From assembly GCF_000720175.1 (NCBI RefSeq), contig NZ_JOIX01000003.1, forward strand, positions 1 to 64,000: a stretch of DNA of 64,000 bases. Reading direction: 5' to 3'. The position numbers and the translations under genes are program-made. Shown piece by piece: positions 1 through 64,000 of the stretch. The first letter of the stretch is position 1, and the number at the start of each line of letters is the position of its first letter. Source of the stretch: Streptomyces sp. NRRL S-337 (lineage in GTDB: Bacteria > Actinomycetota > Actinomycetes > Streptomycetales > Streptomycetaceae). The notes beneath the pieces were generated by a model. The model was not told the origin of the DNA, did not search any database, and saw only the letters and a program-made list of their open reading frames with translations.

Positions 1-157
1 GGGTGGGGGTGGTGGCGGTGGGCGTGGGGGGCGGGGTGAAGGGATGGGGGTGAAGCGACGGGGGCGAAGGGGGCTGGGCTATCGAGGGGTGTCAATCCAT
101 GGGGGCCGGTCCGTGAGTGCCCGCCCAGGGGTCGGGTCGGCCCCCATGGCGTTGGCG

Positions 158-646
158 TCAATCCAGGGACGTCGAGCGCAGTTCCGCGATGACTTCCGCG
201 CCCGACGGTGCGTTCTCCGGGTCCACCAGCCACTGCAGCATCAGACCGCTCAGCAGGGCGAGCGGTACCGAACCGCCCAGCCCCTCCCGCGCCATACGCT
301 GCCCCTCGGCGAGGTGCGCCCGTACCTCCGGTGACCGCTCGGCCTGCACCGCGGCCTCCAACTGGGCCACCCACAGGGCCCGGTGTGTGGTGAAGCTGTC
401 GATCAGTGCTTGCCAGCGCTGTTCCGGCGTCCCTTCGGGCGCGCGACTCGCGAGCTCGTCACCGAGCTCGTCCACGGCCTTCACGAGCGCCTGGGTGAGC
501 AGTGCGTCCCGGGAGCCGAAGTGGTAGCCGATGGCGGCATGGCTGACCCCGGCCGCCGCGGCGATGTCCCGGACCGTGGTCCGTGCCCAGCCGCGTTCGA
601 TCAGGCACTGCTTGGCGCCGGCGAGGAGGTCCTCTCGATTTCCCAT
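158..646 (-). CDS. TetR family transcriptional regulator
   Basis: A 162-residue protein with a TetR N-terminal helix-turn-helix at about residues 23-46 (TTVRDIAAAAGVSHAAIGYH, followed by FGSRDAL). The rest is an all-helical ligand-binding region. It is divergent from the FAD monooxygenase at 807, and an imperfect 18-bp palindrome lies in the gap, so it most likely represses that gene and itself in response to an aromatic ligand. At 162 residues it is shorter than the usual 190-220, with the difference in the C-terminal ligand domain. The ATG at 646 follows only a weak ribosome binding site. The family is clear; the ligand is unknown. Confidence 0.9.
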   Translation of the reverse strand: MGNREDLLAGAKQCLIERGWARTTVRDIAAAAGVSHAAIGYHFGSRDALLTQALVKAVDELGDELASRAPEGTPEQRWQALIDSFTTHRALWVAQLEAAVQAERSPEVRAHLAEGQRMAREGLGGSVPLALLSGLMLQWLVDPENAPSGAEVIAELRSTSLD

Positions 647-769
647 GTCCGCAGCGTATCCGGGGGTTGTCCGCTTGGTTCATCCGTCCGGTTCAGCCAT
701 TTGATCCAGGCGCGCGATGGCACGACCTGCTGACCGCTCGGCATTTGTCCATTTGGTTAATCCATTTGG

Positions 770-787
770 TTTGCCCATATGGTCAAA
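770..787. promoter_or_regulatory. probable TetR operator palindrome
   Basis: TTTGCCCATATGGTCAAA is an 18-base inverted repeat with 16 of 18 positions symmetric. It lies 19 bases upstream of the monooxygenase ATG and in the gap shared with the divergent TetR gene. Related half-sites of the form TCCATTTGGTT occur just upstream (about 748-770). Position and symmetry fit a TetR-family operator. Confidence 0.5.
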
Positions 788-806
788 TCTGGCTAAGGTC
801 AGTCCC

Positions 807-1868
807 ATGACTCACGCAACGGTTCTGATCTCGGGTGCCAGCGTGGGCGGGCCCGCCCTCGCCTACTTCCTGCATCGCGACGGGTGCGACGTCACCGTGG
901 TGGAACGCGCCCCGGACCTCCGGGACAGCGGATACGCGGTCGACTTCCGCGGCGCCGCGTTCGACGTGCTCGACGACCTGGGCGTTCTCGCCGAGGTGCG
1001 CGGCCACGAGACCAAGATGCGCGGCACAGCCCTGGTGGACGAGACCGGCACCGAGACCGGGATGCTGCCGGCCGAAGCCTTCGCGGGCGAACTGGAGGTG
1101 CCGAAGCGGGAGTTGACCCGGACCCTGCACCGGATCACCACGCACGACGTGGAGTACGTCTTCAACGACTCGATCAGCGCGCTGACCCAGCACGACTCCG
1201 GCGTCGCCGTCGAGTTCGAGCGCGGCGCGCCCCGTACCTTCGACCTCGTCATAGGGGCGGACGGGGTCTACTCGAAGGTCCGGCGGCTCGCGTTCGGCCC
1301 GCACGGCGACGCGGTGCGTCACCTCGGCCTCTCCGGCGCCGGCTTCAGCACCACGAACTACCTCGGCCTCGACCACAGCGGTGTGCTGCAGCATGCACCG
1401 GACACGGCGATCTACGCGTTCAGCGCGGGCGACGCGGACCGGCTGACGGTCAGCCTCTCGTTCGCCACCCCGACGCCCGCGCTGGACCGGTGCGGCCGGG
1501 AAGAACAGGAGCGGGCGCTGCGCACCGCGTTCGCGGGACGCGGCTGGGAAGCTCCGCGACTGCTGGACGCCATGACCGAGGCCGACGACTTCTACTTCTC
1601 CTCGGCCTGCCAGGTCCACCTGGACCGCTGGTCGCACGGCCGGGTCGCCCTGCTCGGCGACGCGGGCTACTGCGCGGCCCCCACCAGCGGTATGGGCACC
1701 TCCCAGGCCTTGATCGGCGCACGGACACTGGCCCGACACCTGGCCGCAGCGAACGGCGACCACACGGCCGCCTTCGCCGCCTACGAGGCGGAGCTGCGGC
1801 CGTACGTGGCACAAAACCAGGCGACGGGCGTGGAAGGGGCGGCCATGTTCGGGGGCGGGGGCCGGTGA
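807..1868 (+). CDS. FAD-dependent monooxygenase (PHBH-type)
   Basis: A 353-residue flavoprotein of the aromatic hydroxylase family. An N-terminal Rossmann FAD-binding segment has GASVGG at residues 10-15. A second nucleotide motif is VIGADGVYSKVRR, and the GD motif RVALLGDAG near residue 284 contacts the FAD ribityl chain. Such enzymes hydroxylate or otherwise oxidise aromatic or polyketide substrates with NAD(P)H and O2; some inactivate antibiotics. The start at 807 is chosen because the family begins directly before the first beta strand and the operator palindrome would otherwise fall inside the gene. A longer reading from 717 exists but is unlikely. Probably controlled by the adjacent TetR protein. 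Substrate unknown. Confidence 0.9.
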   Translation: MTHATVLISGASVGGPALAYFLHRDGCDVTVVERAPDLRDSGYAVDFRGAAFDVLDDLGVLAEVRGHETKMRGTALVDETGTETGMLPAEAFAGELEVPKRELTRTLHRITTHDVEYVFNDSISALTQHDSGVAVEFERGAPRTFDLVIGADGVYSKVRRLAFGPHGDAVRHLGLSGAGFSTTNYLGLDHSGVLQHAPDTAIYAFSAGDADRLTVSLSFATPTPALDRCGREEQERALRTAFAGRGWEAPRLLDAMTEADDFYFSSACQVHLDRWSHGRVALLGDAGYCAAPTSGMGTSQALIGARTLARHLAAANGDHTAAFAAYEAELRPYVAQNQATGVEGAAMFGGGGR

Positions 1869-2081
1869 TTGCTGGCGAGTGGCTAGAGGCTAATTGCGGG
1901 TGACCATTGGCCGCGCTGGTCGGTGGCCGGTGGTCGAGGCCGGTAGGGGCCGGTAGTAGGGGGGCGTTCGGTCGGCGGCTGCGGGCCGTGGGCGGGTGGC
2001 TGCCCGGGGGGCCTGGTCGCCGATGATAGGTGGGTGAGGAAGGGAGAAGCGGAAGTGGAAGTGTGAGCTGAGCGTTCCGGG

Positions 2082-2651
2082 TCACTTCCCGGGGGCTTCG
2101 CCGCGCGGGACGGCGAAGTGCGTAAGGGTGGCGGTCCCCGGCGCGAGGTCCGCCCAGGCGCCCGACAGGGCCAGCACCGCAACCCCCGACGTCGGGAACT
2201 TCGCACGCACCCGCGCCCACGCTTCCTCGCTCCCGTCCTCGTCTCCCTCTCTCTCCGCCACTCCCTCTGCCTCTTCCGCCAGCGACAGCACCACGTCCTG
2301 AACGCCCGGCTGATGACCGATCAGCAGCACCGTCCGCCGCTGCTCCGGAACCTCACGCAACACATCGAGCAGCTCAGCAGCGCTCGCTCCGTACACCCGC
2401 GGCTCGAAGACCACCTCCGGTCGGCCGCCGAGCTCCGGTACGACCAGGTCCCAGGTCTCGCGGGTGCGGCGGGCCGTGGAGCACAGCACGAGGTCGGGTA
2501 GGCACCCGTACGCGAGCAGTTGGCGCCCGGCCGCCGGTGCATCCCTGCGGCCGCGCTTGGCCAGTGGGCGCTCGTGATCGGGCACGTCCGGCGGCCAGGC
2601 GGACTTGGCATGGCGCAGCACCACCAGCCGGGCGGGAAAGGACGGCGTCAT
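2082..2651 (-). CDS. SixA-like histidine phosphatase
   Basis: A 189-residue member of the histidine phosphatase superfamily. The catalytic RHG-type motif is LRHAKS with His14, and the second catalytic histidine is His113 in IGHQPG. Conserved arginines lie in CSTARRTRET. This pattern matches SixA-type phosphohistidine phosphatases. An acidic insertion (about residues 126-144, rich in Glu and Asp) is unusual. The start at 2651 has a good GGAGG about 12 bases upstream. Single gene, convergent with the monooxygenase. The physiological substrate in actinobacteria is not established. Confidence 0.88.
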   Translation of the reverse strand: MTPSFPARLVVLRHAKSAWPPDVPDHERPLAKRGRRDAPAAGRQLLAYGCLPDLVLCSTARRTRETWDLVVPELGGRPEVVFEPRVYGASAAELLDVLREVPEQRRTVLLIGHQPGVQDVVLSLAEEAEGVAEREGDEDGSEEAWARVRAKFPTSGVAVLALSGAWADLAPGTATLTHFAVPRGEAPGK

Positions 2652-2920
2652 GGCTCCATTGTCCTCCGGGGCACGGTGGACACGAGCCTTGCACTCCGTT
2701 CCCGGTCCCGGTTCACGCTCACGCCGCTGCTCGCTCCTCGCTGCTCGGTACCGGTGCTCAGTGCCCAGTGCCCAGTGCTCGGTGGTCGGGCTGTCGGGCT
2801 GACGGGCGATATGCGGGCCAGCGGCCGCTCGACGACTAAGTACGAGTCCCCACCGCACATCACCCCATCTGAGTAGCCGCCCCCTGGCAACCGGGCTCCC
2901 CAGCCACGTTGACTCATCCC

Positions 2921-3388
2921 ATGACCGACAACGCAACTGCTCTGCCGCCTCAACCTGGCCCCACCGCATACGCGCCAGAGCCCGTTGCCCATCCCCACGC
3001 CGCACCTGCCATGGTGCCCCCGCCCCACCCTGCCGTGCCCCTGCCCCCTGTCGCCCCCGCCTCGGCACGGCGGCTCCGAGATCCGTTGTGGTGGTGCCCC
3101 CCGCTGGTGGCAGTCGGGGTGATCGGCGGTCTCTTCATGCCGGCCTTCGCCCTCTACGGCTTCGCAACCATGGCCACGGATTCCTGCGGCCCGGACCAAT
3201 GTGCGGCCAGCGTGACCATCCCCCTGAGCAGCGCACCCTTCCTCTACCTGACCGGCGCATGCCTCGCCCTGCTCTCCTTCGCCTTCCCCTGGACCGTACG
3301 CTGGCGCAAGGCACGGATTTCGGTCGCTTGGATCGGTACCGCAACCTCTGCCTCGGTCGTGCCGCTGCTGCTCTCCGTCATGCTCTGA
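2921..3388 (+). CDS. small membrane protein with proline-rich N-terminus
   Basis: About 155 residues. The first 50 are rich in Pro, Ala and His and likely cytoplasmic. Three hydrophobic segments follow: near WWCPPLVAVGVIGGLF, FLYLTGACLALLSFAF and the C-terminal VPLLLSVML. The loop between the first two holds a CGPDQC cysteine pair that could form an external disulfide. The ATG at 2921 is used; an in-frame TTG at 2909 is possible. No function recognised. Typical of Streptomyces small integral membrane proteins. Confidence 0.65.
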   Translation: MTDNATALPPQPGPTAYAPEPVAHPHAAPAMVPPPHPAVPLPPVAPASARRLRDPLWWCPPLVAVGVIGGLFMPAFALYGFATMATDSCGPDQCAASVTIPLSSAPFLYLTGACLALLSFAFPWTVRWRKARISVAWIGTATSASVVPLLLSVML

Positions 3389-3693
3389 AAGCCGTCTCCT
3401 CGACAACGCCTACACCGCGATGAAGCACCGCGACGCCTGAGGGGCCCGGCATCCCGCAGCACGCAGGGGAGCGTCGTGGGGCCAGCAGGTCGAGCTCCAC
3501 CCACCGGTTGAGGAGCACGGGTGGAGAGCCAGGACCGCCGGACCAACCCTCGGGCCGACGCCTCTCCACCCTCCCGCCCCCTAACGTCGATGCACGTGGT
3601 CATTGGCGACGGTGCTGCACGGCCGGACAGCCGTACAGCCACACAGCCATACACCTCGTCATCTTTGCTTCGTTCGAACCGCTGGGGGGCCTC

Positions 3694-4440
3694 ATGAACA
3701 CCGTGGAGGACAAGAAAGCCATCGAGGAGGCGAATGCCATGGAGACCGTTGCGGGCACGGAAGCCACGGGAGCCACGGGAGCCACGGGAGGCGCGGATGC
3801 CTCGTATCCGGACGGCACACGCCGACGGCCCGCCTTCCTCATCCCGCTGATCGTCAACCTCCTCCTGCCTTTCGTCGCGTATTACGTGCTGCGCGCTCAG
3901 GACATCGCCCAGTGGCAGGCGCTGCTGCTGAGCGGCGCCATCCCGGCGGCGCACGCAGTCGGCACCGCCGTGGTACGCCGACGCGTCGAATTCTTCGACC
4001 TGCTGGTGGTAGCCCTGCTGGTGGTATCGGCCGTCACCTCACTGATCAGCGGCAGTCCACGGGTCCTGCTGCTGAAGGACGCCGCCATCCCCGCAGTCCT
4101 AGGGGTGTGGATCCTGAGCTCGCTGTTCGCGGCCCGGCCGCTGGCGTACCAGTTCGGACGCCGACTACGCGGTCCGGGCGCGGAGAAAGCAGCGGAACGC
4201 ACCTGGCGCGAGCAGCCGGACTTCCGCGCCGCGCTCCGCAGCCTCACGGTGCTGTGGGGCAGCGCGCAGCTGGTCGACGCCGCATTGAGCACCGTCGAGG
4301 CATTGACGCTGCCCGTCGACCTGGTGCCGATCGTCGGCCGCTTCCAGTCCCTCGGCATCCTGGCCGCCATGGTGACACTCACCGTGCGCCACAGCCGCGC
4401 CTTCCACCGACGCCGCGGCATACCCCTCTTCGGCCCCTGA
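3694..4440 (+). CDS. VC0807-like integral membrane protein
   Basis: About 248 residues. A hydrophilic N-terminus contains a Gly-Ala-Thr repeat (EATGATGATGGAD) encoded by a 9-base tandem repeat near 3761-3790. Four to five hydrophobic helices follow, with RVEFFDLLVVALLVVSAV and LLLKDAAIPAVLGVWILSSL as the clearest. The second half has the DFRAALRSLTVLWG region and the loop LPVDLVPIVGRFQSLG. This arrangement resembles the VC0807 family of membrane proteins, which is related to intracellular septation proteins and has no defined function. The ATG at 3694 is preferred over the longer reading from 3508 because the upstream part has no family-like sequence. Confidence 0.7.
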   Translation: MNTVEDKKAIEEANAMETVAGTEATGATGATGGADASYPDGTRRRPAFLIPLIVNLLLPFVAYYVLRAQDIAQWQALLLSGAIPAAHAVGTAVVRRRVEFFDLLVVALLVVSAVTSLISGSPRVLLLKDAAIPAVLGVWILSSLFAARPLAYQFGRRLRGPGAEKAAERTWREQPDFRAALRSLTVLWGSAQLVDAALSTVEALTLPVDLVPIVGRFQSLGILAAMVTLTVRHSRAFHRRRGIPLFGP

Positions 4441-4560
4441 TCAGCGCTCACCACGCCCCCGACGTAACGGCCGCCGTGCTACCCCACGCGCCTACGAACC
4501 GTCCGCGTGCCTGCCTGTCTGCCTTGACCTGCCTGCTTGCCTTAAGGGCGCCGCCCCGCC

Positions 4561-4718
4561 GGCTTCTACAAAGAGCAGTACAAGCGCCGCAACGAAATCG
4601 AACGGGCTATCAATCGGATCAAGAGTTTCCGAGCCGTGGCAACCGCTATGAGAAGCGGGCTTACGTCTTCCACGGCACCGACACCGTCGCCGCGATCCGC
4701 CTTTGGCTTCGGACGTGA
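4561..4718 (+). pseudogene. IS5-family transposase C-terminal remnant, frameshifted
   Basis: Reading from 4561 gives GFYKEQYKRRNEIERAINRI and then KSFRAVAT. After loss of one base near 4640 the reading continues in the next frame as RYEKRAYVFHGTDTVAAIRL and ends at the TGA 4716-4718. The YKRRNEIER...NRIK...FRAVATRYEK pattern is the C-terminal catalytic end (with the DDE glutamate) of actinobacterial IS5-type transposases. Only about 50 codons remain, with no N-terminus, so the gene is dead. A 15-base sequence found again at 5278 starts at its stop codon, consistent with an IS end. Confidence 0.75.
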
Positions 4719-4730
4719 TCCGCCGGACAG
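4716..4730 (+). repeat. IS-end-like 15-base repeat, copy 1
   Basis: TGATCCGCCGGACAG overlaps the stop codon of the transposase remnant. An identical copy in the same orientation lies at 5278-5292. Position directly after a transposase stop suggests part of an IS terminal repeat. The two copies bracket the tail-tube gene. Confidence 0.6.
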
Positions 4731-4740
4731 AAAACAATCG

Positions 4741-5181
4741 CTACTCGATGGTGATGTCTTCGTAGGTGATCGTCACCTGCTCCGTCGCAGGCCCGGAGTC
4801 GGAGGCCTCCAGTTGCGGCCCCTCCCAGCGGGACGCCCAGGCGTTGCTGAGATGAATTCGGCGGACGGTCTGCTTCTGAGCGTCCTTCAACGCGATCGTG
4901 ATGTTCTGACGGGCAGAGTCGAGGTCGGAGTTGACCAGGTTGGCCTTGATCCAGTCGGTGAAGGCGGCGCTCTTGTCCCTACCGCGGGTGATGGTGATCT
5001 CGCCGGTGTTGCGGGCCCCCGGCTGCTTGCGAACAATCAGCTCACCGGTCGCCGAGACCTGCCGGGTCTCCACTACGTCCTGCTCCAGAGTGAGTCCCGA
5101 GACGGCCTGGACGGTCTCCACCTGGAACTTGCCAAGCTCGATGGCGAAAGTACTGCTGCTGAAGGTGTCACCAGTCAACAC
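4741..5181 (-). CDS. phage/contractile injection system tail tube-like protein
   Basis: 146 residues, matching the length of gp19/Hcp-like tube proteins of contractile phage tails and extracellular contractile injection systems (Afp1/Pvc1/Cis1 group). Diagnostic family features are STFAIELGKFQVETVQAVSG near the N-terminus, the central GEITITRGRDKSAAFTDWI segment, the helix before LKDAQKQTVRRIHLSNAW and the C-terminal VTITYEDITIE strand. The GTG start at 5181 is chosen because GGAGG lies 9 bases upstream; a longer reading lacks any site. No sheath, baseplate, AAA or fibre gene is nearby, so it is an orphan. Identical 15-base repeats with IS character flank it. It could be a relic of an injection-system locus or a domesticated tube protein. 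Confidence 0.8.
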   Translation of the reverse strand: MLTGDTFSSSTFAIELGKFQVETVQAVSGLTLEQDVVETRQVSATGELIVRKQPGARNTGEITITRGRDKSAAFTDWIKANLVNSDLDSARQNITIALKDAQKQTVRRIHLSNAWASRWEGPQLEASDSGPATEQVTITYEDITIE

Positions 5182-5277
5182 GATGCATGTCCTCCGCTGC
5201 TCATGGCTGAACGGCCGGCGGTCATCTCCTCCGGCCGCTACGCAGGTGCCTAACGCCACAACCATGAGGAGGTCACA

Positions 5278-5298
5278 TGATCCGCCGGACAGGCCCTG
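5278..5298. repeat. IS-end-like repeat, copy 2
   Basis: This holds TGATCCGCCGGACAG again and continues with GCCCTG, which read on the minus strand begins CAGGGCCTGTCCGGCGGATC, an end sequence in the style of Streptomyces IS5-family elements. No transposase follows it. With copy 1 it marks debris of at least one, possibly two, insertion sequences around the tube gene. Confidence 0.5.
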
Positions 5299-5578
5299 GG
5301 CACCAGCCGGGGACCGCAGCCGCCGTTCATGCCTCACGCCAGGTCGACTCACGCCCGGACGGCCCAGGACGAGGCGGGGACTGGCGAGGCAGGGACGGGC
5401 TAGGAGGAGGGATACGAGGGAGGGGCCGGGAGGGCTAGGTCGCTGACAGAGGGGCGTTTCCGGACGTGGTGTGGCCGCCGTTGTCATCTGGTGGCGTGCC
5501 GTGCTCCGCGCGTTGCGGATTGCTCTGCCACGGTTGCTGCGAGGGACCGATGGCCCAACGACCCGAGGGGATCGCACG

Positions 5579-6505
5579 GTGGCGGCTGTGTTGTCTGCGC
5601 TGTTCGCGCTGCTGGCGGCCGTGGGCAATGCCACGGGTACCGTGCTCCAGCGCCTGGCCGCACGGACCGTTCCGGCGGGTGATGCGTTCAGTCCCAGGCT
5701 GGTCCGGCACCTGGTGCGGAATCCGGCATGGCTTGGCGGGATCGCCGTGGTGGTCGGCGCTGCGGCGTGTCAGGCGCTGGCCCTGTGGCTGGGTTCGCTC
5801 GTCCTGGTCCAGCCGATCCTGGTGACCGAACTGCCACTGGCACTGGTGATCGCGTGCGCGCTGGCCCGCCGAAGGCTTCCGGCGGCGGGCTGGGCCGGTT
5901 CCCTGAGTGTCGCCGCCGGCCTCGGTCTGGCGCTGGCCGCTGCCGCACCGTCCGGTGCGGGCACCGAGGTCTCGTCGGCAACGTGGGTGGTGACGCTGCT
6001 GGCCACCGGCGGCGCCATCACGCTGTGTGCGTCGGCCGCGGCACCCCGCCCGCGTGGAAAGGCCCGCGCGGCCCTCTTCAGCGCCGCCTCAGCGATCGGT
6101 TACGCCCTGACGGCGACATTGATGAAGTCCGCGACCGACACCTTCGACCGGCACGGTCCGGGCGCCTTCTTCGCCTCCTGGCAGACCTACGGCTTCGTGG
6201 CGGCCGGCGCATGCGCGCTGTTTCTGCTGGCCAACGCCCTCGAATCCGGCCCGCTGGTGGTCTCCCAGCCCGTCCTCACCCTCGGAGAGGCCCTTGTCAG
6301 CCTGGCTCTGGGCATCGTGGTGTACGGGGACCGCGTACGCACCGGGTGGTGGCTGATTCCGGAGGCGATCGGGGCGGTGCTGGTCACTTGGGGAGTGCTC
6401 GTCCTGTCAAGGGTCCAGATGGAGGACGAGGGGGAAGGGCAGGGAGAGGGGGAAGGGGCGGCGGCGGGGGAGCAAGGGCCGCCCGCGGGAGGCAACGTCA
6501 CCTGA
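5579..6505 (+). CDS. DMT-superfamily (EamA-like) transporter
   Basis: About 308 residues with nine to ten hydrophobic helices in two halves, ending in a hydrophilic acidic Glu/Gly-rich tail (EGEGQGEGEGAAAGEQG). The N-terminal helix LSALFALLAAVGNATGTVLQ and the segment LVLVQPILVTELPLALVI resemble actinobacterial DMT transporters. The GTG at 5579 has GAGGGG 8 bases upstream; a longer GTG start at 5471 has none. Likely a metabolite exporter or permease; the substrate cannot be read from the sequence. Confidence 0.75.
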   Translation: MAAVLSALFALLAAVGNATGTVLQRLAARTVPAGDAFSPRLVRHLVRNPAWLGGIAVVVGAAACQALALWLGSLVLVQPILVTELPLALVIACALARRRLPAAGWAGSLSVAAGLGLALAAAAPSGAGTEVSSATWVVTLLATGGAITLCASAAAPRPRGKARAALFSAASAIGYALTATLMKSATDTFDRHGPGAFFASWQTYGFVAAGACALFLLANALESGPLVVSQPVLTLGEALVSLALGIVVYGDRVRTGWWLIPEAIGAVLVTWGVLVLSRVQMEDEGEGQGEGEGAAAGEQGPPAGGNVT

Positions 6506-6726
6506 CGGTCTGCCCGTGCTCGTGCAGTCCTCCCCCTACGTCGGGGCCGCCGGCATCGCCGGGTCCGGGGCCTGCGCATCGGCCGAGGGCACCCTCTGTG
6601 TGACGCGAGCCCGCGCCGTACCCCAGGTGGCGTGGGAGCGTCAGGCATCGGCCGAGGGCCTGCTGGGCTGTCGCCCCGCCGAGGGCACCCACTCGTGGTT
6701 CGATCGGCTCCCGTAGGGTTGCCGCC

Positions 6727-6999
6727 GTGGGCAAGGGAATGGGGCGGTGGCCCAAGGTGGATCTGGACAGCGGTGTCGAGGACGCGACGCTGCTCATCCT
6801 GGAGTGGCTCGGTGAGCAGGGAATCGGAGCCATGATCCGCGTCGATGCGGAGCGCCTGCACGAGGGCCGGCCGGCATGGACCTTTGCTGCCAGCGGTGGC
6901 CCGTTGCCACCGATGAGAGCTGACGGCGCCTCGGCTGCCGAGTGCATGAGCCGGGCCCTGAGCCGACTGCGAGAGGCTGGGGTCGCCGTCCCCTTCTGA
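6727..6999 (+). CDS. hypothetical protein (90 aa)
   Basis: A 90-residue soluble protein with balanced composition: MGRWPKVDLDSGVEDATLLI at the front, a middle segment LHEGRPAWTFAASGG, and a helical end SAAECMSRALSRLREAG. The fold looks like a small alpha/beta domain. No family recognised. The start has a purine-rich leader but no strong Shine-Dalgarno sequence. The coding pattern and length suggest a real gene; function unknown. Confidence 0.55.
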   Translation: MGKGMGRWPKVDLDSGVEDATLLILEWLGEQGIGAMIRVDAERLHEGRPAWTFAASGGPLPPMRADGASAAECMSRALSRLREAGVAVPF

Positions 7000-7284
7000 G
7001 TCGGCGACCGAGGTACCTCATTGGTGCGCCAGACGATGTCCCGCGACCCGGCACATCACCCGTTGGGTACGCGAACTCGCGGACCAGCACCACGAAGTTT
7101 CGTCCGTTCTCAAGCGCGCGCTGTGTGCGGCATCTACGGCATCTACGGGAGTAGCGGAATCCCCAAGTGGAGTGGCGTCTGTGGGGGCCACAGAGGCTAC
7201 GGAGTCCACGGCCTCGTCCCGCAGAGTGCGTACAAGCGTAGAGGTAGTGGGACGCCGCGCTGCCGGCGCGCGGCTCGCCGCTGG

Positions 7285-7566
7285 TCAGCAGGTGCGCCCC
7301 ACGTAGTGCGCGCCCTGGATCCTGGAGGCGGAGCCCAGCCACGTACGGCCGGGGCCCACGCAGCGTTCGTAGTCGGGGGCCCAGGCGACCTCCACCTTGA
7401 TCACGACGTTCGAACCGTCGCTGGTGCAGTGGCGGTAGTACGCATCACTGCCCGTCTCGTAGAAGCCACACGGTTCTTTGGCCAGGGCGATGGCCTGACC
7501 GGGTGCGGCGGCGACCGTTCCGCAGAATGCGGCGGCACCGAGCATGAGAGCGGCAAAGCGGCGCAT
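7285..7566 (-). CDS. secreted DUF6355-like small protein
   Basis: 93 residues. An N-terminal signal peptide (MRRFAALMLGAAAFCGTVAA) leads to a small mature domain with cysteines at CGFYE, YRHCTSDG, YERCVGPG and the C-terminal GRTC, suggesting two disulfides. The sequence YYRHCTSDGSNVVIKVEVAW and the WLGSASRIQGAHY end match what I recall of DUF6355, a family named for natural-product loci. The start at 7566 follows GAGGAAGGG. Probably exported; activity unknown. The family assignment is from memory and should be taken as likely. Confidence 0.7.
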   Translation of the reverse strand: MRRFAALMLGAAAFCGTVAAAPGQAIALAKEPCGFYETGSDAYYRHCTSDGSNVVIKVEVAWAPDYERCVGPGRTWLGSASRIQGAHYVGRTC

Positions 7567-8106
7567 GGAACACCCTTCCTCAAGGCTCCACTTGGGCCTT
7601 GGCCCTTTCTGGCCTTTCACCCGACCCAAGTCGGCCCTTCTCAAAACACCAGTTGGTCCGCCGCCGTGTCGGTCGACGTGTGCGGCTCCGCATGACTCCC
7701 CCTCGCGGAACCGTCCATGCACAGGACCGCACGTGTGGGTGACGGCAAAATGGGCCAGATCGGGGTTCGGCGCGTGGGGTGGGTGGGGTTCGTAGCGAGT
7801 GCAGGCGTGACGGAGGCGGCGGACAGGGGCGGTTGGTTTCTCCTAGGGTGCCCGCCGTGTGCCATGTCGCGTGCGGCAGGATGGCTGATCGCGTCAGGAC
7901 GACTTCGTCTGCGGGACGTCTGCGTTTACGTTGCGTCTTCGTCGTCGTATTCGTCCACGTCCCGTCCATGTCCCGTCGACGTCTACGGGCGGGGCCCCGG
8001 CGCGTTCGAAGTCCTAGAGACAAGCAGGTAAAAACCGAATGATGGAGCATCACATGCGATGCGTGGCAGTGGCAGGGCCGCAGTTCCCGGGAGTGGGGGT
8101 CGACCG
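7567..8106. other. 540-bp intergenic stretch without a supported gene
   Basis: Open frames here are rich in Arg and Pro and have no family-like sequence, so none is called. The stretch should contain the promoter of the secreted protein (leftward) and that of the MscS channel (rightward). No strong hairpin seen. Confidence 0.6.
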
Positions 8107-9186
8107 GTGAACCGTGCTGTCACGCTGCATGACCTGATCCTTGCCGGTGCCGCGCTGATTGCCGGTATCGTCGCCGGCCTGTTGTGCAAAGCGGTATTGC
8201 GGTGGCTGGGAAAGCACGCGAGCAGAACGCGATGGAGCGGCGACGATGTCATTGTCGATTCACTGCGATCCGTGGTGCCCTGGGCGGCGATATCCGGCGG
8301 CCTGGCGGCCGCGGCCGCCGCGCTGCCGCTGACGCCTACGGTCGGACGGAACGTCAACCGGACGCTGACCGTGCTGCTCATCCTGGTCGTCACGCTGACC
8401 GCGGCCCGGATGATCACTCGACTCGTGAGGTCCCTGGCGCAGTCGCGTTCCGGCGTGGCCGGTTCGGCCACCATTTTCGCCAACATCACCCGCATCGTGG
8501 TGCTGGCAATGGGCGTTCTCGTCATCCTGCAGACCCTGGGCATTTCCATAGCCCCTCTGCTCACCGCGCTCGGTGTGGGCGGCCTGGCGGTCGCCCTGGC
8601 ACTGCAAGACACCCTCGCCAATCTCTTCGCCGGCGTACACGTATTGGCTTCGAAGACCGTACAGCCCGGTGACTACATTCGGCTGAGCAGCGGGGAGGAG
8701 GGATACGTCGTCGACATCAACTGGCGTAACACCGTGGTGCGCCAGCTCTCCAACAATCTCGTGATCATCCCGAATGCACAGCTGGCCGGCACCAACATGA
8801 CCAACTTCACCCGACCGGAACAGCAGTTGTCGATCCTCGTCCAGGTTGGCGTCGGCTACGACAGTGATCTCGAACACGTCGAGCGGGTCACCATGGAGGT
8901 CGTCAAGGGCGTCATGACCGATGTCAGCGGCGCCGTCCCGGAACATGAACCGGCCGTTCGTTTCCACACCTTCGGAGACTCTCGGATCGGCCTCACGGTG
9001 ATTCTGGGCGTGGGCGAATTCAGCGACCAGTACCGGATCAAGCATGAATTCATCAAGCGGCTCCACCAGCGGTACCAGGCCGAGGGCATCAGGATTCCCG
9101 CGCCGACACGGACGGTGGCACTGCAGCAGCACCCCGAAGACGTGGGGATACCGCAGCAACGGGGCACGTCCGACCCGGTGCTGTAG
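8107..9186 (+). CDS. MscS-type mechanosensitive ion channel
   Basis: 359 residues. Three N-terminal transmembrane helices (about 8-30, 55-75 and 85-105) precede a further hydrophobic helix at 125-142 and the pore-lining helix near 150-180, seen as APLLTALGVGGLAVALALQD. The MscS beta domain follows with KTVQPGDYIRL, then the alpha/beta C-terminal domain. MscS channels open under membrane tension to release solutes on osmotic downshift. GTG at 8107 is preferred over the ATG at 8059 because it directly precedes the first helix and has a G-rich leader. Monocistronic. Confidence 0.88.
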   Translation: MNRAVTLHDLILAGAALIAGIVAGLLCKAVLRWLGKHASRTRWSGDDVIVDSLRSVVPWAAISGGLAAAAAALPLTPTVGRNVNRTLTVLLILVVTLTAARMITRLVRSLAQSRSGVAGSATIFANITRIVVLAMGVLVILQTLGISIAPLLTALGVGGLAVALALQDTLANLFAGVHVLASKTVQPGDYIRLSSGEEGYVVDINWRNTVVRQLSNNLVIIPNAQLAGTNMTNFTRPEQQLSILVQVGVGYDSDLEHVERVTMEVVKGVMTDVSGAVPEHEPAVRFHTFGDSRIGLTVILGVGEFSDQYRIKHEFIKRLHQRYQAEGIRIPAPTRTVALQQHPEDVGIPQQRGTSDPVL

Positions 9187-9193
9187 GGGTGTC

Positions 9194-9223
9194 GGTGAGG
9201 TGAGGTGAGGTGAGGTGAGGTGA
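9194..9223 (+). repeat. GGTGA pentanucleotide repeat, six copies
   Basis: Six uninterrupted copies of GGTGA followed by a decaying G-rich tail. It starts just 8 bases after the mscS stop codon, in non-coding DNA. Confidence 0.9.
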
Positions 9224-9351
9224 GGGGAGGGGAGGGAGGCGGGGCGGGGCGGAGTGAGGCGGGGGTCGGGTGGTGCGCCGGTACGGTGATCGGCGCTTCG
9301 AGGTTGGCGTCTGTCCAGCTTCGCGCGGCCCGGCTCGGGTGCTGTCCGGCC

Positions 9352-9425
9352 CCGGTCCGCCTCCGTAGGGTCCGCCTCCGTACGGCCCCGGTCCGCCTCC
9401 GTACGGTCCGCCTCCGTACGGCCCC
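9352..9425. repeat. tandem repeat of a 16-base unit (four copies)
   Basis: Four near-identical units of GGTCCGCCTCCGTACG separated by 0 or 5 bases. Read on the minus strand the sequence would encode Gly-Pro-Tyr-Gly-Gly repeats, but no gene with a credible start surrounds it. The stretch 9187-9635 holds this repeat, the GGTGA array and the promoter of the following oxidoreductase. Confidence 0.75.
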
Positions 9426-9635
9426 AAGCCCGGCGCCCTGACCGCCCTGAGCCCTGCCTCACCTCCGGCTCGCGGCTCAGAAGAATGACGGCAGCCGGTG
9501 ACGGTATCCGTCGTCATGACACTCAACATGCCGGTATCCGCCAATCTCTCCGCGGTGGTGGCTGGCCCCGGAGCTCCGTTGCGCACTGTGGACGGCGCCA
9601 AGTGGGACAGACATCGACTGAAGAGGAGTAGTGCG

Positions 9636-10553
9636 ATGGACACGGAGACGGCGATGAACCGGACGGCGGAGGGCATGGCGGAGCCGGAGCCCACCGTGCT
9701 GGTCACCGGTGCGACGGGGAACGTGGGCCGGCAGGTCGTCGCCCAGTTGTTGGCAACCGGTGTCGAGGTACGGGCCCTGACCCGGCACCCGGACTCGGCC
9801 GGCCTGCCGCACGGCGGCGTCGACGTACGGGCCGGCGACCTGGCTGACCCACGCGGCCTGGAAGAGGCCCTGAAGGGCGTCGATCGAGCTTTCCTCATGT
9901 GGCCCTTCCATACGGCTGACGCCGCGCCCGGTGTCGTCGAGGCGCTACGGCATCACGTGGACCGCGTCGTCTTCCTCTCCTCGGGGGCCGTCCAGGACGG
10001 GCTCACCCCCGAGCAACAGCGGCACCCGGTAGGCCGCTCCCACGCCGCGGTGGAGCGCCTCATCGAACGGTCGGGACTCGGCTGGACGCACCTACGCCCC
10101 AGCACCTTCGCCAGCAACACCCTCTGGTGGGCCGACCAGATCCGCGCCGGTGACGTGGTGCGCGGCGCTTTCGGAGCGGTTCCCATGGCCCTGCTGCACG
10201 AGGCCGACATCGCCGCCGTCGCCGTACGCGCCTTGACCGAGGACGGCCACGACAAGGCGGCCTACGCGCTGACCGGGCCCGAGGTCCTGACCCAGGTCGA
10301 CCAGGTGCGCATCCTCGGTGAGGCCATCGGACGGCCCCTCCGGTGGGAGGAACTGACGCGGGAGGCTGCCCGGCAGCAGCTGCTCGCCGACGACACCTTT
10401 CCCGACTTCTTCGTGGACACCCTGCTGGATGGGTACGCCGAGATGCTTGACGCCCCGCGTCCGGTCACGACCACGACGGTCGAGGACGTGGTGGGGAGGC
10501 CGGCACACACCTTGCACCAGTGGGCGGTTGAGCACGCCGCCGACTTCCGTTAG
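9636..10553 (+). CDS. NmrA-type NAD(P)-binding oxidoreductase
   Basis: 305 residues. The Rossmann dinucleotide motif is VTGATGNVGRQV (residues 23-34), followed by VRALTRHPDSAG, which sets the NADPH preference loop, and DLADPRGLEEALKGVDRAFL. The atypical short-chain dehydrogenase fold without an obvious YxxxK fits the NmrA/azoreductase-like group, which acts as redox sensors or reductases. The ATG at 9636 follows AAGAGGAG with 7 bases spacing and is preferred to a reading from 9498. No operon partner. Confidence 0.88.
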   Translation: MDTETAMNRTAEGMAEPEPTVLVTGATGNVGRQVVAQLLATGVEVRALTRHPDSAGLPHGGVDVRAGDLADPRGLEEALKGVDRAFLMWPFHTADAAPGVVEALRHHVDRVVFLSSGAVQDGLTPEQQRHPVGRSHAAVERLIERSGLGWTHLRPSTFASNTLWWADQIRAGDVVRGAFGAVPMALLHEADIAAVAVRALTEDGHDKAAYALTGPEVLTQVDQVRILGEAIGRPLRWEELTREAARQQLLADDTFPDFFVDTLLDGYAEMLDAPRPVTTTTVEDVVGRPAHTLHQWAVEHAADFR

Positions 10554-10657
10554 CCGACCTCACCCCACCCCGCCCCATTCCGTCCCACGCCACCCCGCCC
10601 GCGGACTTGTCCCCTGACCGTCGAGAGGCAACGCCCTCGGAGCCGGCTGGCCGGCTG

Positions 10658-11062
10658 TCAGAGAGCGCGCAGTGCGTCGCCAAGGTCCGGGCCGTAGGAG
10701 GCCCAACACTGGATGTCACCGGCGTCGGAGACCAGATCGCCCAGATACCAGTGGCCGCCATTGTCGTCATTGCCGTCGCTGGCCCGGACCGCGCAGATGC
10801 CGTCGAGGTTGACCACGCAGTCGGCATGGAGGCGGTTGCCGTTGTGAGTAACGATGCCGACGGTGGTGAGCAGATGGGCTTGTGGGCAACCGGTGAGGCC
10901 CTGGACGTCCGCCAACGTCCAGGGCTCGGGCAGGCGCACGCCATACGGCCTGTCCTGCGGTTCGCCGTTCGGGCGGCCGTCCGGTTCGTCGTTGGGCTTG
11001 GGGCGCTTGGATGTGGGAGTCAACTCGGCGACGACGTGGCCGAGTTGCGGTCTCTGATCCAC
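10658..11062 (-). CDS. hypothetical protein overlapping the DUF4419 gene
   Basis: 134 residues. The first 45 are hydrophilic and Pro/Asn/Asp rich; a compact domain follows with VQGLTGCPQAHLLTTVGIVT and CVVNLDGICAVRASDGND, ending in WASYGPDLGDAL. Three cysteines are present. The GTG start at 11062 lies 43 bases inside the end of the DUF4419 gene, so the two are very likely translationally coupled and may act together. No family recognised. Confidence 0.65.
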   Translation of the reverse strand: MDQRPQLGHVVAELTPTSKRPKPNDEPDGRPNGEPQDRPYGVRLPEPWTLADVQGLTGCPQAHLLTTVGIVTHNGNRLHADCVVNLDGICAVRASDGNDDNGGHWYLGDLVSDAGDIQCWASYGPDLGDALRAL

Positions 11063-12117
11063 TCTTCGTCGCGCTCAATGCCGAGGACGCCTCCGAGGAA
11101 CGCCATGTCCAAGGTTCCCGTGGGGGTCTCCCAGCGGAACGGGACCCGGGAGACGTGTGAGGGGAATTCGTCCTCGGCGGTCGTGCCGGGCCCGAACGAC
11201 TGCTTCGGGCGCGGCCCGTCGTCGGTGTACCGGTGGGCGAAGAACGCGGTGATCCACCCGGTGACCCGGTCGCCACCCGATGCCGACTCCCACTTGTAGA
11301 GGGAACGCCAGAATTTCTGGTCGATCCCCCACCCCGAGGCCGTCGCCCAGATCGCGTCCAGCACCGGTTGCAGTGCCGTGAACCATGGCCGCAGCCCTTC
11401 GAACCACTCCGCCAGTTCCCGCACCCGGGCCGCCAGCAGACGCCAGTCCCGGTCCGTGCCCTCCAGTCGGATCCGCGGAATGCCGCAGAGGGTTTGCCAC
11501 CGAAAGCGGTAGTACGGGCTGACCACGTCCATCAGCGCCACCAGTATGGCCGTGGCGTCCGTGTCCGTGGTGGTGGAGAAGGTGGGCTGGAAGAGGTCGG
11601 CGACCTCGTCACCGATCCTGGCGCGCAGGGGCTGTTGGACCAGATTGATCGAGCGCTCCCAGTCCAGCGGGGCCAGATCGTCGCGTACGGCGATGGTCTG
11701 CCGGTGCCCCGGCGTCTCCGTGAAGATTCCCTCGTACGTCTTGGAGTTCAGCCGGACGTGCACGGCCACCTCGTGCACGACTGCGTACCAGAGGAGGTCG
11801 GGCGAGAGGCTCAGGGGGAGGTGAGCGGTGAAGCAGGTGTGGAGGGCGCGGAGCAGGAGGCTGGTGGTGGGTTCGGCGATGTCTGGGACGTCAGTGGACC
11901 AGCCTAGGAGGCGGTCGGTGCTGCGGTGGTGGAAGCATGCCGGCGGCTGATCGCGGAGCACCGCCCGTAGGAAGCCTTCGTTGCCGAGGTCGGTGAGTTC
12001 TGAGGTGAGCCGGGCGGCCTTGCCGTCGGCTGTGTCTCTTTCATCGTCTGCTGCGGCCTGTGCACATTCTTCGTCTTTGCGTTCTTCGTCCAGCGGCAGG
12101 TCTATCTCGAATGCCAT
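11020..12117 (-). CDS. DUF4419 domain-containing protein
   Basis: 365 residues. The DUF4419 signature is visible in order: LSPDLLWYAVVHEVAVHVRL, the segment TIAVRDDLAPLDW, then PTFSTTTDTDATAILVALMD, the CGIPRIRLEGTDRDWRLLA block, and FWRSLYKWESASGG with GWITAFF. This family is found in fungi, amoebae and actinobacteria and has no known activity; the CGIP...EGT.DW block is its most conserved part. The ATG at 12117 follows GGAGGGGG. The downstream 134-residue gene overlaps its end. Confidence 0.85.
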   Translation of the reverse strand: MAFEIDLPLDEERKDEECAQAAADDERDTADGKAARLTSELTDLGNEGFLRAVLRDQPPACFHHRSTDRLLGWSTDVPDIAEPTTSLLLRALHTCFTAHLPLSLSPDLLWYAVVHEVAVHVRLNSKTYEGIFTETPGHRQTIAVRDDLAPLDWERSINLVQQPLRARIGDEVADLFQPTFSTTTDTDATAILVALMDVVSPYYRFRWQTLCGIPRIRLEGTDRDWRLLAARVRELAEWFEGLRPWFTALQPVLDAIWATASGWGIDQKFWRSLYKWESASGGDRVTGWITAFFAHRYTDDGPRPKQSFGPGTTAEDEFPSHVSRVPFRWETPTGTLDMAFLGGVLGIERDEEWIRDRNSATSSPS

Positions 12118-12285
12118 CGGTCCCCCTCCGATTCCGCCCCCTGAACGGCGGTCTGAACGGCCATGTGAATGGCGCTACGAAGGCGCTACGAAGGCGCTGT
12201 GAACGGCGATCGTCCGTGATCTTAAAACGTCGACGATGTCACGGCGAATGACTGACAGAGAGCTGAAATCAGTAGCGTCGGCCCA

Positions 12286-12349
12286 CGGCCACTTGCGGTA
12301 GTAACGGCCGGCCACTTTCCGTAGTACGGCGACATTTCCGTAGTGGCGG
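12286..12349 (+). repeat. three direct repeats, possible regulator sites
   Basis: Three similar units start at 12286, 12309 and 12330, with a core like CCACTTTCCGTAGTACGG. Their phasing of 23 and 21 bases is about two helical turns, and the last ends 100 bases before the ATG of the membrane protein at 12449. The layout suggests a regulator binding side by side on one face of the DNA. The rest of the 331-base gap 12118-12448 holds a short GGCGCTACGAA repeat near 12172-12200. Confidence 0.4.
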
Positions 12350-12448
12350 GTCGGCGAGGCAGGGGCCGTACCGGATGCGACTCCCGTCCGGGGAGCACAG
12401 CATGGCAGCAGGGACGCCGGACCGGACGGAGCCGACCGGAGGTTTCGT

Positions 12449-13093
12449 ATGACTCACCCTGACACGACGCCCAAGCCCGACGATGCGTCGTCGCCGAGCG
12501 ACCCGCAACGTCCCGACGGCACACGCGGTGTCAACCTCTTCCTCGGCTTCGCCCCCTGGATCATTTTCGCCGTGGTGGCGAGCCCCAGCTCGTGGGGGTT
12601 TGCCGCGCTGGCCGCGCTCATCACGGCGATCGGGGCAAGCATCCCGGACATCAGGCGTCGCAGCTTGAAGATCCTGGACATCGCCGGACTGCTCTTCTTC
12701 GCCGTCATCTGCGTCCTGTCGCTGGTCCTTGACCGTCACGACCTGATCTGGCTGGAGACGTACGCCCAGACCCTGTCCGGCGCGGTCCTGGCCGCCGTGG
12801 CCTTCACGTCCCTCGCCTTCATGCCGTTCACCGAGCAGTACGCGCGGGAGTCCGTGCCCCGTGCGTACTGGGGGAGCCCGCTCTTCCGGCACGTCAACCG
12901 GGTGCTGACGACGGTGTGGGGCGCGGTGTTCCTGCTGACGGCCCTGCTCGGCGTCCTCGCCCTGCACGTCACGTCAGGGGTGGACTGGTTGAACTGGATC
13001 ATTCCTATCGCGTTGTTCGTGGGCGCGGTCCGCTTCACGAGGTGGTACCCGGATCAAGCCCGGGCGCGAGCTCGGCGGACGGCTGCCACGTAG
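12449..13093 (+). CDS. integral membrane protein, six helices
   Basis: 214 residues. After a hydrophilic 25-residue start there are about six hydrophobic helices, grouped in pairs: LFLGFAPWIIFAVVAS and LAALITAIGASI, then LDIAGLLFFAVICVLSLVL, AVLAAVAFTSLAFMP, VWGAVFLLTALLGVLAL and WIIPIALFVGAVRF. The C-terminus is Arg/Ala rich. The ATG follows GGAGG with a 6-base gap. No function recognised. Confidence 0.75.
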   Translation: MTHPDTTPKPDDASSPSDPQRPDGTRGVNLFLGFAPWIIFAVVASPSSWGFAALAALITAIGASIPDIRRRSLKILDIAGLLFFAVICVLSLVLDRHDLIWLETYAQTLSGAVLAAVAFTSLAFMPFTEQYARESVPRAYWGSPLFRHVNRVLTTVWGAVFLLTALLGVLALHVTSGVDWLNWIIPIALFVGAVRFTRWYPDQARARARRTAAT

Positions 13094-13101
13094 GCGTCGG
13101 G

Positions 13102-13124
13102 CGGCCTACGAGTCTTCGAGGCCG
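13102..13124 (+). terminator. hairpin after the membrane protein
   Basis: CGGCCTaCGA, a four-base loop, then TCGAGGCCG form about nine base pairs with one bulge, nine bases after the stop codon. Streptomyces terminators often lack a U tract. Confidence 0.4.
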
Positions 13125-13185
13125 GCATCGGGATTCACCCTTACGTGTGCTGCACCTCAATTCGAACATGTGATGCAATCTTCGT

Positions 13186-13446
13186 GTGACTCCTCCCTAC
13201 GCCTTCCCTGAAGATCTCGTGCAGGCTCAGCGCGCCTGGTACACCGCGTACCGAGAGCTTTCGCATGAGGAAAACCCGTCCCAGACCACGGTGCTGCGGC
13301 GCAGACTGCAGCAGCTGTCCGTGCGGATCGCCACGCACCCGTACTGGGCGAGCATCCCCGGCCGAGCACCGGCCGCACGAATGGCGCTCAAGCAGCAGAC
13401 CTGGGAGCTCGGACCGGAACCCGAGCCTGAGGAGGTCAGACCGTGA
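13186..13446 (+). CDS. small hypothetical protein (86 aa)
   Basis: 86 residues starting at GTG with no clear ribosome binding site. The N-terminus PYAFPEDLVQAQRAWYTAYR and the tryptophan-containing middle ATHPYWASIPG are typical of a family of small soluble Streptomyces proteins of unknown role. The end is acidic (ELGPEPEPEEVRP). It ends 43 bases before the stop of the convergent gene 13489-14787. Confidence 0.6.
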   Translation: MTPPYAFPEDLVQAQRAWYTAYRELSHEENPSQTTVLRRRLQQLSVRIATHPYWASIPGRAPAARMALKQQTWELGPEPEPEEVRP

Positions 13447-13488
13447 AACACGAAAGGGCTCCGCCGTGCTCCACGGGCAGGACGGGCC

Positions 13489-14787
13489 CTACGAGGCTGA
13501 CTCCGTACCTGCGCCCGCATCCGTATCGGCACCCGCTCTCGCATCCGCGCCCGCGCCCGCAGTCGTATCTGCGCCCGCACTCGCATCCGCATCCGCATGC
13601 GGAGTCGAGAGGGGGGAGATGTGGGGGAGTCCCAGTTCCACCCGGCAAAGCCGGGCCGGTGCGCCGTCGAGGCGGACGTCTTCCTCGAGGAGTTCGGTCC
13701 AGTTCGGGCGCCAGTGGGCCGCTCGGCGTGCCATTTCGAGGCGGACGGTGTGGGGCAGGGCGGCGACGACTCCGCGTCTGTCCGGCCACCAGTCCGGGAG
13801 GCAGTCGTAGCCGCGCTCGATGGTGCTGTTGGCGTCAGCATCAGCGTCAGTGTTGGAGTTGGAGTTGAAGTTGGTGTCGGGAACAGTGATGCGGATGTAC
13901 AGCCAGCGGCCCCGTTCGGGGTCGGCTTCCGCGTCTCGTGGGGCGGTCAACAGGGTGGCTGCCTCGCCGAAGATACGTCGGCCCAGCTCGTCCAGGAATC
14001 CGTCCGCACCGCGACCGTAATCGGTGTCCCCGGCGTCCACGAACGCCGCCGAGAGCACCGAACTCCCGCCCGTCCGGGTCCCATTGGTGCGCAGCCAGGC
14101 GATCAGCCGTTCCTGTTCCGATGTGGCCGGCGGTTCCGGGCGGTTGAGTTCGGTGGCCGCCTTCATCTCCACGGCGAGTACCGCGGCGTGCTGCTCGGGC
14201 AGCCAGCACGGGACCCTCCGGCCGGCGGGCTCGCCATGACCGGCCGGCAATGCTGCGGACTCGTTCGGGAGCGCGGCCGTCCGTCGGTGCGCCGCCTCGC
14301 GCTCGCGTACGGCGGCCGGGTCCGCACCGTCGGCCACCAGGTCGGCGCAGACCTGCCGCACCTCGCTGTCGTCCGCCGGGACCATGCTGCGCACGCCGTC
14401 GTCGTGCACCTCGGCGGGGTATGGCGTCCGCCCCCACGCCCGGCCGTCCCACCAGTACACAAAGCCGATCTCTTCGCCGCCGGCGATGACCTCGTCAAGC
14501 CGCTGCCATGGAAGCCAGGAGGGCCCGTCGGCCAGCAGGTCGAGGGGCGGGGACAGGCTGACGGTCTCGCTGTAGTCGTGGTCGACGCCGTAGAGGACGG
14601 CCCGTCCGTCCTCGACCCAGGACAGGGCCCACCAACCGTTCCCCACGTCCTCGGAACGCAGTTCGGCCTCGTCATGACGGTAGTTGTGCACGGGGAGCTG
14701 TTGCTCGGCACTCCAGGAAGCGAGGGTGGCGGCGTGGGACCAGAGGACGTCGGGCGCCGGGAGGTATGAGGTTCCGTCTGTGGTCAC
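13489..14787 (-). CDS. hypothetical protein with Asp/Ala-rich repeat tail
   Basis: 432 residues. The first half has many aromatic residues (WWALSWVEDGRAVLYGVDHD, IGFVYWWDGRAWGR) and a segment WLPWQRLDEVIAGGEEIGFV reminiscent of SMI1/KNR4-like folds. The middle has EQERLIAWLRTNG, and WWPDRRGVVAALPHTVRLEM lies near the end of the folded part. The last 35 residues are a degenerate tail of Ala, Asp, Gly and Thr encoded by a six-base tandem repeat (about 13495-13600). A shorter Asn/Ser/Asp run interrupts the protein around 13830-13870. No family assigned with confidence. Confidence 0.65.
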   Translation of the reverse strand: MTTDGTSYLPAPDVLWSHAATLASWSAEQQLPVHNYRHDEAELRSEDVGNGWWALSWVEDGRAVLYGVDHDYSETVSLSPPLDLLADGPSWLPWQRLDEVIAGGEEIGFVYWWDGRAWGRTPYPAEVHDDGVRSMVPADDSEVRQVCADLVADGADPAAVREREAAHRRTAALPNESAALPAGHGEPAGRRVPCWLPEQHAAVLAVEMKAATELNRPEPPATSEQERLIAWLRTNGTRTGGSSVLSAAFVDAGDTDYGRGADGFLDELGRRIFGEAATLLTAPRDAEADPERGRWLYIRITVPDTNFNSNSNTDADADANSTIERGYDCLPDWWPDRRGVVAALPHTVRLEMARRAAHWRPNWTELLEEDVRLDGAPARLCRVELGLPHISPLSTPHADADASAGADTTAGAGADARAGADTDAGAGTESAS

Positions 14788-14879
14788 CGCGTTGCACCGT
14801 TCGGAACGGGGGCGGGGAGGTGGGCGAGTGGGTGAGTGCTGGGCATTGGGGGAGCGTATGCGACGAGGGGTGGGCAGGG

Positions 14880-15311
14880 ATGCAAGTACGCCTGACCATG
14901 ACTGACGACCTACGCCAGGCCATGGTGCAGGTGAAGCAGGCCGCGGTGCATCACCGCAACAACTACATCGGGACGGAGCACCTGCTCTGGGGCCTCACCG
15001 CGGAGGACAACACTGCTACGCGTCTGTTGCGGGCCGCCGGCGTATCGCCCGAGGACCTGCACCGGGCCGTTGGGGCGCGGCTGAGTATGGGGGCGTCGCA
15101 AGCGGCCGAGCGGATTGCCTGGACGCCCTACTCCCGTAAGGCCATGGCGATCGCGGAAGAGCGGGCCGAGGCGGCGGGTTCGGCGCGTATCGATTGTGAC
15201 CAGTTGCTTCTGGGGCTTGCCCAGATCGGTCGTGGAGTGGCTGCCGGGGTGCTCTGTGACGCGGGAGTGGATCTGGCGACACTCGATGACTGTCTTGGGC
15301 GTTCCGGTTGA
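14880..15311 (+). CDS. stand-alone Clp N-domain protein
   Basis: 143 residues consisting of a Clp_N (ClpA/ClpC N-terminal) double repeat: first repeat with KQAAVHHRNNYIGTEHLLWG and LLRAAGV, second with YSRKAMAIAEERAEAAG and IDCDQLLLGLAQ. No AAA module follows. In ClpC this domain binds substrates and adaptors; free versions in actinobacteria (ClpC-like, resembling the protective Clp N-domain decoys known in Mycobacterium) may act as adaptors or sinks. The ATG at 14880 has a G-rich leader; 14898 is an alternative. Confidence 0.85.
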   Translation: MQVRLTMTDDLRQAMVQVKQAAVHHRNNYIGTEHLLWGLTAEDNTATRLLRAAGVSPEDLHRAVGARLSMGASQAAERIAWTPYSRKAMAIAEERAEAAGSARIDCDQLLLGLAQIGRGVAAGVLCDAGVDLATLDDCLGRSG

Positions 15312-15334
15312 GCTGCCTGACGAACGCGACAGAC

Positions 15335-15361
15335 GCGAGGGAGGCGAGGGAGGCGAGGGAG
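15335..15361 (+). repeat. GCGAGGGAG repeat, three copies
   Basis: Three exact 9-base units, 23 bases after the Clp_N stop. The gap 15312-15741 otherwise holds a direct repeat of AGGGGCATGAGCC near 15694-15722 and the leader of the transporter; no gene is called there. Confidence 0.85.
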
Positions 15362-15741
15362 GCGACGGACGAGGTGGGACGTGGCGGACTCCTGGGGGCC
15401 TGCAAAGTCCCCGCAAAAAGCTGATTCGGCTGTCTTCTCCTCCCACGGAAACCTGACCGGTGGACGCCGCTGCAATGTGCGGCGCGGCTGCATAAAAAGC
15501 CAGGTCAACGGGCCCGGGAGGATGCGGATTTCGTTGAGCGTCGAGGGGTTGTGGCCATGTTGTCGACGTGCCACATTTCACGTCGTCGCGACGCCAAGGT
15601 TCTTCGCCCGACCGGACGCACCCGCTCGCGATGGGTGGTCAACGCCCGCCTGGTGGACTGCCACCGGGCCGCACGAACGTATCGAATCGAAAGGGGCATG
15701 AGCCTCAAGGGGCATGAGCCGGAAGGCAGGGTGCTGCCCGC

Positions 15742-16701
15742 ATGCCGACTGCCTTGTCTTCGCTCGTTCCGCATCTGGAGGAGGGCACCATCAGCCAGCT
15801 CGCCAGCCGCCGTGGGCATGCTGTCGCCGTGATCAGCCGGGGGTTGGGCGGAGTGTCGGCCCCCGGTCTGGTCATGGGTGGTGTGCTCGGTCTGCAGTGC
15901 GGGGCCGCGCTGACCACTCGGCTCTACCCCGTCGTGGGCCCGGCGGGGGTGGTGAGCCTGCGCCTGTGTCTGGCCGCCGTGGTCCTGACGGCCCTGTGGC
16001 GCCCTGGGCTGCGCTGGGGTCGGACCACCCTCGGCGTCGCGGCGGCCGCCGGCACCCTGCTCGCCGTCCACCACCTCAGCTACTACGAAGCGGTCGGCCG
16101 TCTCCCTTTGGGTGCCGCCACCACGATGGAGTTCCTCGGTCCGTTCGCCATCGCGCTGTTCGGCTCACGCCGGGTCGCCGACCTGCTGTGGGCCTGCCTG
16201 GCTGCGGCGGGTGTCGTGCTGCTCAGCCACTCCGGCATTCCGCTCGACGCAGCGGGACTGGCCTGCGCCCTTCTCGCCGGATGCTGCTGGGGCGGCTACA
16301 TTCTGGTCGGCAAGCGGCTCGCGGAGCGGGTTCCTGATGGCCGTGGTCTGGCCCTCGCCGTCACCTGGGGCGCCCTCCTCAGCCTCCCGTACGGCATCGC
16401 CCAGGCAGGCAGCAGACTTCTCGGCCCCACTACCCTCGCCCTGGCCGTCGTCGTCGCCCTCCTCTCCAGCGTTCTGCCGTACACCTTCCATCTTGAGGCC
16501 CTCCGCCGGCTGCCACCCCGCACGTTCGGCATCCTCACGAGCCTCGAACCCGCCGTCGGTGCCCTCATCGGCCTCATCGTTCTCGACCAGCACCTGGCCG
16601 TCCTCCAATGGGCCGGCGTCCTGGCCGTAGCTCTGGCCTCCATCGGTGCCACCCGTACGCCGGAACGCGCCGGTCTCAAGAAGAGAGTTGGCAATTCGTG
16701 A
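15742..16701 (+). CDS. EamA/RhtA-like transporter
   Basis: 319 residues with about ten hydrophobic helices in two EamA repeats. Typical features are VSLRLCLAAVVLTALWRPGL, HHLSYYEAVGRLPLGAATTM with EFLGPFAIAL, the repeated GLACALLAGCCWGGYILVGK, and the final TSLEPAVGALIGLIVLDQHL block, which is the strongest signature of RhtA-type exporters of amino acids such as threonine and homoserine. The start is uncertain; ATG 15742 has GCAGGG upstream. Confidence 0.88.
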   Translation: MPTALSSLVPHLEEGTISQLASRRGHAVAVISRGLGGVSAPGLVMGGVLGLQCGAALTTRLYPVVGPAGVVSLRLCLAAVVLTALWRPGLRWGRTTLGVAAAAGTLLAVHHLSYYEAVGRLPLGAATTMEFLGPFAIALFGSRRVADLLWACLAAAGVVLLSHSGIPLDAAGLACALLAGCCWGGYILVGKRLAERVPDGRGLALAVTWGALLSLPYGIAQAGSRLLGPTTLALAVVVALLSSVLPYTFHLEALRRLPPRTFGILTSLEPAVGALIGLIVLDQHLAVLQWAGVLAVALASIGATRTPERAGLKKRVGNS

Positions 16702-17111
16702 GGAGAGCGGTGCAGTGCGGGGTGCGTGCCTGCGTCGGGCCGTCGAAGCCCGGGGCCGGTTCCCCGCGGTGGGTGCGTTGGGTGAGGTCCCAGTCGGCCC
16801 CGGTAGTGCTGTCATTGGAACGGCCACAGGAATGCGGAGCGGAGCCGACTGGGAATCCGGCGTCCAGTTGCCACCGGACGGGACAGCCCCCGTTGGAAAG
16901 TCCGGTGGGCAGGGTGCGGGTGGTTGGCCGGAGAGAGCGCTGAGTCGTTACGGCGCCGGGCGGCGCGGGCGGGGCGGGTGAGTTGGGTGTCGCGTTGGTT
17001 CCGTTCGGCGATTGCGTCACCTGGAGCGGTGCCGTCGCGGTGGAAGTCGGGGCCGGTGTTGCCTACCTGGCGTCCCACTTCGCGTCCCACCTGGCGTCTG
17101 CGCGAAGGGGG
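16702..17111. other. 410-bp stretch without a supported gene
   Basis: Lies between the transporter and the convergent hydrolase gene. It holds a short direct repeat near 17068-17098 (GGCGTCCCAC and variants) and no open frame with a family-like product. No terminator hairpin stands out. Confidence 0.55.
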
Positions 17112-17972
17112 TCAGTCGGCGCGGAGGAAAGTGAGGACGGAGTCGGTCTGGTTGAGGAGGGCGTGGCCGGCCTCGGGCAGGACGTTCACGGTCGCGTGGG
17201 GGAGGCACTGGCGTACGCGCCGGGCGGTGTCCTCGGAGTCGAAGAGGGTGTCGCGGCTGCCGACCGTCACCAGGGTGGGCATGGTCAGGCGGCGCAGCGC
17301 ACTGTCGGGGAAGAGGGGGAGCCGCTCGGTACGGGGCTTGAAGTGAGTGAAGGTCAGCATGACGTGGTCGAGGAGGTGCTGGACCTCGGGTGCTTCCAGG
17401 CCCGTGCCGGTCGCTACTGACCGGCGTACTCCCCGGCGTCCCAACGGGCGCAGGAGCAGGGCCTTGAACAGCCACGCCATCTTCTGCCTGCCCAGACCGC
17501 CGGGGCAGAGCAGGGCCAGGCGGGTCACTCGCTCCGGCCGGCGGGTGGCGTAGTCCAGTGCCACCCATCCGCCCAGGGAAGTGCCGACGATCGCGGTGCG
17601 GGTCAGGCCCAGATGTTCCAACACCTCGTCCAACCACAGTGCATGAGCGTCGGAGGACAAGGGCGGGCGGGAGGCGGCACTCAGGCCCGGTTCGCCTATG
17701 AGGTCGAGGGCGTACGTCCGGAAGTGCCGGGACCAGGAGGCGATGTCGTCCTGCCACATCGTCGCGTTCGCTCCCGATCCGTGGAGCAGCAGTACGGGCG
17801 GAGCGTCCTTCGGGCCGGAGACGAGGACGAAGGTTTCGCCTTCCCGGGTCGGTATCCGTACCTCCTCGGCGGGGACCGGCCAGGCTTGGAGCATCTCGCG
17901 GTAACGCTGCTGGAGCTCCCTGCCACCGGCTTCGGTCTTATAGATCGTGGTTGTGCTGGTGCTCGTACTCAT
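17112..17972 (-). CDS. alpha/beta hydrolase
   Basis: 286 residues. The oxyanion loop is LLLHGSGANATMW, the nucleophile is Ser132 in GTSLGG, the acid lies in SRDTLFDSED and the catalytic histidine in PEAGHALLNQ. The order fits the epoxide-hydrolase/haloperoxidase branch of alpha/beta hydrolases. Its ATG overlaps the stop of the upstream HTH gene in ATGA (17969-17972), so the pair is translated together and the HTH protein may control this enzyme. Substrate unknown. Confidence 0.9.
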   Translation of the reverse strand: MSTSTSTTTIYKTEAGGRELQQRYREMLQAWPVPAEEVRIPTREGETFVLVSGPKDAPPVLLLHGSGANATMWQDDIASWSRHFRTYALDLIGEPGLSAASRPPLSSDAHALWLDEVLEHLGLTRTAIVGTSLGGWVALDYATRRPERVTRLALLCPGGLGRQKMAWLFKALLLRPLGRRGVRRSVATGTGLEAPEVQHLLDHVMLTFTHFKPRTERLPLFPDSALRRLTMPTLVTVGSRDTLFDSEDTARRVRQCLPHATVNVLPEAGHALLNQTDSVLTFLRAD

Positions 17973-18415
17973 GTCGCGAGCACTCCCTCCATGTAGTCGA
18001 AGATCCGGGCCGTGTCGGCGAGGCCGCCCAGGACGATGACCTTCATCCGGGCCCGTCCCTTGTCGTAGGCCGTCTCGATGCGCAGGGGCGCATGGCCCGG
18101 GCCGCGGTGGGTGGCCAGGCTCATCAGGAGGGCGGTCAAGCGGTCGGCCGTGTCGGGGGTGATCGCGTCGATCTCGACGATGCTTGAGACCTCGGTGTGC
18201 TGTCGCTGTTCTTGCGGTCGCCGTCCGTCCGCGTCGCCCGGGGGCGCGGGTGCCGGGCGGCCGGTGAAGGCCTCCAGGTCCTCGTGGGCGATGCGGTACT
18301 GCTTGCCGATGCGGACCGCGTGGAGACGTCCGTCCCGCACGTAGTTCCGGATGGTGCGGACATGCAGGCCCAGATGCTCCGCCACTTGTTCCACGGAGTA
18401 GAAACGATCAGGCAT
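17969..18415 (-). CDS. excisionase-type HTH protein with C-terminal effector domain
   Basis: 148 residues. Residues 5-50 are a MerR/excisionase winged helix (YSVEQVAEHLGLHVRTIRNY, then VRIGKQYRIAHEDLEAF). A Pro/Gln-rich linker leads to a second domain of about 75 residues with VEIDAITPDTADRLTALLMS and RMKVIVLGGLADTARIFDYM. That second domain is a small alpha/beta unit common to such Streptomyces regulators and may sense a ligand. The gene is first in a two-gene operon with the hydrolase. The ATG follows AAGG with 7 bases spacing. Confidence 0.85.
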   Translation of the reverse strand: MPDRFYSVEQVAEHLGLHVRTIRNYVRDGRLHAVRIGKQYRIAHEDLEAFTGRPAPAPPGDADGRRPQEQRQHTEVSSIVEIDAITPDTADRLTALLMSLATHRGPGHAPLRIETAYDKGRARMKVIVLGGLADTARIFDYMEGVLAT

Positions 18416-18672
18416 GAAAGTACCTTAACTTCCCCTACTGGTAGGCACAATGAGGAAGTTTGAGGAATGTAGCGGAGTGTTGGGGAGTCGTTGGGGGTGG
18501 TGAGGCTGGTGAGGCTGGTGGGGGTGGTGGGGGTGCTGGGTTCCCCTGTCTCGATGCTCAGGGACTTCAGAGGCTTCAGGCGTTTCCGGGGCTGTAAGCC
18601 ATCTCAGTGGCCGTGAAGGGAAGCCGGTGGCTGTGCAACGGGGCGGGGACGAGGTGCCGCCACGATGGGGTG

Positions 18673-19398
18673 ATGGAGGAGAGACGCTCTCTTGAGGCCA
18701 CGTCGGGCAGGGTGCTGCGTACGCCGCGGGCGGCTGGTGCAGCGGGAGTGCTGGCGGCGCTGCTGCTGGCCGCCGTACTCATGATCGTCCGGATCAGCTT
18801 GCCCTCCGCGATCCCTGCCCACGCGGGGGCGTGGCCGTCGCGTTCGTCCCACCGGCAGGTCCTGGAAATCGCCCTGGGCCTGCTGCCGTTCGCCGGCATC
18901 TTCTTCCTGTGGTTCATGGGCGCCGTACGAGACCACATCGGGCGCACGGAGCGGGGCACCGGCCCTCCGGCGAACGCCGTCTCGGGAAATGCGGAAGAGC
19001 GGGCGGAGAACAGGTTCTTCGCGACGCTCTTCCTGTGCAGCGGGCTGATGTTCACCGCCTTGGTGCTCGCGGCGGGGGCCGCCGCCGGCGGCCTGCTCGC
19101 CATCACCGGCAACATCCCCGCCGGCGCGCAGGACCTGTGGACCTACGGGCGGACGACGCTCACCTTGCTTGCGAGCTACGCCATGCGGATGGCCGCGGTG
19201 TTCACGCTGTCCACCACGACCATCGGACTCGCCTTGCGCGTCTTCCCGCGCTGGCTCGCCTGGCTCGGCTGTGCGGCCGCGCTTGTGCTGCTGTTCGTCG
19301 TCGGTACCGTCCCCTGGACCGAACTGGTCTTTCCCCTCTGGATGCTGGCCACCAGTACGTACATCCTGGGGGCCTCCTTCCGAAGGGGTGGCGCGTGA
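18673..19398 (+). CDS. integral membrane protein
   Basis: About 241 residues with six hydrophobic helices: LAALLLAAVLMIVRI, LGLLPFAGIFFLWFMGAV, LCSGLMFTALVLAAGAAAGG, then MRMAAVFTLSTTTIGLAL, WLGCAAALVLLFVVGTV and LVFPLWMLATSTYILG. The motif FAGIFFLWFMGAVRDHIG is typical of a Streptomyces family without known function. ATG 18673 is used; a reading from 18607 adds 22 residues with no conservation evident. The gene is convergent with the acetyltransferase at 19448. Confidence 0.75.
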   Translation: MEERRSLEATSGRVLRTPRAAGAAGVLAALLLAAVLMIVRISLPSAIPAHAGAWPSRSSHRQVLEIALGLLPFAGIFFLWFMGAVRDHIGRTERGTGPPANAVSGNAEERAENRFFATLFLCSGLMFTALVLAAGAAAGGLLAITGNIPAGAQDLWTYGRTTLTLLASYAMRMAAVFTLSTTTIGLALRVFPRWLAWLGCAAALVLLFVVGTVPWTELVFPLWMLATSTYILGASFRRGGA

Positions 19399-19447
19399 GT
19401 GGATCGCCAGGGCTCCCGGCCCGTTGATCTCCCTACTTCTCATCTCC

Positions 19448-20017
19448 CTACTTCGCCGCGCGCCACTCAGGGGCCAGTACCGCCCAGACTTCGATGTCCT
19501 GCCGCTCGCCCCGGTAGAGATAGCCCTCGCGCAGCACGCCCTCCTTGGTCATCCCCAGCCGCCTGGCCACCGCGATACTGGGTTCGTTGGCCGCCGAGAC
19601 CAGCCACTCCACACGGTGGATGCCCCGCTCCTCGACGGCCCAGTCGATGAGCACGCGTACGGCACGGGTCACCAGCCCCTTGCCCACCGCCGACGGCTCC
19701 AGCCAGCAGCCCGCCTCGGCAGTGCCCTGCTTGACGTCCATGGTGCGGAAGAGGACCCCGCCGACCAGTCGGCCGTCCAGCCAGATGCCGCAGATGCGGC
19801 CGGTGTCGGCGGCGGCCTTCTTCGCGTACGAGTGGAGGTACGAGCGGCTCGCGTCCAGGTCCACGATCAGGTCGGCCAGCCCGATGTACTGCCCGATGAA
19901 CTCCCGTCCCCGGTCGATGTGGGCGAGGAATTCCTCGGCCTGCCACGGCTCCAGCGGACGCAACTCGGCGCGGTTGTCACCGTTGGCAGCGTCACCACCC
20001 AGGGGTATCGCGTACAT
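19448..20017 (-). CDS. GNAT N-acetyltransferase, RimJ/RimL type
   Basis: 189 residues. The fold is clear from ELRPLEPWQAEEFLAHI, GIWLDGRLVGGVLFRTMD, and the acetyl-CoA loop in GCWLEPSAVGKGLVTRAVRV (motif A, here S-A-V-G-K-G). NEPSIAVARRLGMTKEGVLR is the typical end of the ribosomal-protein acetyltransferase branch. Such proteins acetylate protein N-termini or small amines. The ATG at 20017 follows AAAGG. Upstream (20029-20094) is a CACTCGG tandem repeat. Confidence 0.9.
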   Translation of the reverse strand: MYAIPLGGDAANGDNRAELRPLEPWQAEEFLAHIDRGREFIGQYIGLADLIVDLDASRSYLHSYAKKAAADTGRICGIWLDGRLVGGVLFRTMDVKQGTAEAGCWLEPSAVGKGLVTRAVRVLIDWAVEERGIHRVEWLVSAANEPSIAVARRLGMTKEGVLREGYLYRGERQDIEVWAVLAPEWRAAK

Positions 20018-20159
20018 CGGTCACCTTTCACTCGGACCACTTGGGACAGTCGGATCACTCGGGCCACTCGGACACTCGGGCCACTCGGAGTGCCAGGCGC
20101 TGGAATGCGGGGGGGGAGGGGGCTGGAACGGCAGGGGACCAGGGACCACCGCCACCGGC

Positions 20160-21122
20160 TCATGGGGGTGGTGAGGGGGTTGGGGAAGCGGTGTGCCGGG
20201 GTTTCCAGCCCCAGGCGGTGAGCATTCCGGGGGAGAGGGCGGCGGAGTGCGGGGAGGACAGGGCCTGGCGGGCCTGTTCGAGTAGGGGCTCGTCCACCTG
20301 GCCGGTGGCGAGGATGGCGTCGCGGGTGCGTTGCCAAGTGTCCTCCCAGAAGCGGCTGATGGGGCTGCCGGGCAGTAGTGGGGGGACGTGGATTTCGGCG
20401 GCCACGGAGTGCAGGCCCTCCTCCAGCAGGAAGGCGGGGTAATCGGGCACCCAGGAGATGTCCGTCCCGATGGTCGTACGCAGGGCCTGCCACATCGCGC
20501 GCATGACCCGGGTGTACGGGGTGGCCGGGGCGGAGGAGGTCGTCAGGTCGACGGCGTCGCTGAGCACGAGAACGCCGCCCGGGGCGAGCAAGGAGCTCAG
20601 CTGGTTGATCATGCGTCGCCACGGGCGTAGGTGCATCAGTACGAAGCGGGCGTGGACCAGGTGGAAGCGGCCGGGGTCGAAGTCGGGTGCGGTCACGTCG
20701 GCGGTCTGGGCCACGAGCCCCGGCGGGGCATCGGCGGTGAGGAAGCGGGTGTCACGGTCGACGGCCAGGACGGACGTGACATCCGCCGACTCCAGCAGCC
20801 ACCGGGCGACGGTGCCGGTCCCGGCGCCTACGTCGAGGCAGTGCCAGCCGGGGCCGGCGCCCAGCGCCGTCAGCCGTGCGGTGCTCACCGCGTCGTAGGC
20901 GAGCGCTCCCAGGTCGATGCGCTCTGCCTCGCCGGCTTCCTCCGGCCGGAAGGCGTCTTCACCGTAGTGCCCGGCAGCCGGTCCAGAAAGCTCATCTGGT
21001 CCAGAAGGTGCATCTGGTCCAGAAGGCTCAGCCGGTCCGGAAGGCTCAGCGGGTCCAGCCGGTCCAGCCGGGCCAGAAGGCTCAGCCGGCCGGTCTGGCT
21101 GTCGCACCCCTCCAGTACGCAC
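20160..21122 (-). CDS. SAM-dependent methyltransferase with collagen-like N-terminal linker
   Basis: About 320 residues from GTG 21122 (GTG 21107 is the alternative). Residues up to about 45 form a linker of GPA/GPD/EPS triplets encoded by imperfect 15-base repeats (about 20985-21080). The class I methyltransferase domain follows with motif I LDVGAGTGTVARWL, the acidic loop VLAVDRDTRF, motif post I FHLVHARFVLMHL and LLAPGGVLVLSDAVDL. Last gene of the operon; it starts 23 bases after the exporter stop. The start region is a perfect 15-base duplication that repeats both GGAGG and GTG. It probably methylates the product of the upstream ligase and dikinase; this is inference. Confidence 0.82.
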   Translation of the reverse strand: MRTGGVRQPDRPAEPSGPAGPAGPAEPSGPAEPSGPDAPSGPDELSGPAAGHYGEDAFRPEEAGEAERIDLGALAYDAVSTARLTALGAGPGWHCLDVGAGTGTVARWLLESADVTSVLAVDRDTRFLTADAPPGLVAQTADVTAPDFDPGRFHLVHARFVLMHLRPWRRMINQLSSLLAPGGVLVLSDAVDLTTSSAPATPYTRVMRAMWQALRTTIGTDISWVPDYPAFLLEEGLHSVAAEIHVPPLLPGSPISRFWEDTWQRTRDAILATGQVDEPLLEQARQALSSPHSAALSPGMLTAWGWKPRHTASPTPSPPP

Positions 21123-21144
21123 CCCTCCAGTATGGGCGCGGGAG

Positions 21145-22545
21145 TCAGGGCTTTCCTGCTGTGGCGAGCGGACGGATCTCGTCGGTACGGCCCGTCTCCG
21201 CTTGGCTGCCCTCCGCACGGGCCCCGCCGCTCTCCGTACGGGTCCCGCCGTTCTCCGCACGGGCCCCGCCCTTCGCCGTACGGGCCTTGCCGTGACGTCG
21301 TAGGAGCAGGTGGAGGACGGCCAGCAGGACGGCGGTGGCCAGCGCGCTGTGCCACAACAGGGCGTCCAGGCGGTGCGCCGAGAGGTACGCGCCTGCGGCG
21401 ACGGCCGCCAGAGCGCACACCGCGCGGTCGACGAGGCTCTCGACGGACAGCAGGGTGGCGCGGGGCGCGCCCGCGGGGACCGCGTCGTTGACCAGCTTCC
21501 GCTGGAGGGGGGACGCGAGGCCGGTGACGGCGGCGAACACGCACAGCAGCGCGACGGTCGTCCAGGGACCGCCCAGCGTGCTGCCCGCCAGAGCCGCCGC
21601 CATCGCGAGGCTGAGCAGCGACACCCATGCCACCGGGGAGAGCCGCGAGGTGAGCCATTGCGGACGGGCCGAGGCCACCGCCTCCGCGACGGTCATGGCG
21701 GCCAGCACGGTGCCGTGCGAGCTCTCGCCGATGCCGTGGTCGAGCAGTACCGGCTGGAAGAGATTGACCTGGCAGATACGGGCGAGCGTGAACAGGGCCA
21801 CCCCCTGCACCATGACCAGGGCGAGCCAGGGCGTGCTGCGGACGGCGCGGAGGGCGGCGGCCGCCTCGTGGCCCGTGGCGCGCTTTCGGCCCCTGGCCGG
21901 GTCGGCCGCGGCCTGGCGGGGCAGCAGTACGGCACAGACCAGGGAGGCGCCCGCGCTGGCCGCGCTCAGGACGTACGGTGCGGAGTGCGCCAGGGCCATC
22001 AGCGGACCGAGCAGCGGCCAGCACAGCACCTTCGCGGCGAGGCCGAGCGCGCGGGCCTGGCCCTCGGCCTTCAGATAGTGGGCGCCCGCACCTTCGGCCC
22101 GCAGGCCCTCGTAGAGGTACGCACTGGCGGCACCGGAGGTCAGGGAGCGGCCGGCGGCGATGAGCAAGAAGTGGACGAGGAAGCCGGTGTAGCTGGGGGC
22201 CCAGACCGGGGCGAGGTTGGCCGCGGTCATGACGACCGCGCCCGCCCGCAGGCAGTTGCGGGTGCCGATGCGGTCGGCGATCAGTCCGGTGGGGATCTCG
22301 AAGAGGCAGAACGCGGTGTAGTAGATGCTCTGGATGCCGAAGATCTGGCCGTCGGTGAGTCCCGCCTGCCGTTGGTAGGCGTAGAACACCGGCATCCACC
22401 AGAGCAGGTTGAACAGGAGCTGGAAGCCGTTGTTCAGGCGGATGATGCGGCGGGCCCGGGGTGGCAGGGGCGGCGCGCCCGTCGTGGCCTTCGCGCGCCT
22501 GCCCGCACGACTGAGGCCCCAGGGGCCGGGGAGGTGGCGGCTCAT
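21145..22545 (-). CDS. MFS transporter
   Basis: 466 residues with about 12 helices. The MFS loop 2-3 motif appears as EIPTGLIADRIGTRN and the following helix as CLRAGAVVMTAANLAPVW. The ATG (22545) overlaps the dikinase stop in ATGA. The C-terminal tail is hydrophilic with repeats of the type GGARAENGG/GGTRTESGG. Of the families with the FGIQSIYYTAFCLFEIPTGL signature, members often sit in biosynthetic operons, so it is the likely exporter (or importer) for the pathway. Confidence 0.88.
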   Translation of the reverse strand: MSRHLPGPWGLSRAGRRAKATTGAPPLPPRARRIIRLNNGFQLLFNLLWWMPVFYAYQRQAGLTDGQIFGIQSIYYTAFCLFEIPTGLIADRIGTRNCLRAGAVVMTAANLAPVWAPSYTGFLVHFLLIAAGRSLTSGAASAYLYEGLRAEGAGAHYLKAEGQARALGLAAKVLCWPLLGPLMALAHSAPYVLSAASAGASLVCAVLLPRQAAADPARGRKRATGHEAAAALRAVRSTPWLALVMVQGVALFTLARICQVNLFQPVLLDHGIGESSHGTVLAAMTVAEAVASARPQWLTSRLSPVAWVSLLSLAMAAALAGSTLGGPWTTVALLCVFAAVTGLASPLQRKLVNDAVPAGAPRATLLSVESLVDRAVCALAAVAAGAYLSAHRLDALLWHSALATAVLLAVLHLLLRRHGKARTAKGGARAENGGTRTESGGARAEGSQAETGRTDEIRPLATAGKP

Positions 22546-24845
22546 CGGGCGGCGTAGGGGCGGATCTGGACCAGGTGGAAGTCGCCCTGATCGGTCATCA
22601 GCCATTCGATGTCCAATGGCCGGTCCACGTCCAGGTCCGGGCCGTCGGTCGGGGTTGTACCGCTGAAATGGGACTGCAGTAGCCGGCCGGTCAGGGCGAG
22701 GTCCGCCAGTCGTTCGCGGGTGGCGGCCGGCAGGTCCTCGGCGGACGAGCCCAGCGCGACGGTGCGGCCGCCGCCTTCGACCGTGTTGTACAGGTACTGC
22801 AGCGGTAGGGCGGTGCCGTCGACGACGTTCTCCGGGGAGCCGGACGAGCAGTTGAGGTAGACGTTGCGGAAATCCGCGCGCCGGGTCGGGTTGCAGGTCA
22901 CCAGCACGCCGCCGAGGCCCGCGGGCTGGTAGCGCTGGATGATCACGCCCATGTAGGTGTCGTCGGGAGAGATGCCCGCCTGGTGGCGCAGCCGGACGCT
23001 GCGCGGCGACAGCAGGGACGCCCACACCCGGCGTACCGCGGCGAGGAGTTCGTCCGCACCGTGCACCGCCGTGACCGAGTCGTACACCCCCGCCGCGGAG
23101 AACCCGGGCAGGTCCTCGGCGTTGGAGGACGAACGCACCACGAGCCGGCCGGGGGTACCGGACGCACCGGAGGGCAGCGCCTGGGGGGCGGCCGTGATGG
23201 CACGGGCCACGTCGTCAGGCATCGGGGCGGCGTGCTGGATGAGGTGCTGCAGCCGCCGGCAGAGCGGGTCGATCGTGTCGACGGTCCCGCGCGCCAGGGC
23301 GGCCTTCAGGTCGCCGATGCCCTGCTGTAGGGCGGGGGAGGAGGTGAGAAAACGGTGCTGCAGGGCGAACGGGAGGGCGATGCCGTCCGGAGCGGTGACT
23401 GTGGCGCGGACGAAGTCCCGGGCAGCTGCGCGGAGTTGGGCGCCTCGCGCGCCCTCAGGAAGGGCGGGAAGGTCAGAAAGCCCAGGAAGGACCGGAAGGC
23501 CGGAGAGGCCCAGGCGGGCGGTGAGGCGCGCGGTGAGGTGGGCGTAGAGGTTGGCCCGCGGAGGCCTGGGGCGGCCGTAGTACGCGGTCAGGTCGATGGT
23601 GTGGCCGGGGCCCTGGCCGGCGTGTTCGGACTCACCGGCCGGAATGTCCTCGCCACCGGCCAGGACGTGGTGCAGCTCCCCGAGGTTGGCTGCCTTGGTG
23701 CCGTAGCGGTTCTGGTCGGTGCGGCGCAGTTGGTGCAGGGGCAGCGCGGGTATGTCGGCGTGCAGCAGCGGGGGTTCCAGCCGTATCCGGGGCGCCGGCC
23801 GCCGGTCTGACACGCTCGGTGCCGACGTCTGGGTGAGCGCCGCAGATGATGGGGCAAGCAGTGGGGAGAGCGTCGAGCCCGACGCCTGGCGGAGCGACGC
23901 CGGGGCCTGAGGGAGCCGTACGAGGGTGATGTCGTCGTCCTGCACTTCGTAGCGGACCCATGCGCCCGCGAGTTCCTCCGCCTCGATGAGCTGGTCCAGG
24001 TCGCGGATGATGGCGTTGGGGATGCCCCAGCCGGACGCGAGGACGTTGGTGTGCGAGAGCGGGGTGGTGGGCGCGGTGTTGATGAAGCCGGCGACCCTCG
24101 GTACGTCGTCGGGCAGGCACGGCATGGCGACGATGTCGGACCCGCCGAGCGGGCCGGCACCGGCCGCGTACTGCTCGTACTCCCGGGCGGTACGGAAGTG
24201 GCGCAGCCGGCCGACGGCCTCGCCGGGGTTGAGCGGGGTGCGGGTGCGGCTGCCGAACAGCTGGTGGCTGAGGATCCGCGGCACCCGGACGTCACTGATC
24301 GCGGCGAGCGCGTGCTCCTGGCCGTGGTTCGCGGGCTTCAGCAGCAGCGGCAGCCGGCTGTCGAGCCGGTGGCGGACGAAGGTGTAGAACTCCTCCAGCA
24401 TCGGGCCGCTCATGGTGTCGGCCTCGGTCGTCTCCAGCACGAGGAAGGGGCGCGCCCGGCGGCCGGTGGGCATGTGGGTGCCCGCGTCCGCCCCCGCGCC
24501 CGCCGTCCCCGCGCCCGTGTCGGTGTGCAGGGAGAGCACGCCCAACAGGAACCTGCGCTCCGGGTCGGCGTAGACCGAGGCGTTGAACGCGTCCAGGCAG
24601 GCGTCGAGTTCCGCCAGCTCCATGCCCAGGACGCGCGTGGCGATGTAGTCGACGTGGAAGGGGTGGACGGCGGCGTCCAGCAGGTGCCAGGTGTTCTCGG
24701 CGCGGTCGACCACGACCTTCAGGAAGGGGTGGCCGGCCAGGGTGCCGCAGAGGGTGTGGAAGAGCGGGAGGGCCAGGTGCGCGCCGATGGTCGTACGGTC
24801 GCAGGCGGTCGTGTGGTCGTGGGGGGTGGTCATGGTGAGTGTCAT
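22542..24845 (-). CDS. PEP-synthase/dikinase-like protein with swivelling His domain before PPDK_N domain
   Basis: 767 residues. The first 200 are not recognised. Residues about 237-285 look like a phosphohistidine swivelling domain: DIVAMPCLPDDVPRVAGFIN and then TPLSHTNVLASGWGIPNAI, with His265 in the position of the phosphorylated histidine. A variable linker (about 310-370) leads to a pyruvate-phosphate dikinase N-terminal (ATP-binding) domain from YGTKAANLGEL (381-391) through VVRSSSNAEDLPGFSAAG (569-586) to DIEWLM (745-750) and HLVQIRPY. There is no C-terminal PEP/pyruvate TIM barrel. The His-before-ATP order resembles plant glucan water dikinases, not PEP synthase. It probably transfers phosphate from ATP to an unknown acceptor. 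Start chosen at the ATGA overlap with the ligase gene, with GGAGG upstream. Confidence 0.8.
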   Translation of the reverse strand: MTLTMTTPHDHTTACDRTTIGAHLALPLFHTLCGTLAGHPFLKVVVDRAENTWHLLDAAVHPFHVDYIATRVLGMELAELDACLDAFNASVYADPERRFLLGVLSLHTDTGAGTAGAGADAGTHMPTGRRARPFLVLETTEADTMSGPMLEEFYTFVRHRLDSRLPLLLKPANHGQEHALAAISDVRVPRILSHQLFGSRTRTPLNPGEAVGRLRHFRTAREYEQYAAGAGPLGGSDIVAMPCLPDDVPRVAGFINTAPTTPLSHTNVLASGWGIPNAIIRDLDQLIEAEELAGAWVRYEVQDDDITLVRLPQAPASLRQASGSTLSPLLAPSSAALTQTSAPSVSDRRPAPRIRLEPPLLHADIPALPLHQLRRTDQNRYGTKAANLGELHHVLAGGEDIPAGESEHAGQGPGHTIDLTAYYGRPRPPRANLYAHLTARLTARLGLSGLPVLPGLSDLPALPEGARGAQLRAAARDFVRATVTAPDGIALPFALQHRFLTSSPALQQGIGDLKAALARGTVDTIDPLCRRLQHLIQHAAPMPDDVARAITAAPQALPSGASGTPGRLVVRSSSNAEDLPGFSAAGVYDSVTAVHGADELLAAVRRVWASLLSPRSVRLRHQAGISPDDTYMGVIIQRYQPAGLGGVLVTCNPTRRADFRNVYLNCSSGSPENVVDGTALPLQYLYNTVEGGGRTVALGSSAEDLPAATRERLADLALTGRLLQSHFSGTTPTDGPDLDVDRPLDIEWLMTDQGDFHLVQIRPYAAR

Positions 24846-26266
24846 GAGCGCGCCTCCGCGGTCTCCGTCGTGCACTGCCTGTCCGTCTTGGCTTTCTCCG
24901 TCTCCTCGTGCTTCTCCTCCAGGGGGAGCACCGATGGCAACGCGTCCACCAGAGTCCGGAAGTCATGGAGCACGGTCTCGGGGTCGGCGGCGGACAACAG
25001 GCACAGCGCCGCCATCGTGTTGGCGCCAGCGGCCGGGTCGTACACCGGGACCGGAGATCCGTCCGGGAGCGAGTTCTCGGCCACTACGGACAGCCGGCTG
25101 CCGGCGCTGAGCGGTACCGCGTCCCGTACGGTCGGGAAGTCCCACCGCCGCCGGTCCGGCCAGGCGTCACCGGCGCCGTCCACGGCCAGTACGACGAGGG
25201 AGCCGGCCGCACCGCGCGCCTCCTGCGGGGTGAGAGCTTGCGCGGGCCAGGACACCGGGCGGCCCAGCAGATGGTCGATGAGCATGCCGATGAGGTCCAG
25301 GCCGAAGACCTCCTCGATCTGCGGCACGGTCATCGCCCCGCCGAACCGGGCGGCGGTCTCGATGACCCACATCCGGCCGTCGGCACCGAGCTTGATCTCG
25401 GTGTGCGTACCGCAGTTCTCCAGCCCCAGCGCGTCGACGGCCTCGCGGGCGAGGGCCACGACGCGCTGCTGGGCGTCGGCCGGCAGCGCGGCCGGGGTGA
25501 TGCCGGCGCGTTCGGTGAACGGTTCCACCGTCGGCATCCGGCCACTGAGGCAGACCGGTCGGAACACGCCGTCGACGACGACGCCTTCGACGCTGACGTA
25601 GTCTCCCCAGCCCGGCTGGTCGAACCAGCCGTCCGCGGTGCCCGGCACGATCTCCTCGACCAGGAAGTCGGCCCCGGCGTCGGCCACGTGCAGCTCCGCG
25701 TAGCCCAGTTCGGCGGATTCGGCCATCACCTCGCGGGCCCGCTGCCAGGCAGCCGGGACCTCGTCGGTGGAACGGATGATCCGGTGCGCGGTGGAGCCGG
25801 CGCTCCAGGCGGCCTTCAGCAGTACGGGGAGGCGGAGCGCGGCGGCCGCGTCCTGCAGCTCCCGCTCGTCGGCCACCGGGCGGAACCGCGGCTGGGCGAT
25901 GCCCTGCCGGTCCCAGACCCGGCGCATCAGCCGCTTGTCACGGGCGAGCGCACCGGAGGCGCCGGCGCCGGCCAGGCCGAGCTTCTCACAGGCCTCGGCG
26001 ACCGCGACGACGGCGTACTCGGAGAAGGTGATGACCGCGTCCGCGCCCACGGCCTGGGCCCGGGAGACGATCAGGGACACCAGGTCGCCCCGCTCGGGCC
26101 CGGTGGCGGTCCGTACGGACGCGCACCGGTGCTCGGCGGAGGCGGCGACGGTGGGCGGAAGCGTGCTGAGTGCCAGCAGGTGCACTGCCGACCGAGCGGC
26201 GACCCGTGACAGGGCATACCCCAAGGGCGGCCCACCCTTGGCATACACGAACAGCACCGTGCTCAC
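24842..26266 (-). CDS. ATP-grasp ligase
   Basis: 474 residues. An N-terminal pre-ATP-grasp domain (VLFVYAKGGPPLGYALSRVA; VITFSEYAVVAVAEACEKLG) is followed by LARDKRLMRRVWDRQGIAQP and LPVLLKAAWSAGSTAHRII, the ATP-binding lysine segment. FLVEEIVPG and THTEIKLGADGRMWVIETAA carry the Mg-binding Glu and Asn-like positions (here ETAAR). This is the pattern of amino acid or dipeptide ligases such as the BacD/carnosine synthase group, which activate a carboxylate as acyl phosphate. GTG start at 26266. It is the first gene of the operon, divergent from the PAS-LuxR regulator. Confidence 0.88.
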   Translation of the reverse strand: MSTVLFVYAKGGPPLGYALSRVAARSAVHLLALSTLPPTVAASAEHRCASVRTATGPERGDLVSLIVSRAQAVGADAVITFSEYAVVAVAEACEKLGLAGAGASGALARDKRLMRRVWDRQGIAQPRFRPVADERELQDAAAALRLPVLLKAAWSAGSTAHRIIRSTDEVPAAWQRAREVMAESAELGYAELHVADAGADFLVEEIVPGTADGWFDQPGWGDYVSVEGVVVDGVFRPVCLSGRMPTVEPFTERAGITPAALPADAQQRVVALAREAVDALGLENCGTHTEIKLGADGRMWVIETAARFGGAMTVPQIEEVFGLDLIGMLIDHLLGRPVSWPAQALTPQEARGAAGSLVVLAVDGAGDAWPDRRRWDFPTVRDAVPLSAGSRLSVVAENSLPDGSPVPVYDPAAGANTMAALCLLSAADPETVLHDFRTLVDALPSVLPLEEKHEETEKAKTDRQCTTETAEARS

Positions 26267-26609
26267 TGGAATCCGACTCCTTCACAGGCGGGGAGGGGCC
26301 GTGGGAACGGCCTTTGTTGTCGCGGCGGCTGACTGCCTCGCCGCGGTACTTCCAGAGAACCACCGGGACGGTGCCCGATCTGCCGTCTCGGGCGCCGAAC
26401 GCTCAGGCAAACGCCAGAGTTGTGGAGTTCGCCGAGCGGCTGTGAAAGTTCTGTGATGCCGTATGGGGCCCCGCGCCCACCAGATAGGCCGAGAACCGGG
26501 CATACGGCGTAGCGGCAGGGGATACGCATGCCAGGGGCGAGCCGGCCCGGGACGCCAGGTGGCCGAACGCCCCGCCATCTCTCCGTCTCTTCGTCACAGA
26601 GAGGCCGTC
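26267..26609. promoter_or_regulatory. divergent promoter region of the ligase operon and PAS-LuxR gene
   Basis: 343 bases with no gene. An inverted repeat CCGTATG / CATACGG (26459-26465 and 26501-26507) has its arms 42 bases apart, four helical turns, and lies about 100 bases before the regulator start. It could be a site for the regulator or another factor. No consensus PAS-LuxR palindrome of the PimM type was found. Confidence 0.35.
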
Positions 26610-28118
26610 GTGGACGAGACCGGTCTGAAGTCGCTGCTCCAACACCTCCCGGTGTCCTGGTGGGAGGCCGACCGCGAGCTACGGGTGATCGACAGCGGAG
26701 GAGGAGCCTTCGACGACACCCGCACCGCCCAGCGCTTCCTCGACACGGTCACGGACCAATGGCAGGCACTCGACCCCTCGCAGGCGACCGACCTCTCGCA
26801 GGCCAGGGGCGCATCTCGGGCCACCGACACCTCGCGGGGCACAGACACACCACGGGCCACCGACGACCGGAAGGCCGGTGACCACTGGCGGACGGGTGAC
26901 CACTCGCGGACCGGTAACCACTGGCGCGCGCGGTTCGACGGCCGGGTCTTCGACGTGAACTGGCCACTCGATCCAGCCCGGCAGGACCGCCTCCGCGGCA
27001 TCGCGGTCGAGGTAACCCCGGAACCGGCCACGGAACCGGCCACGGAACCGGCCACGGAATCGGCTTCAGCCCCTGGCCCGGAGCCGACCCCGCCCCCGGC
27101 TCCCGCCCCTGCTTCCCCGCCCGCCACCACCACCCGCCGCTACGACGCCTTCGCCGACCTCGCCCCCGCCGCGGCCTTCATCCGTGACCCCGACGGCCGT
27201 TACGTATGGGCCAACCACGCCTACGCGCACCTCTACGGAACCACCCCCGAGCACGTCATCGGCAAGGACGTGCGCCAGGTCGACGCCCCGGCCGACGCCG
27301 ACCGGGTGCTCGCCCTGGACCAGGAGGTGCTGGCCCGCGGCAAACCGGTGCGGCACACCCTCACCTACCACCGCTCGGACGGCACCACCGGCCACGCGGC
27401 CGGCCACCGCTTCCCCGTACACGAGGGCACCCAGACCTGTGTGGCCGGTATCTACATCGACATCAGCGACCACACCCGCGCCCTCCACCAGCGCCAACAG
27501 GCCGAGGAGAACCTGTACGCGCTGCGCGACCACAGCGGTCTGCCGTGCGCCCTGATCTCCGCCGGGGGAAGGATCCTCCAGGCCAGCGCGGCAGCCGCGG
27601 AACTCCTGCAGACCCGGCTCTCCGACCTCGTGGGCCGCCGGGCCCACACCCTGCTCGCGCCCGCCCCGGACTTACCCGCACTCCGGCGGAGCTGGCACGC
27701 CCTGATAGCCCGCCGCAGCCGGCGCGTCGAGACCTCCACCGTCCTCGTCGACGGCCGGGGTCGCCAGCGCCGCGCCCAACTGCACCTGACCACCGTGGGC
27801 CGGGGCCCGTCCCGCGCGGCCAGCGTCTGGGCGGTGATCACCCACCAGAGCCTCGCCCACGAACCCCATCCCCCGCTGACGGCCAGTCAGGTACGGATCC
27901 TCTCCCTCCTGGCCGCGGGCCGCAGCAACGCCGAGATCGCCACCTCCCTCCGCCTCTCCCGCCAAACCGTCGACTACCACCTCAGCCGCCTGCGCGACCT
28001 CCTCAACGCCCCCACCCGATGCGCCCTGGTCGCCCGCGCCTACGTCCTCGGCATCCTCGCCCCCCAGTCCTGGCCACCCCGCTCAGCAACGGCAGGCCAT
28101 CCACAGAGCGCCACTTGA
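26610..28118 (+). CDS. PAS-LuxR transcriptional regulator with TTA codon
   Basis: 502 residues from GTG 26610, after AGAGAGG. A first PAS-like domain (VSWWEADRELRVID, HWRARFDGRVFDVNW) is split by a hexapeptide repeat (residues 59-106). An EPAT repeat and Pro-rich linker (139-172) lead to a second PAS (AFIRDPDGRYVWANHAYAHL ... VAGIYIDISDHTRA), then a third PAS-like part (SGLPCALISAGGRILQASAA). A LuxR HTH lies at about 438-500: LTASQVRILSLLAAGRSNAE and LSRQTVDYHLSRLRDLL. Leu355 is encoded by TTA (27672-27674), rare in Streptomyces and read by the developmentally controlled bldA tRNA. It is the likely pathway regulator of the divergent operon. Confidence 0.88.
   Translation: MDETGLKSLLQHLPVSWWEADRELRVIDSGGGAFDDTRTAQRFLDTVTDQWQALDPSQATDLSQARGASRATDTSRGTDTPRATDDRKAGDHWRTGDHSRTGNHWRARFDGRVFDVNWPLDPARQDRLRGIAVEVTPEPATEPATEPATESASAPGPEPTPPPAPAPASPPATTTRRYDAFADLAPAAAFIRDPDGRYVWANHAYAHLYGTTPEHVIGKDVRQVDAPADADRVLALDQEVLARGKPVRHTLTYHRSDGTTGHAAGHRFPVHEGTQTCVAGIYIDISDHTRALHQRQQAEENLYALRDHSGLPCALISAGGRILQASAAAAELLQTRLSDLVGRRAHTLLAPAPDLPALRRSWHALIARRSRRVETSTVLVDGRGRQRRAQLHLTTVGRGPSRAASVWAVITHQSLAHEPHPPLTASQVRILSLLAAGRSNAEIATSLRLSRQTVDYHLSRLRDLLNAPTRCALVARAYVLGILAPQSWPPRSATAGHPQSAT
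26784..26927 (+). repeat. 18-base coding repeat (hexapeptide array)
   Basis: Eight degenerate units such as ATDTSR, GTDTPR, ATDDRK, AGDHWR, TGDHSR and TGNHWR, in frame within the PAS-LuxR regulator. The last unit is the ordinary PAS sequence, so the array looks like an expansion of that native motif. A second, 12-base repeat (EPAT) lies at 27020-27060. Confidence 0.8.
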
Positions 28119-28172
28119 GGGACGGGGGAGCGGAAACACGGCCCGCAACCGCGCTGCCGAGACTCTCATCCT

Positions 28173-28261
28173 GCCGTGTTCCTCACCCCTGCCATGATCC
28201 GCACCTCAGCCATGACCCGCACCTCGCCGTGATCCTCACCACTGCCGTGATGCTCACCGCT
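28173..28261 (+). repeat. 18-base tandem repeat, five copies
   Basis: Five units of about 18 bases such as GCCATGATCCGCACCTCA and GCCGTGATGCTCACCGCT. It is non-coding and lies between the regulator and the dienelactone-hydrolase gene. Confidence 0.85.
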
Positions 28262-28331
28262 GCGCTCCCACCGCGGGACCGGCATCATGATCCAACTCCC
28301 AAGGCACCGCGCGGCACTTGACCAGGACAGG

Positions 28332-29210
28332 ATGGGGCACTCCATGGCAGCAGATCAGCACCCGACCGGCTTTGACCGCGACGCCTTCACCCACGACGGA
28401 GTCACCCGCGAGCTCCTGCGTCGCGGCACCGGCCCCGCGGTGATCGTGATGGCGGAAATACCGGGGATCACGCCCAAGGTGCTGCACTTCGCCGAACGGG
28501 TGGCCGCCATCGGCTGCACCGCCGTCCTCCCGGTGCTCTTCGGCACGCCCGGCCGCCCCGCCGACTTCGAGGCCGGCCGTCGGCTCAAGTCCGCCACGTA
28601 CCTGGCCTCTTCCCTGGGAAAGGTGTGCGTGAGCCGCGAATTCACCACGCTGGCCACCGGGAAGTCCTCTCCCGTGGTGACCTGGCTACGGGCTCTGGCC
28701 GCCCATGAGCACCAGCGCTGCGGCGGCCCCGGCGTCGGCGCCGTCGGTATGTGCCTCACCGGGGGCTTCGCCCTGGCCATGGCCGTGGACGAGCGCCTCG
28801 TGGCCCCCGTCCTGTCCCAGCCCTCGCTGCCCTTGCCCGTCACCAAGGACCGCGCCGCCGGCATCGACATCTCCCGCGAGGACCTCGCCGCCGTCCGCAC
28901 CCGCTGCGAACGCGACGGCCTTCAGGTCATGGGGCTGCGCTTCCGCACGGACCGCTTGGTGCCGGGCGACCGGTTCGCCTTCCTCCGCCGCGAACTCGGC
29001 GACGCGTTCCTCGCGGTCGAACTCGACGACGACGCCGCGAACCCCGAGGCCGTGCTGCGGCCGCACTCCGTACTCACCGAGCACCTCATCGACGAACCGG
29101 GCCAGCCGACCCGCGCCGCACTGGACGGCGTGCTCGACCTGTTCCGCAACCGCTTGCTGGAGGGGCACGACACCACCCCCGCCGCCACCGCGGAAACGCC
29201 GGCCGGTTAG
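28332..29210 (+). CDS. dienelactone hydrolase family protein
   Basis: About 292 residues (ATG 28344 is also possible). An N-terminal strand block ends in VIVMAEIPGITPKVLHFAER, and the nucleophile is the cysteine in VGAVGMCLTGGFALAMA, the Cys-type nucleophile elbow of dienelactone hydrolases. A histidine near ALRPHSVLTEHLIDEPGQPT and an acid in the last third should complete the triad. The family hydrolyses cyclic ester bonds; many members act on other substrates. Single gene, ending at a strong bidirectional terminator. Confidence 0.85.
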   Translation: MGHSMAADQHPTGFDRDAFTHDGVTRELLRRGTGPAVIVMAEIPGITPKVLHFAERVAAIGCTAVLPVLFGTPGRPADFEAGRRLKSATYLASSLGKVCVSREFTTLATGKSSPVVTWLRALAAHEHQRCGGPGVGAVGMCLTGGFALAMAVDERLVAPVLSQPSLPLPVTKDRAAGIDISREDLAAVRTRCERDGLQVMGLRFRTDRLVPGDRFAFLRRELGDAFLAVELDDDAANPEAVLRPHSVLTEHLIDEPGQPTRAALDGVLDLFRNRLLEGHDTTPAATAETPAG

Positions 29211-29218
29211 GGACGGTG

Positions 29219-29302
29219 GACTGCCCCTATCGACCGGTGGACTGGCCCTGTCGACCGGTGAACGGGCCCCGCCGGCCGGTGAACTGGCCCTTCCGGTCCG
29301 GG
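29219..29302 (+). repeat. 21-base tandem repeat, four copies
   Basis: Units start at 29219, 29240, 29261 and 29282 with the core GACTGGCCCTGTCGACCGGTG. It begins 9 bases after the stop of the hydrolase gene and runs into the terminator. Confidence 0.85.
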
Positions 29303-29318
29303 TGCTGACCCGGACCGG
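29293..29318. terminator. bidirectional terminator hairpin
   Basis: CCGGTCCGGGT, loop GCTG, ACCCGGACCGG form a perfect 11-base-pair stem between the convergent hydrolase and VOC genes. Confidence 0.8.
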
Positions 29319-29335
29319 CAGGCCTGGCGACGAAC

Positions 29336-29767
29336 CTACGGACGGATGTAGGGCCGGGTCATGATCTCCATGTTGTGGCCGTCGGGGTCGACGAAGTACG
29401 CGCCGCGGCCGCCGAAGAGCCGGTTTATCCGGCCGGGTTCGGTGTGATGGGGGTCGGCGAAGTAGGTGACGCCGAGCGTTTCGAGACGGGCGATCATGGC
29501 GTCGAACTGTGCGTCCGGTACGAGGAAGGCGTAGTGCTGCGACTGGATCGGTTCGTCACGCTTCTCGAAGTAGTCGAGGGTGACGCCGTTGCCGAGGTCG
29601 ACGGGCACGAAGGGGCCGAACGGTGCGCTGACCTTGAGGCCCAGGATCGCGGCGAGGAACTCGGCGGACAGCTGGCGGTCACTGGCGTAGACGGCGGTGT
29701 GGTTGAGCTGGGCGACGGTGGTCGGCAGCTCGGACGGGTGGGAGTGCTGGTTCGGGTCGTACGGCAT
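29336..29767 (-). CDS. VOC family (glyoxalase-like) protein
   Basis: 143 residues with the paired beta-alpha-beta-beta-beta units of the vicinal oxygen chelate fold: LNHTAVYASDRQLSAEFLAA at the start, a metal-type His in QSQHYAFLV, and the C-terminal AYFVDPDGHNMEIMTRPY with the usual metal-ligand Glu. The first metal His is in LNHTAVYA. Substrates of the family range from methylglyoxal to fosfomycin; this one is not assigned. ATG 29767 with GGAG 12 bases upstream. Confidence 0.88.
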   Translation of the reverse strand: MPYDPNQHSHPSELPTTVAQLNHTAVYASDRQLSAEFLAAILGLKVSAPFGPFVPVDLGNGVTLDYFEKRDEPIQSQHYAFLVPDAQFDAMIARLETLGVTYFADPHHTEPGRINRLFGGRGAYFVDPDGHNMEIMTRPYIRP

Positions 29768-30233
29768 GGCTTGGTGTGTCTCCGGGTCTTGGGAAGTGCT
29801 GGGAAGGGCGCCGCGTGGGGGCGCCGGGAGCGAGAAGACGCGGAGAAGGGGGGCGGGGCTCTTGCCCGCCTCGGGCTCACGCCGAGGCCGGGAGCCTCAC
29901 TGTTGAATGGCCCATGGCCGACCCGGCAGTCACCCGGTTGACCTTAATGATCATCAGCGGCCGTTGCAACGTCGTTTTCGGTCCCCGCGGGGCGGTGGTC
30001 CGTCGGGCCGGGGGAGGCGGGTCGCGTCGGGTGCTGCTGGGGCCGGGAGTGCGACCGGAGCGGATCGGGTGAATCGCCTCACAACGCACTGCACTTACGC
30101 GGCAAAGCGGGACATTTCGCTCACTGGTTGGTCATGGGGGTGCTGGCGGGATCCCGTTCAGGTGGGACCGCTTGAATGATCAAAAAGTCGAGGGGTTAGC
30201 ATATGAGCACCGCCTAGCTCGAAAGATAAACCT
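29768..30233. other. gap2 leader and VOC upstream region
   Basis: 466 bases with no gene family. The right end has a candidate promoter, TTGAAT (30172) and TAGCAT (30197) with a 19-base spacer. A five-codon reading frame (ATG AGC ACC GCC TAG, 30202-30216) lies between this promoter and the gap GTG, in a position open to translation. Confidence 0.4.
30172..30202 (+). promoter_or_regulatory. possible sigma-70-type promoter of the GAPDH gene
   Basis: TTGAAT and TAGCAT separated by 19 bases, about 30 bases upstream of the GTG start. The spacer is slightly long for HrdB promoters. Confidence 0.3.
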
Positions 30234-31682
30234 GTGACTGTCAACGACGACTCGTTCACCAACTGGAAGAACCGCGAGGAGATCGCGGAGTCGATGATCC
30301 CGATCATCGGGAAGCTGCAGAGGGAGCGGGACGTCACGGTCCTGCTTCACAGCCGCTCCTTGGTGAACAAGTCGGTGGTCAGCATCCTCAAGACGCACCG
30401 TTTTGCCCGGCAGATCGCCGGTGAGGAGCTCTCGGTCACCGAGACGATGCCGTTCCTGCAGGCCCTCGCCGCGCTCGACCTCGGGCCTTCCCAGATCGAC
30501 CTCGGCATGCTCGCCGCGATGTACAAGGCCGACGACCGCGGTCTCTCGGTGGCGGAGTTCACCGCCGAGGCCGTCGCCGGTGCCACGGGTGCCGACAAGA
30601 TCGAGCGCTGCGCCCCGCGGGACGTCGTCCTCTACGGGTTCGGCCGCATCGGCCGCCTCGTCGCGCGCCTGCTCATCGAGAAGGCCGGCTCGGGCAACGG
30701 CCTGCGGCTGCGTGCCATCGTCGTCCGTGGGGGCGGCGACCAGGACCTCGTGAAGCGGGCCTCGCTGCTGCGCCGTGACTCCATCCACGGTCAGTTCCAG
30801 GGCACGATCACCGTCGACGAGGCGAACAGCACGATCATCGCCAACGGCAACTCGATCAAGGTGATCTACGCCAACGACCCCTCGGAGGTCGACTACACGG
30901 CGTACGGCATCAAGGACGCCATCCTCATCGACAACACCGGCAAGTGGCGCGACCGCGAGGGCCTGTCCAAGCACCTGCGCCCCGGTGTCGAGAAGGTCGT
31001 CCTGACCGCTCCGGGCAAGGGCGACGTCCCGAACATCGTGCACGGCGTCAACCACGACATGATCAAGCCGGACGAGCAGATCCTGTCCTGCGCGTCCTGC
31101 ACCACCAATGCGATCGTGCCGCCGCTGAAGGCGATGGACGACGAGTACGGCGTGCTGCGCGGTCACGTGGAGACCGTCCACTCGTTCACCAATGACCAGA
31201 ACCTGCTGGACAACTACCACAAGGCCGACCGCCGCGGCCGCTCCGCGCCGCTCAACATGGTCATCACCGAGACCGGCGCCGCCTCGGCCGTCGCCAAGGC
31301 GCTGCCCGACCTCAAGGCGCCGATCACCGGCAGCTCGATCCGCGTGCCGGTGCCGGACGTCTCGATCGCGATCCTCAGCCTGCGGCTCGGCCGCGAGACC
31401 AGCCGCGAGGAGGTCCTCGACTACCTCCGCGACGTCTCCCTGCACTCGCCGCTGAAGCGCCAGATCGACTTCACCACCGCCCCCGACGCCGTCTCCATGG
31501 ACTTCGTCGGCTCGCGCCACGCCTCGATCGTGGACGCCGGCGCCACCAAGGTCGACGGCGACAACGCGATCCTCTACCTCTGGTACGACAACGAGTTCGG
31601 CTACTCGTGCCAGGTGATCCGCGTCGTCCAGCACGTCTCCGGGGTGGAGTACCCGACCTACCCGGTGTCGCCGGCGGTCTGA
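30234..31682 (+). CDS. gap2: glyceraldehyde-3-phosphate dehydrogenase with N-terminal extension
   Basis: 482 residues, far longer than the usual 330. The first 130 are a helical extension ([20 protein letters not shown]) that is characteristic of this actinobacterial gap2-type subgroup. The NAD-binding fold follows ([20 protein letters not shown]), then the catalytic cysteine in [20 protein letters not shown] and the phosphate-binding [20 protein letters not shown]. It converts glyceraldehyde 3-phosphate to 1,3-bisphosphoglycerate, or runs the reverse in gluconeogenesis. GTG start, with a weak leader. Ends at a 14-base-pair terminator. Confidence 0.93.
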
Positions 31683-31726
31683 TCCCGGCGGACCGTCCGG
31701 TCGCACCTCTCCGATCTCTCTGATCC

Positions 31727-31758
31727 GGCCTGTCTTCCGGTCTTCCGGAAGGCAGGCC
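31727..31758 (+). terminator. terminator after the GAPDH gene
   Basis: GGCCTGTCTTCCGG, loop TCTT, CCGGAAGGCAGGCC: 14 base pairs with one G-U. Confidence 0.8.
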
Positions 31759-31815
31759 GGAGGTGTTCGGGCAGGGCGAAGTGAGTCGCGGGTATGCCCC
31801 GGCCCCGCGGGCGGC

Positions 31816-32445
31816 ATGAGCGATCATGGGCGGAACATGCAGACGTCGAGGGGGCCGAAAGTGACGAATCCGGGGCGGGGCGCGGCGGCGGGTGGCCAGG
31901 GCGGGCGCGGGGGAGTGGAGACCAAGGGAAAACGGCGCATTCCGCTCCTCCTGGCGGTGGCGTGCCTGGCCTACGCGGTCGACCTGTTCAGCAAACTGGC
32001 CGTGGTGGCGAAGCTGGAACACCACGACCCGGTGAACGTGATAGGTGCCTGGCTGCAGCTGCGGGTGATACGCAATTCCGGTGCGGCGTTCGGTATGGGC
32101 GGGGCAAGTACCGTCGTGTTCACGGTGATTGCCGTGGCCGTCGCCCTGGCGATCGTTCGTCTGGCGCGCCGTCTCTACAGCGTCCCGTGGGCGATCGCCC
32201 TGGGTCTCCTGCTGGGCGGTGCACTGGGAAACCTGACGGACCGTCTCTTCCGGACTCCCGGCCAACTCCAGGGCGCCGTGGTCGACTTCATCTCCGTCCG
32301 CGGTTTCAGCGTGATGAACCTCGCCGACTGGGCGATCGTCTGCGGGGGCGTCCTGATCGTGTTCTTCGTGTTCCGAGGGTGGGAACTGGGCGAACCCCAC
32401 GAAGAGGCGGCCGACCAGGGCCCCTCCGCCCCCGCCCAGCCCTGA
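31816..32445 (+). CDS. lspA: signal peptidase II (lipoprotein)
   Basis: 209 residues with a hydrophilic N-terminal extension of about 40 residues. The family motifs are in order: [31 protein letters not shown] with catalytic Asp, [11 protein letters not shown] and [11 protein letters not shown] with the second catalytic Asp. Four transmembrane helices. It removes signal peptides from diacylglyceryl-prolipoproteins at the membrane. The normal copy in Streptomyces is next to ileS; the isolated position here suggests a second copy. Several lipoproteins are encoded in this window. Confidence 0.9.
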
Positions 32446-32656
32446 CACGCCCAGCCCTGACGCGCCCACTGACACACCCAGCCCTGAGACGGCCCGGACA
32501 GCCGACCTCGCCGGCAGGCGCTCGCCCAAGCGTGATCCGGCCGCCGGCCGCCCGGCGCCTTCGACGCCACGACGCCCTCGCGCACCCTCCGTAGTGGACC
32601 CTTCGCGTCGGGTCACCGTCTGGGCCGCCCGGCCCGCCTCTGCGCACACTGGAGGC

Positions 32657-35221
32657 ATGGGCCGGTCGACCGTGCGCGAGGAGACGGCGGAGCGCGACGA
32701 CCTGCTGGCGGCAGCCGCCGTCAAGGCCGTTCAGGGGGCGGGCGCCTACGCCGGAAGTGTCTTCCTGCGCTCCCGCGACCGCCGCTCCCTGGTGCTCGCC
32801 GCGACCTGCGGGGTGCCGCCGTCCCTGCTGGGCGGCTGGGGTCTCGTTCCGGTGAGCAGCCCGATACCGGTCGCGGTCGCTTACGGCTCCGGGCGCACCA
32901 TCCACCTGACCGACGCCGACGAGACCATGCGCCGCTTCCCCCAGCTCGCGGTGGCCCTGCCGTACGCCTTCGGCTCCTGCTCCGTGCCGGTGGGCGCGGG
33001 CGGGGAGACCTTCGGTGCGCTCGCGGTCGTATGGGCCGCGCCGCCCGGCAGCGACGGGCTGACCAAGACCCAGCGGCGCCATCTGCGGGCCGTCGCCAAC
33101 CGCCTCGGTGCGTCCCTGGCGGCCTTGCGCGACCGCACCGGCGACCCCTTGGAGGCCGATGCGGGCACGGCCCCGGTCGAGACCCCGGCCCCCTACGCCC
33201 CGGCCGTACGGGCCGGCCTGTTCGACTGGGACCTGGCCGCGGGCACCCTCACCGCGGACGGCGATTTCTGCGCGATCTTCGGCCTCGACCCCGAAACCTT
33301 CGACGCCCGGGCGGACACCCTGGCCTCGCGTCTCCATCCTGGCGACCGTGCCGCGTTCCGTGCCGCGGCCCGTACGGCGGCTGCCGAGGGGCGGGTCGTG
33401 TCCCGGGCCCTGCGGGTACGCGAGGGCGCGGGCGCCGGGCCGGGCGGTGGCGCGGAAGGTGGCGGTGAGGGGCACGGCAGCAGCGAGGGGTACCGCACCG
33501 TGGTGCTCTGGGGCCGGGTCCCCGATCTGCCGGGTGACCGGGCGCGCACCCACCTCGTCGGAGTGGTCATCGACGCACGGGCCGGCCACGCGGCGGCCGC
33601 GGCGGTCGAGCGCCTGCGGGACGGACTGTTCTCCCTCACCCCCGACGGCCGGGTCAGCTACGCCAACCGCAGCCTGGAGCAGTTGCTGGACGTCAGCGAC
33701 GAGGAGGTGGTCGGACACTGCCTGTGGGACGCCCTGCCGTGGCTGTCCGACCCCGCGATCGAGTACCAGCACCGGTCGGCGATGGTCTCGCAGACGCCGA
33801 CGTCCTTCCTCGTCTGCCGCCCGCCCGACCAGTGGCTCGCCTTCTCCCTCCACCCCGACCCGAGCGGCGTCACCGGCCGGGTCGTCCCCACCGGCCGCCC
33901 GGACGCCGCCCCGGAACCCGCCGGGCCGCCCACCACGACCGCACCGCCCCAGCCGGCCTCGCCGACCGCTCCGGCCTCCTCCACCACCGCGGCCGCCGCA
34001 CCGGCCCGGCTGGGCGTCATGTACCACGTCCTGCAACTGGGCAGTGCGCTGACCGAGGCGGTCACCACCCACCAGGTCTGCGAAGTCGTCGCCGACCAGC
34101 TCCTCCCGGCCTTCGGCGGCCAGCAACTCGCCCTCTACGCGGTCCGTGACGGCATGATGCAGCTGATCTTCCACACCGGCCACCACGAAGGCTTCCTCGA
34201 CTGGCTGGACGGCATGCCGCTGCACGCGCCGCTGCCCGGCACCGAAACCCTGACCTCCGGGGTCCCGCTCTTCATCGAGTCACAGCAGAGCCTCTCCCAG
34301 GGTTACCCCGGCATCCCGGTCGGTGGTGTGAACTCCTGGGCGTACCTCCCGCTGATCGCCTCCGGCCGCCCCGCCGGCACCTGCGTCCTCGGCTTCGACG
34401 AGATCCATCACTTCACGGCCAAGGACCGCAGCGTCCTCACCGCGCTCGCCGGCCTGATCGCCCAGGCCCTGGAGCGCGCACGGCTCTACGACTCCGAATT
34501 CGCCCTCGCCCGCGGCCTCCAACAGGCCCTGCTGCCGCACCGGCTCCCGGTCCTGCCCGGCCTGCGGACGACCGCCCGCTACCTCCCCTGCACCAGCGGC
34601 ATGGACATCGGCGGTGACTGGTACGACGTCATCCCGGCCACCGACGGCGTGTCCCTGGTCATCGGGGACGTCGAGGGACACAGCATCGCGGCGGCCGCCA
34701 CCATGGCCCAACTCCGCAGCGCGGTAAGGGCGTTCGTCGCGGTGGGGCACGCCCCCGGCGACGTCCTGGCGGGCGCCAACCGCACCCTCATCGACCTCGG
34801 CACCGGCCTCCTCGCCAGCTGCTGCTACCTCCGCCTCGACCCCGTCGGCCACCGTGCCTGGGCCGTCCGCGCGGGTCACCCGCCGCCCCTGCTCCGCCAT
34901 CCTGACGGCCACACCGACGTACTGGACCTGGAGACCGGCCCCCTCCTCGGCGTGGACCACTCCAGCGACTATCCGCAAACCCGCGTCGACCTGCCACCCG
35001 GCTGCGCGCTCGCCCTCTACACCGACGGCCTGGTCGAGGAGCGCGGCACCCCCATCGACGTGGGCATCGACCACCTCCGCACCTCGATGGCCCACGCCCG
35101 CGCCGACTCCCTCGACGAACTCGCCGACCGCCTCCTCCACCACGCCCAGCGCTCCTCCTACCGCGCTGACGACATCGCTCTCCTGCTCACCGAATACCGG
35201 CCGGCCGCGACAGGCCGATAG
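32657..35221 (+). CDS. GAF/PAS sensor PP2C-type phosphatase (SpoIIE domain)
   Basis: 854 residues from ATG 32657 (a GTG at 32594 gives 875; neither has a well-spaced ribosome site). Order: GAF (about 5-150; VFLRSRDRRSLVLAATCGVP), PAS (180-300; FDWDLAAGTLTADGDFCAIF), second PAS (SLTPDGRVSYANRSLEQLLD), a Pro/Ala/Thr linker, second GAF (HQVCEVVADQLLPAFGGQQL), and SpoIIE phosphatase (LRTTARYLPCTSGMDIGGDW, VIGDVEGHSIAAAATMAQLR, with metal-binding Asp). In Streptomyces these proteins dephosphorylate anti-anti-sigma partners to release alternative sigma factors. Single gene. Confidence 0.9.
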   Translation: MGRSTVREETAERDDLLAAAAVKAVQGAGAYAGSVFLRSRDRRSLVLAATCGVPPSLLGGWGLVPVSSPIPVAVAYGSGRTIHLTDADETMRRFPQLAVALPYAFGSCSVPVGAGGETFGALAVVWAAPPGSDGLTKTQRRHLRAVANRLGASLAALRDRTGDPLEADAGTAPVETPAPYAPAVRAGLFDWDLAAGTLTADGDFCAIFGLDPETFDARADTLASRLHPGDRAAFRAAARTAAAEGRVVSRALRVREGAGAGPGGGAEGGGEGHGSSEGYRTVVLWGRVPDLPGDRARTHLVGVVIDARAGHAAAAAVERLRDGLFSLTPDGRVSYANRSLEQLLDVSDEEVVGHCLWDALPWLSDPAIEYQHRSAMVSQTPTSFLVCRPPDQWLAFSLHPDPSGVTGRVVPTGRPDAAPEPAGPPTTTAPPQPASPTAPASSTTAAAAPARLGVMYHVLQLGSALTEAVTTHQVCEVVADQLLPAFGGQQLALYAVRDGMMQLIFHTGHHEGFLDWLDGMPLHAPLPGTETLTSGVPLFIESQQSLSQGYPGIPVGGVNSWAYLPLIASGRPAGTCVLGFDEIHHFTAKDRSVLTALAGLIAQALERARLYDSEFALARGLQQALLPHRLPVLPGLRTTARYLPCTSGMDIGGDWYDVIPATDGVSLVIGDVEGHSIAAAATMAQLRSAVRAFVAVGHAPGDVLAGANRTLIDLGTGLLASCCYLRLDPVGHRAWAVRAGHPPPLLRHPDGHTDVLDLETGPLLGVDHSSDYPQTRVDLPPGCALALYTDGLVEERGTPIDVGIDHLRTSMAHARADSLDELADRLLHHAQRSSYRADDIALLLTEYRPAATGR

Positions 35222-35229
35222 CCGCTGAG

Positions 35230-35450
35230 GGGCGTTAGGCTGGTCGGGCAGCTGGTTCGCCCTGTCCGCCAGGCAGGCGCGTCGTAAGAGGGAACCCGGT
35301 GGGATTCCGGGACTGCCCCGCAGCGGTGAGTGGGAACGAGCGCCGTCATACGCACTGGGCCCGGACGGGCCTGGGAAGCGACGGCCAGTAGGTGTCCGCC
35401 TTTCATACGAGGGGTGGATGTGCCCGCGAGTCCGAAGACCTGCCCGTTGC
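35230..35450 (+). promoter_or_regulatory. cobalamin (B12) riboswitch
   Basis: The conserved core reads GGGAACCCGGTGGGATTCCG, followed by GGACTGCCCCGCAGCGGTGA (35291-35330). GCCAGTAGG lies near 35383 and the B12 box AGTCCGAAGACCTGCCCG is at 35429-35446. This is a complete cobalamin aptamer in the leader of metE, so B12 would turn off the B12-independent enzyme. Exact edges are not certain. Confidence 0.9.
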
Positions 35451-35631
35451 CCGCGCGTGAGGGATCACGTGCGGACATTCCGGTGACCTTCGAGGGCGGG
35501 TCGGCGTACAGACCGGACAGTGGCCCGCGGTGCCTGAACTCTTCGGCCGCTGCGTCCGGTTCGTTCGTCCTTCGCGCCTCCGTTCCGTCTCCGGGATCCG
35601 TAGGAGACAAGCTCGCGAAGGAGAGTTTCTT

Positions 35632-37980
35632 GTGACCGTGACAGCGACAGGGACAGGGGCCGGGAAGTCCGCGGCCGCGACCGTTCGGGCCACCGTGTAC
35701 GGCTACCCCCGGCAGGGCCCGCGGCGGGAGCTGAAGAAGGCCGTCGAGGGGTACTGGACGGGCCGGGTCACCGCCGACGCCCTCCGGCGGACCGCCGCCG
35801 AGCTCCGCGGCGCCAACTGGCGGCAGCTGGCCGACACCGGCATCGACGAGGTCCCGACCGGCGACTTCTCGTACTACGACCATGTCCTGGACACCACCGT
35901 CATGGTGGGCGCGATCCCCGAACGCCACCGGGAGGCCGTCGCCGCCGACCCGCTCGACGGCTACTTCGCCATGGCCCGCGGCACCCAGGACGTCGCGCCG
36001 CTGGAGATGACCAAGTGGTTCGACACCAACTACCACTATCTGGTCCCGGAGTTGGGCCCGGACACGGTGTTCGCCGCCGACTCGGCCAAGCAGGTCGGTG
36101 AGCTGCGCGAAGCCCTCGCGCTCGGCCACACCCCGCGCCCCGTCCTCGTCGGCCCCGTCACCTACCTGCTGCTCGCCAAGCCCGCGCCCGGTGTCGCCGC
36201 CGGCTTCGAGCCGCTCACCCTGCTGGACCGCCTGCTGCCGGTGTACGCCGAGGTCCTCGCCGACCTGCACGCGGCCGGCGCCGCATGGGTGCAGCTCGAC
36301 GAGCCCGCCCTCGTCCAGGACCGCACCCCGGCCGAACTCAACGCCGCCGAGCGCGTCTACCGTGAGCTCGGCGCCCTCACCGGCCGGCCGAAGCTCCTGG
36401 TCGCCTCGTACTTCGACCGCCTGGGGGAGGCCCTGCCCGTACTGGCCAGGACCCCGGTGGACGGGCTCGCGCTGGACTTCACCGGGCCCGCGGCCGCCCA
36501 CCTCGACGACCTCGCCGCCGTCGGCGGACTGCCCGGCAAGCGGCTGGTCGCCGGAGTGGTCAACGGCCGGAACGTCTGGATCAACGACCTCGAGAAGTCG
36601 CTGTCCACCCTCGGCACCCTCCTCGGGCTCGCCGGCCACGTCGACGTCGCCGCCTCCTGCTCCCTCCTGCACGTCCCCCTCGACACCGCCGCCGAACACG
36701 ACATCGACCCGCAGATCCTGCGCTGGCTGGCCTTCGCCCGCCAGAAGACCACCGAGATCGTCACCCTGGCCCGTGGTCTCGGCCGCGGAACGGAGACCAT
36801 CGCCGCCGAACTCGCCGCCAACCGCGCCGACCTGGCCTCCCGTGCCGCTTCGCCGATCACCCGCGTCCCTGCCGTACGCGCCCGGGCCGCGGCCGTCACG
36901 GACCGCGACACCCGCCGCTCGCAGCCGTACGAGCGGCGGGCCGCCGCACAGCGCGCCCAGCTCTCGCTGCCGCTGCTCCCGACGACCACCATCGGTTCCT
37001 TCCCGCAGACCGGCGAACTGCGCACCGCCCGGGCCGATTTGCGGGCCGGGCGCATCGATGCGGCCGCCTACGAGGAGCGCATCAAGGCGGAGATCCAGGA
37101 AGTGATCTCCTTCCAGGAGAAGGCCGGGCTCGACGTCCTGGTACACGGCGAGCCCGAACGCAGCGACATGGTCCAGTACTTCGCCGAGCAGCTCTCCGGC
37201 TACCTCGCCACCCATCACGGCTGGGTCCAGTCCTACGGCACCCGCTACGTCCGCCCGCCGATCCTCGCCGGCGACCTCGCCCGTCCCGAGCCCATGACCG
37301 TGCGCTGGACGACCTACGCCCAGTCGCTCACCGGCCGCCCCGTCAAGGGCATGCTCACCGGCCCGGTCACCATGCTCGCCTGGTCCTTCGTCCGCGACGA
37401 CCAGCCGCTCGCCGACACCGCCCGCCAGGTCGCCCTCGCCCTGCGCGACGAGGTCAACGACCTGGAAGCGGCCGGGACGTCGGTCATCCAGGTCGACGAG
37501 CCGGCACTGCGCGAGACCCTGCCGCTGCGCGCCGACGCCCGCCCGGCGTACCTGGCCTGGGCCACCGAGGCGTTCCGGCTGACCACCGGCGGCGTACGCC
37601 CGGACACCCAGATCCACACCCATATGTGCTACGCCGAGTTCGGCGACATCCTCGCCGCCATCGAGGACCTCGACGCCGACGTCATCAGCCTGGAGGCCGC
37701 CCGCTCCCACATGCAGATCGCCGGCGAACTCGCCGAGGCCGGCTACTCCCGCGAGGCCGGACCCGGCGTCTACGACATCCACTCGCCCCGTGTCCCCGAT
37801 GTCGACGAGGCGGCGGCCCTGCTGCGCAAGGGGCTCGCGGCCCTCCCGCCGGAGCGGCTGTGGGTCAACCCGGACTGCGGCCTGAAGACCCGCGGTTGGG
37901 CCGAAGTGCGTGCTTCGCTGGAGAACCTCGTCACCGCGGCCCGCAACGTCCGCGCCACGCTTCCCACCAGCTCCTCCTGA
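35632..37980 (+). CDS. metE: cobalamin-independent methionine synthase
   Basis: 782 residues, the usual length of MetE. The N-terminal barrel starts [20 protein letters not shown]; the C-terminal barrel holds [10 protein letters not shown], the homocysteine and zinc sites in [11 protein letters not shown] with His and Cys, EAARSHMQ, and the last zinc Cys in [11 protein letters not shown]. It transfers a methyl from 5-methyltetrahydropteroyltri-glutamate to homocysteine. GTG at 35632 has GAAGGAGAG 6 bases upstream. Expression is controlled by the riboswitch in the leader. A convergent-gene terminator follows. Confidence 0.97.
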
Positions 37981-37996
37981 GCACCCGGTGAGCGAA

Positions 37997-38038
37997 CCCC
38001 ACGTCCGGTGCGGCACCGCGACCGTGCCGGACGTGGGG
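37997..38038. terminator. bidirectional terminator after metE
   Basis: CCCCACGTCCGG and CCGGACGTGGGG form a perfect 12-base-pair stem around an 18-base loop between convergent metE and VOC genes. Confidence 0.75.
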
Positions 38039-38047
38039 CCCGGCGGC

Positions 38048-38449
38048 TCATGAGCCGCTGCCGCCGAGGTAGTGCGCGTGCCCGTCGTCGTCGACCTCGA
38101 ACGGCCCGGGCGGAATGACGCAGAATTCGTTCCCCTCGGGATCGGCCATGACCAGGAAGCCTCCCGCCGCATACGCGTCGAGCAGCCGGCCGCCCAGCGC
38201 CTCGATCCGCGCCCGCTCGGAGGCCGGGTCCGCCGAGGCCAGGTCGAAGTGGAGGCGGTTCTTGCCGCACGTGGGCTCGGCGACCTTCTGGAAGCCCACG
38301 CCCGGGCCCTCGCCACGGGCGAGCCAGACGTACGGACCCGTTCTGGCCGCGACCGGTCTCCCGAGGAGCTCCGCCCAGAACGAGGCCAGCCGTTCCGGGT
38401 CCACACAGTCGATGATGAGGTCCTTGATCTTCGGATGAGTGCCTGCCAT
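38048..38449 (-). CDS. VOC family protein
   Basis: 133 residues of the VOC fold: IKDLIIDCVDPERLASFWAE, the central NRLHFDLASADP with a metal-type His, and GGFLVMADPEGNEFCVIPPG. The last 15 residues (VDDDGHAHYLGG) are family-typical. It belongs to the small single-domain glyoxalase-like proteins common in Streptomyces. Substrate unknown. Convergent with metE. Confidence 0.88.
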   Translation of the reverse strand: MAGTHPKIKDLIIDCVDPERLASFWAELLGRPVAARTGPYVWLARGEGPGVGFQKVAEPTCGKNRLHFDLASADPASERARIEALGGRLLDAYAAGGFLVMADPEGNEFCVIPPGPFEVDDDGHAHYLGGSGS

Positions 38450-38494
38450 GCCTGGATCTTGGCAGGCACCACGGCGTTGCCAGAAGATCCTTTC

Positions 38495-38992
38495 CTAGGA
38501 GCTCTTGGGGAAGGCAGCCCGCAGCCGGGACCCGTTGCTGACGAAAGCGGCTGCGGCGAGGGGGAGGGCGGAGGCGGCCTGGACCAGGGCGAACCACGGC
38601 GGACAGATGCCGGGGACCAGGTCGACGCCGACGATCACGATCGGCATGAGGACCGAGAGGATGCGCACCCGGAGAAAGGCCCATCGGGTTCCCCGTGCGG
38701 CGAGGACGGTCATCCAGTAGATCACCGCGGCGCTCGCGAGCACTCCGCCCGAGCGGCCCCACATGAACGAGGTCACCGGATGTCCCGTGGTCGCGAGGAC
38801 GGCGACCGTGATGAGGACGGCGGTGCTGAGCGCACCGTAGGCCGCGACGAGTCTCTTCACCGTGCTGAAGTCCCACTGGATGCACGGAGGGTGAAGGTGG
38901 CCCGCGGCCGCAGAGGGGCGGCCGGTGGTGCCCAGGTCGTGGGTGCTGGTGGTGTGCGTGCCGGTGTCGTTCGTGCTTCGTGTCGTCGTCAT
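38495..38992 (-). CDS. hypothetical membrane protein (165 aa)
   Basis: 165 residues. A 45-residue N-terminus rich in Thr, Ser and His precedes four hydrophobic segments: YGALSTAVLITVAVLAT, GRSGGVLASAAVIYWMTVL, RILSVLMPIVIVGVDLVPGI and FALVQAASALPLAAAAFVSN. No recognised family. It is divergent from the two-component system and may have a role at the membrane. Confidence 0.7.
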   Translation of the reverse strand: MTTTRSTNDTGTHTTSTHDLGTTGRPSAAAGHLHPPCIQWDFSTVKRLVAAYGALSTAVLITVAVLATTGHPVTSFMWGRSGGVLASAAVIYWMTVLAARGTRWAFLRVRILSVLMPIVIVGVDLVPGICPPWFALVQAASALPLAAAAFVSNGSRLRAAFPKSS

Positions 38993-39146
38993 GGTGTCGA
39001 CGCTATGGAGCGCACGAGTGGTGCGGTATGCGCCTGGACGTACGGGTGAGTGGGGCTGGACCCACTACCGGGCCGATCCGGCGGAGATCAGGATGTGCGC
39101 AGCGCAGAGTGGAAGCACTGGCGATGAGAAGCGACAAGGGACGGTC

Positions 39147-40400
39147 ATGCGAAGACTGGGGTTGTGGGTGGCGGGCGCCGGGGTGGGGTTCGTCCGGACG
39201 TGTGTGGTGGTGGCCGTCAGCATGCTGGTGCCGGCCGTGTGGGCCGCCGTCGCGCTGGGGGTCTGGTGGGCGGGGAACCCGTGGGCGTGGACAGCGGTGT
39301 TCGTGTGGGCGGGCATCGGCACGTTCGCCGTGTCCAGGCCGCTCTGCCGGACGGTCCGCCACCTCGTCGCGACGTGGACGGGCACCGTCATTCCCGCCGG
39401 ATACCGGCAGGCCGAGCCGGTGGTGCGGATGTCCACCGGTTACTGGTGGAACGGTTTCTCCTACCGGCGCAGCAGCCGGGACGCCCGCCAGGAGCAGCGG
39501 TGGCGGCTCTGGTGGAGCGATCCCGCGACCTGGCGCGACCTGCGGTTCATGGCGATCGCGCCGCTCACCGTCGGTGTGACCGCCGCCGTCCCGCCGGCCG
39601 GAGTCGCGGCGGCGGCCCTCGGCCTCGGCCGGCCGGAGCTCCCCCTGCGCCTGGCCGGGGTGCTCGGCCTGGTCCTGGCCGTCGCGAGCGCCCCGTACGC
39701 CTGGCGGACCGTCGAGCCGGTGGCCGTCCGCTTCCTGCGCCCGTCGCCGGCGATGGCGCTGGCGGACCGGGTGGACGAGCTGACGGCCCAGCGCGCGGAC
39801 ACCACCATCGCGCAGGCCGCGGAGATCCGCCGGATCGAGCGGGACCTGCACGACGGTGCGCAGGCCCGCCTGGTCTCGCTCGGGCTCTCGCTGGCGACTG
39901 CGGAGAAGCTGATGGAGACCGACCCCGACCGGGCCAGGACGCTGATGCGGGAGGCACGGGCCGGCGCCGCCACGTCACTGACCGAACTGCGCGAACTGGT
40001 CCGGGGCATCAACCCGCCGGTGCTCAACGAGCGGGGGCTCATCGACGCCGTGCGCGCCCTCGCCCTGGACAGCCCGCTGGAAGCGGACGTCCACGCCGAC
40101 CTCCGGCTCCGCCTGGACCCGCCCATCGAGTCCGCCGTCTACTTCGGTATCGCCGAACTGCTGACCAACGCGGTCAAGCACGCCCGTGCGACCCGGGCCC
40201 GGATCTCCCTCGCACTGGACGGCACCGGCCTCGTCGTCGAGGTGGCGGACGACGGCCGCGGCGGAGCCGGCGAGCGTGCGGGCGGCGGACTTGCCGGGCT
40301 GCGCCGTCGTCTCGCGGTCTTCGACGGCACCCTGGAGATCAGCAGTCCGGCAGGCGGCCCGACCCGCGCAAGAATGGTGGTGCCATGCGAATCGTTGTAG
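39147..40400 (+). CDS. sensor histidine kinase (NarX/DesK type)
   Basis: 417 residues. Four N-terminal membrane helices precede a conserved linker, then HisKA_3 with the phosphoaccepting histidine in IRRIERDLHDGAQARLVSLG, and HATPase (ELLTNAVKHARATRARISLA; VADDGRGGAGERAGGGLAGL). The N-terminus is the Sensor domain (TGYWWNGFSYRRSSRDARQE, ATWRDLRFMAIAPLTVG) typical of Streptomyces NarL-linked kinases. The start codon ATG 39147 has AAGGGA upstream. Its last 16 bases overlap the response-regulator gene, so it is translationally coupled. Signal unknown. Confidence 0.9.
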   Translation: MRRLGLWVAGAGVGFVRTCVVVAVSMLVPAVWAAVALGVWWAGNPWAWTAVFVWAGIGTFAVSRPLCRTVRHLVATWTGTVIPAGYRQAEPVVRMSTGYWWNGFSYRRSSRDARQEQRWRLWWSDPATWRDLRFMAIAPLTVGVTAAVPPAGVAAAALGLGRPELPLRLAGVLGLVLAVASAPYAWRTVEPVAVRFLRPSPAMALADRVDELTAQRADTTIAQAAEIRRIERDLHDGAQARLVSLGLSLATAEKLMETDPDRARTLMREARAGAATSLTELRELVRGINPPVLNERGLIDAVRALALDSPLEADVHADLRLRLDPPIESAVYFGIAELLTNAVKHARATRARISLALDGTGLVVEVADDGRGGAGERAGGGLAGLRRRLAVFDGTLEISSPAGGPTRARMVVPCESL

Positions 40401-41032
40401 CCGAAGACCTCTACCTCCTGCGTGACGGGATGGTCCGCCTGATCGAGGCGTACGGACACCAGGTGGTGGCGACCGCGGCCACCGGACCCGAGACGCTCGA
40501 TGCGCTGCTGACGTGGCGGCCTGATGTGGCCGTCGTCGACGTCCGCATGCCGCCGACGCAGTCGGACGAGGGCCTGCGGGCCGCTCTCGCTGCCCGCCGC
40601 GAACTGCCCGGGCTGCCGGTCCTGATCCTCTCCCAGCACGTGGAACAGCTATATGCCCGCGAGCTGTTGGCCGACGGTGCCGGCGGCATCGGCTATTTCC
40701 TCAAGGAGAGCGTCTTCGACGCCGATCAGTTCATCAATGCGCTGGCACGCGTGGCCGGGGGCGGGACGGCGATGGACCCGGCCGTCATCGCCAAACTGCT
40801 GTCCAGCGGCTCCTCGAACCGCCGCCTGGAAGGGCTCACCGAACGCGAACATTCCGTGCTCGGCCTGATGGCGGAAGGACTGTCCAACCAGGCCATCGGC
40901 CAGCGGCTCTTCCTCAGCGACAGCGCCATCAGCAAATACACCACGTCCATGTTCGGCAAACTCGGCATCACCGATGATGACAACAACAACCGCCGTGTCC
41001 TCGCGGTCCTCGCGTACCTGAACAAGGCATGA
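40385..41032 (+). CDS. NarL-family response regulator
   Basis: 215 residues. Receiver domain: acidic pocket VVAEDLYLLRDGMV, phosphoacceptor Asp in VAVVDVRMPPT, Ser in LILSQHVEQLYARE and Lys in YFLKESVFDAD. LuxR HTH: LEGLTEREHSVLGLMAEGLS, then LFLSDSAISKYTTSMFGKLG. The rare NNN run (DDDNNNRR) between HTH helices and the end is typical of one Streptomyces branch. The partner is the overlapping histidine kinase. Confidence 0.93.
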   Translation: MRIVVAEDLYLLRDGMVRLIEAYGHQVVATAATGPETLDALLTWRPDVAVVDVRMPPTQSDEGLRAALAARRELPGLPVLILSQHVEQLYARELLADGAGGIGYFLKESVFDADQFINALARVAGGGTAMDPAVIAKLLSSGSSNRRLEGLTEREHSVLGLMAEGLSNQAIGQRLFLSDSAISKYTTSMFGKLGITDDDNNNRRVLAVLAYLNKA

Positions 41033-41056
41033 ACGACCGGCAGGGGACCTGAACTG

Positions 41057-41176
41057 ATGGAGCGGCTGCGGGCCGCCCACCCGACCACGGACGTCGACCT
41101 CAGCGGCGCCCGGGGCGAACTCCCCGCTCCCTTCGGCGAGGCCTGCAACCTGGTCGCGGACGGCCGGGACTTCTGA
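41057..41176 (+). CDS. possible small ORF or gene-end remnant (39 aa)
   Basis: ATG at 41057 to TGA at 41174-41176: MERLRAAHPTTDVDLSGARG and then ELPAPFGEACNLVADGRDF. It starts 25 bases after the regulator stop and has Streptomyces-like codon bias. The sequence looks like the C-terminal end of a larger protein, but no parent family was recognised. It may be a short gene or a relic of a lost third member of the operon. Confidence 0.3.
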   Translation: MERLRAAHPTTDVDLSGARGELPAPFGEACNLVADGRDF

Positions 41177-41194
41177 GCGGGACAGCCGCCGCCG

Positions 41195-42835
41195 TCATGA
41201 GGGATCGGTGGGCACGGCGCTCAGCAGGTCGCGGATGACGGGACCCGCCGAGCCGCCGCCGGTTACTCCCTGTTCGACGACACAGGCAACGGCGACGTTG
41301 CCACGGTGCGCCGCGAGCCAGCCGTTGTTGGGTTCGTCGTCGGAGACCTCGGCGGTGCCGGTCTTCGCGCCGATGTCGCCGGGCAGACCGGACAGGACCC
41401 GCGCCGTGCCGTCCGTGACGGTGGTGCGCAGCATCGTGCGGAGTGGGGCGACGACCTTGCGGGGCAGCGGTGTGGTGGTCGTGGTGTCCCGGTTCCCGTG
41501 GGTGATCGAGGGCTGGTGGAAGGTGCCGGAGACCGCGGTGGCGGTGACCGACGCCATGATCAGCGGGTTGGCCTGGATCCTGCCCTGCCCGATCATCGAG
41601 GCGGCCTGCTCGGTCTCGTCGCGCGGCACCGGCACCGACCCGTCGTACGAGGCGATGCCCACGTGCCACTTCTGGCCGACGCCGAAGTACTTGCCGGCGA
41701 CGTCGCCAAGTTCCCGGTCGCCGAGCTTGCCGCGCAGGCTGATGAACGCGGTGTTGCAGGACTCGGTGAAGTCCTTCAGGAAGGTCGCGTTGCGGTGTTC
41801 GGAGGTCTCCACGTTGTGGAACTCCTTGCCCACCGTGAGGTACTTGGGACAGTCGACGACGTCGGAGGGGGCGACAGCACCCTTGAGCAACAGGGCGCTG
41901 CTGGTGACGATCTTCCACGTGGAGCCAGGCGCATAGGTGCCGGAAACGGCGCGGTTGAAGCCCGAGGACGGGGAGTTGGCCATCGCGAGGATCTCGCCGT
42001 TGTCGACCCGGAGGGCGACGAGCGAGGCGTTCTTGCCGTGGGCACCGGCGGCGAGGGCCTTCTCCGCGGCGGCCTGCCAGGTGGCGTCGAGCGTCGTGCG
42101 GACGGGCCGGTGGGCCGGCTGGCCGGGCCTCTTCGCGAAGGTGGCCTCCGTGCGTTCGACCTTCCCGGTGGCCCGGTCGACGAGCTGGATCGCCCCGCGC
42201 GCGCCGCCCGTACCGGCGTCGAGCTGGTGCAGGACGGGGCCGAGCGAGGGGAACTTGGCGGCCGACAGGGACGCGCCCTTGCGGTCGGTGACGTCCGGGT
42301 TGGCGCCGGTGTCCTCGCGTTCGAGGTGGAACTTCTTGGTGCCGCTCAGCCGCGGATGGACGACCGACAGCGACCAGTCCACCTTCCAGCTCCCGTCGGG
42401 CTGTTGACGGAGTGGAAGCTTCGACCGGTACGTCCAGGTGCCCAGGCCGGCTATGGGCATCGTGGCGGTGAAGGGCACGTCGACGGTGTCGTCCTCGGCC
42501 TGCGTGGGCGCCGCCGCCGCGGTGAGCGTGGGACGGCGGATGTCGAGGCCGGCGGTGAAGTTGCGCAGCACTTCCTGCGCCGTGGCGGGTCTGGTGGTGC
42601 GGCCGGCCGCGTTCGGCAGGCGCCCGGCGGCCCAGTCGGCGAGGAACGCCCGCGCCTGGGCCAGGGCCGCGGGCTCGGGGTCGGTGGCACCGCGGGCGAA
42701 GGGGCCGAGCCCGGCCGCGTAGGACCCGCCCACGACGACCGCGCTCACTACCGCCACCGAGGTCACGGTGCGGACCACGGGGCGCGGTCTGCGACGCCGG
42801 GTGGTGGCGGAGGCGGCGTATCCGGATCGGGGCAT
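41195..42835 (-). CDS. class B penicillin-binding protein (transpeptidase)
   Basis: 546 residues. A single N-terminal membrane anchor (TSVAVVSAVVVGGSYAAGL) is followed by an NTF2-like MecA_N domain (about 55-165; FLADWAAGRLPNAAG, WKVDWSLSVVHP) and the transpeptidase: SxxK with Ser305 (GSTWK), SxN at 359-361 (SCN) and KTG at 491-493 (AKTGTAE). This is the PBP2a/PbpA-like class common in Streptomyces, which cross-links peptidoglycan outside the membrane. The start follows AAGGA. The neighbouring genes (lipoprotein esterase, beta-lactamase-fold protein) fit a cell-envelope theme. Confidence 0.92.
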   Translation of the reverse strand: MPRSGYAASATTRRRRPRPVVRTVTSVAVVSAVVVGGSYAAGLGPFARGATDPEPAALAQARAFLADWAAGRLPNAAGRTTRPATAQEVLRNFTAGLDIRRPTLTAAAAPTQAEDDTVDVPFTATMPIAGLGTWTYRSKLPLRQQPDGSWKVDWSLSVVHPRLSGTKKFHLEREDTGANPDVTDRKGASLSAAKFPSLGPVLHQLDAGTGGARGAIQLVDRATGKVERTEATFAKRPGQPAHRPVRTTLDATWQAAAEKALAAGAHGKNASLVALRVDNGEILAMANSPSSGFNRAVSGTYAPGSTWKIVTSSALLLKGAVAPSDVVDCPKYLTVGKEFHNVETSEHRNATFLKDFTESCNTAFISLRGKLGDRELGDVAGKYFGVGQKWHVGIASYDGSVPVPRDETEQAASMIGQGRIQANPLIMASVTATAVSGTFHQPSITHGNRDTTTTTPLPRKVVAPLRTMLRTTVTDGTARVLSGLPGDIGAKTGTAEVSDDEPNNGWLAAHRGNVAVACVVEQGVTGGGSAGPVIRDLLSAVPTDPS

Positions 42836-42913
42836 CGGAAAGTCCTTGTCTGGCAGGGAGGTTGGTGGGCGGGGCGGTCGGGCCGGTCGGCCGGGCGGGC
42901 CGGAGCCCGGTCT

Positions 42914-43900
42914 TCAGATGTGGAAGAAATCGAGGATCGTGCGGGTCGCGTTCAGCGCGGTGCTGGTGCGTCCGAAGCCCGCCGGCGGCTTGATGCGCGA
43001 GCCCGGCCAGCTGTGTCCCGCGTCGTGCATGACCAGGAGTTGGACGGTCGCTCCGGGGGCCGACAGGCGCCACACGGTCCGGTCGTAGCCGGCTTCGGCC
43101 TTGGTGGTCGCGGGGGCCGATGCGGTGGCTCCGCCCGCGGCCGCGAACGCCGCGGCGCTGTCGTGGGCCGACATGGTCGGGGTGACCGGTTCCTCGCCGG
43201 CGGGGGCCGGGGAGGGGTGGGGCATTCCGGCGAGCGGGCGCACGGGATCGTCGGCGCCATAAATGATCATGAGGGGTACCGGTCCGGTGGGCTTGACCGC
43301 GGCGTTCCCCGTGGGGAGTTCGCCGGACACCGCGGCCGCTCCCGCCAGCAGTCCGGGGCTCTGGGCCGCCATGCGCAGGGCCATCGAGCCGCCGTTGGAG
43401 AACCCGACGACATAGACCCGCTTGGGGTCGGCCCGCTCCGTGCGCACCAGTTCGGCGATGAGCGCCTTGGTGAACCGCACGTCGAGGTCCGGGTCCGGTC
43501 GCCGCGCGGTCGCCCGGGTGCCGGCCCCCCACAGCTTGCCCAGGCCCTCGGGATAGGCGATCAGCATGCCGCGGGCCCTGGCGTCCTCGTCCAGGCGGGT
43601 CTGCTCGCGCAGGTACGAGGCGGTGGAGCCGCGGCCGTGGAAGGCGATGACCAGGGGCCGGGACCGGCCGTCGCGCACGGTGGGACGGTGCAGCTGGTAC
43701 TCCCGTGTGCGGCCGTCCACCCGCAGCTGCTGGTGGGTGGTGTCGGCCTTGGGGGCCGGGGAGCCGGCGGCCGCCTTGGCCGGTGACTCCGGCCGCTCGG
43801 TCGTACCGCAACCGGCGAGAGCCGGTCCGAGCAGCAGGGCGAGGGCGAGGGACCAGGCGCGGACGGAGCGGCCGCGGCGCGGCGGGGGGAAGGCATCCAT
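42914..43900 (-). CDS. lipoprotein PHB-depolymerase-type esterase (LpqC-like)
   Basis: 328 residues. Signal sequence and lipobox ALAGC with Cys31, so it is predicted to be a lipoprotein. The alpha/beta hydrolase has the oxyanion segment LVIAFHGRGSTASYLRE, Ser168 in VVGFSNGGSMAL, the Asp in IYGADDPVRPLAG and the His in MHDAGHSWPGSR. It fits the polyhydroxybutyrate depolymerase/feruloyl esterase group, known as LpqC-like in actinobacteria. Its ATG is divergent from the LysR gene; the shared 85-base gap has the LysR-type palindrome, so it may be regulated. Confidence 0.88.
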   Translation of the reverse strand: MDAFPPPRRGRSVRAWSLALALLLGPALAGCGTTERPESPAKAAAGSPAPKADTTHQQLRVDGRTREYQLHRPTVRDGRSRPLVIAFHGRGSTASYLREQTRLDEDARARGMLIAYPEGLGKLWGAGTRATARRPDPDLDVRFTKALIAELVRTERADPKRVYVVGFSNGGSMALRMAAQSPGLLAGAAAVSGELPTGNAAVKPTGPVPLMIIYGADDPVRPLAGMPHPSPAPAGEEPVTPTMSAHDSAAAFAAAGGATASAPATTKAEAGYDRTVWRLSAPGATVQLLVMHDAGHSWPGSRIKPPAGFGRTSTALNATRTILDFFHI

Positions 43901-43944
43901 GCCTTGAGGAGAGCAATGCCCACCGCATCCTGTCCAAGACCGAT

Positions 43945-43961
43945 ATCGATCTCAGATCGAT
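43945..43961. promoter_or_regulatory. probable LysR-type operator
   Basis: ATCGATC TCA GATCGAT is a perfect 7-base inverted repeat with a 3-base spacer, in the 85-base divergent gap, with T-N11-A geometry. More GATAT half-sites flank it (43942, 43970). Confidence 0.5.
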
Positions 43962-43985
43962 CAATTGCCGATATGATCGCTGGCC

Positions 43986-44966
43986 ATGGACCTGGTTCGG
44001 CATCTGGAGTGCTTCGTGGCTGTTGCAGAACAGTCACACTTCGGCCGTGCCGCGGCCCGACTCGGCATCGCCCAGCCGCCGCTGTCGCAGCGCATCCAGC
44101 GGCTGGAGCGGGAGCTGGGGGTCCGGCTGTTCGAACGCACCAGCCGGCAGGTGACGATCACCGAAGCCGGCACGCTGCTGCTGGCGGAGGCGCGTGAACT
44201 CCTCGCCCGCTCCGAGGCGTTCATGGCCACCGCCCGCCGCATCCGGGACGGCGAGACCGGTCTGCTGCGCGCCGCCCTGCTGCCCGACCTCGCCGGCGAG
44301 ACCGTCGCCGCGGTCCTGGCGGACTTCCCCCGGCGCCATGCCGGCCTGGAACTGGAGCTGCACGAGCTGTCCACCGCTCAGCAACTCGCCCGGTTCGCCT
44401 CGCAGGACCTGGACGTCGGCGTCATCCACCATCCCTGCGACGTCACCGGTCTGGAGCTGGGCCCGGTCCTGCGCCGCGAGTTGGGGGTGCTGCTGCCGCA
44501 CGGCGCCGCCGCGGCCGCGCTCGACGAGGTGCCGCTCGCCTCGCTCACCGGCTACGACCTGATCCTCTTCCCCCGCACCAGCGCCCCGGCGCTGTACGAC
44601 GACCTGCTGACCACGTGCGCCCGCAACGGCTTCACCCCCGCCGCCGTCCGGCACGGCCAGGGCGCGAGTTTCGTCCGCGGGCTGGTCCTGTCCGCCGGGG
44701 CGGTGGCCTTCGGTCCGTACGACACCCAGCCCGCGGACGTCCGCGACCCGGGCGCGGACACCGGGCCGGGTGTCGTGTGGCGTCCGCTCGCCGGTGCCCC
44801 GCTGGCCTGGCGGCACTCCGTGGCCTGGCCGAAGGGCCGGGGCGACGCCGCCGTCGGCGCGTTCGCGGACGCGGCCACGCAGGCGCTGCGCACCACCGCC
44901 GGCGCGCGGGCCGAGGTGCCCTCGCAACCGCTGCACCTTCGCCCGGCATCGGAGTACTGGCTGTGA
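43986..44966 (+). CDS. LysR family transcriptional regulator
   Basis: 326 residues. The N-terminal HTH (residues 1-60; FVAVAEQSHFGRAAARLGIA, QPPLSQRIQRLEREL) is textbook LysR, and a periplasmic-binding-like effector domain follows (RAALLPDLAGETVAAVLADF; ASQDLDVGVIHHP). The downstream beta-lactamase-fold gene starts at the GTGA overlap 44963-44966, so both are made from one mRNA. Likely binds the palindrome in front of it. An AmpR-like role is possible but the effector is unknown. Confidence 0.92.
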   Translation: MDLVRHLECFVAVAEQSHFGRAAARLGIAQPPLSQRIQRLERELGVRLFERTSRQVTITEAGTLLLAEARELLARSEAFMATARRIRDGETGLLRAALLPDLAGETVAAVLADFPRRHAGLELELHELSTAQQLARFASQDLDVGVIHHPCDVTGLELGPVLRRELGVLLPHGAAAAALDEVPLASLTGYDLILFPRTSAPALYDDLLTTCARNGFTPAAVRHGQGASFVRGLVLSAGAVAFGPYDTQPADVRDPGADTGPGVVWRPLAGAPLAWRHSVAWPKGRGDAAVGAFADAATQALRTTAGARAEVPSQPLHLRPASEYWL

Positions 44967-45835
44967 CCGACACCCCCGCCCGCATCCGGGCGGCCTTCGC
45001 CGAAGCCGGCGTCACCGGCTGGCTGCACGCCCTCGACATCGACTCCGGCGCGCAGCTCGACGCCGGTGCGGACCAGCCGGTCTGCACCGCCAGCGTCCAC
45101 AAACTCTGTCTGCTCGTCACCCTGCACCAGTTGGCCGCTGCGGGCGCCCTGGACCTCGGCGAACACATCGAGTGCCCGTCGGCCGGCCGCACGCCGGGCC
45201 CCACCGGACTGGCCGCGATGCTCGACCCCGTCCGGATGTCCGTGCGCGATGTCGCGTACCTGATGATGGCGGTGAGCGACAACGCCGCCGCCGACCTCCT
45301 GCTGGGGCGCGTCGGCCTCGACGCCGTCAACCGCACCACGCGGCGCCTCGGCCTCACCGGCACCCACGCCGTCCACACCTTCGGTGAACTCTTCGCCACC
45401 ATACGGGCGGACGCCGGCCCCGGCGGCGCCCGGGCGCTGACCGACCCGCACGTCATCACCCGACTCCGGGCCCTCGACCCGGCGCGCACCAACCACAGCA
45501 CCCCGCGCGACATGACCCGCCTGCTCGGCGCCGTCTGGCGCGACGAGGCCTGCACCCCCGAGCACGGGGCCGCCATCCGTCGCATCCTCGGCCTGCAGGT
45601 CTGGCCGCACCGGATGGCCTCCGGCTTCCCCTTCGACGACGTGCACGTGGCGGGCAAGACCGGCAGTCTGCCGACCGTGCGCAATGAGGTCGGCGTCGTC
45701 GAGTACCCCGACGGTGGCCGCTACGCCGTCGCCGTCTTCACCCGCACCGCCCACACCGCCGCCACCCTGCCCGCGGCCGACGCCGTCATCGGCACGGCCG
45801 CCCGCATCGCCGTCGATGCCTTGCGGGCGCCGTAG
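44963..45835 (+). CDS. cytoplasmic class A beta-lactamase-fold serine hydrolase
   Basis: 290 residues from GTG 44963. Motifs: SxxK with Ser44 (SVHK), SDN 105-107 (SDNAA) and KTG 232-234 (GKTGSLP). No signal peptide is present, and the omega-loop glutamate that deacylates penicilloyl enzymes is not evident: the equivalent stretch reads ALDPARTNHSTPRD. It is therefore probably not an antibiotic-hydrolysing beta-lactamase but a related hydrolase or sensor. Coupled to the LysR gene by GTGA. Known Streptomyces LysR/serine hydrolase pairs suggest a common unit. Confidence 0.85.
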   Translation: MTDTPARIRAAFAEAGVTGWLHALDIDSGAQLDAGADQPVCTASVHKLCLLVTLHQLAAAGALDLGEHIECPSAGRTPGPTGLAAMLDPVRMSVRDVAYLMMAVSDNAAADLLLGRVGLDAVNRTTRRLGLTGTHAVHTFGELFATIRADAGPGGARALTDPHVITRLRALDPARTNHSTPRDMTRLLGAVWRDEACTPEHGAAIRRILGLQVWPHRMASGFPFDDVHVAGKTGSLPTVRNEVGVVEYPDGGRYAVAVFTRTAHTAATLPAADAVIGTAARIAVDALRAP

Positions 45836-46017
45836 CCGGCCTTCCCTCCACCGCCTTTTCGCCACGGCATTTGTCTGGACCTGCCTTGTGAGGTTTCCAC
45901 AGCTCCGGGGTCGTCGAATCGGTCCACTTGCCGATCTTTTCGCTGGTGAATCGCTGGCATGATCGGAGCGGGTCATTGCAGACCTTGTCAGTTTCCTATG
46001 CCTTTGGAGGAGCAGGG

Positions 46018-47232
46018 ATGGCCGCGACGGATCAGGTGCTGGTGACCGGTGTCGGTGCGATGACGCCCTTGGGTGGTGACGCGCCGTCGACCTGGTCGAG
46101 CCTGCTGGCGGGGAAGTCCGGGGTGCGGGCCCTGAACGAGGAGTGGGCCGCGGACCTCCCGGTCCACATCGCCGCCAGGCTTTCCGACGACCCGGCGGCC
46201 GCGCTGCCCCGGGCGGAGGCGCGGAAGCTGGACCGCGTGGAGCAGATCGCCCTGGTCAGCTCGCGTGAAGCCTGGCAGGACGCCGGCGCCCCGGACGTCG
46301 ACCCGGTACGGCTCGCCGTCGTCATCGGCACCGGGACCGGCGGCATGCTGACCACTCTCGGCCAGGACGACCTCTTCGAGAAGTCCGGCGCCCGCCGGCT
46401 CTCGCCGTTCGCCGTCCCCATGCTCATGCCCAACGGCCCCGCCGCCTGGGTGAGCATGGACCTCGGCGCCAAGGGCGGCGCCCGCACCCCGGTCAGCGCC
46501 TGTGCATCGGGCGCCGAAGCACTGGCCATGGCGCTGGACCTGATACGTGCCGACCGGGCGGACGTGGTGGTCGCCGGCGGGGTGGAGGCATGCCTGCACC
46601 CCTTCCCCCTCGCCGCCTTCGCCCAGATGAAGGCCCTCTCCCCGGAGCACGAGCACCCCGAGTCCGTCTCCCGGCCCTTCGACGAGGCCCGCAGCGGCTT
46701 CGTCATGGGCGAGGGCGGATGCGTGATGGTGCTGGAGCGCGCCGAGTTCGCCCGCGCCCGGCGGGCCCGCACCTACGGCACGCTGGCCGGGGCCGGCATC
46801 GGTTCGAGCGCGGACCACATCACGGCCTCCAACACGGAGGGCCAGGTCCACGCCATCGGCGCCGCGCTACGGGACGCCGGGGTGAGCCCCCGGGACATCG
46901 GCCATGTGCATGCGCACGCCACCTCCACCGAGTCCGGCGATCTGGCCGAGGCACGGGCCATCGGCCTCGCCGTCGGGGACCACGCCCCGGTCACCGCGAC
47001 CAAGTCGATGACCGGTCATATGCTCGGCGCCTCGGGCGCGGTGGGCGCCCTGTCGGCGCTGCTCACCCTCCGGGACGGCATCGCACCCGCCGTACGCAAC
47101 CTCGAACGGCTCGATCCCCGCGTGGAGTTGGACGTGGTGCGGGGCGAGAACCGCACCGGCCGGTGGCACGCCGCGCTCGCCAACTCCTTCGGCTTCGGCG
47201 GTCACAACGTCAGTCTCGTGTTCACCGGCTGA
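46018..47232 (+). CDS. beta-ketoacyl-ACP synthase (FabF/KAS II type), solitary
   Basis: 404 residues with a full KS active site: Cys162 in VSACASGAEAL, His300 in VHAHATSTESGD and His334 in KSMTGHMLGASGA. N-terminus VLVTGVGAMTPLGG. The ATG at 46018 follows GGAGGAG. No ACP, KR or acyltransferase is adjacent, unlike the normal fabF in the fabD-fabH-acpP-fabF operon. It resembles the isolated KAS II paralogs in actinobacteria that may serve a special fatty acid or a polyketide starter. The chain-length factor cysteine is present, so it is catalytic. Confidence 0.9.
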   Translation: MAATDQVLVTGVGAMTPLGGDAPSTWSSLLAGKSGVRALNEEWAADLPVHIAARLSDDPAAALPRAEARKLDRVEQIALVSSREAWQDAGAPDVDPVRLAVVIGTGTGGMLTTLGQDDLFEKSGARRLSPFAVPMLMPNGPAAWVSMDLGAKGGARTPVSACASGAEALAMALDLIRADRADVVVAGGVEACLHPFPLAAFAQMKALSPEHEHPESVSRPFDEARSGFVMGEGGCVMVLERAEFARARRARTYGTLAGAGIGSSADHITASNTEGQVHAIGAALRDAGVSPRDIGHVHAHATSTESGDLAEARAIGLAVGDHAPVTATKSMTGHMLGASGAVGALSALLTLRDGIAPAVRNLERLDPRVELDVVRGENRTGRWHAALANSFGFGGHNVSLVFTG

Positions 47233-47283
47233 TCCACCGGTCGATTCACCGGCGAATTCCCCCAGTGCCGCCCCCGGCCGGGA

Positions 47284-48387
47284 TCACGGGGTGTGGGGAG
47301 GGCGGCCGCGCCGGGTGACCACCAGGATGGCCATATCGTCCGCGCGCTCGCCCTCGGTCCAGCGCCCGACGTCCTCCGTCAGGGCCTCCACCAGCTCCTC
47401 CGGGTCGTCGAACCGCCGGTGCAGACGCTCCGAGGAGACCGGGTCGTAGAACGTCCCGCGCCCGTCCCGCGCCTCGGTGACCCCGTCGGTCACCAGCAGC
47501 AGCGAGGCCCCCGGGGGCAGCCGCACCACATCGACCGGCACGGAGCCGGCCGGAGCGAGCTCCCCCAGGCCCACCCCGAGGGGCAGTTGCGGGGCGGCCG
47601 GGTCGAGCCGCACGATCCGACCGCCGTGCAGCAGGTACGGCGGTGGATGCCCGCGGTTCACCAGGTTCAGCGTCTCACCGTCGGCGGAGACCTCGGCCAG
47701 CACAGCCGTGGTGAAGCCCTCCGTCGAGATGACCGGGCCGCTCCGGGCCGCCTCCCTGGCCAGCGCCTCGTCCATCCGCTGCGACAGCAGGGCCAGGGTG
47801 GGGGCGTACTCGGCCTCCTGACGGAACGCCCCGATCGCGACGGACACCGCGGCGACGGCCGCGATCCCCTTGCCCCGCACGTCCCCGATGATCATCCGCA
47901 CCCCGAACGGCGTCTCCTGCACCGCGAAGAGATCGCCACCGATCCGCGCCTCGGCCTGCGCCGCCGTGTACCCCGCGGCCACGGCCACCGGGCCGACCTC
48001 CCGCGGCGGGTCCGGGAGCACCGCCCGCTGGGCCGCCTCCGCGACGTCCCTGGCCCGCGCCAGATCGAGCCCCTGCCGCACGATGAGCCGGTTGACCACG
48101 AGGGCCAGCACACCGACCAGGCCGACCACCGCCAGATCGACCAGCAACGGCGTCGCCGGACGTTCCCGTTCCACGTCCACCGCCACCGAGACCACGCAGG
48201 TGACGCACACGACGGCGAACGCGGAGCGGAAGGACAGCGTGGCGCCCGCGATGAGCGGGGCGGCGGCCAGCAGCGGAAGCCCCGTGTACGGCTCGGGCGC
48301 CAAGAGATCCAGCAGCACGCCGGCCACCAGGACCAGCGCCGCGAGCATCCACGGCACCTTCGTCAGGGTGGGTTGCAGGACGTTCAC
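47284..48387 (-). CDS. membrane PP2C-type phosphatase (SpoIIE domain)
   Basis: 367 residues, GTG start with AGGAGA upstream. Four hydrophobic helices (about 12-30, 36-55, 57-70, 80-98) anchor a SpoIIE phosphatase: VAVAAGYTAAQAEARIGGDL, MIIGDVRGKGIAAVAAVSVA, VNRGHPPPYLL and LLLVTDGVTEARD. Metal-binding Asp/Gly pairs are intact. Such proteins reset anti-sigma antagonist proteins. Convergent with the ketosynthase, 51 bases apart. Confidence 0.92.
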   Translation of the reverse strand: MNVLQPTLTKVPWMLAALVLVAGVLLDLLAPEPYTGLPLLAAAPLIAGATLSFRSAFAVVCVTCVVSVAVDVERERPATPLLVDLAVVGLVGVLALVVNRLIVRQGLDLARARDVAEAAQRAVLPDPPREVGPVAVAAGYTAAQAEARIGGDLFAVQETPFGVRMIIGDVRGKGIAAVAAVSVAIGAFRQEAEYAPTLALLSQRMDEALAREAARSGPVISTEGFTTAVLAEVSADGETLNLVNRGHPPPYLLHGGRIVRLDPAAPQLPLGVGLGELAPAGSVPVDVVRLPPGASLLLVTDGVTEARDGRGTFYDPVSSERLHRRFDDPEELVEALTEDVGRWTEGERADDMAILVVTRRGRPPHTP

Positions 48388-48486
48388 CGCGTCTCTCCTG
48401 CTGCCGGGCCGCGCTCGCGAACCGGAGGGTACCGGCCCGCTGCCCCGGGGGTGGACGGGCAGGGCCCTCCTCCCGGGCAGGCTCCC

Positions 48487-48684
48487 TCATTCCGGCAGAC
48501 GGCGCATCTCCTCGACCCGTAGGCCGAGGTCCTGGAAGCGGGCGAGGAGCCCGTACAGGTGGGCCTCGTCCGAGACCGTGCCGAAGAACAGCGTCTCCCG
48601 GCGGGCCGGTTCCGTCCGCAGTTCGGGGAACGCCTCGGACAGGAGACGCGAAACATCGCCGGTCACGCGGAATTCGTAGCGCAT
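48487..48684 (-). CDS. small conserved protein (65 aa)
   Basis: MRYEFRVTGDVSRLLSEAFP, then ELRTEPARRETLFFGTVSDE and HLYGLLARFQDLGLRVEEMR. A ferredoxin-like alpha/beta fold with a four-strand pattern seems likely; no family recognised beyond common occurrence in actinobacteria near stress regulators. ATG 48684 has GGGGAG 10 bases upstream, so it is preferred to 48702. Confidence 0.7.
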   Translation of the reverse strand: MRYEFRVTGDVSRLLSEAFPELRTEPARRETLFFGTVSDEAHLYGLLARFQDLGLRVEEMRRLPE

Positions 48685-48790
48685 GGTCGTATGGCTCCCC
48701 ACCGCTGGGGCACGTTCAGCAGCAGCGTGCGGCCGGCAGCGGCCGATGCCACCACCCGGAACAGGTGGGACCCGGCGGACGGTCCCGGCG

Positions 48791-51586
48791 TCACAGCACG
48801 TGCAGTTCCCTGGCCCGTTCCACCGCGTCCCGGCGCCGGGAGACGCCCAGCTTGCGGTAGACGCTGCGCAGGTGGGTCTTGACGGTGTTGACGGAGAGGG
48901 TGAGTTCGGCGGCGATCTCGTCGACGGTCATCATCCTCTGCACACACCCGAGCACCTCGCGTTCCCGGCCGCTGAGGGGAGTCACCGGGCAGGGGAGGGC
49001 CGCGCCTCCCCGTGCGGTGAGCCAGGCGCCCCGGGCCGGTGCGGCGGCGGTGCCGTCGATGCCGCCCAGCAGATGGCGCAGCCAGGGACCGGCGTCGGTG
49101 AAGGGCCGGCGCAGCCGCTCGGGCCGGGCGGCGTCCAGCGCGTCGACGAGCAGACGCTGAGCGGTCGTCCGGTCGTCCGCCAATACGGCGGCATGGGCGC
49201 GGACGAGCTGGGCGGCCACCCGGTCCGGCAGGCTCAACCGGGGGGAGCCGCACGCACGGTCCAGCAGCCGCCGGGCGCGGTCCGGGCGACCGGCGACGAG
49301 GTGGGCGCCGGCCAGGGCGATGAGGGGGGCCGGCCCGTCGGCGGGGACGTCGTGCACGGCGGCGATGGCGGCCCGGTGGTCCCCGCGGGCCAGTGCCACG
49401 ACCGCGCGGGTGAGGGCGAGCCGCTGGGCGGGCCACCGCTCGCCGGCGGCCCCCGGACCGGGGAGCGCGCCGAGGGCCGCCTCCCAGCGCCCGCGGGACA
49501 GTTCCAGGCGGGCCCGCAGCACGGCTGCCTCGGCGGCCAGGACCGGGTCGTCGGGCACGTCGGGGCAGGCCAGGGCCTGTTCGAGGCGGCGGTGGGCGGC
49601 CTCGCGGTCCTCGCGTTCGTCCCGTTCGACCACGACCACGGCCAGGGCGAGGTAGCCGGCCCCTGAACACTGGTCCGGGCCGACGCCTTGACCCTCGGTG
49701 AGGGCCAGGGCCCGCAGTGCATGGTCTTCCGCGGACGTCAGGGCGCCCTCGGCGCTCTCGGCCAGCGCGAGCAGGCCCAGCGCCCGGTGGCGCAGCGGCA
49801 GGGTCGCGTCGGTCGTGCAGGCGTCGACGGCCTCGGCGCCGAGGTGGCGGGCCTCGCCGAGACGACCGGCACCGAGGAACGCCCGGGCGAGCCCGTGCAG
49901 CCGTAGCGCCTCGATTTCGGGATGCACCCGCACCAGCCCGGCCGGTAGCTGCCGCTGCAGGTCCGAGACGGCCCGGGCGGCTTCCTCGGCCGCCCTGAGC
50001 CGCCGGCCGTCTCCGCCGTCGCCGTCCCCACCCACGTCGCCGTCACCGCGTCCGCCACGGTGTGGGCCGTGCGCACCGACCCCGTCGTGCTCGCCCCGCT
50101 CGCCGTCCCCCGGCCCGCACAGCAGCCGGAGGAGGGCGTGGGTGAGCGCGACCTCCGGGTGCGGCTGCGGGTCCGTCCCGCGCGGGTGCGGCCCGGCCGG
50201 GCGCCGCTCGTCCCTCGCCCGTTCGGCCGCGGCGAGGTGCGTACGGCAGCCGGCGCGGTCCTGTCGCGCCAGCCGGCACGCGGCGGCCACCAGGGCCGGT
50301 TCGGCTCCCGGCACGGAGGACGGCATACCGGCGAAGGCGCCCGCCACACGCTCGGCCTCCGGCGTGGCGAGCAGGGACCCGACCAGCAGCTGACGGAGGG
50401 CGAGCCAGGTGGCGTACTGCCAGTCCCCGGCCTGCGCGGCGTGCTCCAGCGCCTCCGTGACACAGCCCGCCCCGGCGAGCCAGCGGGCGGCACGGGCATG
50501 GAGGCGGGGAGCGAGACCGGGGTGCCGGATCCGCAGCTGGGTGCGGAGCACCTCCGCGAACAGGGGGTGGACCCGGCACCAGGTGGTGCCGGGCACGGGC
50601 TCGACGAAGGCGTTCTCGCGCGTGAGCCGGGCCAGGATCGCCTCCGCGTCACCCCCACCGCCGAGGGCGTTCGCCAGGTCCGGGTGGAGGCGGTCGAGCA
50701 CACTGGTGCGCAGCAGCAGTTCCGTGGTGGCGGCGGACTGGGCGTCGAGCACCTCCGCGAGCAGATAGCCGGAGACGACCTGCTCGGAGCTGACCAACGA
50801 CCGGACGAAGGCAGCCGGATCGTCGGTCCGGCCCATGGCCAGGGCGCACAACCGCAACCCGGCGGCCCATCCCTCGGTGCGCCGGGTGAGGGCCTGTACG
50901 ACGTCCTCCGGTGGTCGCAGATCGTGCCGGCGCAGCAGCACGGCCACCTCGTGCGGGGTGAAGGCCAGGTCGGCGCCCCGGATCTCCGTGAGCCGGTCCT
51001 CGGCCCGGTAGCGGTGGAGCGGCAGCAAGGGATCGACACGGCTGGTGATGACCAGTCGCCACAGCGGCCCGGCGTGTTCGAGGAGGAACTCCAGACCGGC
51101 CGGGACGCGCCGGCCCGCCACCTTCTCGAAACCGTCGAGGACGAGGACCACGGGCGCGGGCAGCCGCTCCGTCGCGGCGGCGAGCCGGGTCAGCAGAGAG
51201 GTGCCGGCGTCGCCGGGGGCGGACGGCATCCCGATGCCGTCGGGCAGCCGGGGGAGGGCCCGCCGCAGGGCCTCCACGACGTAGCTCCAGAAGACGCCCG
51301 GCGTGCGGTCGTACATATCGAGCGTCAGCCAGGCAACCGGCCCGGGGGGCCCGCCGCTCCGCGCCCAGGCGGCGGCGAGCGTCGTCTTTCCGGTGCCGGC
51401 CGGGCCGGTGATCAGGGTCAGCGGCCCGGCCGCGCCCGCGCTCAGCCCGTCGAGCAGCCGGTGCCGGGCGACGTGGGCCCGCGGGGCGGCGGGCACCGTC
51501 AGCTTGGCGTCGAGCAGGGGATCACCGGACCAGGGCAGCGTCGTCCGCGCTCCGGTGTCCGGGAGCGCGTGTCCGGTCGAAGCCAT
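48791..51586 (-). CDS. LAL-family (MalT-like) LuxR regulator
   Basis: 931 residues. Walker A is GPAGTGKTTL (61-70) in an STAND ATPase (DAKLTVPAAPRAHVARHRLL; VAWLTLDMYDRTPGVFWSYV; PAPVVLVLDGFEKVAGRRVP). A large TPR-like helical region with a His/Asp/Gly-rich insertion (near 50010-50110) follows, and the C-terminal LuxR HTH is LSGREREVLGCVQRM and LTLSVNTVKTHLRSVYRKLG. Large LAL proteins activate transcription on binding a ligand and ATP. The ATG at 51586 is preferred to the one at 51628. It is divergent from the DHA2 exporter, whose gene may be a target. Confidence 0.92.
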   Translation of the reverse strand: MASTGHALPDTGARTTLPWSGDPLLDAKLTVPAAPRAHVARHRLLDGLSAGAAGPLTLITGPAGTGKTTLAAAWARSGGPPGPVAWLTLDMYDRTPGVFWSYVVEALRRALPRLPDGIGMPSAPGDAGTSLLTRLAAATERLPAPVVLVLDGFEKVAGRRVPAGLEFLLEHAGPLWRLVITSRVDPLLPLHRYRAEDRLTEIRGADLAFTPHEVAVLLRRHDLRPPEDVVQALTRRTEGWAAGLRLCALAMGRTDDPAAFVRSLVSSEQVVSGYLLAEVLDAQSAATTELLLRTSVLDRLHPDLANALGGGGDAEAILARLTRENAFVEPVPGTTWCRVHPLFAEVLRTQLRIRHPGLAPRLHARAARWLAGAGCVTEALEHAAQAGDWQYATWLALRQLLVGSLLATPEAERVAGAFAGMPSSVPGAEPALVAAACRLARQDRAGCRTHLAAAERARDERRPAGPHPRGTDPQPHPEVALTHALLRLLCGPGDGERGEHDGVGAHGPHRGGRGDGDVGGDGDGGDGRRLRAAEEAARAVSDLQRQLPAGLVRVHPEIEALRLHGLARAFLGAGRLGEARHLGAEAVDACTTDATLPLRHRALGLLALAESAEGALTSAEDHALRALALTEGQGVGPDQCSGAGYLALAVVVVERDEREDREAAHRRLEQALACPDVPDDPVLAAEAAVLRARLELSRGRWEAALGALPGPGAAGERWPAQRLALTRAVVALARGDHRAAIAAVHDVPADGPAPLIALAGAHLVAGRPDRARRLLDRACGSPRLSLPDRVAAQLVRAHAAVLADDRTTAQRLLVDALDAARPERLRRPFTDAGPWLRHLLGGIDGTAAAPARGAWLTARGGAALPCPVTPLSGREREVLGCVQRMMTVDEIAAELTLSVNTVKTHLRSVYRKLGVSRRRDAVERARELHVL

Positions 51587-51878
51587 CCGATCACCACCGT
51601 GCGACGGGCCGCGGCCCCGCCTCGGCACCCGTGCACCACACCGGGCCCGGCTGCCTCGGCGAACGCGGCCCCGTCAGGTCACTGCCGCCCGTCCTGTCCC
51701 CGCACGTCCATCTTCGCCACCGCCGGCCGGTGATCGCACGACGGCTGGGCGGCGGCCCTGGCCGGGCGGGTGACACGCCCCGTGGCGAGCCGACCGTCGG
51801 GCACCGGGCGGCCCTAGGGTGCGATCAGGAGTCGCTCGCCCCTCATCGGGGAGCACCGGAACGTGGAGAGGTGCAGGC

Positions 51879-53477
51879 GTGCAGCGATGGCGGGCTCTGA
51901 TCGTGCTCGGGACGGCGCAGTTCCTGATGGTGCTGGACACCTCGGTGATGAACGTCTCCATCAGCACGCTGGTCGAGGACTTCGACACCGAGGTCACCGC
52001 GATCCAGGCCGTCATCACGCTCTATACGCTGGTCATGGCCGCCTTCATGATCACAGGTGGGAAGCTCGGCGACGCGTTCGGGCGCCGCCGGACCTTCACC
52101 GTGGGCCTGATCGTCTACGCGGTCGGCTCCGCCCTCACCTCGGTGGCGCCATCGCTGTGGGTGCTGGCCCTGGGCTGGTCCGTGATCGAGGGACTCGGTG
52201 CCACGCTCGTTCTCCCGGCCCTCGCGGCGCTCGTCGCCGGCGCGTACCGGGGCCGGGACCGGTCGGTCGCCTACGGCGTCATCGGCGGCCTGGCCGGAGC
52301 CGGCATCGCGGTGGGGCCGCTGCTCGGCGGATGGGTGACGACGTATCTGACCTGGCGGCTGGTGTTCGCCGGTGAGGTCGTGCTGGTCGTCGCCATGCTG
52401 TGCGTGATCCGGTGGATCCCGGACGCCCCGCCGGGGCCACGCACCAAGCTGGACGCAGGGGGCGTCGCGCTGTCCGCGGCCGGGCTCGCCCTCGTCGTCC
52501 TGGGCGTGCTGCAGAGCAGCTCCTGGGGATGGCTGAAACCGCGCAACCCGCCCTTCCTGCTGTTGGGCTTCGCCCCGACCCTGTTCGTCATCGCCGCCGG
52601 AGCCGTCGTGCTGTGGCTGTTCTGCTGCTGGGAGCGGCGACAGCAGGAGCGCGGGCGGAACCCGCTGGTCCGGCTGTCCCTCTTCGGCGTCCCCCCGCTG
52701 CGCTCCGGCCTGACCATGCTGCTCTGCCAGAACCTCGTCCTGCTCGGGCTGTTCTTCGTCATCCCGCTGTACCTCCAGGTCGTCCAGGGCCTCAACGCCT
52801 TCGAGACCGGAGTCCGCCTGCTGCCGGTGTCGGTCGCCATGCTGCTGTCCGCCATGAGCGGCCCGCTCCTCGGCCGGATCGCGGCACCGCGCACGGTGGT
52901 GCGATGCGGCCTCCTCGTGCTCGTCGTGGCGGCCGGGTGGCTCATCGCGACGATCGAGCCCCGGATCGACAACCTCTCCTTCGGCCTGGCGATGGCCGTC
53001 CTCGGGCTGGGCATGGGACTGCTCGCTTCCCAACTCGGCAACATCGTGCAGTCCAGCGTCGGGGAGACCGAACGCAGCGAAGCGGGCGGCCTGCAGTACA
53101 CCGCGCAGAACCTCGGATCGTCCCTCGGCACCGCGCTCATCGGATCCCTGCTGATCGGCGCCCTGGTCAGTGCCTTCACCACGCAGATCGAAAAAGACCC
53201 GAAGATCTCCGACGCGTCACGCCACCAGGCAGGCATCGCCATGGAGGCCGGCGTCAGCTTCGTGAGCACGGCCCAGGTGCGCGCGGCGGCGGAACGCGCC
53301 GGGCTGCCGCCGTCCGAGACCGATGCGCTGGTCGACTCCTATGCCACGGCGCAGCTGAACAGCCTGAAGGCCGCCGTCCTGGCAGCCGCGGCCATCCCGC
53401 TCGCCGCCTTCCCGTTCACCCGCCGGCTGCCGGCCGAGCGACCGGCCAAGGAGGCCGCCCGCTCAGCCGGTGGCTGA
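51879..53477 (+). CDS. DHA2-family MFS drug exporter (EmrB/QacA type)
   Basis: 532 residues, GTG start with GGAGAGGTGCAGGC in front. Fourteen helices are expected; motif D1 is FLMVLDTSVMNVSISTLVED and motif A is GGKLGDAFGRRRTF. Motif C-like residues are in GAGIAVGPLLGGW. Members export dyes, antibiotics and biocides by proton antiport. Its 3' end overlaps the convergent diacylglycerol-kinase-like gene by 15 bases. The region upstream holds GCGGGTGA at 51766 and TAGGGT at 51815. Confidence 0.92.
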   Translation: MQRWRALIVLGTAQFLMVLDTSVMNVSISTLVEDFDTEVTAIQAVITLYTLVMAAFMITGGKLGDAFGRRRTFTVGLIVYAVGSALTSVAPSLWVLALGWSVIEGLGATLVLPALAALVAGAYRGRDRSVAYGVIGGLAGAGIAVGPLLGGWVTTYLTWRLVFAGEVVLVVAMLCVIRWIPDAPPGPRTKLDAGGVALSAAGLALVVLGVLQSSSWGWLKPRNPPFLLLGFAPTLFVIAAGAVVLWLFCCWERRQQERGRNPLVRLSLFGVPPLRSGLTMLLCQNLVLLGLFFVIPLYLQVVQGLNAFETGVRLLPVSVAMLLSAMSGPLLGRIAAPRTVVRCGLLVLVVAAGWLIATIEPRIDNLSFGLAMAVLGLGMGLLASQLGNIVQSSVGETERSEAGGLQYTAQNLGSSLGTALIGSLLIGALVSAFTTQIEKDPKISDASRHQAGIAMEAGVSFVSTAQVRAAAERAGLPPSETDALVDSYATAQLNSLKAAVLAAAAIPLAAFPFTRRLPAERPAKEAARSAGG

Positions 53478-54785
53478 CCCACGTCCGGCAGGAAGGGCGA
53501 GGGTGCCCAGCCGCCGCCAGCCCAGCCGCGGCCGGGCCGGCGGTACGCCCGGACGGTGCCGGGGCACCCGGACCCGGAGGGCGGCCGGCTCCGAGACACA
53601 GCGCACGGGGGTGGGGAGCGCCAGCGACTCGCCGTCGACCCCGGCCCTCACCTCCGGCCGGTCGGCGTCGATCACGAGCGCCTCGGCGGTCAGCGAGACA
53701 AGCCCTTGCCCGTGCCGGCCGCGCAGCAGACCGGCCGCCTGGACCGCACTGTCGACCGTCACGCTCAGCATGCCCAGCACACCCCCGTCGAGCCGGTCGC
53801 GACGGCCCAGCCCCGCGCGATCACCGACCCGGTACGGGTTGTTGCTGACCAGCACGGCCTGGGGGCCGTCGACACGGACGTCCCCGGCGCTGACCGACAG
53901 CCGCGGCCCGTGCTGGTGGGTCAGCACATCGGGCAGCAGCCGCAGGAGCGTGCCGACCTTGTCGTCGCGGTACGCCGGGCTCTGCACGACCTCCGCGTAC
54001 GCACCGAAGGACGCGTTGTTGACGAAGGCCCGTCCCCCGACCCACCCGAGGTCCACCCGAACCTCCACCCCGTCGGTCAGCGCCGCGAGACTCTGCGCCG
54101 GGTCGTCCCGGTCGAGCCCCAGATCCAGCGCGAAGTGGTTGCGCGTCCCCGCCGGGATCACCACGAACGGCACGTCGTGCTCCGCCGCCACCAGCGCCTG
54201 CGTCCCGTCACCGCCCGCCACACCGAGCAGGTCGGCACCACGGGCGAGGGCCTCGCGGGCGAGCCCGGCCACATCATCGTGGCGGGCGGCGTCGAGCAGC
54301 AGCACCTCCGCGCCCAGCGCCTCCGCCTTCTCCCGCAACCCGAACCGCCCCACCTTGCCACCACCGGAGCGCGGATTCATCAGGAGGCAGGCACGCTCGG
54401 GCGGGGGGACCGGACGACCGGGGGACGCCCGCGCGACGGCATCCGCCCGCAGTGCGGCCCAGCCCGCTGCGGCGGCCAGCACCCACAGCCCCAACGAGAC
54501 CAGCACGAGCCAGAGCAGACGCGCCGCCACATACGACACGAGCACCGCCACCGGCGCCAGCAGGGCCAGGACCAGCGCCACACCGCGCGCCACACCCCGG
54601 CGGGACAGTGCCCACCAGCCGGCCGCCGCCGAAACCGCCAGCCCCGCCATCCCCATGGCGACCAGCACCAGGCTCCGCAGCCCCGCCACGGACAGCAGGA
54701 GCACCGTCGCGCCGACGCCCGCCACGATCGCCAGCCGCGCGCTCCAACGCTGTCCCGCCCGCCCGGGCGTGACGACACCTCTCAT
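53463..54785 (-). CDS. diacylglycerol kinase-like lipid kinase with membrane domain
   Basis: 440 residues from ATG 54785 with GGAGAGGCC upstream. Three to four hydrophobic helices at the N-terminus (about 18-110) precede the DAGK catalytic domain: CLLMNPRSGGGKVGRFGL, the nucleotide-binding VAGGDGTQALVAAEHDVPF, FVVIPAGTRNHFALDLGL, and AFVNNASFGAYAEVVQSP. It phosphorylates a lipid such as diacylglycerol or sphingosine-like substrates in the membrane. The C-terminal half is the beta-sandwich. Divergent from the 55110 membrane protein. Confidence 0.9.
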   Translation of the reverse strand: MRGVVTPGRAGQRWSARLAIVAGVGATVLLLSVAGLRSLVLVAMGMAGLAVSAAAGWWALSRRGVARGVALVLALLAPVAVLVSYVAARLLWLVLVSLGLWVLAAAAGWAALRADAVARASPGRPVPPPERACLLMNPRSGGGKVGRFGLREKAEALGAEVLLLDAARHDDVAGLAREALARGADLLGVAGGDGTQALVAAEHDVPFVVIPAGTRNHFALDLGLDRDDPAQSLAALTDGVEVRVDLGWVGGRAFVNNASFGAYAEVVQSPAYRDDKVGTLLRLLPDVLTHQHGPRLSVSAGDVRVDGPQAVLVSNNPYRVGDRAGLGRRDRLDGGVLGMLSVTVDSAVQAAGLLRGRHGQGLVSLTAEALVIDADRPEVRAGVDGESLALPTPVRCVSEPAALRVRVPRHRPGVPPARPRLGWRRLGTLALPAGRGSATG

Positions 54786-54920
54786 GGCCTCTCCTGGGCT
54801 CGTGGCATCTTCCGGGCCACTCGTGGATCTTCCGGGCTCGCGGCCCGCGGTGTGCACAGCCGCTCCCGGGCCGGTGTCCGTAACCCCATGGTGGCGGCCC
54901 GGGGGACCCGTCACCGTCAC

Positions 54921-54933
54921 CCACAACGGGTGA
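54921..54933 (+). promoter_or_regulatory. CGGGTGA motif upstream of the 55110 gene
   Basis: TCACCC-ACAAC-GGGTGA (54916-54933 with the left arm) is an inverted repeat. It lies in a 324-base divergent gap (54786-55109) that holds no gene, and a TACCAGTGGT element follows at 54991. Similar elements occur before three other genes of the island. Confidence 0.35.
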
Positions 54934-55109
54934 GGCAGGCCGGGCGGGCGGCCCGCAGAGTGGCAGTGCCGCCGGGTGCAGGCCGGGCCGTACCAGTGGT
55001 GGCGGACCGCACCAGCCGTCCCCCGCCGGGGCACCACCACATCCCGGACCACCACCACGGCCGAGGAGGGGGCCCGGCGCCACGCAGACAGCGGAGGAAC
55101 TGGAGCCGG

Positions 55110-56102
55110 ATGAACGGCGGCAGACGGACCACCGACGGGTCGCGGCCGACCCGGCCGGACGACTCGACGACGGTGCAGGCCCAGGCACTGTTGCCGATGA
55201 TCTGGGCCGATCCCCAGCACATGCCCGAGCAACTGGCCTTCTTCGCGGTGCGGCGGTTCGGCCAGCGGGCCGCGGCCGCCACGGAGCGGCGCAAGCAGCA
55301 CAAGCCGGAGGCCGGGGACGCCGAGCTCGCCGGGGACACCATCGCCCACGGAACGCGGCTGACGATCGCCGACGGCGCCGCGCTCGGCGGGCCGTTCGTA
55401 GTCCTCATGCCGGCCAGTTTCGTGGCGGCCCTGCTCGCCCAGGCCCAGATGATCCTCGAACTGGCCGCGCTCGCCGGCCAGGACCCCCGCAGCGAACGAC
55501 GCGTGGCGGACCTGCTGGTCCTGCAGGACGTGTACCCGTCGACCGAGGCCGCCGAAGCCGCCCTGCCCGGGGTGCCGCGCCACCCGCAGGGCGGCCGGGG
55601 CCGGCTCCCCCGCCGGACGCGGTGGTCACTGCTCGTCAGGATGGCGGCGATCCTCGGCATCACCGGGGGCGGCGAGAAGCCGGGCAAACTCCAGCGGGTG
55701 ATGTCGACGGCCCTGATCGCGGCGCTCTTCCTCGTGGGCATGGTGCTGCCGTTGATCTGGGTGCCGGCACTCGCGTGGTTCTACCGGCAGAACAGCCTGC
55801 GGCTCGGCGTGAAAGCCGTGCAGTACTACACCCCGGGGGCCACCGGGGACCGGGTCCGGCGCCGGCGCGGGACCACCCGCGTGCCCCGGGCGGCCGGCAT
55901 CGCCGCCATCCTGCGCTTCCTGGCCCTCACCGTGGTGCCCTTCCTCGCGGCAGCCGCGGTCGTGCTGGCCGGCGTACGGGTCGTCGGCGGTTTCTGGGGG
56001 ACCGCCCTCCTCGTCCTCGTCGCGGTGTCCTTCCTGGCGGCGGGCGCCTGGTTCGTACGGCACCGGTCACGGCCGGCCGACGGAGGGAGGGACGGGCCGT
56101 GA
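55110..56102 (+). CDS. hypothetical membrane-associated protein
   Basis: 330 residues. An N-terminal soluble domain (VQAQALLPMIWADPQHMPEQ; GQDPRSERRVADLLVLQDVY, then PSTEAAEAALPG) precedes three or four hydrophobic helices near the C-terminus (ALIAALFLVGMVLPLIWVPA; ALTVVPFLAAAAVVLAGVRV; ALLVLVAVSFLAAGAWFV). The soluble part is reminiscent of EcsC-like stress proteins, though this is a weak similarity. Its stop overlaps the following gene in GTGA (56099-56102). It lies in an operon with a DUF2252 gene. Confidence 0.75.
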   Translation: MNGGRRTTDGSRPTRPDDSTTVQAQALLPMIWADPQHMPEQLAFFAVRRFGQRAAAATERRKQHKPEAGDAELAGDTIAHGTRLTIADGAALGGPFVVLMPASFVAALLAQAQMILELAALAGQDPRSERRVADLLVLQDVYPSTEAAEAALPGVPRHPQGGRGRLPRRTRWSLLVRMAAILGITGGGEKPGKLQRVMSTALIAALFLVGMVLPLIWVPALAWFYRQNSLRLGVKAVQYYTPGATGDRVRRRRGTTRVPRAAGIAAILRFLALTVVPFLAAAAVVLAGVRVVGGFWGTALLVLVAVSFLAAGAWFVRHRSRPADGGRDGP

Positions 56103-57499
56103 GGACGGACGCATCCCTCCCGGCACCGGCCGAACGTGCCCGGCGCGGCAAGGCGGTGCGCGCACGCCTGCCGCGCTCGTCCCACGCCGAGTTCGAGCCC
56201 GCGCCGGACCGCCCCGACCCGGTCGGGATCCTCGACCGGCAGAGCGCCGGACGCGTGCCGGACCTCGTGCCCCTCCGCTACGGGCGGATGCTGGAGTCGC
56301 CGTTCGCCTTCTACCGCGGCGCCGCGGCCCTCATGGCCGCGGACCTCGGCACCCGCCCGTGCACCGGGATCGAGACCCAGCTGTGCGGTGACGCCCACCT
56401 GCTGAACTTCGGGCTCTACGCCTCGCCCGAGCGCCGGCTGGTCTTCGACGTCAACGACTTCGACGAGACCCTGCCCGGCCCGTGGGAGTGGGACGTCAAA
56501 CGCCTGGCCGCCAGCATGGCGATCGCGGGGCGCGCAGGCGGCTTCGCGGCCGAACAGCGCCGGGACGTCGTGCGTGCGACCGTCCGCTCCTACCGGCAGG
56601 CGATGCGCGGCTTCGCCGGTATGCGCAACCTCGACGTGTGGTACGCCCGGTCCGGCACCGATGACCTGCGCGTGCTGTTCGCCGACCGGCTCGGCAAGCG
56701 AGGACGCCGCCGGCTCACCCGGACGCTGGAGACCGCGCGCAGCCGGGACCACCTGCAGTCCTTCGAGCGGCTCACCGAGGTCGTCGACGGCACCCGGCGG
56801 ATAGCCGCCGACCCACCCCTGATCGTCCCGCTGGGCGACCTGATGACCGGCACCGACCGGGCCGCACTCGAAGGACACCTCCGCCTCCTCGTCGAACGCT
56901 ACGGCCAGAGCCTCCCCGCCGACCGCCGGCACCTCCTCCGGCAGTTCCGGATGGTCGACGCGGCCCGCAAGGTCGTGGGTGTCGGCAGTGTGGGCACCCG
57001 CTGCTGGATCGTGCTGCTGCTCGGCAGGGACGCCGACGACCCCCTGTTCCTGCAGGCCAAGGAGGCCGGCCCGTCGGTCCTGGCGCCCTACACGGACCCG
57101 ACGGCGTACCCCAACGAAGGCCAACGCGTGGTGCACGGCCAGCAGTTGATGCAGGCCGTCAGCGACATCTTCCTCGGCTGGGAACGCGTCACCGGCATCG
57201 ACGGGCGTCAACGCGACTTCTACGTACGCCAGTTGCGCGACTGGAAGGGCAGCGCCCACACCGAGCGGATGCCGCCCGGCCGGATGCGGCTCTACGGCGA
57301 GTTGTGCGGCGCGACACTGGCCCGCGCCCATGCCCGGTCCGGCGACCGGATCGCGATCGCGGCCTACCTGGGCGGCAAGGACGTCTTCGACCGGGCCCTG
57401 GCCGAGTTCGCCGAAACCTACGCCGACCACAACGAGCGCGACTTCCGGGCACTCGCCGAGGCCGTGCACCGCGGCGAGGTCACCGCCCGACGGGACTGA
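56099..57499 (+). CDS. DUF2252 family protein
   Basis: 466 residues of DUF2252: RYGRMLESPFAFYRGAAALM, the GDAHLLNFGLYASPERRLVF motif, DVNDFDETLPGPWEWDVKRL, the SERFAGMRNLDVWY-like segment, and LRDWKGSAHTERMPP with the C-terminal ARAHARSGDRIAIAAYLGG. The family has a protein-kinase-like fold (GDxHxxNFG is like the catalytic HxDxxxxN) but no established substrate. GTG start coupled to the membrane protein upstream; probably one functional unit. Confidence 0.92.
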   Translation: MRTDASLPAPAERARRGKAVRARLPRSSHAEFEPAPDRPDPVGILDRQSAGRVPDLVPLRYGRMLESPFAFYRGAAALMAADLGTRPCTGIETQLCGDAHLLNFGLYASPERRLVFDVNDFDETLPGPWEWDVKRLAASMAIAGRAGGFAAEQRRDVVRATVRSYRQAMRGFAGMRNLDVWYARSGTDDLRVLFADRLGKRGRRRLTRTLETARSRDHLQSFERLTEVVDGTRRIAADPPLIVPLGDLMTGTDRAALEGHLRLLVERYGQSLPADRRHLLRQFRMVDAARKVVGVGSVGTRCWIVLLLGRDADDPLFLQAKEAGPSVLAPYTDPTAYPNEGQRVVHGQQLMQAVSDIFLGWERVTGIDGRQRDFYVRQLRDWKGSAHTERMPPGRMRLYGELCGATLARAHARSGDRIAIAAYLGGKDVFDRALAEFAETYADHNERDFRALAEAVHRGEVTARRD

Positions 57500-57526
57500 C
57501 CGCCGGGGCCCGCTGGCGCGCCGTGG

Positions 57527-58837
57527 TCACTCGCTCTTCCACTCGGGCGGCCGGCGCTCGTCGGGCAGCCGGTCCGTCACGCCCTCGCGGAGCGACGGCC
57601 GGCGGGCCGCGGCTCCCTCGTACCACCGCCCGTACCGGTCCGCCAGGACGACGGACGAGAGCCCGTGCAGCAGGATGCTGAGCCCGACGGTGAGGGCGAC
57701 CACGGTGCCCGTCGGCAGGGCCCCGGGTGCCGCTTCGGTCGCCACGAGCAGACCGAGGACGAGGGACGGCAGACCGCGGGAACCGAACCAGGCGGTGTAG
57801 AGCACGGTGGGCGCACGCAGCCCGCTGCCCGCGAACGCGACGGCGGTGGGCAGCAGCCGGACGACGGTCAGGCTCAACACCGCGTAACCGACGGCCTGCC
57901 AGGTCAGACGCGTGAGCGCGGGGCCGAGCAGCACCGCGCCGAAGATCAGGAAGCTCAGCGCGGCCAGCAGCGCGGCCAGATGCTCGACCGCCTCGAGGGT
58001 GTCGTCCTCGCCGTCCCGATCGGTGCCGGGCCGGGCCGCCGGGCGCTGGGCCACCGAGAAGACGAAGCCCGCCACCCAGGCCGCGACGAAGGGACTGCCC
58101 TCCGTGACCGCCGCGAGCGCGCCCGCTCCGGCGGCGAGGGCCAGCGGAAGGATGCGTCGCCAGTCATGGGCGATCCGGTCCGCGGCACGCGACCGGCGCA
58201 GCAGCAACCCACCGGCGCCACCGACCGCCAGTCCCAGCGCGGGGCTGAGCAGAAGCACCCGCTGGAGAGTCCCCACCACGCCCTGGTGAGCGGCGGCCGT
58301 GCCGGGCAGCCCGGCGAGGAGGACGGCGAAGAGCGGCAGGACCAGGCACTCGTTCAGGCCGCACTCGGCGTTGAGCCCGTGTCGCACGACCGCGGGGATG
58401 CGCGGGGCGAACACCGCGCTCTTGCTCACGGACGCGTCGGTGGGCGCGAGGATCACGGCGACCAGCACCAGTTCCCAGCCGCTCAGCCCCGGCAGCAGTG
58501 GCCACGCCAGCAGGGCGCCGCCCGCGATCGTCAACGGCAGTCCGACGGCGAGCAGACGGGCGGGGAAGAACCAGCCGCTGCGGAACTCCTCGGAACGCAC
58601 GGTGGCGGCGTCGGAGAACAGGACCAGCGCCAGGGCCGCCTCGACGAGGGTGAGCACCGGCCCGGTGTCGTGCTCCAGATCGAGCAGCCCGAGACCTACC
58701 GGACCGATGAGCACGCCGGCCGCGGTGAACACCATCGGGGCCGATACGGAGCGTGCGGCCAGTCGCCGGGAGACCAGGGCGTATCCGCCGGTGACGGCGG
58801 CCACCGCAGCGATGGCCCACCCGCCGTTTCCGCTCAC
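57527..58837 (-). CDS. CPA1-family cation:proton antiporter
   Basis: 436 residues, GTG start with AAGGAG 5 bases upstream. About 12-13 helices, with GVLIGPVGLGLLDLEHDTGP, ALALVLFSDAATVRSEEFRS and VLAPTDASVSKSAVFAPR containing the conserved APTDA (the antiporter aspartate). GSRGLPSLVLGLLVATEA lies near the C-terminus. Exchanges Na+ or K+ for H+ at the cytoplasmic membrane. Convergent with DUF2252, 27 bases apart. Confidence 0.92.
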   Translation of the reverse strand: MSGNGGWAIAAVAAVTGGYALVSRRLAARSVSAPMVFTAAGVLIGPVGLGLLDLEHDTGPVLTLVEAALALVLFSDAATVRSEEFRSGWFFPARLLAVGLPLTIAGGALLAWPLLPGLSGWELVLVAVILAPTDASVSKSAVFAPRIPAVVRHGLNAECGLNECLVLPLFAVLLAGLPGTAAAHQGVVGTLQRVLLLSPALGLAVGGAGGLLLRRSRAADRIAHDWRRILPLALAAGAGALAAVTEGSPFVAAWVAGFVFSVAQRPAARPGTDRDGEDDTLEAVEHLAALLAALSFLIFGAVLLGPALTRLTWQAVGYAVLSLTVVRLLPTAVAFAGSGLRAPTVLYTAWFGSRGLPSLVLGLLVATEAAPGALPTGTVVALTVGLSILLHGLSSVVLADRYGRWYEGAAARRPSLREGVTDRLPDERRPPEWKSE

Positions 58838-59046
58838 CTGTGCTCCTTCGGCTGGGCGCGGCGGGTGCCGGGCCTCGGGCACCGCGGGCTCCGGCCCGCC
58901 TGTTCGCCCGGGGGTTGCGCGGTCGCACGGAGCGTAACGCCGGCAGCCCGCGCCGTGCCGCAGCACGGGCGGCGTCCGGCCGCCGGGTCCCCTGAGTGGA
59001 GGCGGCTGCCGCCCCGCCGGCATCCCGCAGGCGGCGCGCCAAGGCC

Positions 59047-59061
59047 ACCCGCAACGGGTGA
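59047..59061 (+). promoter_or_regulatory. CACCCG-CAA-CGGGTG palindrome
   Basis: Perfect 6-base inverted repeat with a 3-base spacer, followed by TACGAG at 59089, 131 bases upstream of the ATG at 59192 (the 354-base gap 58838-59191 has no gene). It could serve the antiporter gene in the other direction. Confidence 0.4.
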
Positions 59062-59191
59062 TGGCCGCCCCTCCCGGACGCGGCAGCCTACGAGGGATTC
59101 CGCCGGCCCGTGAGCCGAGCCGCGGGCCGCGCCCGGGCGGGAGACCCGCGCGGGCGCCTCAGGGCAAGGGCCGGCCAGGGAGGAGCCGCGC

Positions 59192-60697
59192 ATGTCCACG
59201 TCCGCCACCCCCGGCCCGGACGGCCCCGACCGCCCGAACGGTCCCAACGGTCCCAACGGTCCCAACGGCCCGGACGGCCCGGACGGCCCGGACGAAGGCC
59301 GCGAGCGCTGTCGCCCGAAGGACCCTCGCCCGGAGGACCGCCGCCCCCTCAGCCCCGCCGAGCGCCACGAGTACGAGCGGCTCCGGCGCGCGTCCCGCGT
59401 ACAACACCGGAAGCTGCGCACCGCCTGCGCGGCCGTCCTGCTCGTCCTGGCCTTCCTGCTGGCCCCGCTCGGAGCCGTAGCCGCCTGGGCGCAGTCCCAG
59501 GTCTCCGACGCCCACCGTTACGTGCAGACCGTCGCCCCGCTGGCCCGCGAGCCGGCGATCCAGAACGCGGTGACCACGAGGCTGACCAACGACGTGGTCA
59601 AGGAGCTCGACGTCAAACGGGTCACCGACGCCCTCGCCAAGTCGCTCGCCCAGCGCAACGCGCCGCCCGTGGTGGTCAACCAGACCAGGCGACTGGGCGG
59701 CCCGCTGGAGAACGCGGTGACCGACGTGGTCCACAAAGTGGTGTACAAGGTGGTCACCAGCGAGGAGTTCGCGAAGGTCTGGGACGCCGCCAACCTGCGC
59801 GCCCATGCGGCCGTGGTCAAGGTCCTCACGGGCGAGGGCAACAGCGCGATCCAGGCCCGCGGCGACACCGTCGTCCTGAACATCGGGACCCTCGTGGACA
59901 AGGTCCAGCAACGGCTCATCGACCACGGCTTCGAGAAGGCGAAGTACATCCCCGACGTCGACCGGCAGGTCGTCCTGTTGAAGACGGACAAGCTCCAGCA
60001 GGCGCAGAACGCCATGATGGTGCTCGACATCGTCGGTGTCTGGCTGCCCGTGACGGTTCTGGTGCTGGTCGTGGTGGCGGTGTGGACGGCACCGGCCCAC
60101 CGGGCCACGCTGCTGACCGCGGGCGTCGGGCTCGCCGTGATGATGCTCCTGCTCCTGGTCGGGCTCGCGTTCGCGCGCCGCCAGTACCTGGATTCGGTGC
60201 CCCCGAGCACCCAGACCCAGCAGGCCGCGGCAGCCGTCTTCGACACGCTGGTGCGCTTCCTGCGGAACAGCACCTGGACGGTGTTCGTCGTCGCCGTGAT
60301 CACCGCGATCGCCGCCTACCTCTACGGACCCGGCCGCCCTGCCCGCGCGGTACGCTCCGGCACCGCCCGAACCACGGGCGCGGCCGGCGGACGGCTCACC
60401 CGCATCGGCGTGCGCACCGGGGGAGTGGGCCGGTGGCTGGATGCCCACCGGGCCTGGACGACCGGGCTCGTCATCGCGCTCGGTGCGCTGGTCCTGGTGC
60501 TGTGGAACTACCCGACACCGGCCTCGGTCGCCCTCGTCCTCGGCATCGTCCTCGTCGTGCTGGTGCTGCTGGGCGTGCTCGCCGCGACCGGTGCTCCGCC
60601 GTCCACCGCCCCACCGACGCCCGCGCCGACCGGCACCCCACCCGGCCCTGGCCCCCGTGCGGACGATTCCCCGCCCGGCCCGCCTGTTCGCCCGTAG
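59192..60697 (+). CDS. membrane protein with collagen-like N-terminus
   Basis: 501 residues. Residues 8-34 are GPD/GPN triplets encoded by a 9-base repeat (59216-59300). One hydrophobic segment at about 78-98 (ACAAVLLVLAFLLAPLGAVA) precedes a large extracytoplasmic domain of helical character (VAPLAREPAIQNAVTTRLTN; SEEFAKVWDAANLRAHAAVV). Four more helices follow at about 280-480. Pro-rich tail. RBS GGGAGGAG with 6-base spacing. Similar Streptomyces proteins have no assigned function. Confidence 0.8.
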   Translation: MSTSATPGPDGPDRPNGPNGPNGPNGPDGPDGPDEGRERCRPKDPRPEDRRPLSPAERHEYERLRRASRVQHRKLRTACAAVLLVLAFLLAPLGAVAAWAQSQVSDAHRYVQTVAPLAREPAIQNAVTTRLTNDVVKELDVKRVTDALAKSLAQRNAPPVVVNQTRRLGGPLENAVTDVVHKVVYKVVTSEEFAKVWDAANLRAHAAVVKVLTGEGNSAIQARGDTVVLNIGTLVDKVQQRLIDHGFEKAKYIPDVDRQVVLLKTDKLQQAQNAMMVLDIVGVWLPVTVLVLVVVAVWTAPAHRATLLTAGVGLAVMMLLLLVGLAFARRQYLDSVPPSTQTQQAAAAVFDTLVRFLRNSTWTVFVVAVITAIAAYLYGPGRPARAVRSGTARTTGAAGGRLTRIGVRTGGVGRWLDAHRAWTTGLVIALGALVLVLWNYPTPASVALVLGIVLVVLVLLGVLAATGAPPSTAPPTPAPTGTPPGPGPRADDSPPGPPVRP

Positions 60698-60704
60698 CGG
60701 GTGA
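60691..60704 (+). promoter_or_regulatory. CCCGTAGCGGGTGA motif before the 60781 gene
   Basis: Shares CGGGTGA with the elements at 54921 and 59047, and a TACCACTGGT element follows at 60741. It overlaps the end of the preceding gene, 80 bases upstream of the PLDc_N/SHOCT start. Confidence 0.35.
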
Positions 60705-60780
60705 TGCCGTCGGCAGCCGGCGCGCGCGACGGTGGGGACGTACCACTGGTGATTGATCGGCTGGTGATCAGGAGAGAGCG

Positions 60781-61182
60781 ATGGAGTACTTGGCGTACGA
60801 CTATCCGGTCCTCGGTGCCTTCTGGACCGTGATGTGGATCTTCCTGTGGATATGGTGGCTGGTCCTGCTGTTCCGCATCATCGTCGACATCTTCCGCGAC
60901 CGGAAGATGAACGGCTGGGCGAAGGCCGGCTGGCTCATCTTCGTGATGGTCATCCCGTTCCTCGGCGTGCTGGTCTACGTGATCGCGCGCGGCCGTGACA
61001 TGGGTGAACGCGAGATCCACCACGCGCGGGCACAGCAGGAGGCCATGAACGCCTACATCCGGGACGTGGCGGGAGGCCCCGCCGAAGACGTGGACAGGCT
61101 GGCCAAACTCTCCGAGCTCAAGAGCAGGGGCGACATCACCGAGGCGGAATTCCAACGGGCGAAGGAAAAGATCCTGCACTAG
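60781..61182 (+). CDS. PLDc_N / SHOCT domain membrane protein
   Basis: 133 residues. Two helices form a PLD N-terminal domain (FWTVMWIFLWIWWLVLLFRI; AGWLIFVMVIPFLGVLVYVI) and the C-terminal 30 residues are a SHOCT domain (DRLAKLSELKSRGDITEAEF). This type is common near stress genes in actinobacteria, where the SHOCT is thought to bind partner proteins. ATG follows AGGAGA with 5-base spacing. Convergent with the DUF4231 gene. Confidence 0.9.
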   Translation: MEYLAYDYPVLGAFWTVMWIFLWIWWLVLLFRIIVDIFRDRKMNGWAKAGWLIFVMVIPFLGVLVYVIARGRDMGEREIHHARAQQEAMNAYIRDVAGGPAEDVDRLAKLSELKSRGDITEAEFQRAKEKILH

Positions 61183-61207
61183 CGGGCCGCCGCCGTGGCC
61201 GCCGGAC

Positions 61208-62080
61208 CTACCCCGCGCCGCGGGACGCCCGCCACATGGTGTGCTCCCGGCTGATGGCCTCCTCCGCGTCGGCCACCTCCTGCGCCCACCGTGACTCGTC
61301 GTGCACCGCGGTCAACCGCTGGTGCACGATGCTCAGTTCGGTCGCCGCGAAGGTGTAGGCCCGGCCGAGCGACTCGTACTGCCGGACCGCGAACCACGCG
61401 GCCCCGGCGCCCAGCACCGCCGCCAGTACGCCGGGCAGGTCGAAAGGGATGATCTCCAGGAGGCGCAGTACGGCGGCGAGTACCCCCAGCCCCTCGATGG
61501 TGATCAGGCCGATCCGCCAGCGGCGGGCGAGGGTGGTGTTCATGGTGGCCTTGGTCCCGTACCACTGTTGTTGATCGGCGATGCGTCCGGTGAGGTAGGC
61601 CTGTTTGCGGTCCGCGAACGGGCCCCGGCGCAGCTCGGCCATGACCTCGGTGGCGGCCATCGAACCGACCGGGACGATGCTGTCGCTGGGCGCCTCCCGC
61701 AGCAGCAGTGCCAGGCGTTGGTGAAACCTGCGCTCCGCGGTGTCCGCGGGCAGGTCGGCGGGGAAGGGATCGCCGGCCACCGCGTACCGCCAGGACAGCG
61801 TCTTCGCCGACTCGGCCAGGGCACGCCCGTCGTACCAGGCGCGCTCCGGCCGCTCGGTCAGCATCCAGACCTCTACGTAAACGGTCGCCAGGAATGCCAG
61901 GAGCACCATCGCCACCGCCGCGACCGCGTTCGACACCGCGCAGCCCGCGGCGGCGATGGCCAGCAGCAGCCGCCACTTCGTGCCGGTCATGTAACGCCGC
62001 TGCCCCGACAGGGAAGCGGCGTCGGCCGACCGGAACACCGCCGGGAAGTCCTCGTCCCCGAGTGTGCGCACCTCGCCCAT
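61208..62080 (-). CDS. DUF4231 (SLATT-like) membrane protein
   Basis: 290 residues. Two pairs of helices: LLLAIAAAGCAVSNAVAAVA with MVLLAFLATVYVEVWML, and LITIEGLGVLAAVLRLLEII with LAAVLGAGAAWFAVRQYESL. Between them lies a cytoplasmic region with YAVAGDPFPADLPADTAERR and LRRGPFADRKQAYLTGRIAD. This matches DUF4231, related to the SLATT pore-forming domains found beside nucleotide-second-messenger enzymes in bacterial conflict systems. No such enzyme is adjacent here. ATG 62080 has a G-rich leader. Confidence 0.8.
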   Translation of the reverse strand: MGEVRTLGDEDFPAVFRSADAASLSGQRRYMTGTKWRLLLAIAAAGCAVSNAVAAVAMVLLAFLATVYVEVWMLTERPERAWYDGRALAESAKTLSWRYAVAGDPFPADLPADTAERRFHQRLALLLREAPSDSIVPVGSMAATEVMAELRRGPFADRKQAYLTGRIADQQQWYGTKATMNTTLARRWRIGLITIEGLGVLAAVLRLLEIIPFDLPGVLAAVLGAGAAWFAVRQYESLGRAYTFAATELSIVHQRLTAVHDESRWAQEVADAEEAISREHTMWRASRGAG

Positions 62081-62298
62081 CCGCAGCCCGCCCCCCGCCC
62101 CAGCAGAATGAGTCCGACTTACCAGAGGAAGGTGAAGTCTAGAGGCGATCGGAGGCGCCCGGGCAGGAACGCGGATCGTGGCCCGCGGTGGCTGCAACTC
62201 ACTCCCCCGGAGGGGACGTTGCCGAACCACCCATCCGCCCCAATGGCCCCTACGGCACCAGCCGAAGGGGCCATCGCGTCAGCGGGTTCGTCGGCGCG

Positions 62299-62454
62299 TC
62301 AGTGGGTTTGCACCCACCACACCACGAAACTGATGGCCGCGGTACCGCACGCATAGGACGCGCCGCGCAGGAAACTGGTGGCGACGAGCCTGCGGTAACG
62401 GCGCCATCGGCCCAACCGCCGGGGTGCCGGCGGCCGTGCGTCCGTAGACTGCAT
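62299..62454 (-). CDS. 51-residue single-pass membrane protein
   Basis: ATG 62454 to TGA 62299-62301: MQSTDARPPAPRRLGRWRRY, then RRLVATSFLRGASYACGTAA and ISFVVWWVQTH. A basic arm of Arg residues is followed by one hydrophobic helix, the pattern of a small membrane protein with its N-terminus inside. GAGAGGGGAT directly precedes the ATG, one of the better ribosome sites here, and the sequence resembles small proteins common in Streptomyces. Function unknown. Confidence 0.7.
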   Translation of the reverse strand: MQSTDARPPAPRRLGRWRRYRRLVATSFLRGASYACGTAAISFVVWWVQTH

Positions 62455-62663
62455 GGGGATCCCCTCTCTCGAAGCTGAGTGATGACGGTGATTCCAGGCA
62501 GGGAGCCCTCCTCAGCCGGAGGTTGGTCGCCGGACGGCTGAGCGGGCTCCCTCGCACGGAAGACAGCTTACGAGGTTGTGCGTTTGTGAAAGCGAGGGGG
62601 GTCCCATGGCGCCGGCCCCCGCCGCGCGCCGGTGCCGGGGGGCCTTGTGCGTCAGCGCGTTCG

Positions 62664-63275
62664 TCAGTGCGCGAAGGGCGGTTCGAAGCAACCCGACTCC
62701 AGGTACGGCCCGTTGACCTGCACCTGGTAGTTGGTCTTCTGCACGAACGCGGTGACGCAGGCGTCGTTGTGGACGCGGAGGCCGATACGGGCGCCTTCGT
62801 GCGTGACGTAATGGTCGCTCTCGAAGCGGGGTTCCATGCCCCGCACGTCGAGCTTCCCGCCGAGCTGCTCGCCCTTGGGGCCGGTCCGCTGCTCCTCGTA
62901 CCCGAGCGCGAGCATCGCCGAGCGGACGCTCTTCGGGTCCCACTTCCCCTGCTTCCAGAGGTGTTTGAGGACCGGCTCGATGCGGTGGGCCTCCCGCTGC
63001 GCGTCCTTCTCGCTGGCCGGGGACATCTCGCGGGGTTGCCGGCCGGCGTTGTTCTCGTTGTAGTGCGGGGCCCCGTCGTGGGCCCCTGGCTCCACGTAGG
63101 GGGAGGCGCCGGGCCCGGACGGGGTGGGGCGGGAGCTGGGACTCGCACCGGCGGACGTGCTCGGCGCACCGGCCGCGACACGCTGCTGACCACAGGCCGT
63201 CAGGGGTATCGCGGCGCCCAGGAGGAGGAGCGCGGCGGCGAGACGTCTTCGCCGTTGCGGCGTGGAGAGGGACAT
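62664..63275 (-). CDS. putative lipoprotein
   Basis: 203 residues with signal peptide and lipobox LTAC (Cys28). A Ser/Pro/Ala-rich linker (30-60) leads to a domain with EAHRIEPVLKHLWKQGKWDP and SVRSAMLALGYEEQRTG. The end has RIGLRVHNDACVTAFVQKTN and GPYLESGCFEPPFAH with two cysteines that could pair. No enzyme motif is visible. Outer-face protein, processed by signal peptidase II. Confidence 0.75.
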   Translation of the reverse strand: MSLSTPQRRRRLAAALLLLGAAIPLTACGQQRVAAGAPSTSAGASPSSRPTPSGPGASPYVEPGAHDGAPHYNENNAGRQPREMSPASEKDAQREAHRIEPVLKHLWKQGKWDPKSVRSAMLALGYEEQRTGPKGEQLGGKLDVRGMEPRFESDHYVTHEGARIGLRVHNDACVTAFVQKTNYQVQVNGPYLESGCFEPPFAH

Positions 63276-63339
63276 GCGAGCACTCTGCCACGACCGCCGA
63301 CATTGCGGCGGTCGTGGCCTCGGTCCCGGTCCCACGGGG

Positions 63340-63804
63340 TCATACCTGGCGGCGTTGGGGCCGTTGGGTCAGTGCGGTGTTGGCGGCGTTGAGGATGTTG
63401 CCGAAGGTGCGGCTGAGGATCGGTCGTAGGAGGAGCCCGGTGAGCGGACGGCCGAGCAACGGGAGGCGGATCTCGGCGCGGGTGGTCCAGCGCACCTCGG
63501 TACCGCCGTCGACCTCGGCGAACGTCATGCGGCCGAGTTCGTGCCTGGATGGCGGCAGGCTGCGTTCGACGACGTACTCGGTGGCGTACGGCGGGTCGTA
63601 GTGCGTGATGCGCTCCCGGAACCAGCCCACCAACCACAGATGACTGCGCACCGCGCCGACCCCGTAGGGCGCGCCCTCGCCGTGCCGGGTCAGCCGGCAA
63701 CGCACCACCAAGGGCGAGCTCGTGTAATGGGTGGTCGTGGTGAGCCAGGCGAAGACCTCGTCGATCGGGGCGTCGATGACGCGTTCAACGGTCACGGTTT
63801 CCAC
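63340..63804 (-). CDS. SRPBCC family protein
   Basis: 154 residues from GTG 63804, with GAGGAG 9 bases upstream. The START/Bet v1-like fold shows in VERVIDAPIDEVFAWLTT, MTFAEVDGGTEVRWTTRAEI and LLLRPILSRTFGNILNAAN. Binds small hydrophobic ligands. Its start overlaps the end of the SigJ-like gene by 20 bases, so it is translated with it. Confidence 0.85.
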   Translation of the reverse strand: METVTVERVIDAPIDEVFAWLTTTTHYTSSPLVVRCRLTRHGEGAPYGVGAVRSHLWLVGWFRERITHYDPPYATEYVVERSLPPSRHELGRMTFAEVDGGTEVRWTTRAEIRLPLLGRPLTGLLLRPILSRTFGNILNAANTALTQRPQRRQV

Positions 63805-64000
63805 GGCTGGGTACTCCTCTGTCGAGTGGGCACACCGCATCCGCGCGGTGCAGCTTGTCCGGGTTGCGCATGCCGTAGAGGCCGGTGATCCGTCCGTCCT
63901 GGATCTCGAACGCGACCAGCCAGTCGAGTGCGTCTCCGGTGACGAACCGGGCCGCGGGCATGCCGTTGTACGTGGCGGGCTCGGCGCGGGACGTGGCGGC
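63785..64000 (-). CDS. SigJ-like ECF sigma factor, C-terminal part (runs off the window)
   Basis: Only the last 71 codons are inside the window: ...EPATYNGMPAARFVTGDALD and WLVAFEIQDGRITGLYGMRN, then PDKLHRADAVCPLDRGVPS. The NPDKL ending of a SnoaL-like C-terminal domain is the signature of the ECF41/SigJ group, where that domain regulates the sigma factor. The rest lies beyond 64000. Confidence 0.75.
   Translation of the reverse strand, partial: AATSRAEPATYNGMPAARFVTGDALDWLVAFEIQDGRITGLYGMRNPDKLHRADAVCPLDRGVPSRGNRDR

Follow-up and report, generated by a model that had tools for sequence, protein, structure and literature searches.

Gene content of the locus

The window, by which we mean the whole 64,000 nt stretch of contig NZ_JOIX01000003.1 from Streptomyces sp. 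NRRL S-337 that was analyzed here (genome size 9.06 Mb), contains a compact leftward operon of four genes and a regulatory gene reading away from it, all at the positions given in the original prediction. On the minus strand, a gene for a BacD-like ATP-grasp dipeptide ligase (24842..26266, GTG start at 26266, stop at 24842) is followed by genes for a dikinase (22542..24845, ATG at 24845, stop at 22542), an MFS transporter (21145..22545, ATG at 22545, stop at 21145; MFS_1, 5e-14) that is presumed to be an exporter, and a class I SAM methyltransferase (20160..21122, stop at 20160; Pfam match 2e-13). The two predicted ATGA overlaps, ligase/dikinase at 24842..24845 and dikinase/MFS at 22542..22545, are both present on the minus strand. 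With the likely GTG start at 21122, 22 bases separate the methyltransferase from the MFS gene, one fewer than predicted; this start is uncertain, as the protein begins with a stretch of PSGP-like repeats (20943-21122). Among the genes between about 17 and 29 kb of the window, none encodes an NRPS or PKS, in line with the prediction.

The ligase matches ATP-grasp_4 (9e-12), and its residues 60-342 align with residues 88-366 of BacD in searches against BacD structures (E about 2e-48). The NCBIfam BacD model also matches it (3e-53), with 181 bits, below the cutoff of 850. The protein thus combines an ATP-grasp fold with BacD-like motifs, as expected of an L-amino acid ligase.

The dikinase (PPDK_N, 1e-37) consists of an N-terminal part, a swivelling phospho-histidine domain and a C-terminal ATP-grasp domain. 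Because the structure model of the window protein was only middling (pLDDT 67.7), a compact relative was modelled as well; in the L039 model, the histidine domain lies at 184-294 and the ATP domain at 317-671. The window protein (22545-24845) is about 100 residues longer than its relatives through low-complexity insertions. His265, in an SHTN motif (codon at 24051..24053, minus strand), is invariant in 14/14 and in 40/40 aligned dikinases and sits, in the structure model, in a domain that superposes on the RPH histidine domain; it is presumed to be the phosphorylated histidine. The N-terminal part (about residues 1-180), queried only together with the rest of the protein, is absent from the structure-library matches, and this absence is no evidence of a new fold.

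The divergent gene on the plus strand (26610..28118) encodes a PAS sensor domain (PAS_4, 5e-20) and a C-terminal LuxR helix-turn-helix (GerE, 4e-11) and is a PAS-LuxR regulator. Judging from the sequence, translation may start at GTG 26610 rather than at ATG 26463, where the longest open reading frame begins. A single TTA codon (27672..27674, plus strand) occurs in the frame 26463-28118, which upholds the earlier description of this regulator as bldA-type.

Conservation and regulation of the cassette

Dikinase genes were found in 25/199 Streptomyces genomes by sequence search and, at full length, in 45/392 by profile search (matches above 940 bits), the remaining profile matches in those 392 genomes covering the ATP domain only, at 123 bits or less. 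Neighborhoods were fetched for all 44 dikinase loci besides the window's own. Ligase and MFS genes lie beside the dikinase in 44/44 of them, a count that includes L088, where both matches are truncated, and L042, where the order is dikinase-MFS-ligase; a divergent LuxR gene is present at 39/44. A further set of 80 named loci (the best 80 of 208) leans to close relatives and overlaps the 44 unnamed loci, and counts from the two sets are not additive. In this set, the unit of a divergent LuxR gene followed by ligase-dikinase-MFS is conserved at 71/80, four of these with the methyltransferase, while the LuxR gene lies at the opposite end in 7 and is absent in 2. The ligase stop codon falls within ATGA in 65/80, GTGA in 12 and CTGA in 3. 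Since the three genes are together in every sampled relative and the overlap at the ligase stop is widely kept, their clustering exceeds chance. The methyltransferase adjoins the cassette at only 5/44 sampled loci and 4/80 named loci (best 80 of 208), and the proposal that all four genes form one conserved unit was rejected: the methyltransferase is a local, lineage-specific extra. What stands of the original prediction is a compact route that works by ligation and phosphorylation without an NRPS, together with an exporter and a divergent regulator bearing a TTA codon. Methyltransferase genes, and the glycosyltransferase and HAD-like genes described below, were counted by tblastn on stretches no longer than about 20 kb.

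In L088, and also in L151 (S. malaysiense), the cassette has decayed: the ligase is reduced to its last part, the MFS match is short, and the LuxR match directly abuts the remnants. The genes flanking the cassette vary between genomes, as read with a crude gene caller that also calls antisense frames, and the cassette dikinase occurs on two Streptomyces plasmids of 555-561 kb (NZ_CP109451.1 and NZ_CP108236.1); variable flanks and plasmid-borne copies together indicate that the cassette moves as a unit. Across 396 genomes of the phylum, a profile of the window-clade dikinase matched at full length in Streptomyces only, a tally that understates the spread, because a second protein search listed full-length dikinases named from Kitasatospora, Nonomuraea, Amycolatopsis and others. 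Matches in a class-level search came from one genus only. Two full-length relatives (P0238 and P0241) are named from Clostridia and Bdellovibrionota bacteria.

Between the divergent LuxR and ligase genes lies a palindrome with the consensus CTCAGGCATTTGCCTGAG. It is represented in the window by CTCTGGCGTTTGCCTGAG (26402..26419, minus strand), with two mismatches to the consensus (chance expectation 0.04). At least 14 of its 18 bases are matched in 70/79 upstream regions (78 named loci and the window, the same set from which the consensus was derived) compared with 1/395 shuffled sequences, and at least 12 of 18 in 73/79 compared with 41/395. The six regions without it fall in the group with the other LuxR arrangement. 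A pattern fitted to the window palindrome occurs once in the 9.06 Mb genome at up to two mismatches. This conservation makes 26402-26419 the likely operator of the divergent regulator, and the palindrome is a new finding of this analysis. Among the named loci (best 80 of 208), TTA codons were found in 28/74 regulator, 24/80 ligase, 5/80 dikinase and 2/80 MFS reading frames.

A gene for a HAD-like protein lies convergent to the MFS gene at 18/44 sampled and 29/80 named loci (best 80 of 208), and in 28 of the latter 29 it is 3.8-4.4 kb from the dikinase start. Read by eye, the protein has an apparent signal peptide and conserved D60, T64, T98, K148, E171 and E175, with Gly in place of the second Asp of motif I; its Pfam matches are weak and below cutoff, and its structural support is weak (NagD, E 0.01). 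In a search of 392 genomes that scored 7 candidates in each, the gene was found in 28/45 genomes with the cassette and 2/347 without (Fisher 9e-29, uncorrected for ancestry); removal of the 18 linked cases left 10/27 versus 2/347 (4e-11, likewise uncorrected). Four of the 30 matches contain a stop. This co-occurrence, which extends to unlinked genes, is a second new finding of this analysis. Matches were found in 2/5 further Streptomyces genomes and in 0/6 cassette genomes of other genera. In one genome (G069), an unlinked HAD-like gene far from the cassette neighbors a methyltransferase gene 67% identical to that of the window (L200:5380-7324), an adjacency that ties the two accessory genes together. 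The operator palindrome was found upstream of 0/13 HAD genes away from cassettes, one of which (L206) encodes a more distant HAD-like protein, and a common regulon with the cassette through a shared operator is therefore unsupported.

Relationship to the tal genes

With a wider profile of the dikinase family, full-length dikinases were also detected in other genera within the same taxonomic family. Sixteen loci were fetched, with one further genome of the tal-type genus (G912) outside this set. Nine of the 16, in Kitasatospora-type genomes, have the order dikinase-ligase and no MFS gene, and in 9/9 of these the pair is followed by a gene for an EryCIII-like glycosyltransferase, in one case cut by the contig end. 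In the protein search, this glycosyltransferase was 86% identical, at 97% coverage, to a protein named "TalC, Streptomyces mozunensis" (P0254), and the possibility that the Kitasatospora-type operon resembles the cassette by mere coincidence was rejected on the strength of that match. We take TalC to be the glycosyltransferase and TalE the kinase of the tal pathway, the kinase presumably acting after ligation. A talopeptin/phosphoramidon (tal) pathway of Streptomyces mozunensis was reportedly described by Baulig in 2019. The window dikinase is 42-46% identical, over nearly its full length, to the dikinases of the nine TalC-type loci, and the window ligase is 44-46% identical to their ligases. 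We infer that the dikinase gene in these loci is TalE; among the protein-search matches, no protein carried that name. The product of S. mozunensis, talopeptin, is a stereoisomer of phosphoramidon and a metalloprotease inhibitor (PMC6429109).

The original prediction held that the gene set matched no characterized cluster. By its own rule, under which a match to a known pathway would overturn it, that claim is half refuted, because the ligase and dikinase pair matches the tal pathway; it holds for the sugar-less variant, for which no published cluster was matched in the literature searched, a body that did not include the full tal pathway paper. At E 1e-10, neither the 45 cassette loci, among them the window's own, nor the 80 named ones (best 80 of 208) held a TalC relative, and the best match in the window's own genome is 40% identical and lies on another contig (C42). 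Because no TalC relative is present at the locus, the window cassette falls outside the deoxysugar phosphoramidate family. Trees with 53 rows were built for ligase and dikinase; in each, the nine tal-type sequences make up a single clade and the window protein is placed with those of S. nigrescens, S. endophytica, S. lydicus and S. noursei. The ligase tree carries a long-branch warning.

A tryptophan of BacD, Trp332, is named as specificity-determining in PMC6920838; we took it to be the Trp at which chains 3wnz and 3wo1 differ. The aligned site is Ala in 72/84 and Val in 12/84 cassette ligases and Leu in 9/9 tal-type ligases, and the neighboring motifs also differ (GRMPTV..FTERAG in cassette ligases, AKLPTV..FVEVAS in tal-type ones). 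The dipeptide of phosphoramidon is Leu-Trp. Because the pocket residue and adjacent motifs differ from those of the tal-type ligases, the cassette dipeptide is probably a different one.

Downstream of one tal-type locus is a gene for a type 2A encapsulin shell protein with a cNMP-binding domain (L187:16684-18111). The dikinase-MFS-ligase locus (L042:9126-13776, genome G090) represents a third arrangement, without a LuxR or TalC relative, and the close relatives of its dikinase are named from Nonomuraea, Streptosporangium and Streptomyces yangpuensis.

Proposed pathway and comparison with known systems

We consider it probable that the window encodes a tal-type phosphoramidate dipeptide pathway without the glycosyltransferase, so that the cassette would correspond in its workings to the opening half of the tal route. 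By analogy with its family, the BacD-like ligase would couple two L-amino acids via an acyl phosphate. The dikinase, by analogy with its tal relatives, would then use ATP to phosphorylate His265 in the swivelling domain and pass the phosphate to the dipeptide, probably to the amino group, giving an N-phosphoryl dipeptide that the MFS protein would export. Expression would depend on the PAS-LuxR protein, acting at the 26402-26419 palindrome, and on bldA via the TTA codon. The most likely product is an exported N-phosphoryl dipeptide, perhaps methylated in the window's group, as the methyltransferase may decorate the product in the S. lydicus/nigrescens group. Its uncapped phosphate would be appropriate for a phosphoramidon-like inhibitor of zinc proteases, and the compound is likely to be an unrecognized sister of phosphoramidon. 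Identity to the tal proteins, at 42-46%, is moderate, and the residues of the ligase pocket differ, so that another dipeptide may be made; both points count against this assignment.

The apparently secreted HAD-like protein that accompanies many relatives raises the prospect that the phosphate is temporary. The phosphate might protect the producer until export, after which the HAD-like phosphatase would free the active dipeptide outside, a logic similar to that of streptomycin phosphate. The presence of a gene with an apparent signal peptide in 28/45 cassette genomes against 2/347 others, with 10/27 against 2/347 for the unlinked cases alone, and its occurrence in 0/9 tal genomes are in keeping with such a pro-metabolite. 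We nonetheless regard it as somewhat doubtful, as no match was found in the window's own genome (7 of 52 candidates scored) or, more broadly, in 17/45 cassette genomes, the operator is missing at 13/13 HAD genes away from cassettes, and the HAD assignment draws on sub-cutoff Pfam matches, a weak PDB match and motifs read by eye that include the Gly in motif I.

Two other readings give the dikinase a different task. It could be a condensing enzyme comparable to the prodigiosin ligases PigC and RedH, with phosphate serving only for activation and a phosphate-free product. The PigC and RedH models do match it weakly, but only in the ATP-binding part and far below their cutoffs; the cassette already has a dedicated ligase, and in functional context the nearest parallel is the pair found beside TalC, which together make this role unlikely. 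Still a shade less credible is an antimetabolite dipeptide made by the logic of the bacilysin pathway, in which the dikinase would make or modify an unusual amino acid before ligation. The adjacency of a BacD-like ligase and an MFS gene fits this idea, but none of the genes conserved with the cassette encodes an enzyme that forms amino acids, and in the tal precedent the kinase acts after ligation.

If the tal-type reading is correct, a compact three-gene cassette in 45/392 sampled Streptomyces species makes sugar-free relatives of phosphoramidon, itself a standard metalloprotease inhibitor, in a class, P-N natural products, that is rare. Such a cassette would be easy to express, and the LuxR gene with its single operator would offer an on-switch to wake it. 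What becomes of the phosphate could be tested with the co-occurring, apparently secreted HAD-like protein. A more speculative picture, which we offer tentatively, is that about one Streptomyces species in nine exports unrecognized phosphoramidate dipeptides with a bare phosphate and that many of these secrete a dedicated HAD-like P-N hydrolase by which the compound is either activated or removed, so that a protease inhibitor would be switched on and off outside the cell, whereas tal producers cap theirs with a sugar.

The ligase shares the L-amino acid ligase fold and motifs with BacD, the alanine-anticapsin ligase of bacilysin synthesis, but scores far under the equivalog cutoff and has Ala at the position of the bulky Trp. 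The dikinase shares an ATP-grasp and a swivelling histidine domain with rifampin phosphotransferase and PEP synthase, but is permuted relative to these and PPDK, with the histidine domain preceding the ATP domain, and where those enzymes have a substrate domain it has its N-terminal 180-200 residues. The regulator has the PAS and LuxR helix-turn-helix domains of PimM-type proteins and, by comparison with PMC9774167, where the PimM box is given as CTVGGGAWWTCCCBAG, a palindromic site with a common core, GGxAWWTxCC; it is larger than the PimM type, and the half-sites of CTCAGGCATTTGCCTGAG differ from those of that published box. With the tal pathway the cassette shares a ligase and a dikinase, each homologous to its tal-type counterpart at 42-46% identity; the cassette differs in its gene order and ligase pocket residues and has, in place of TalC, an MFS transporter and a PAS-LuxR regulator.
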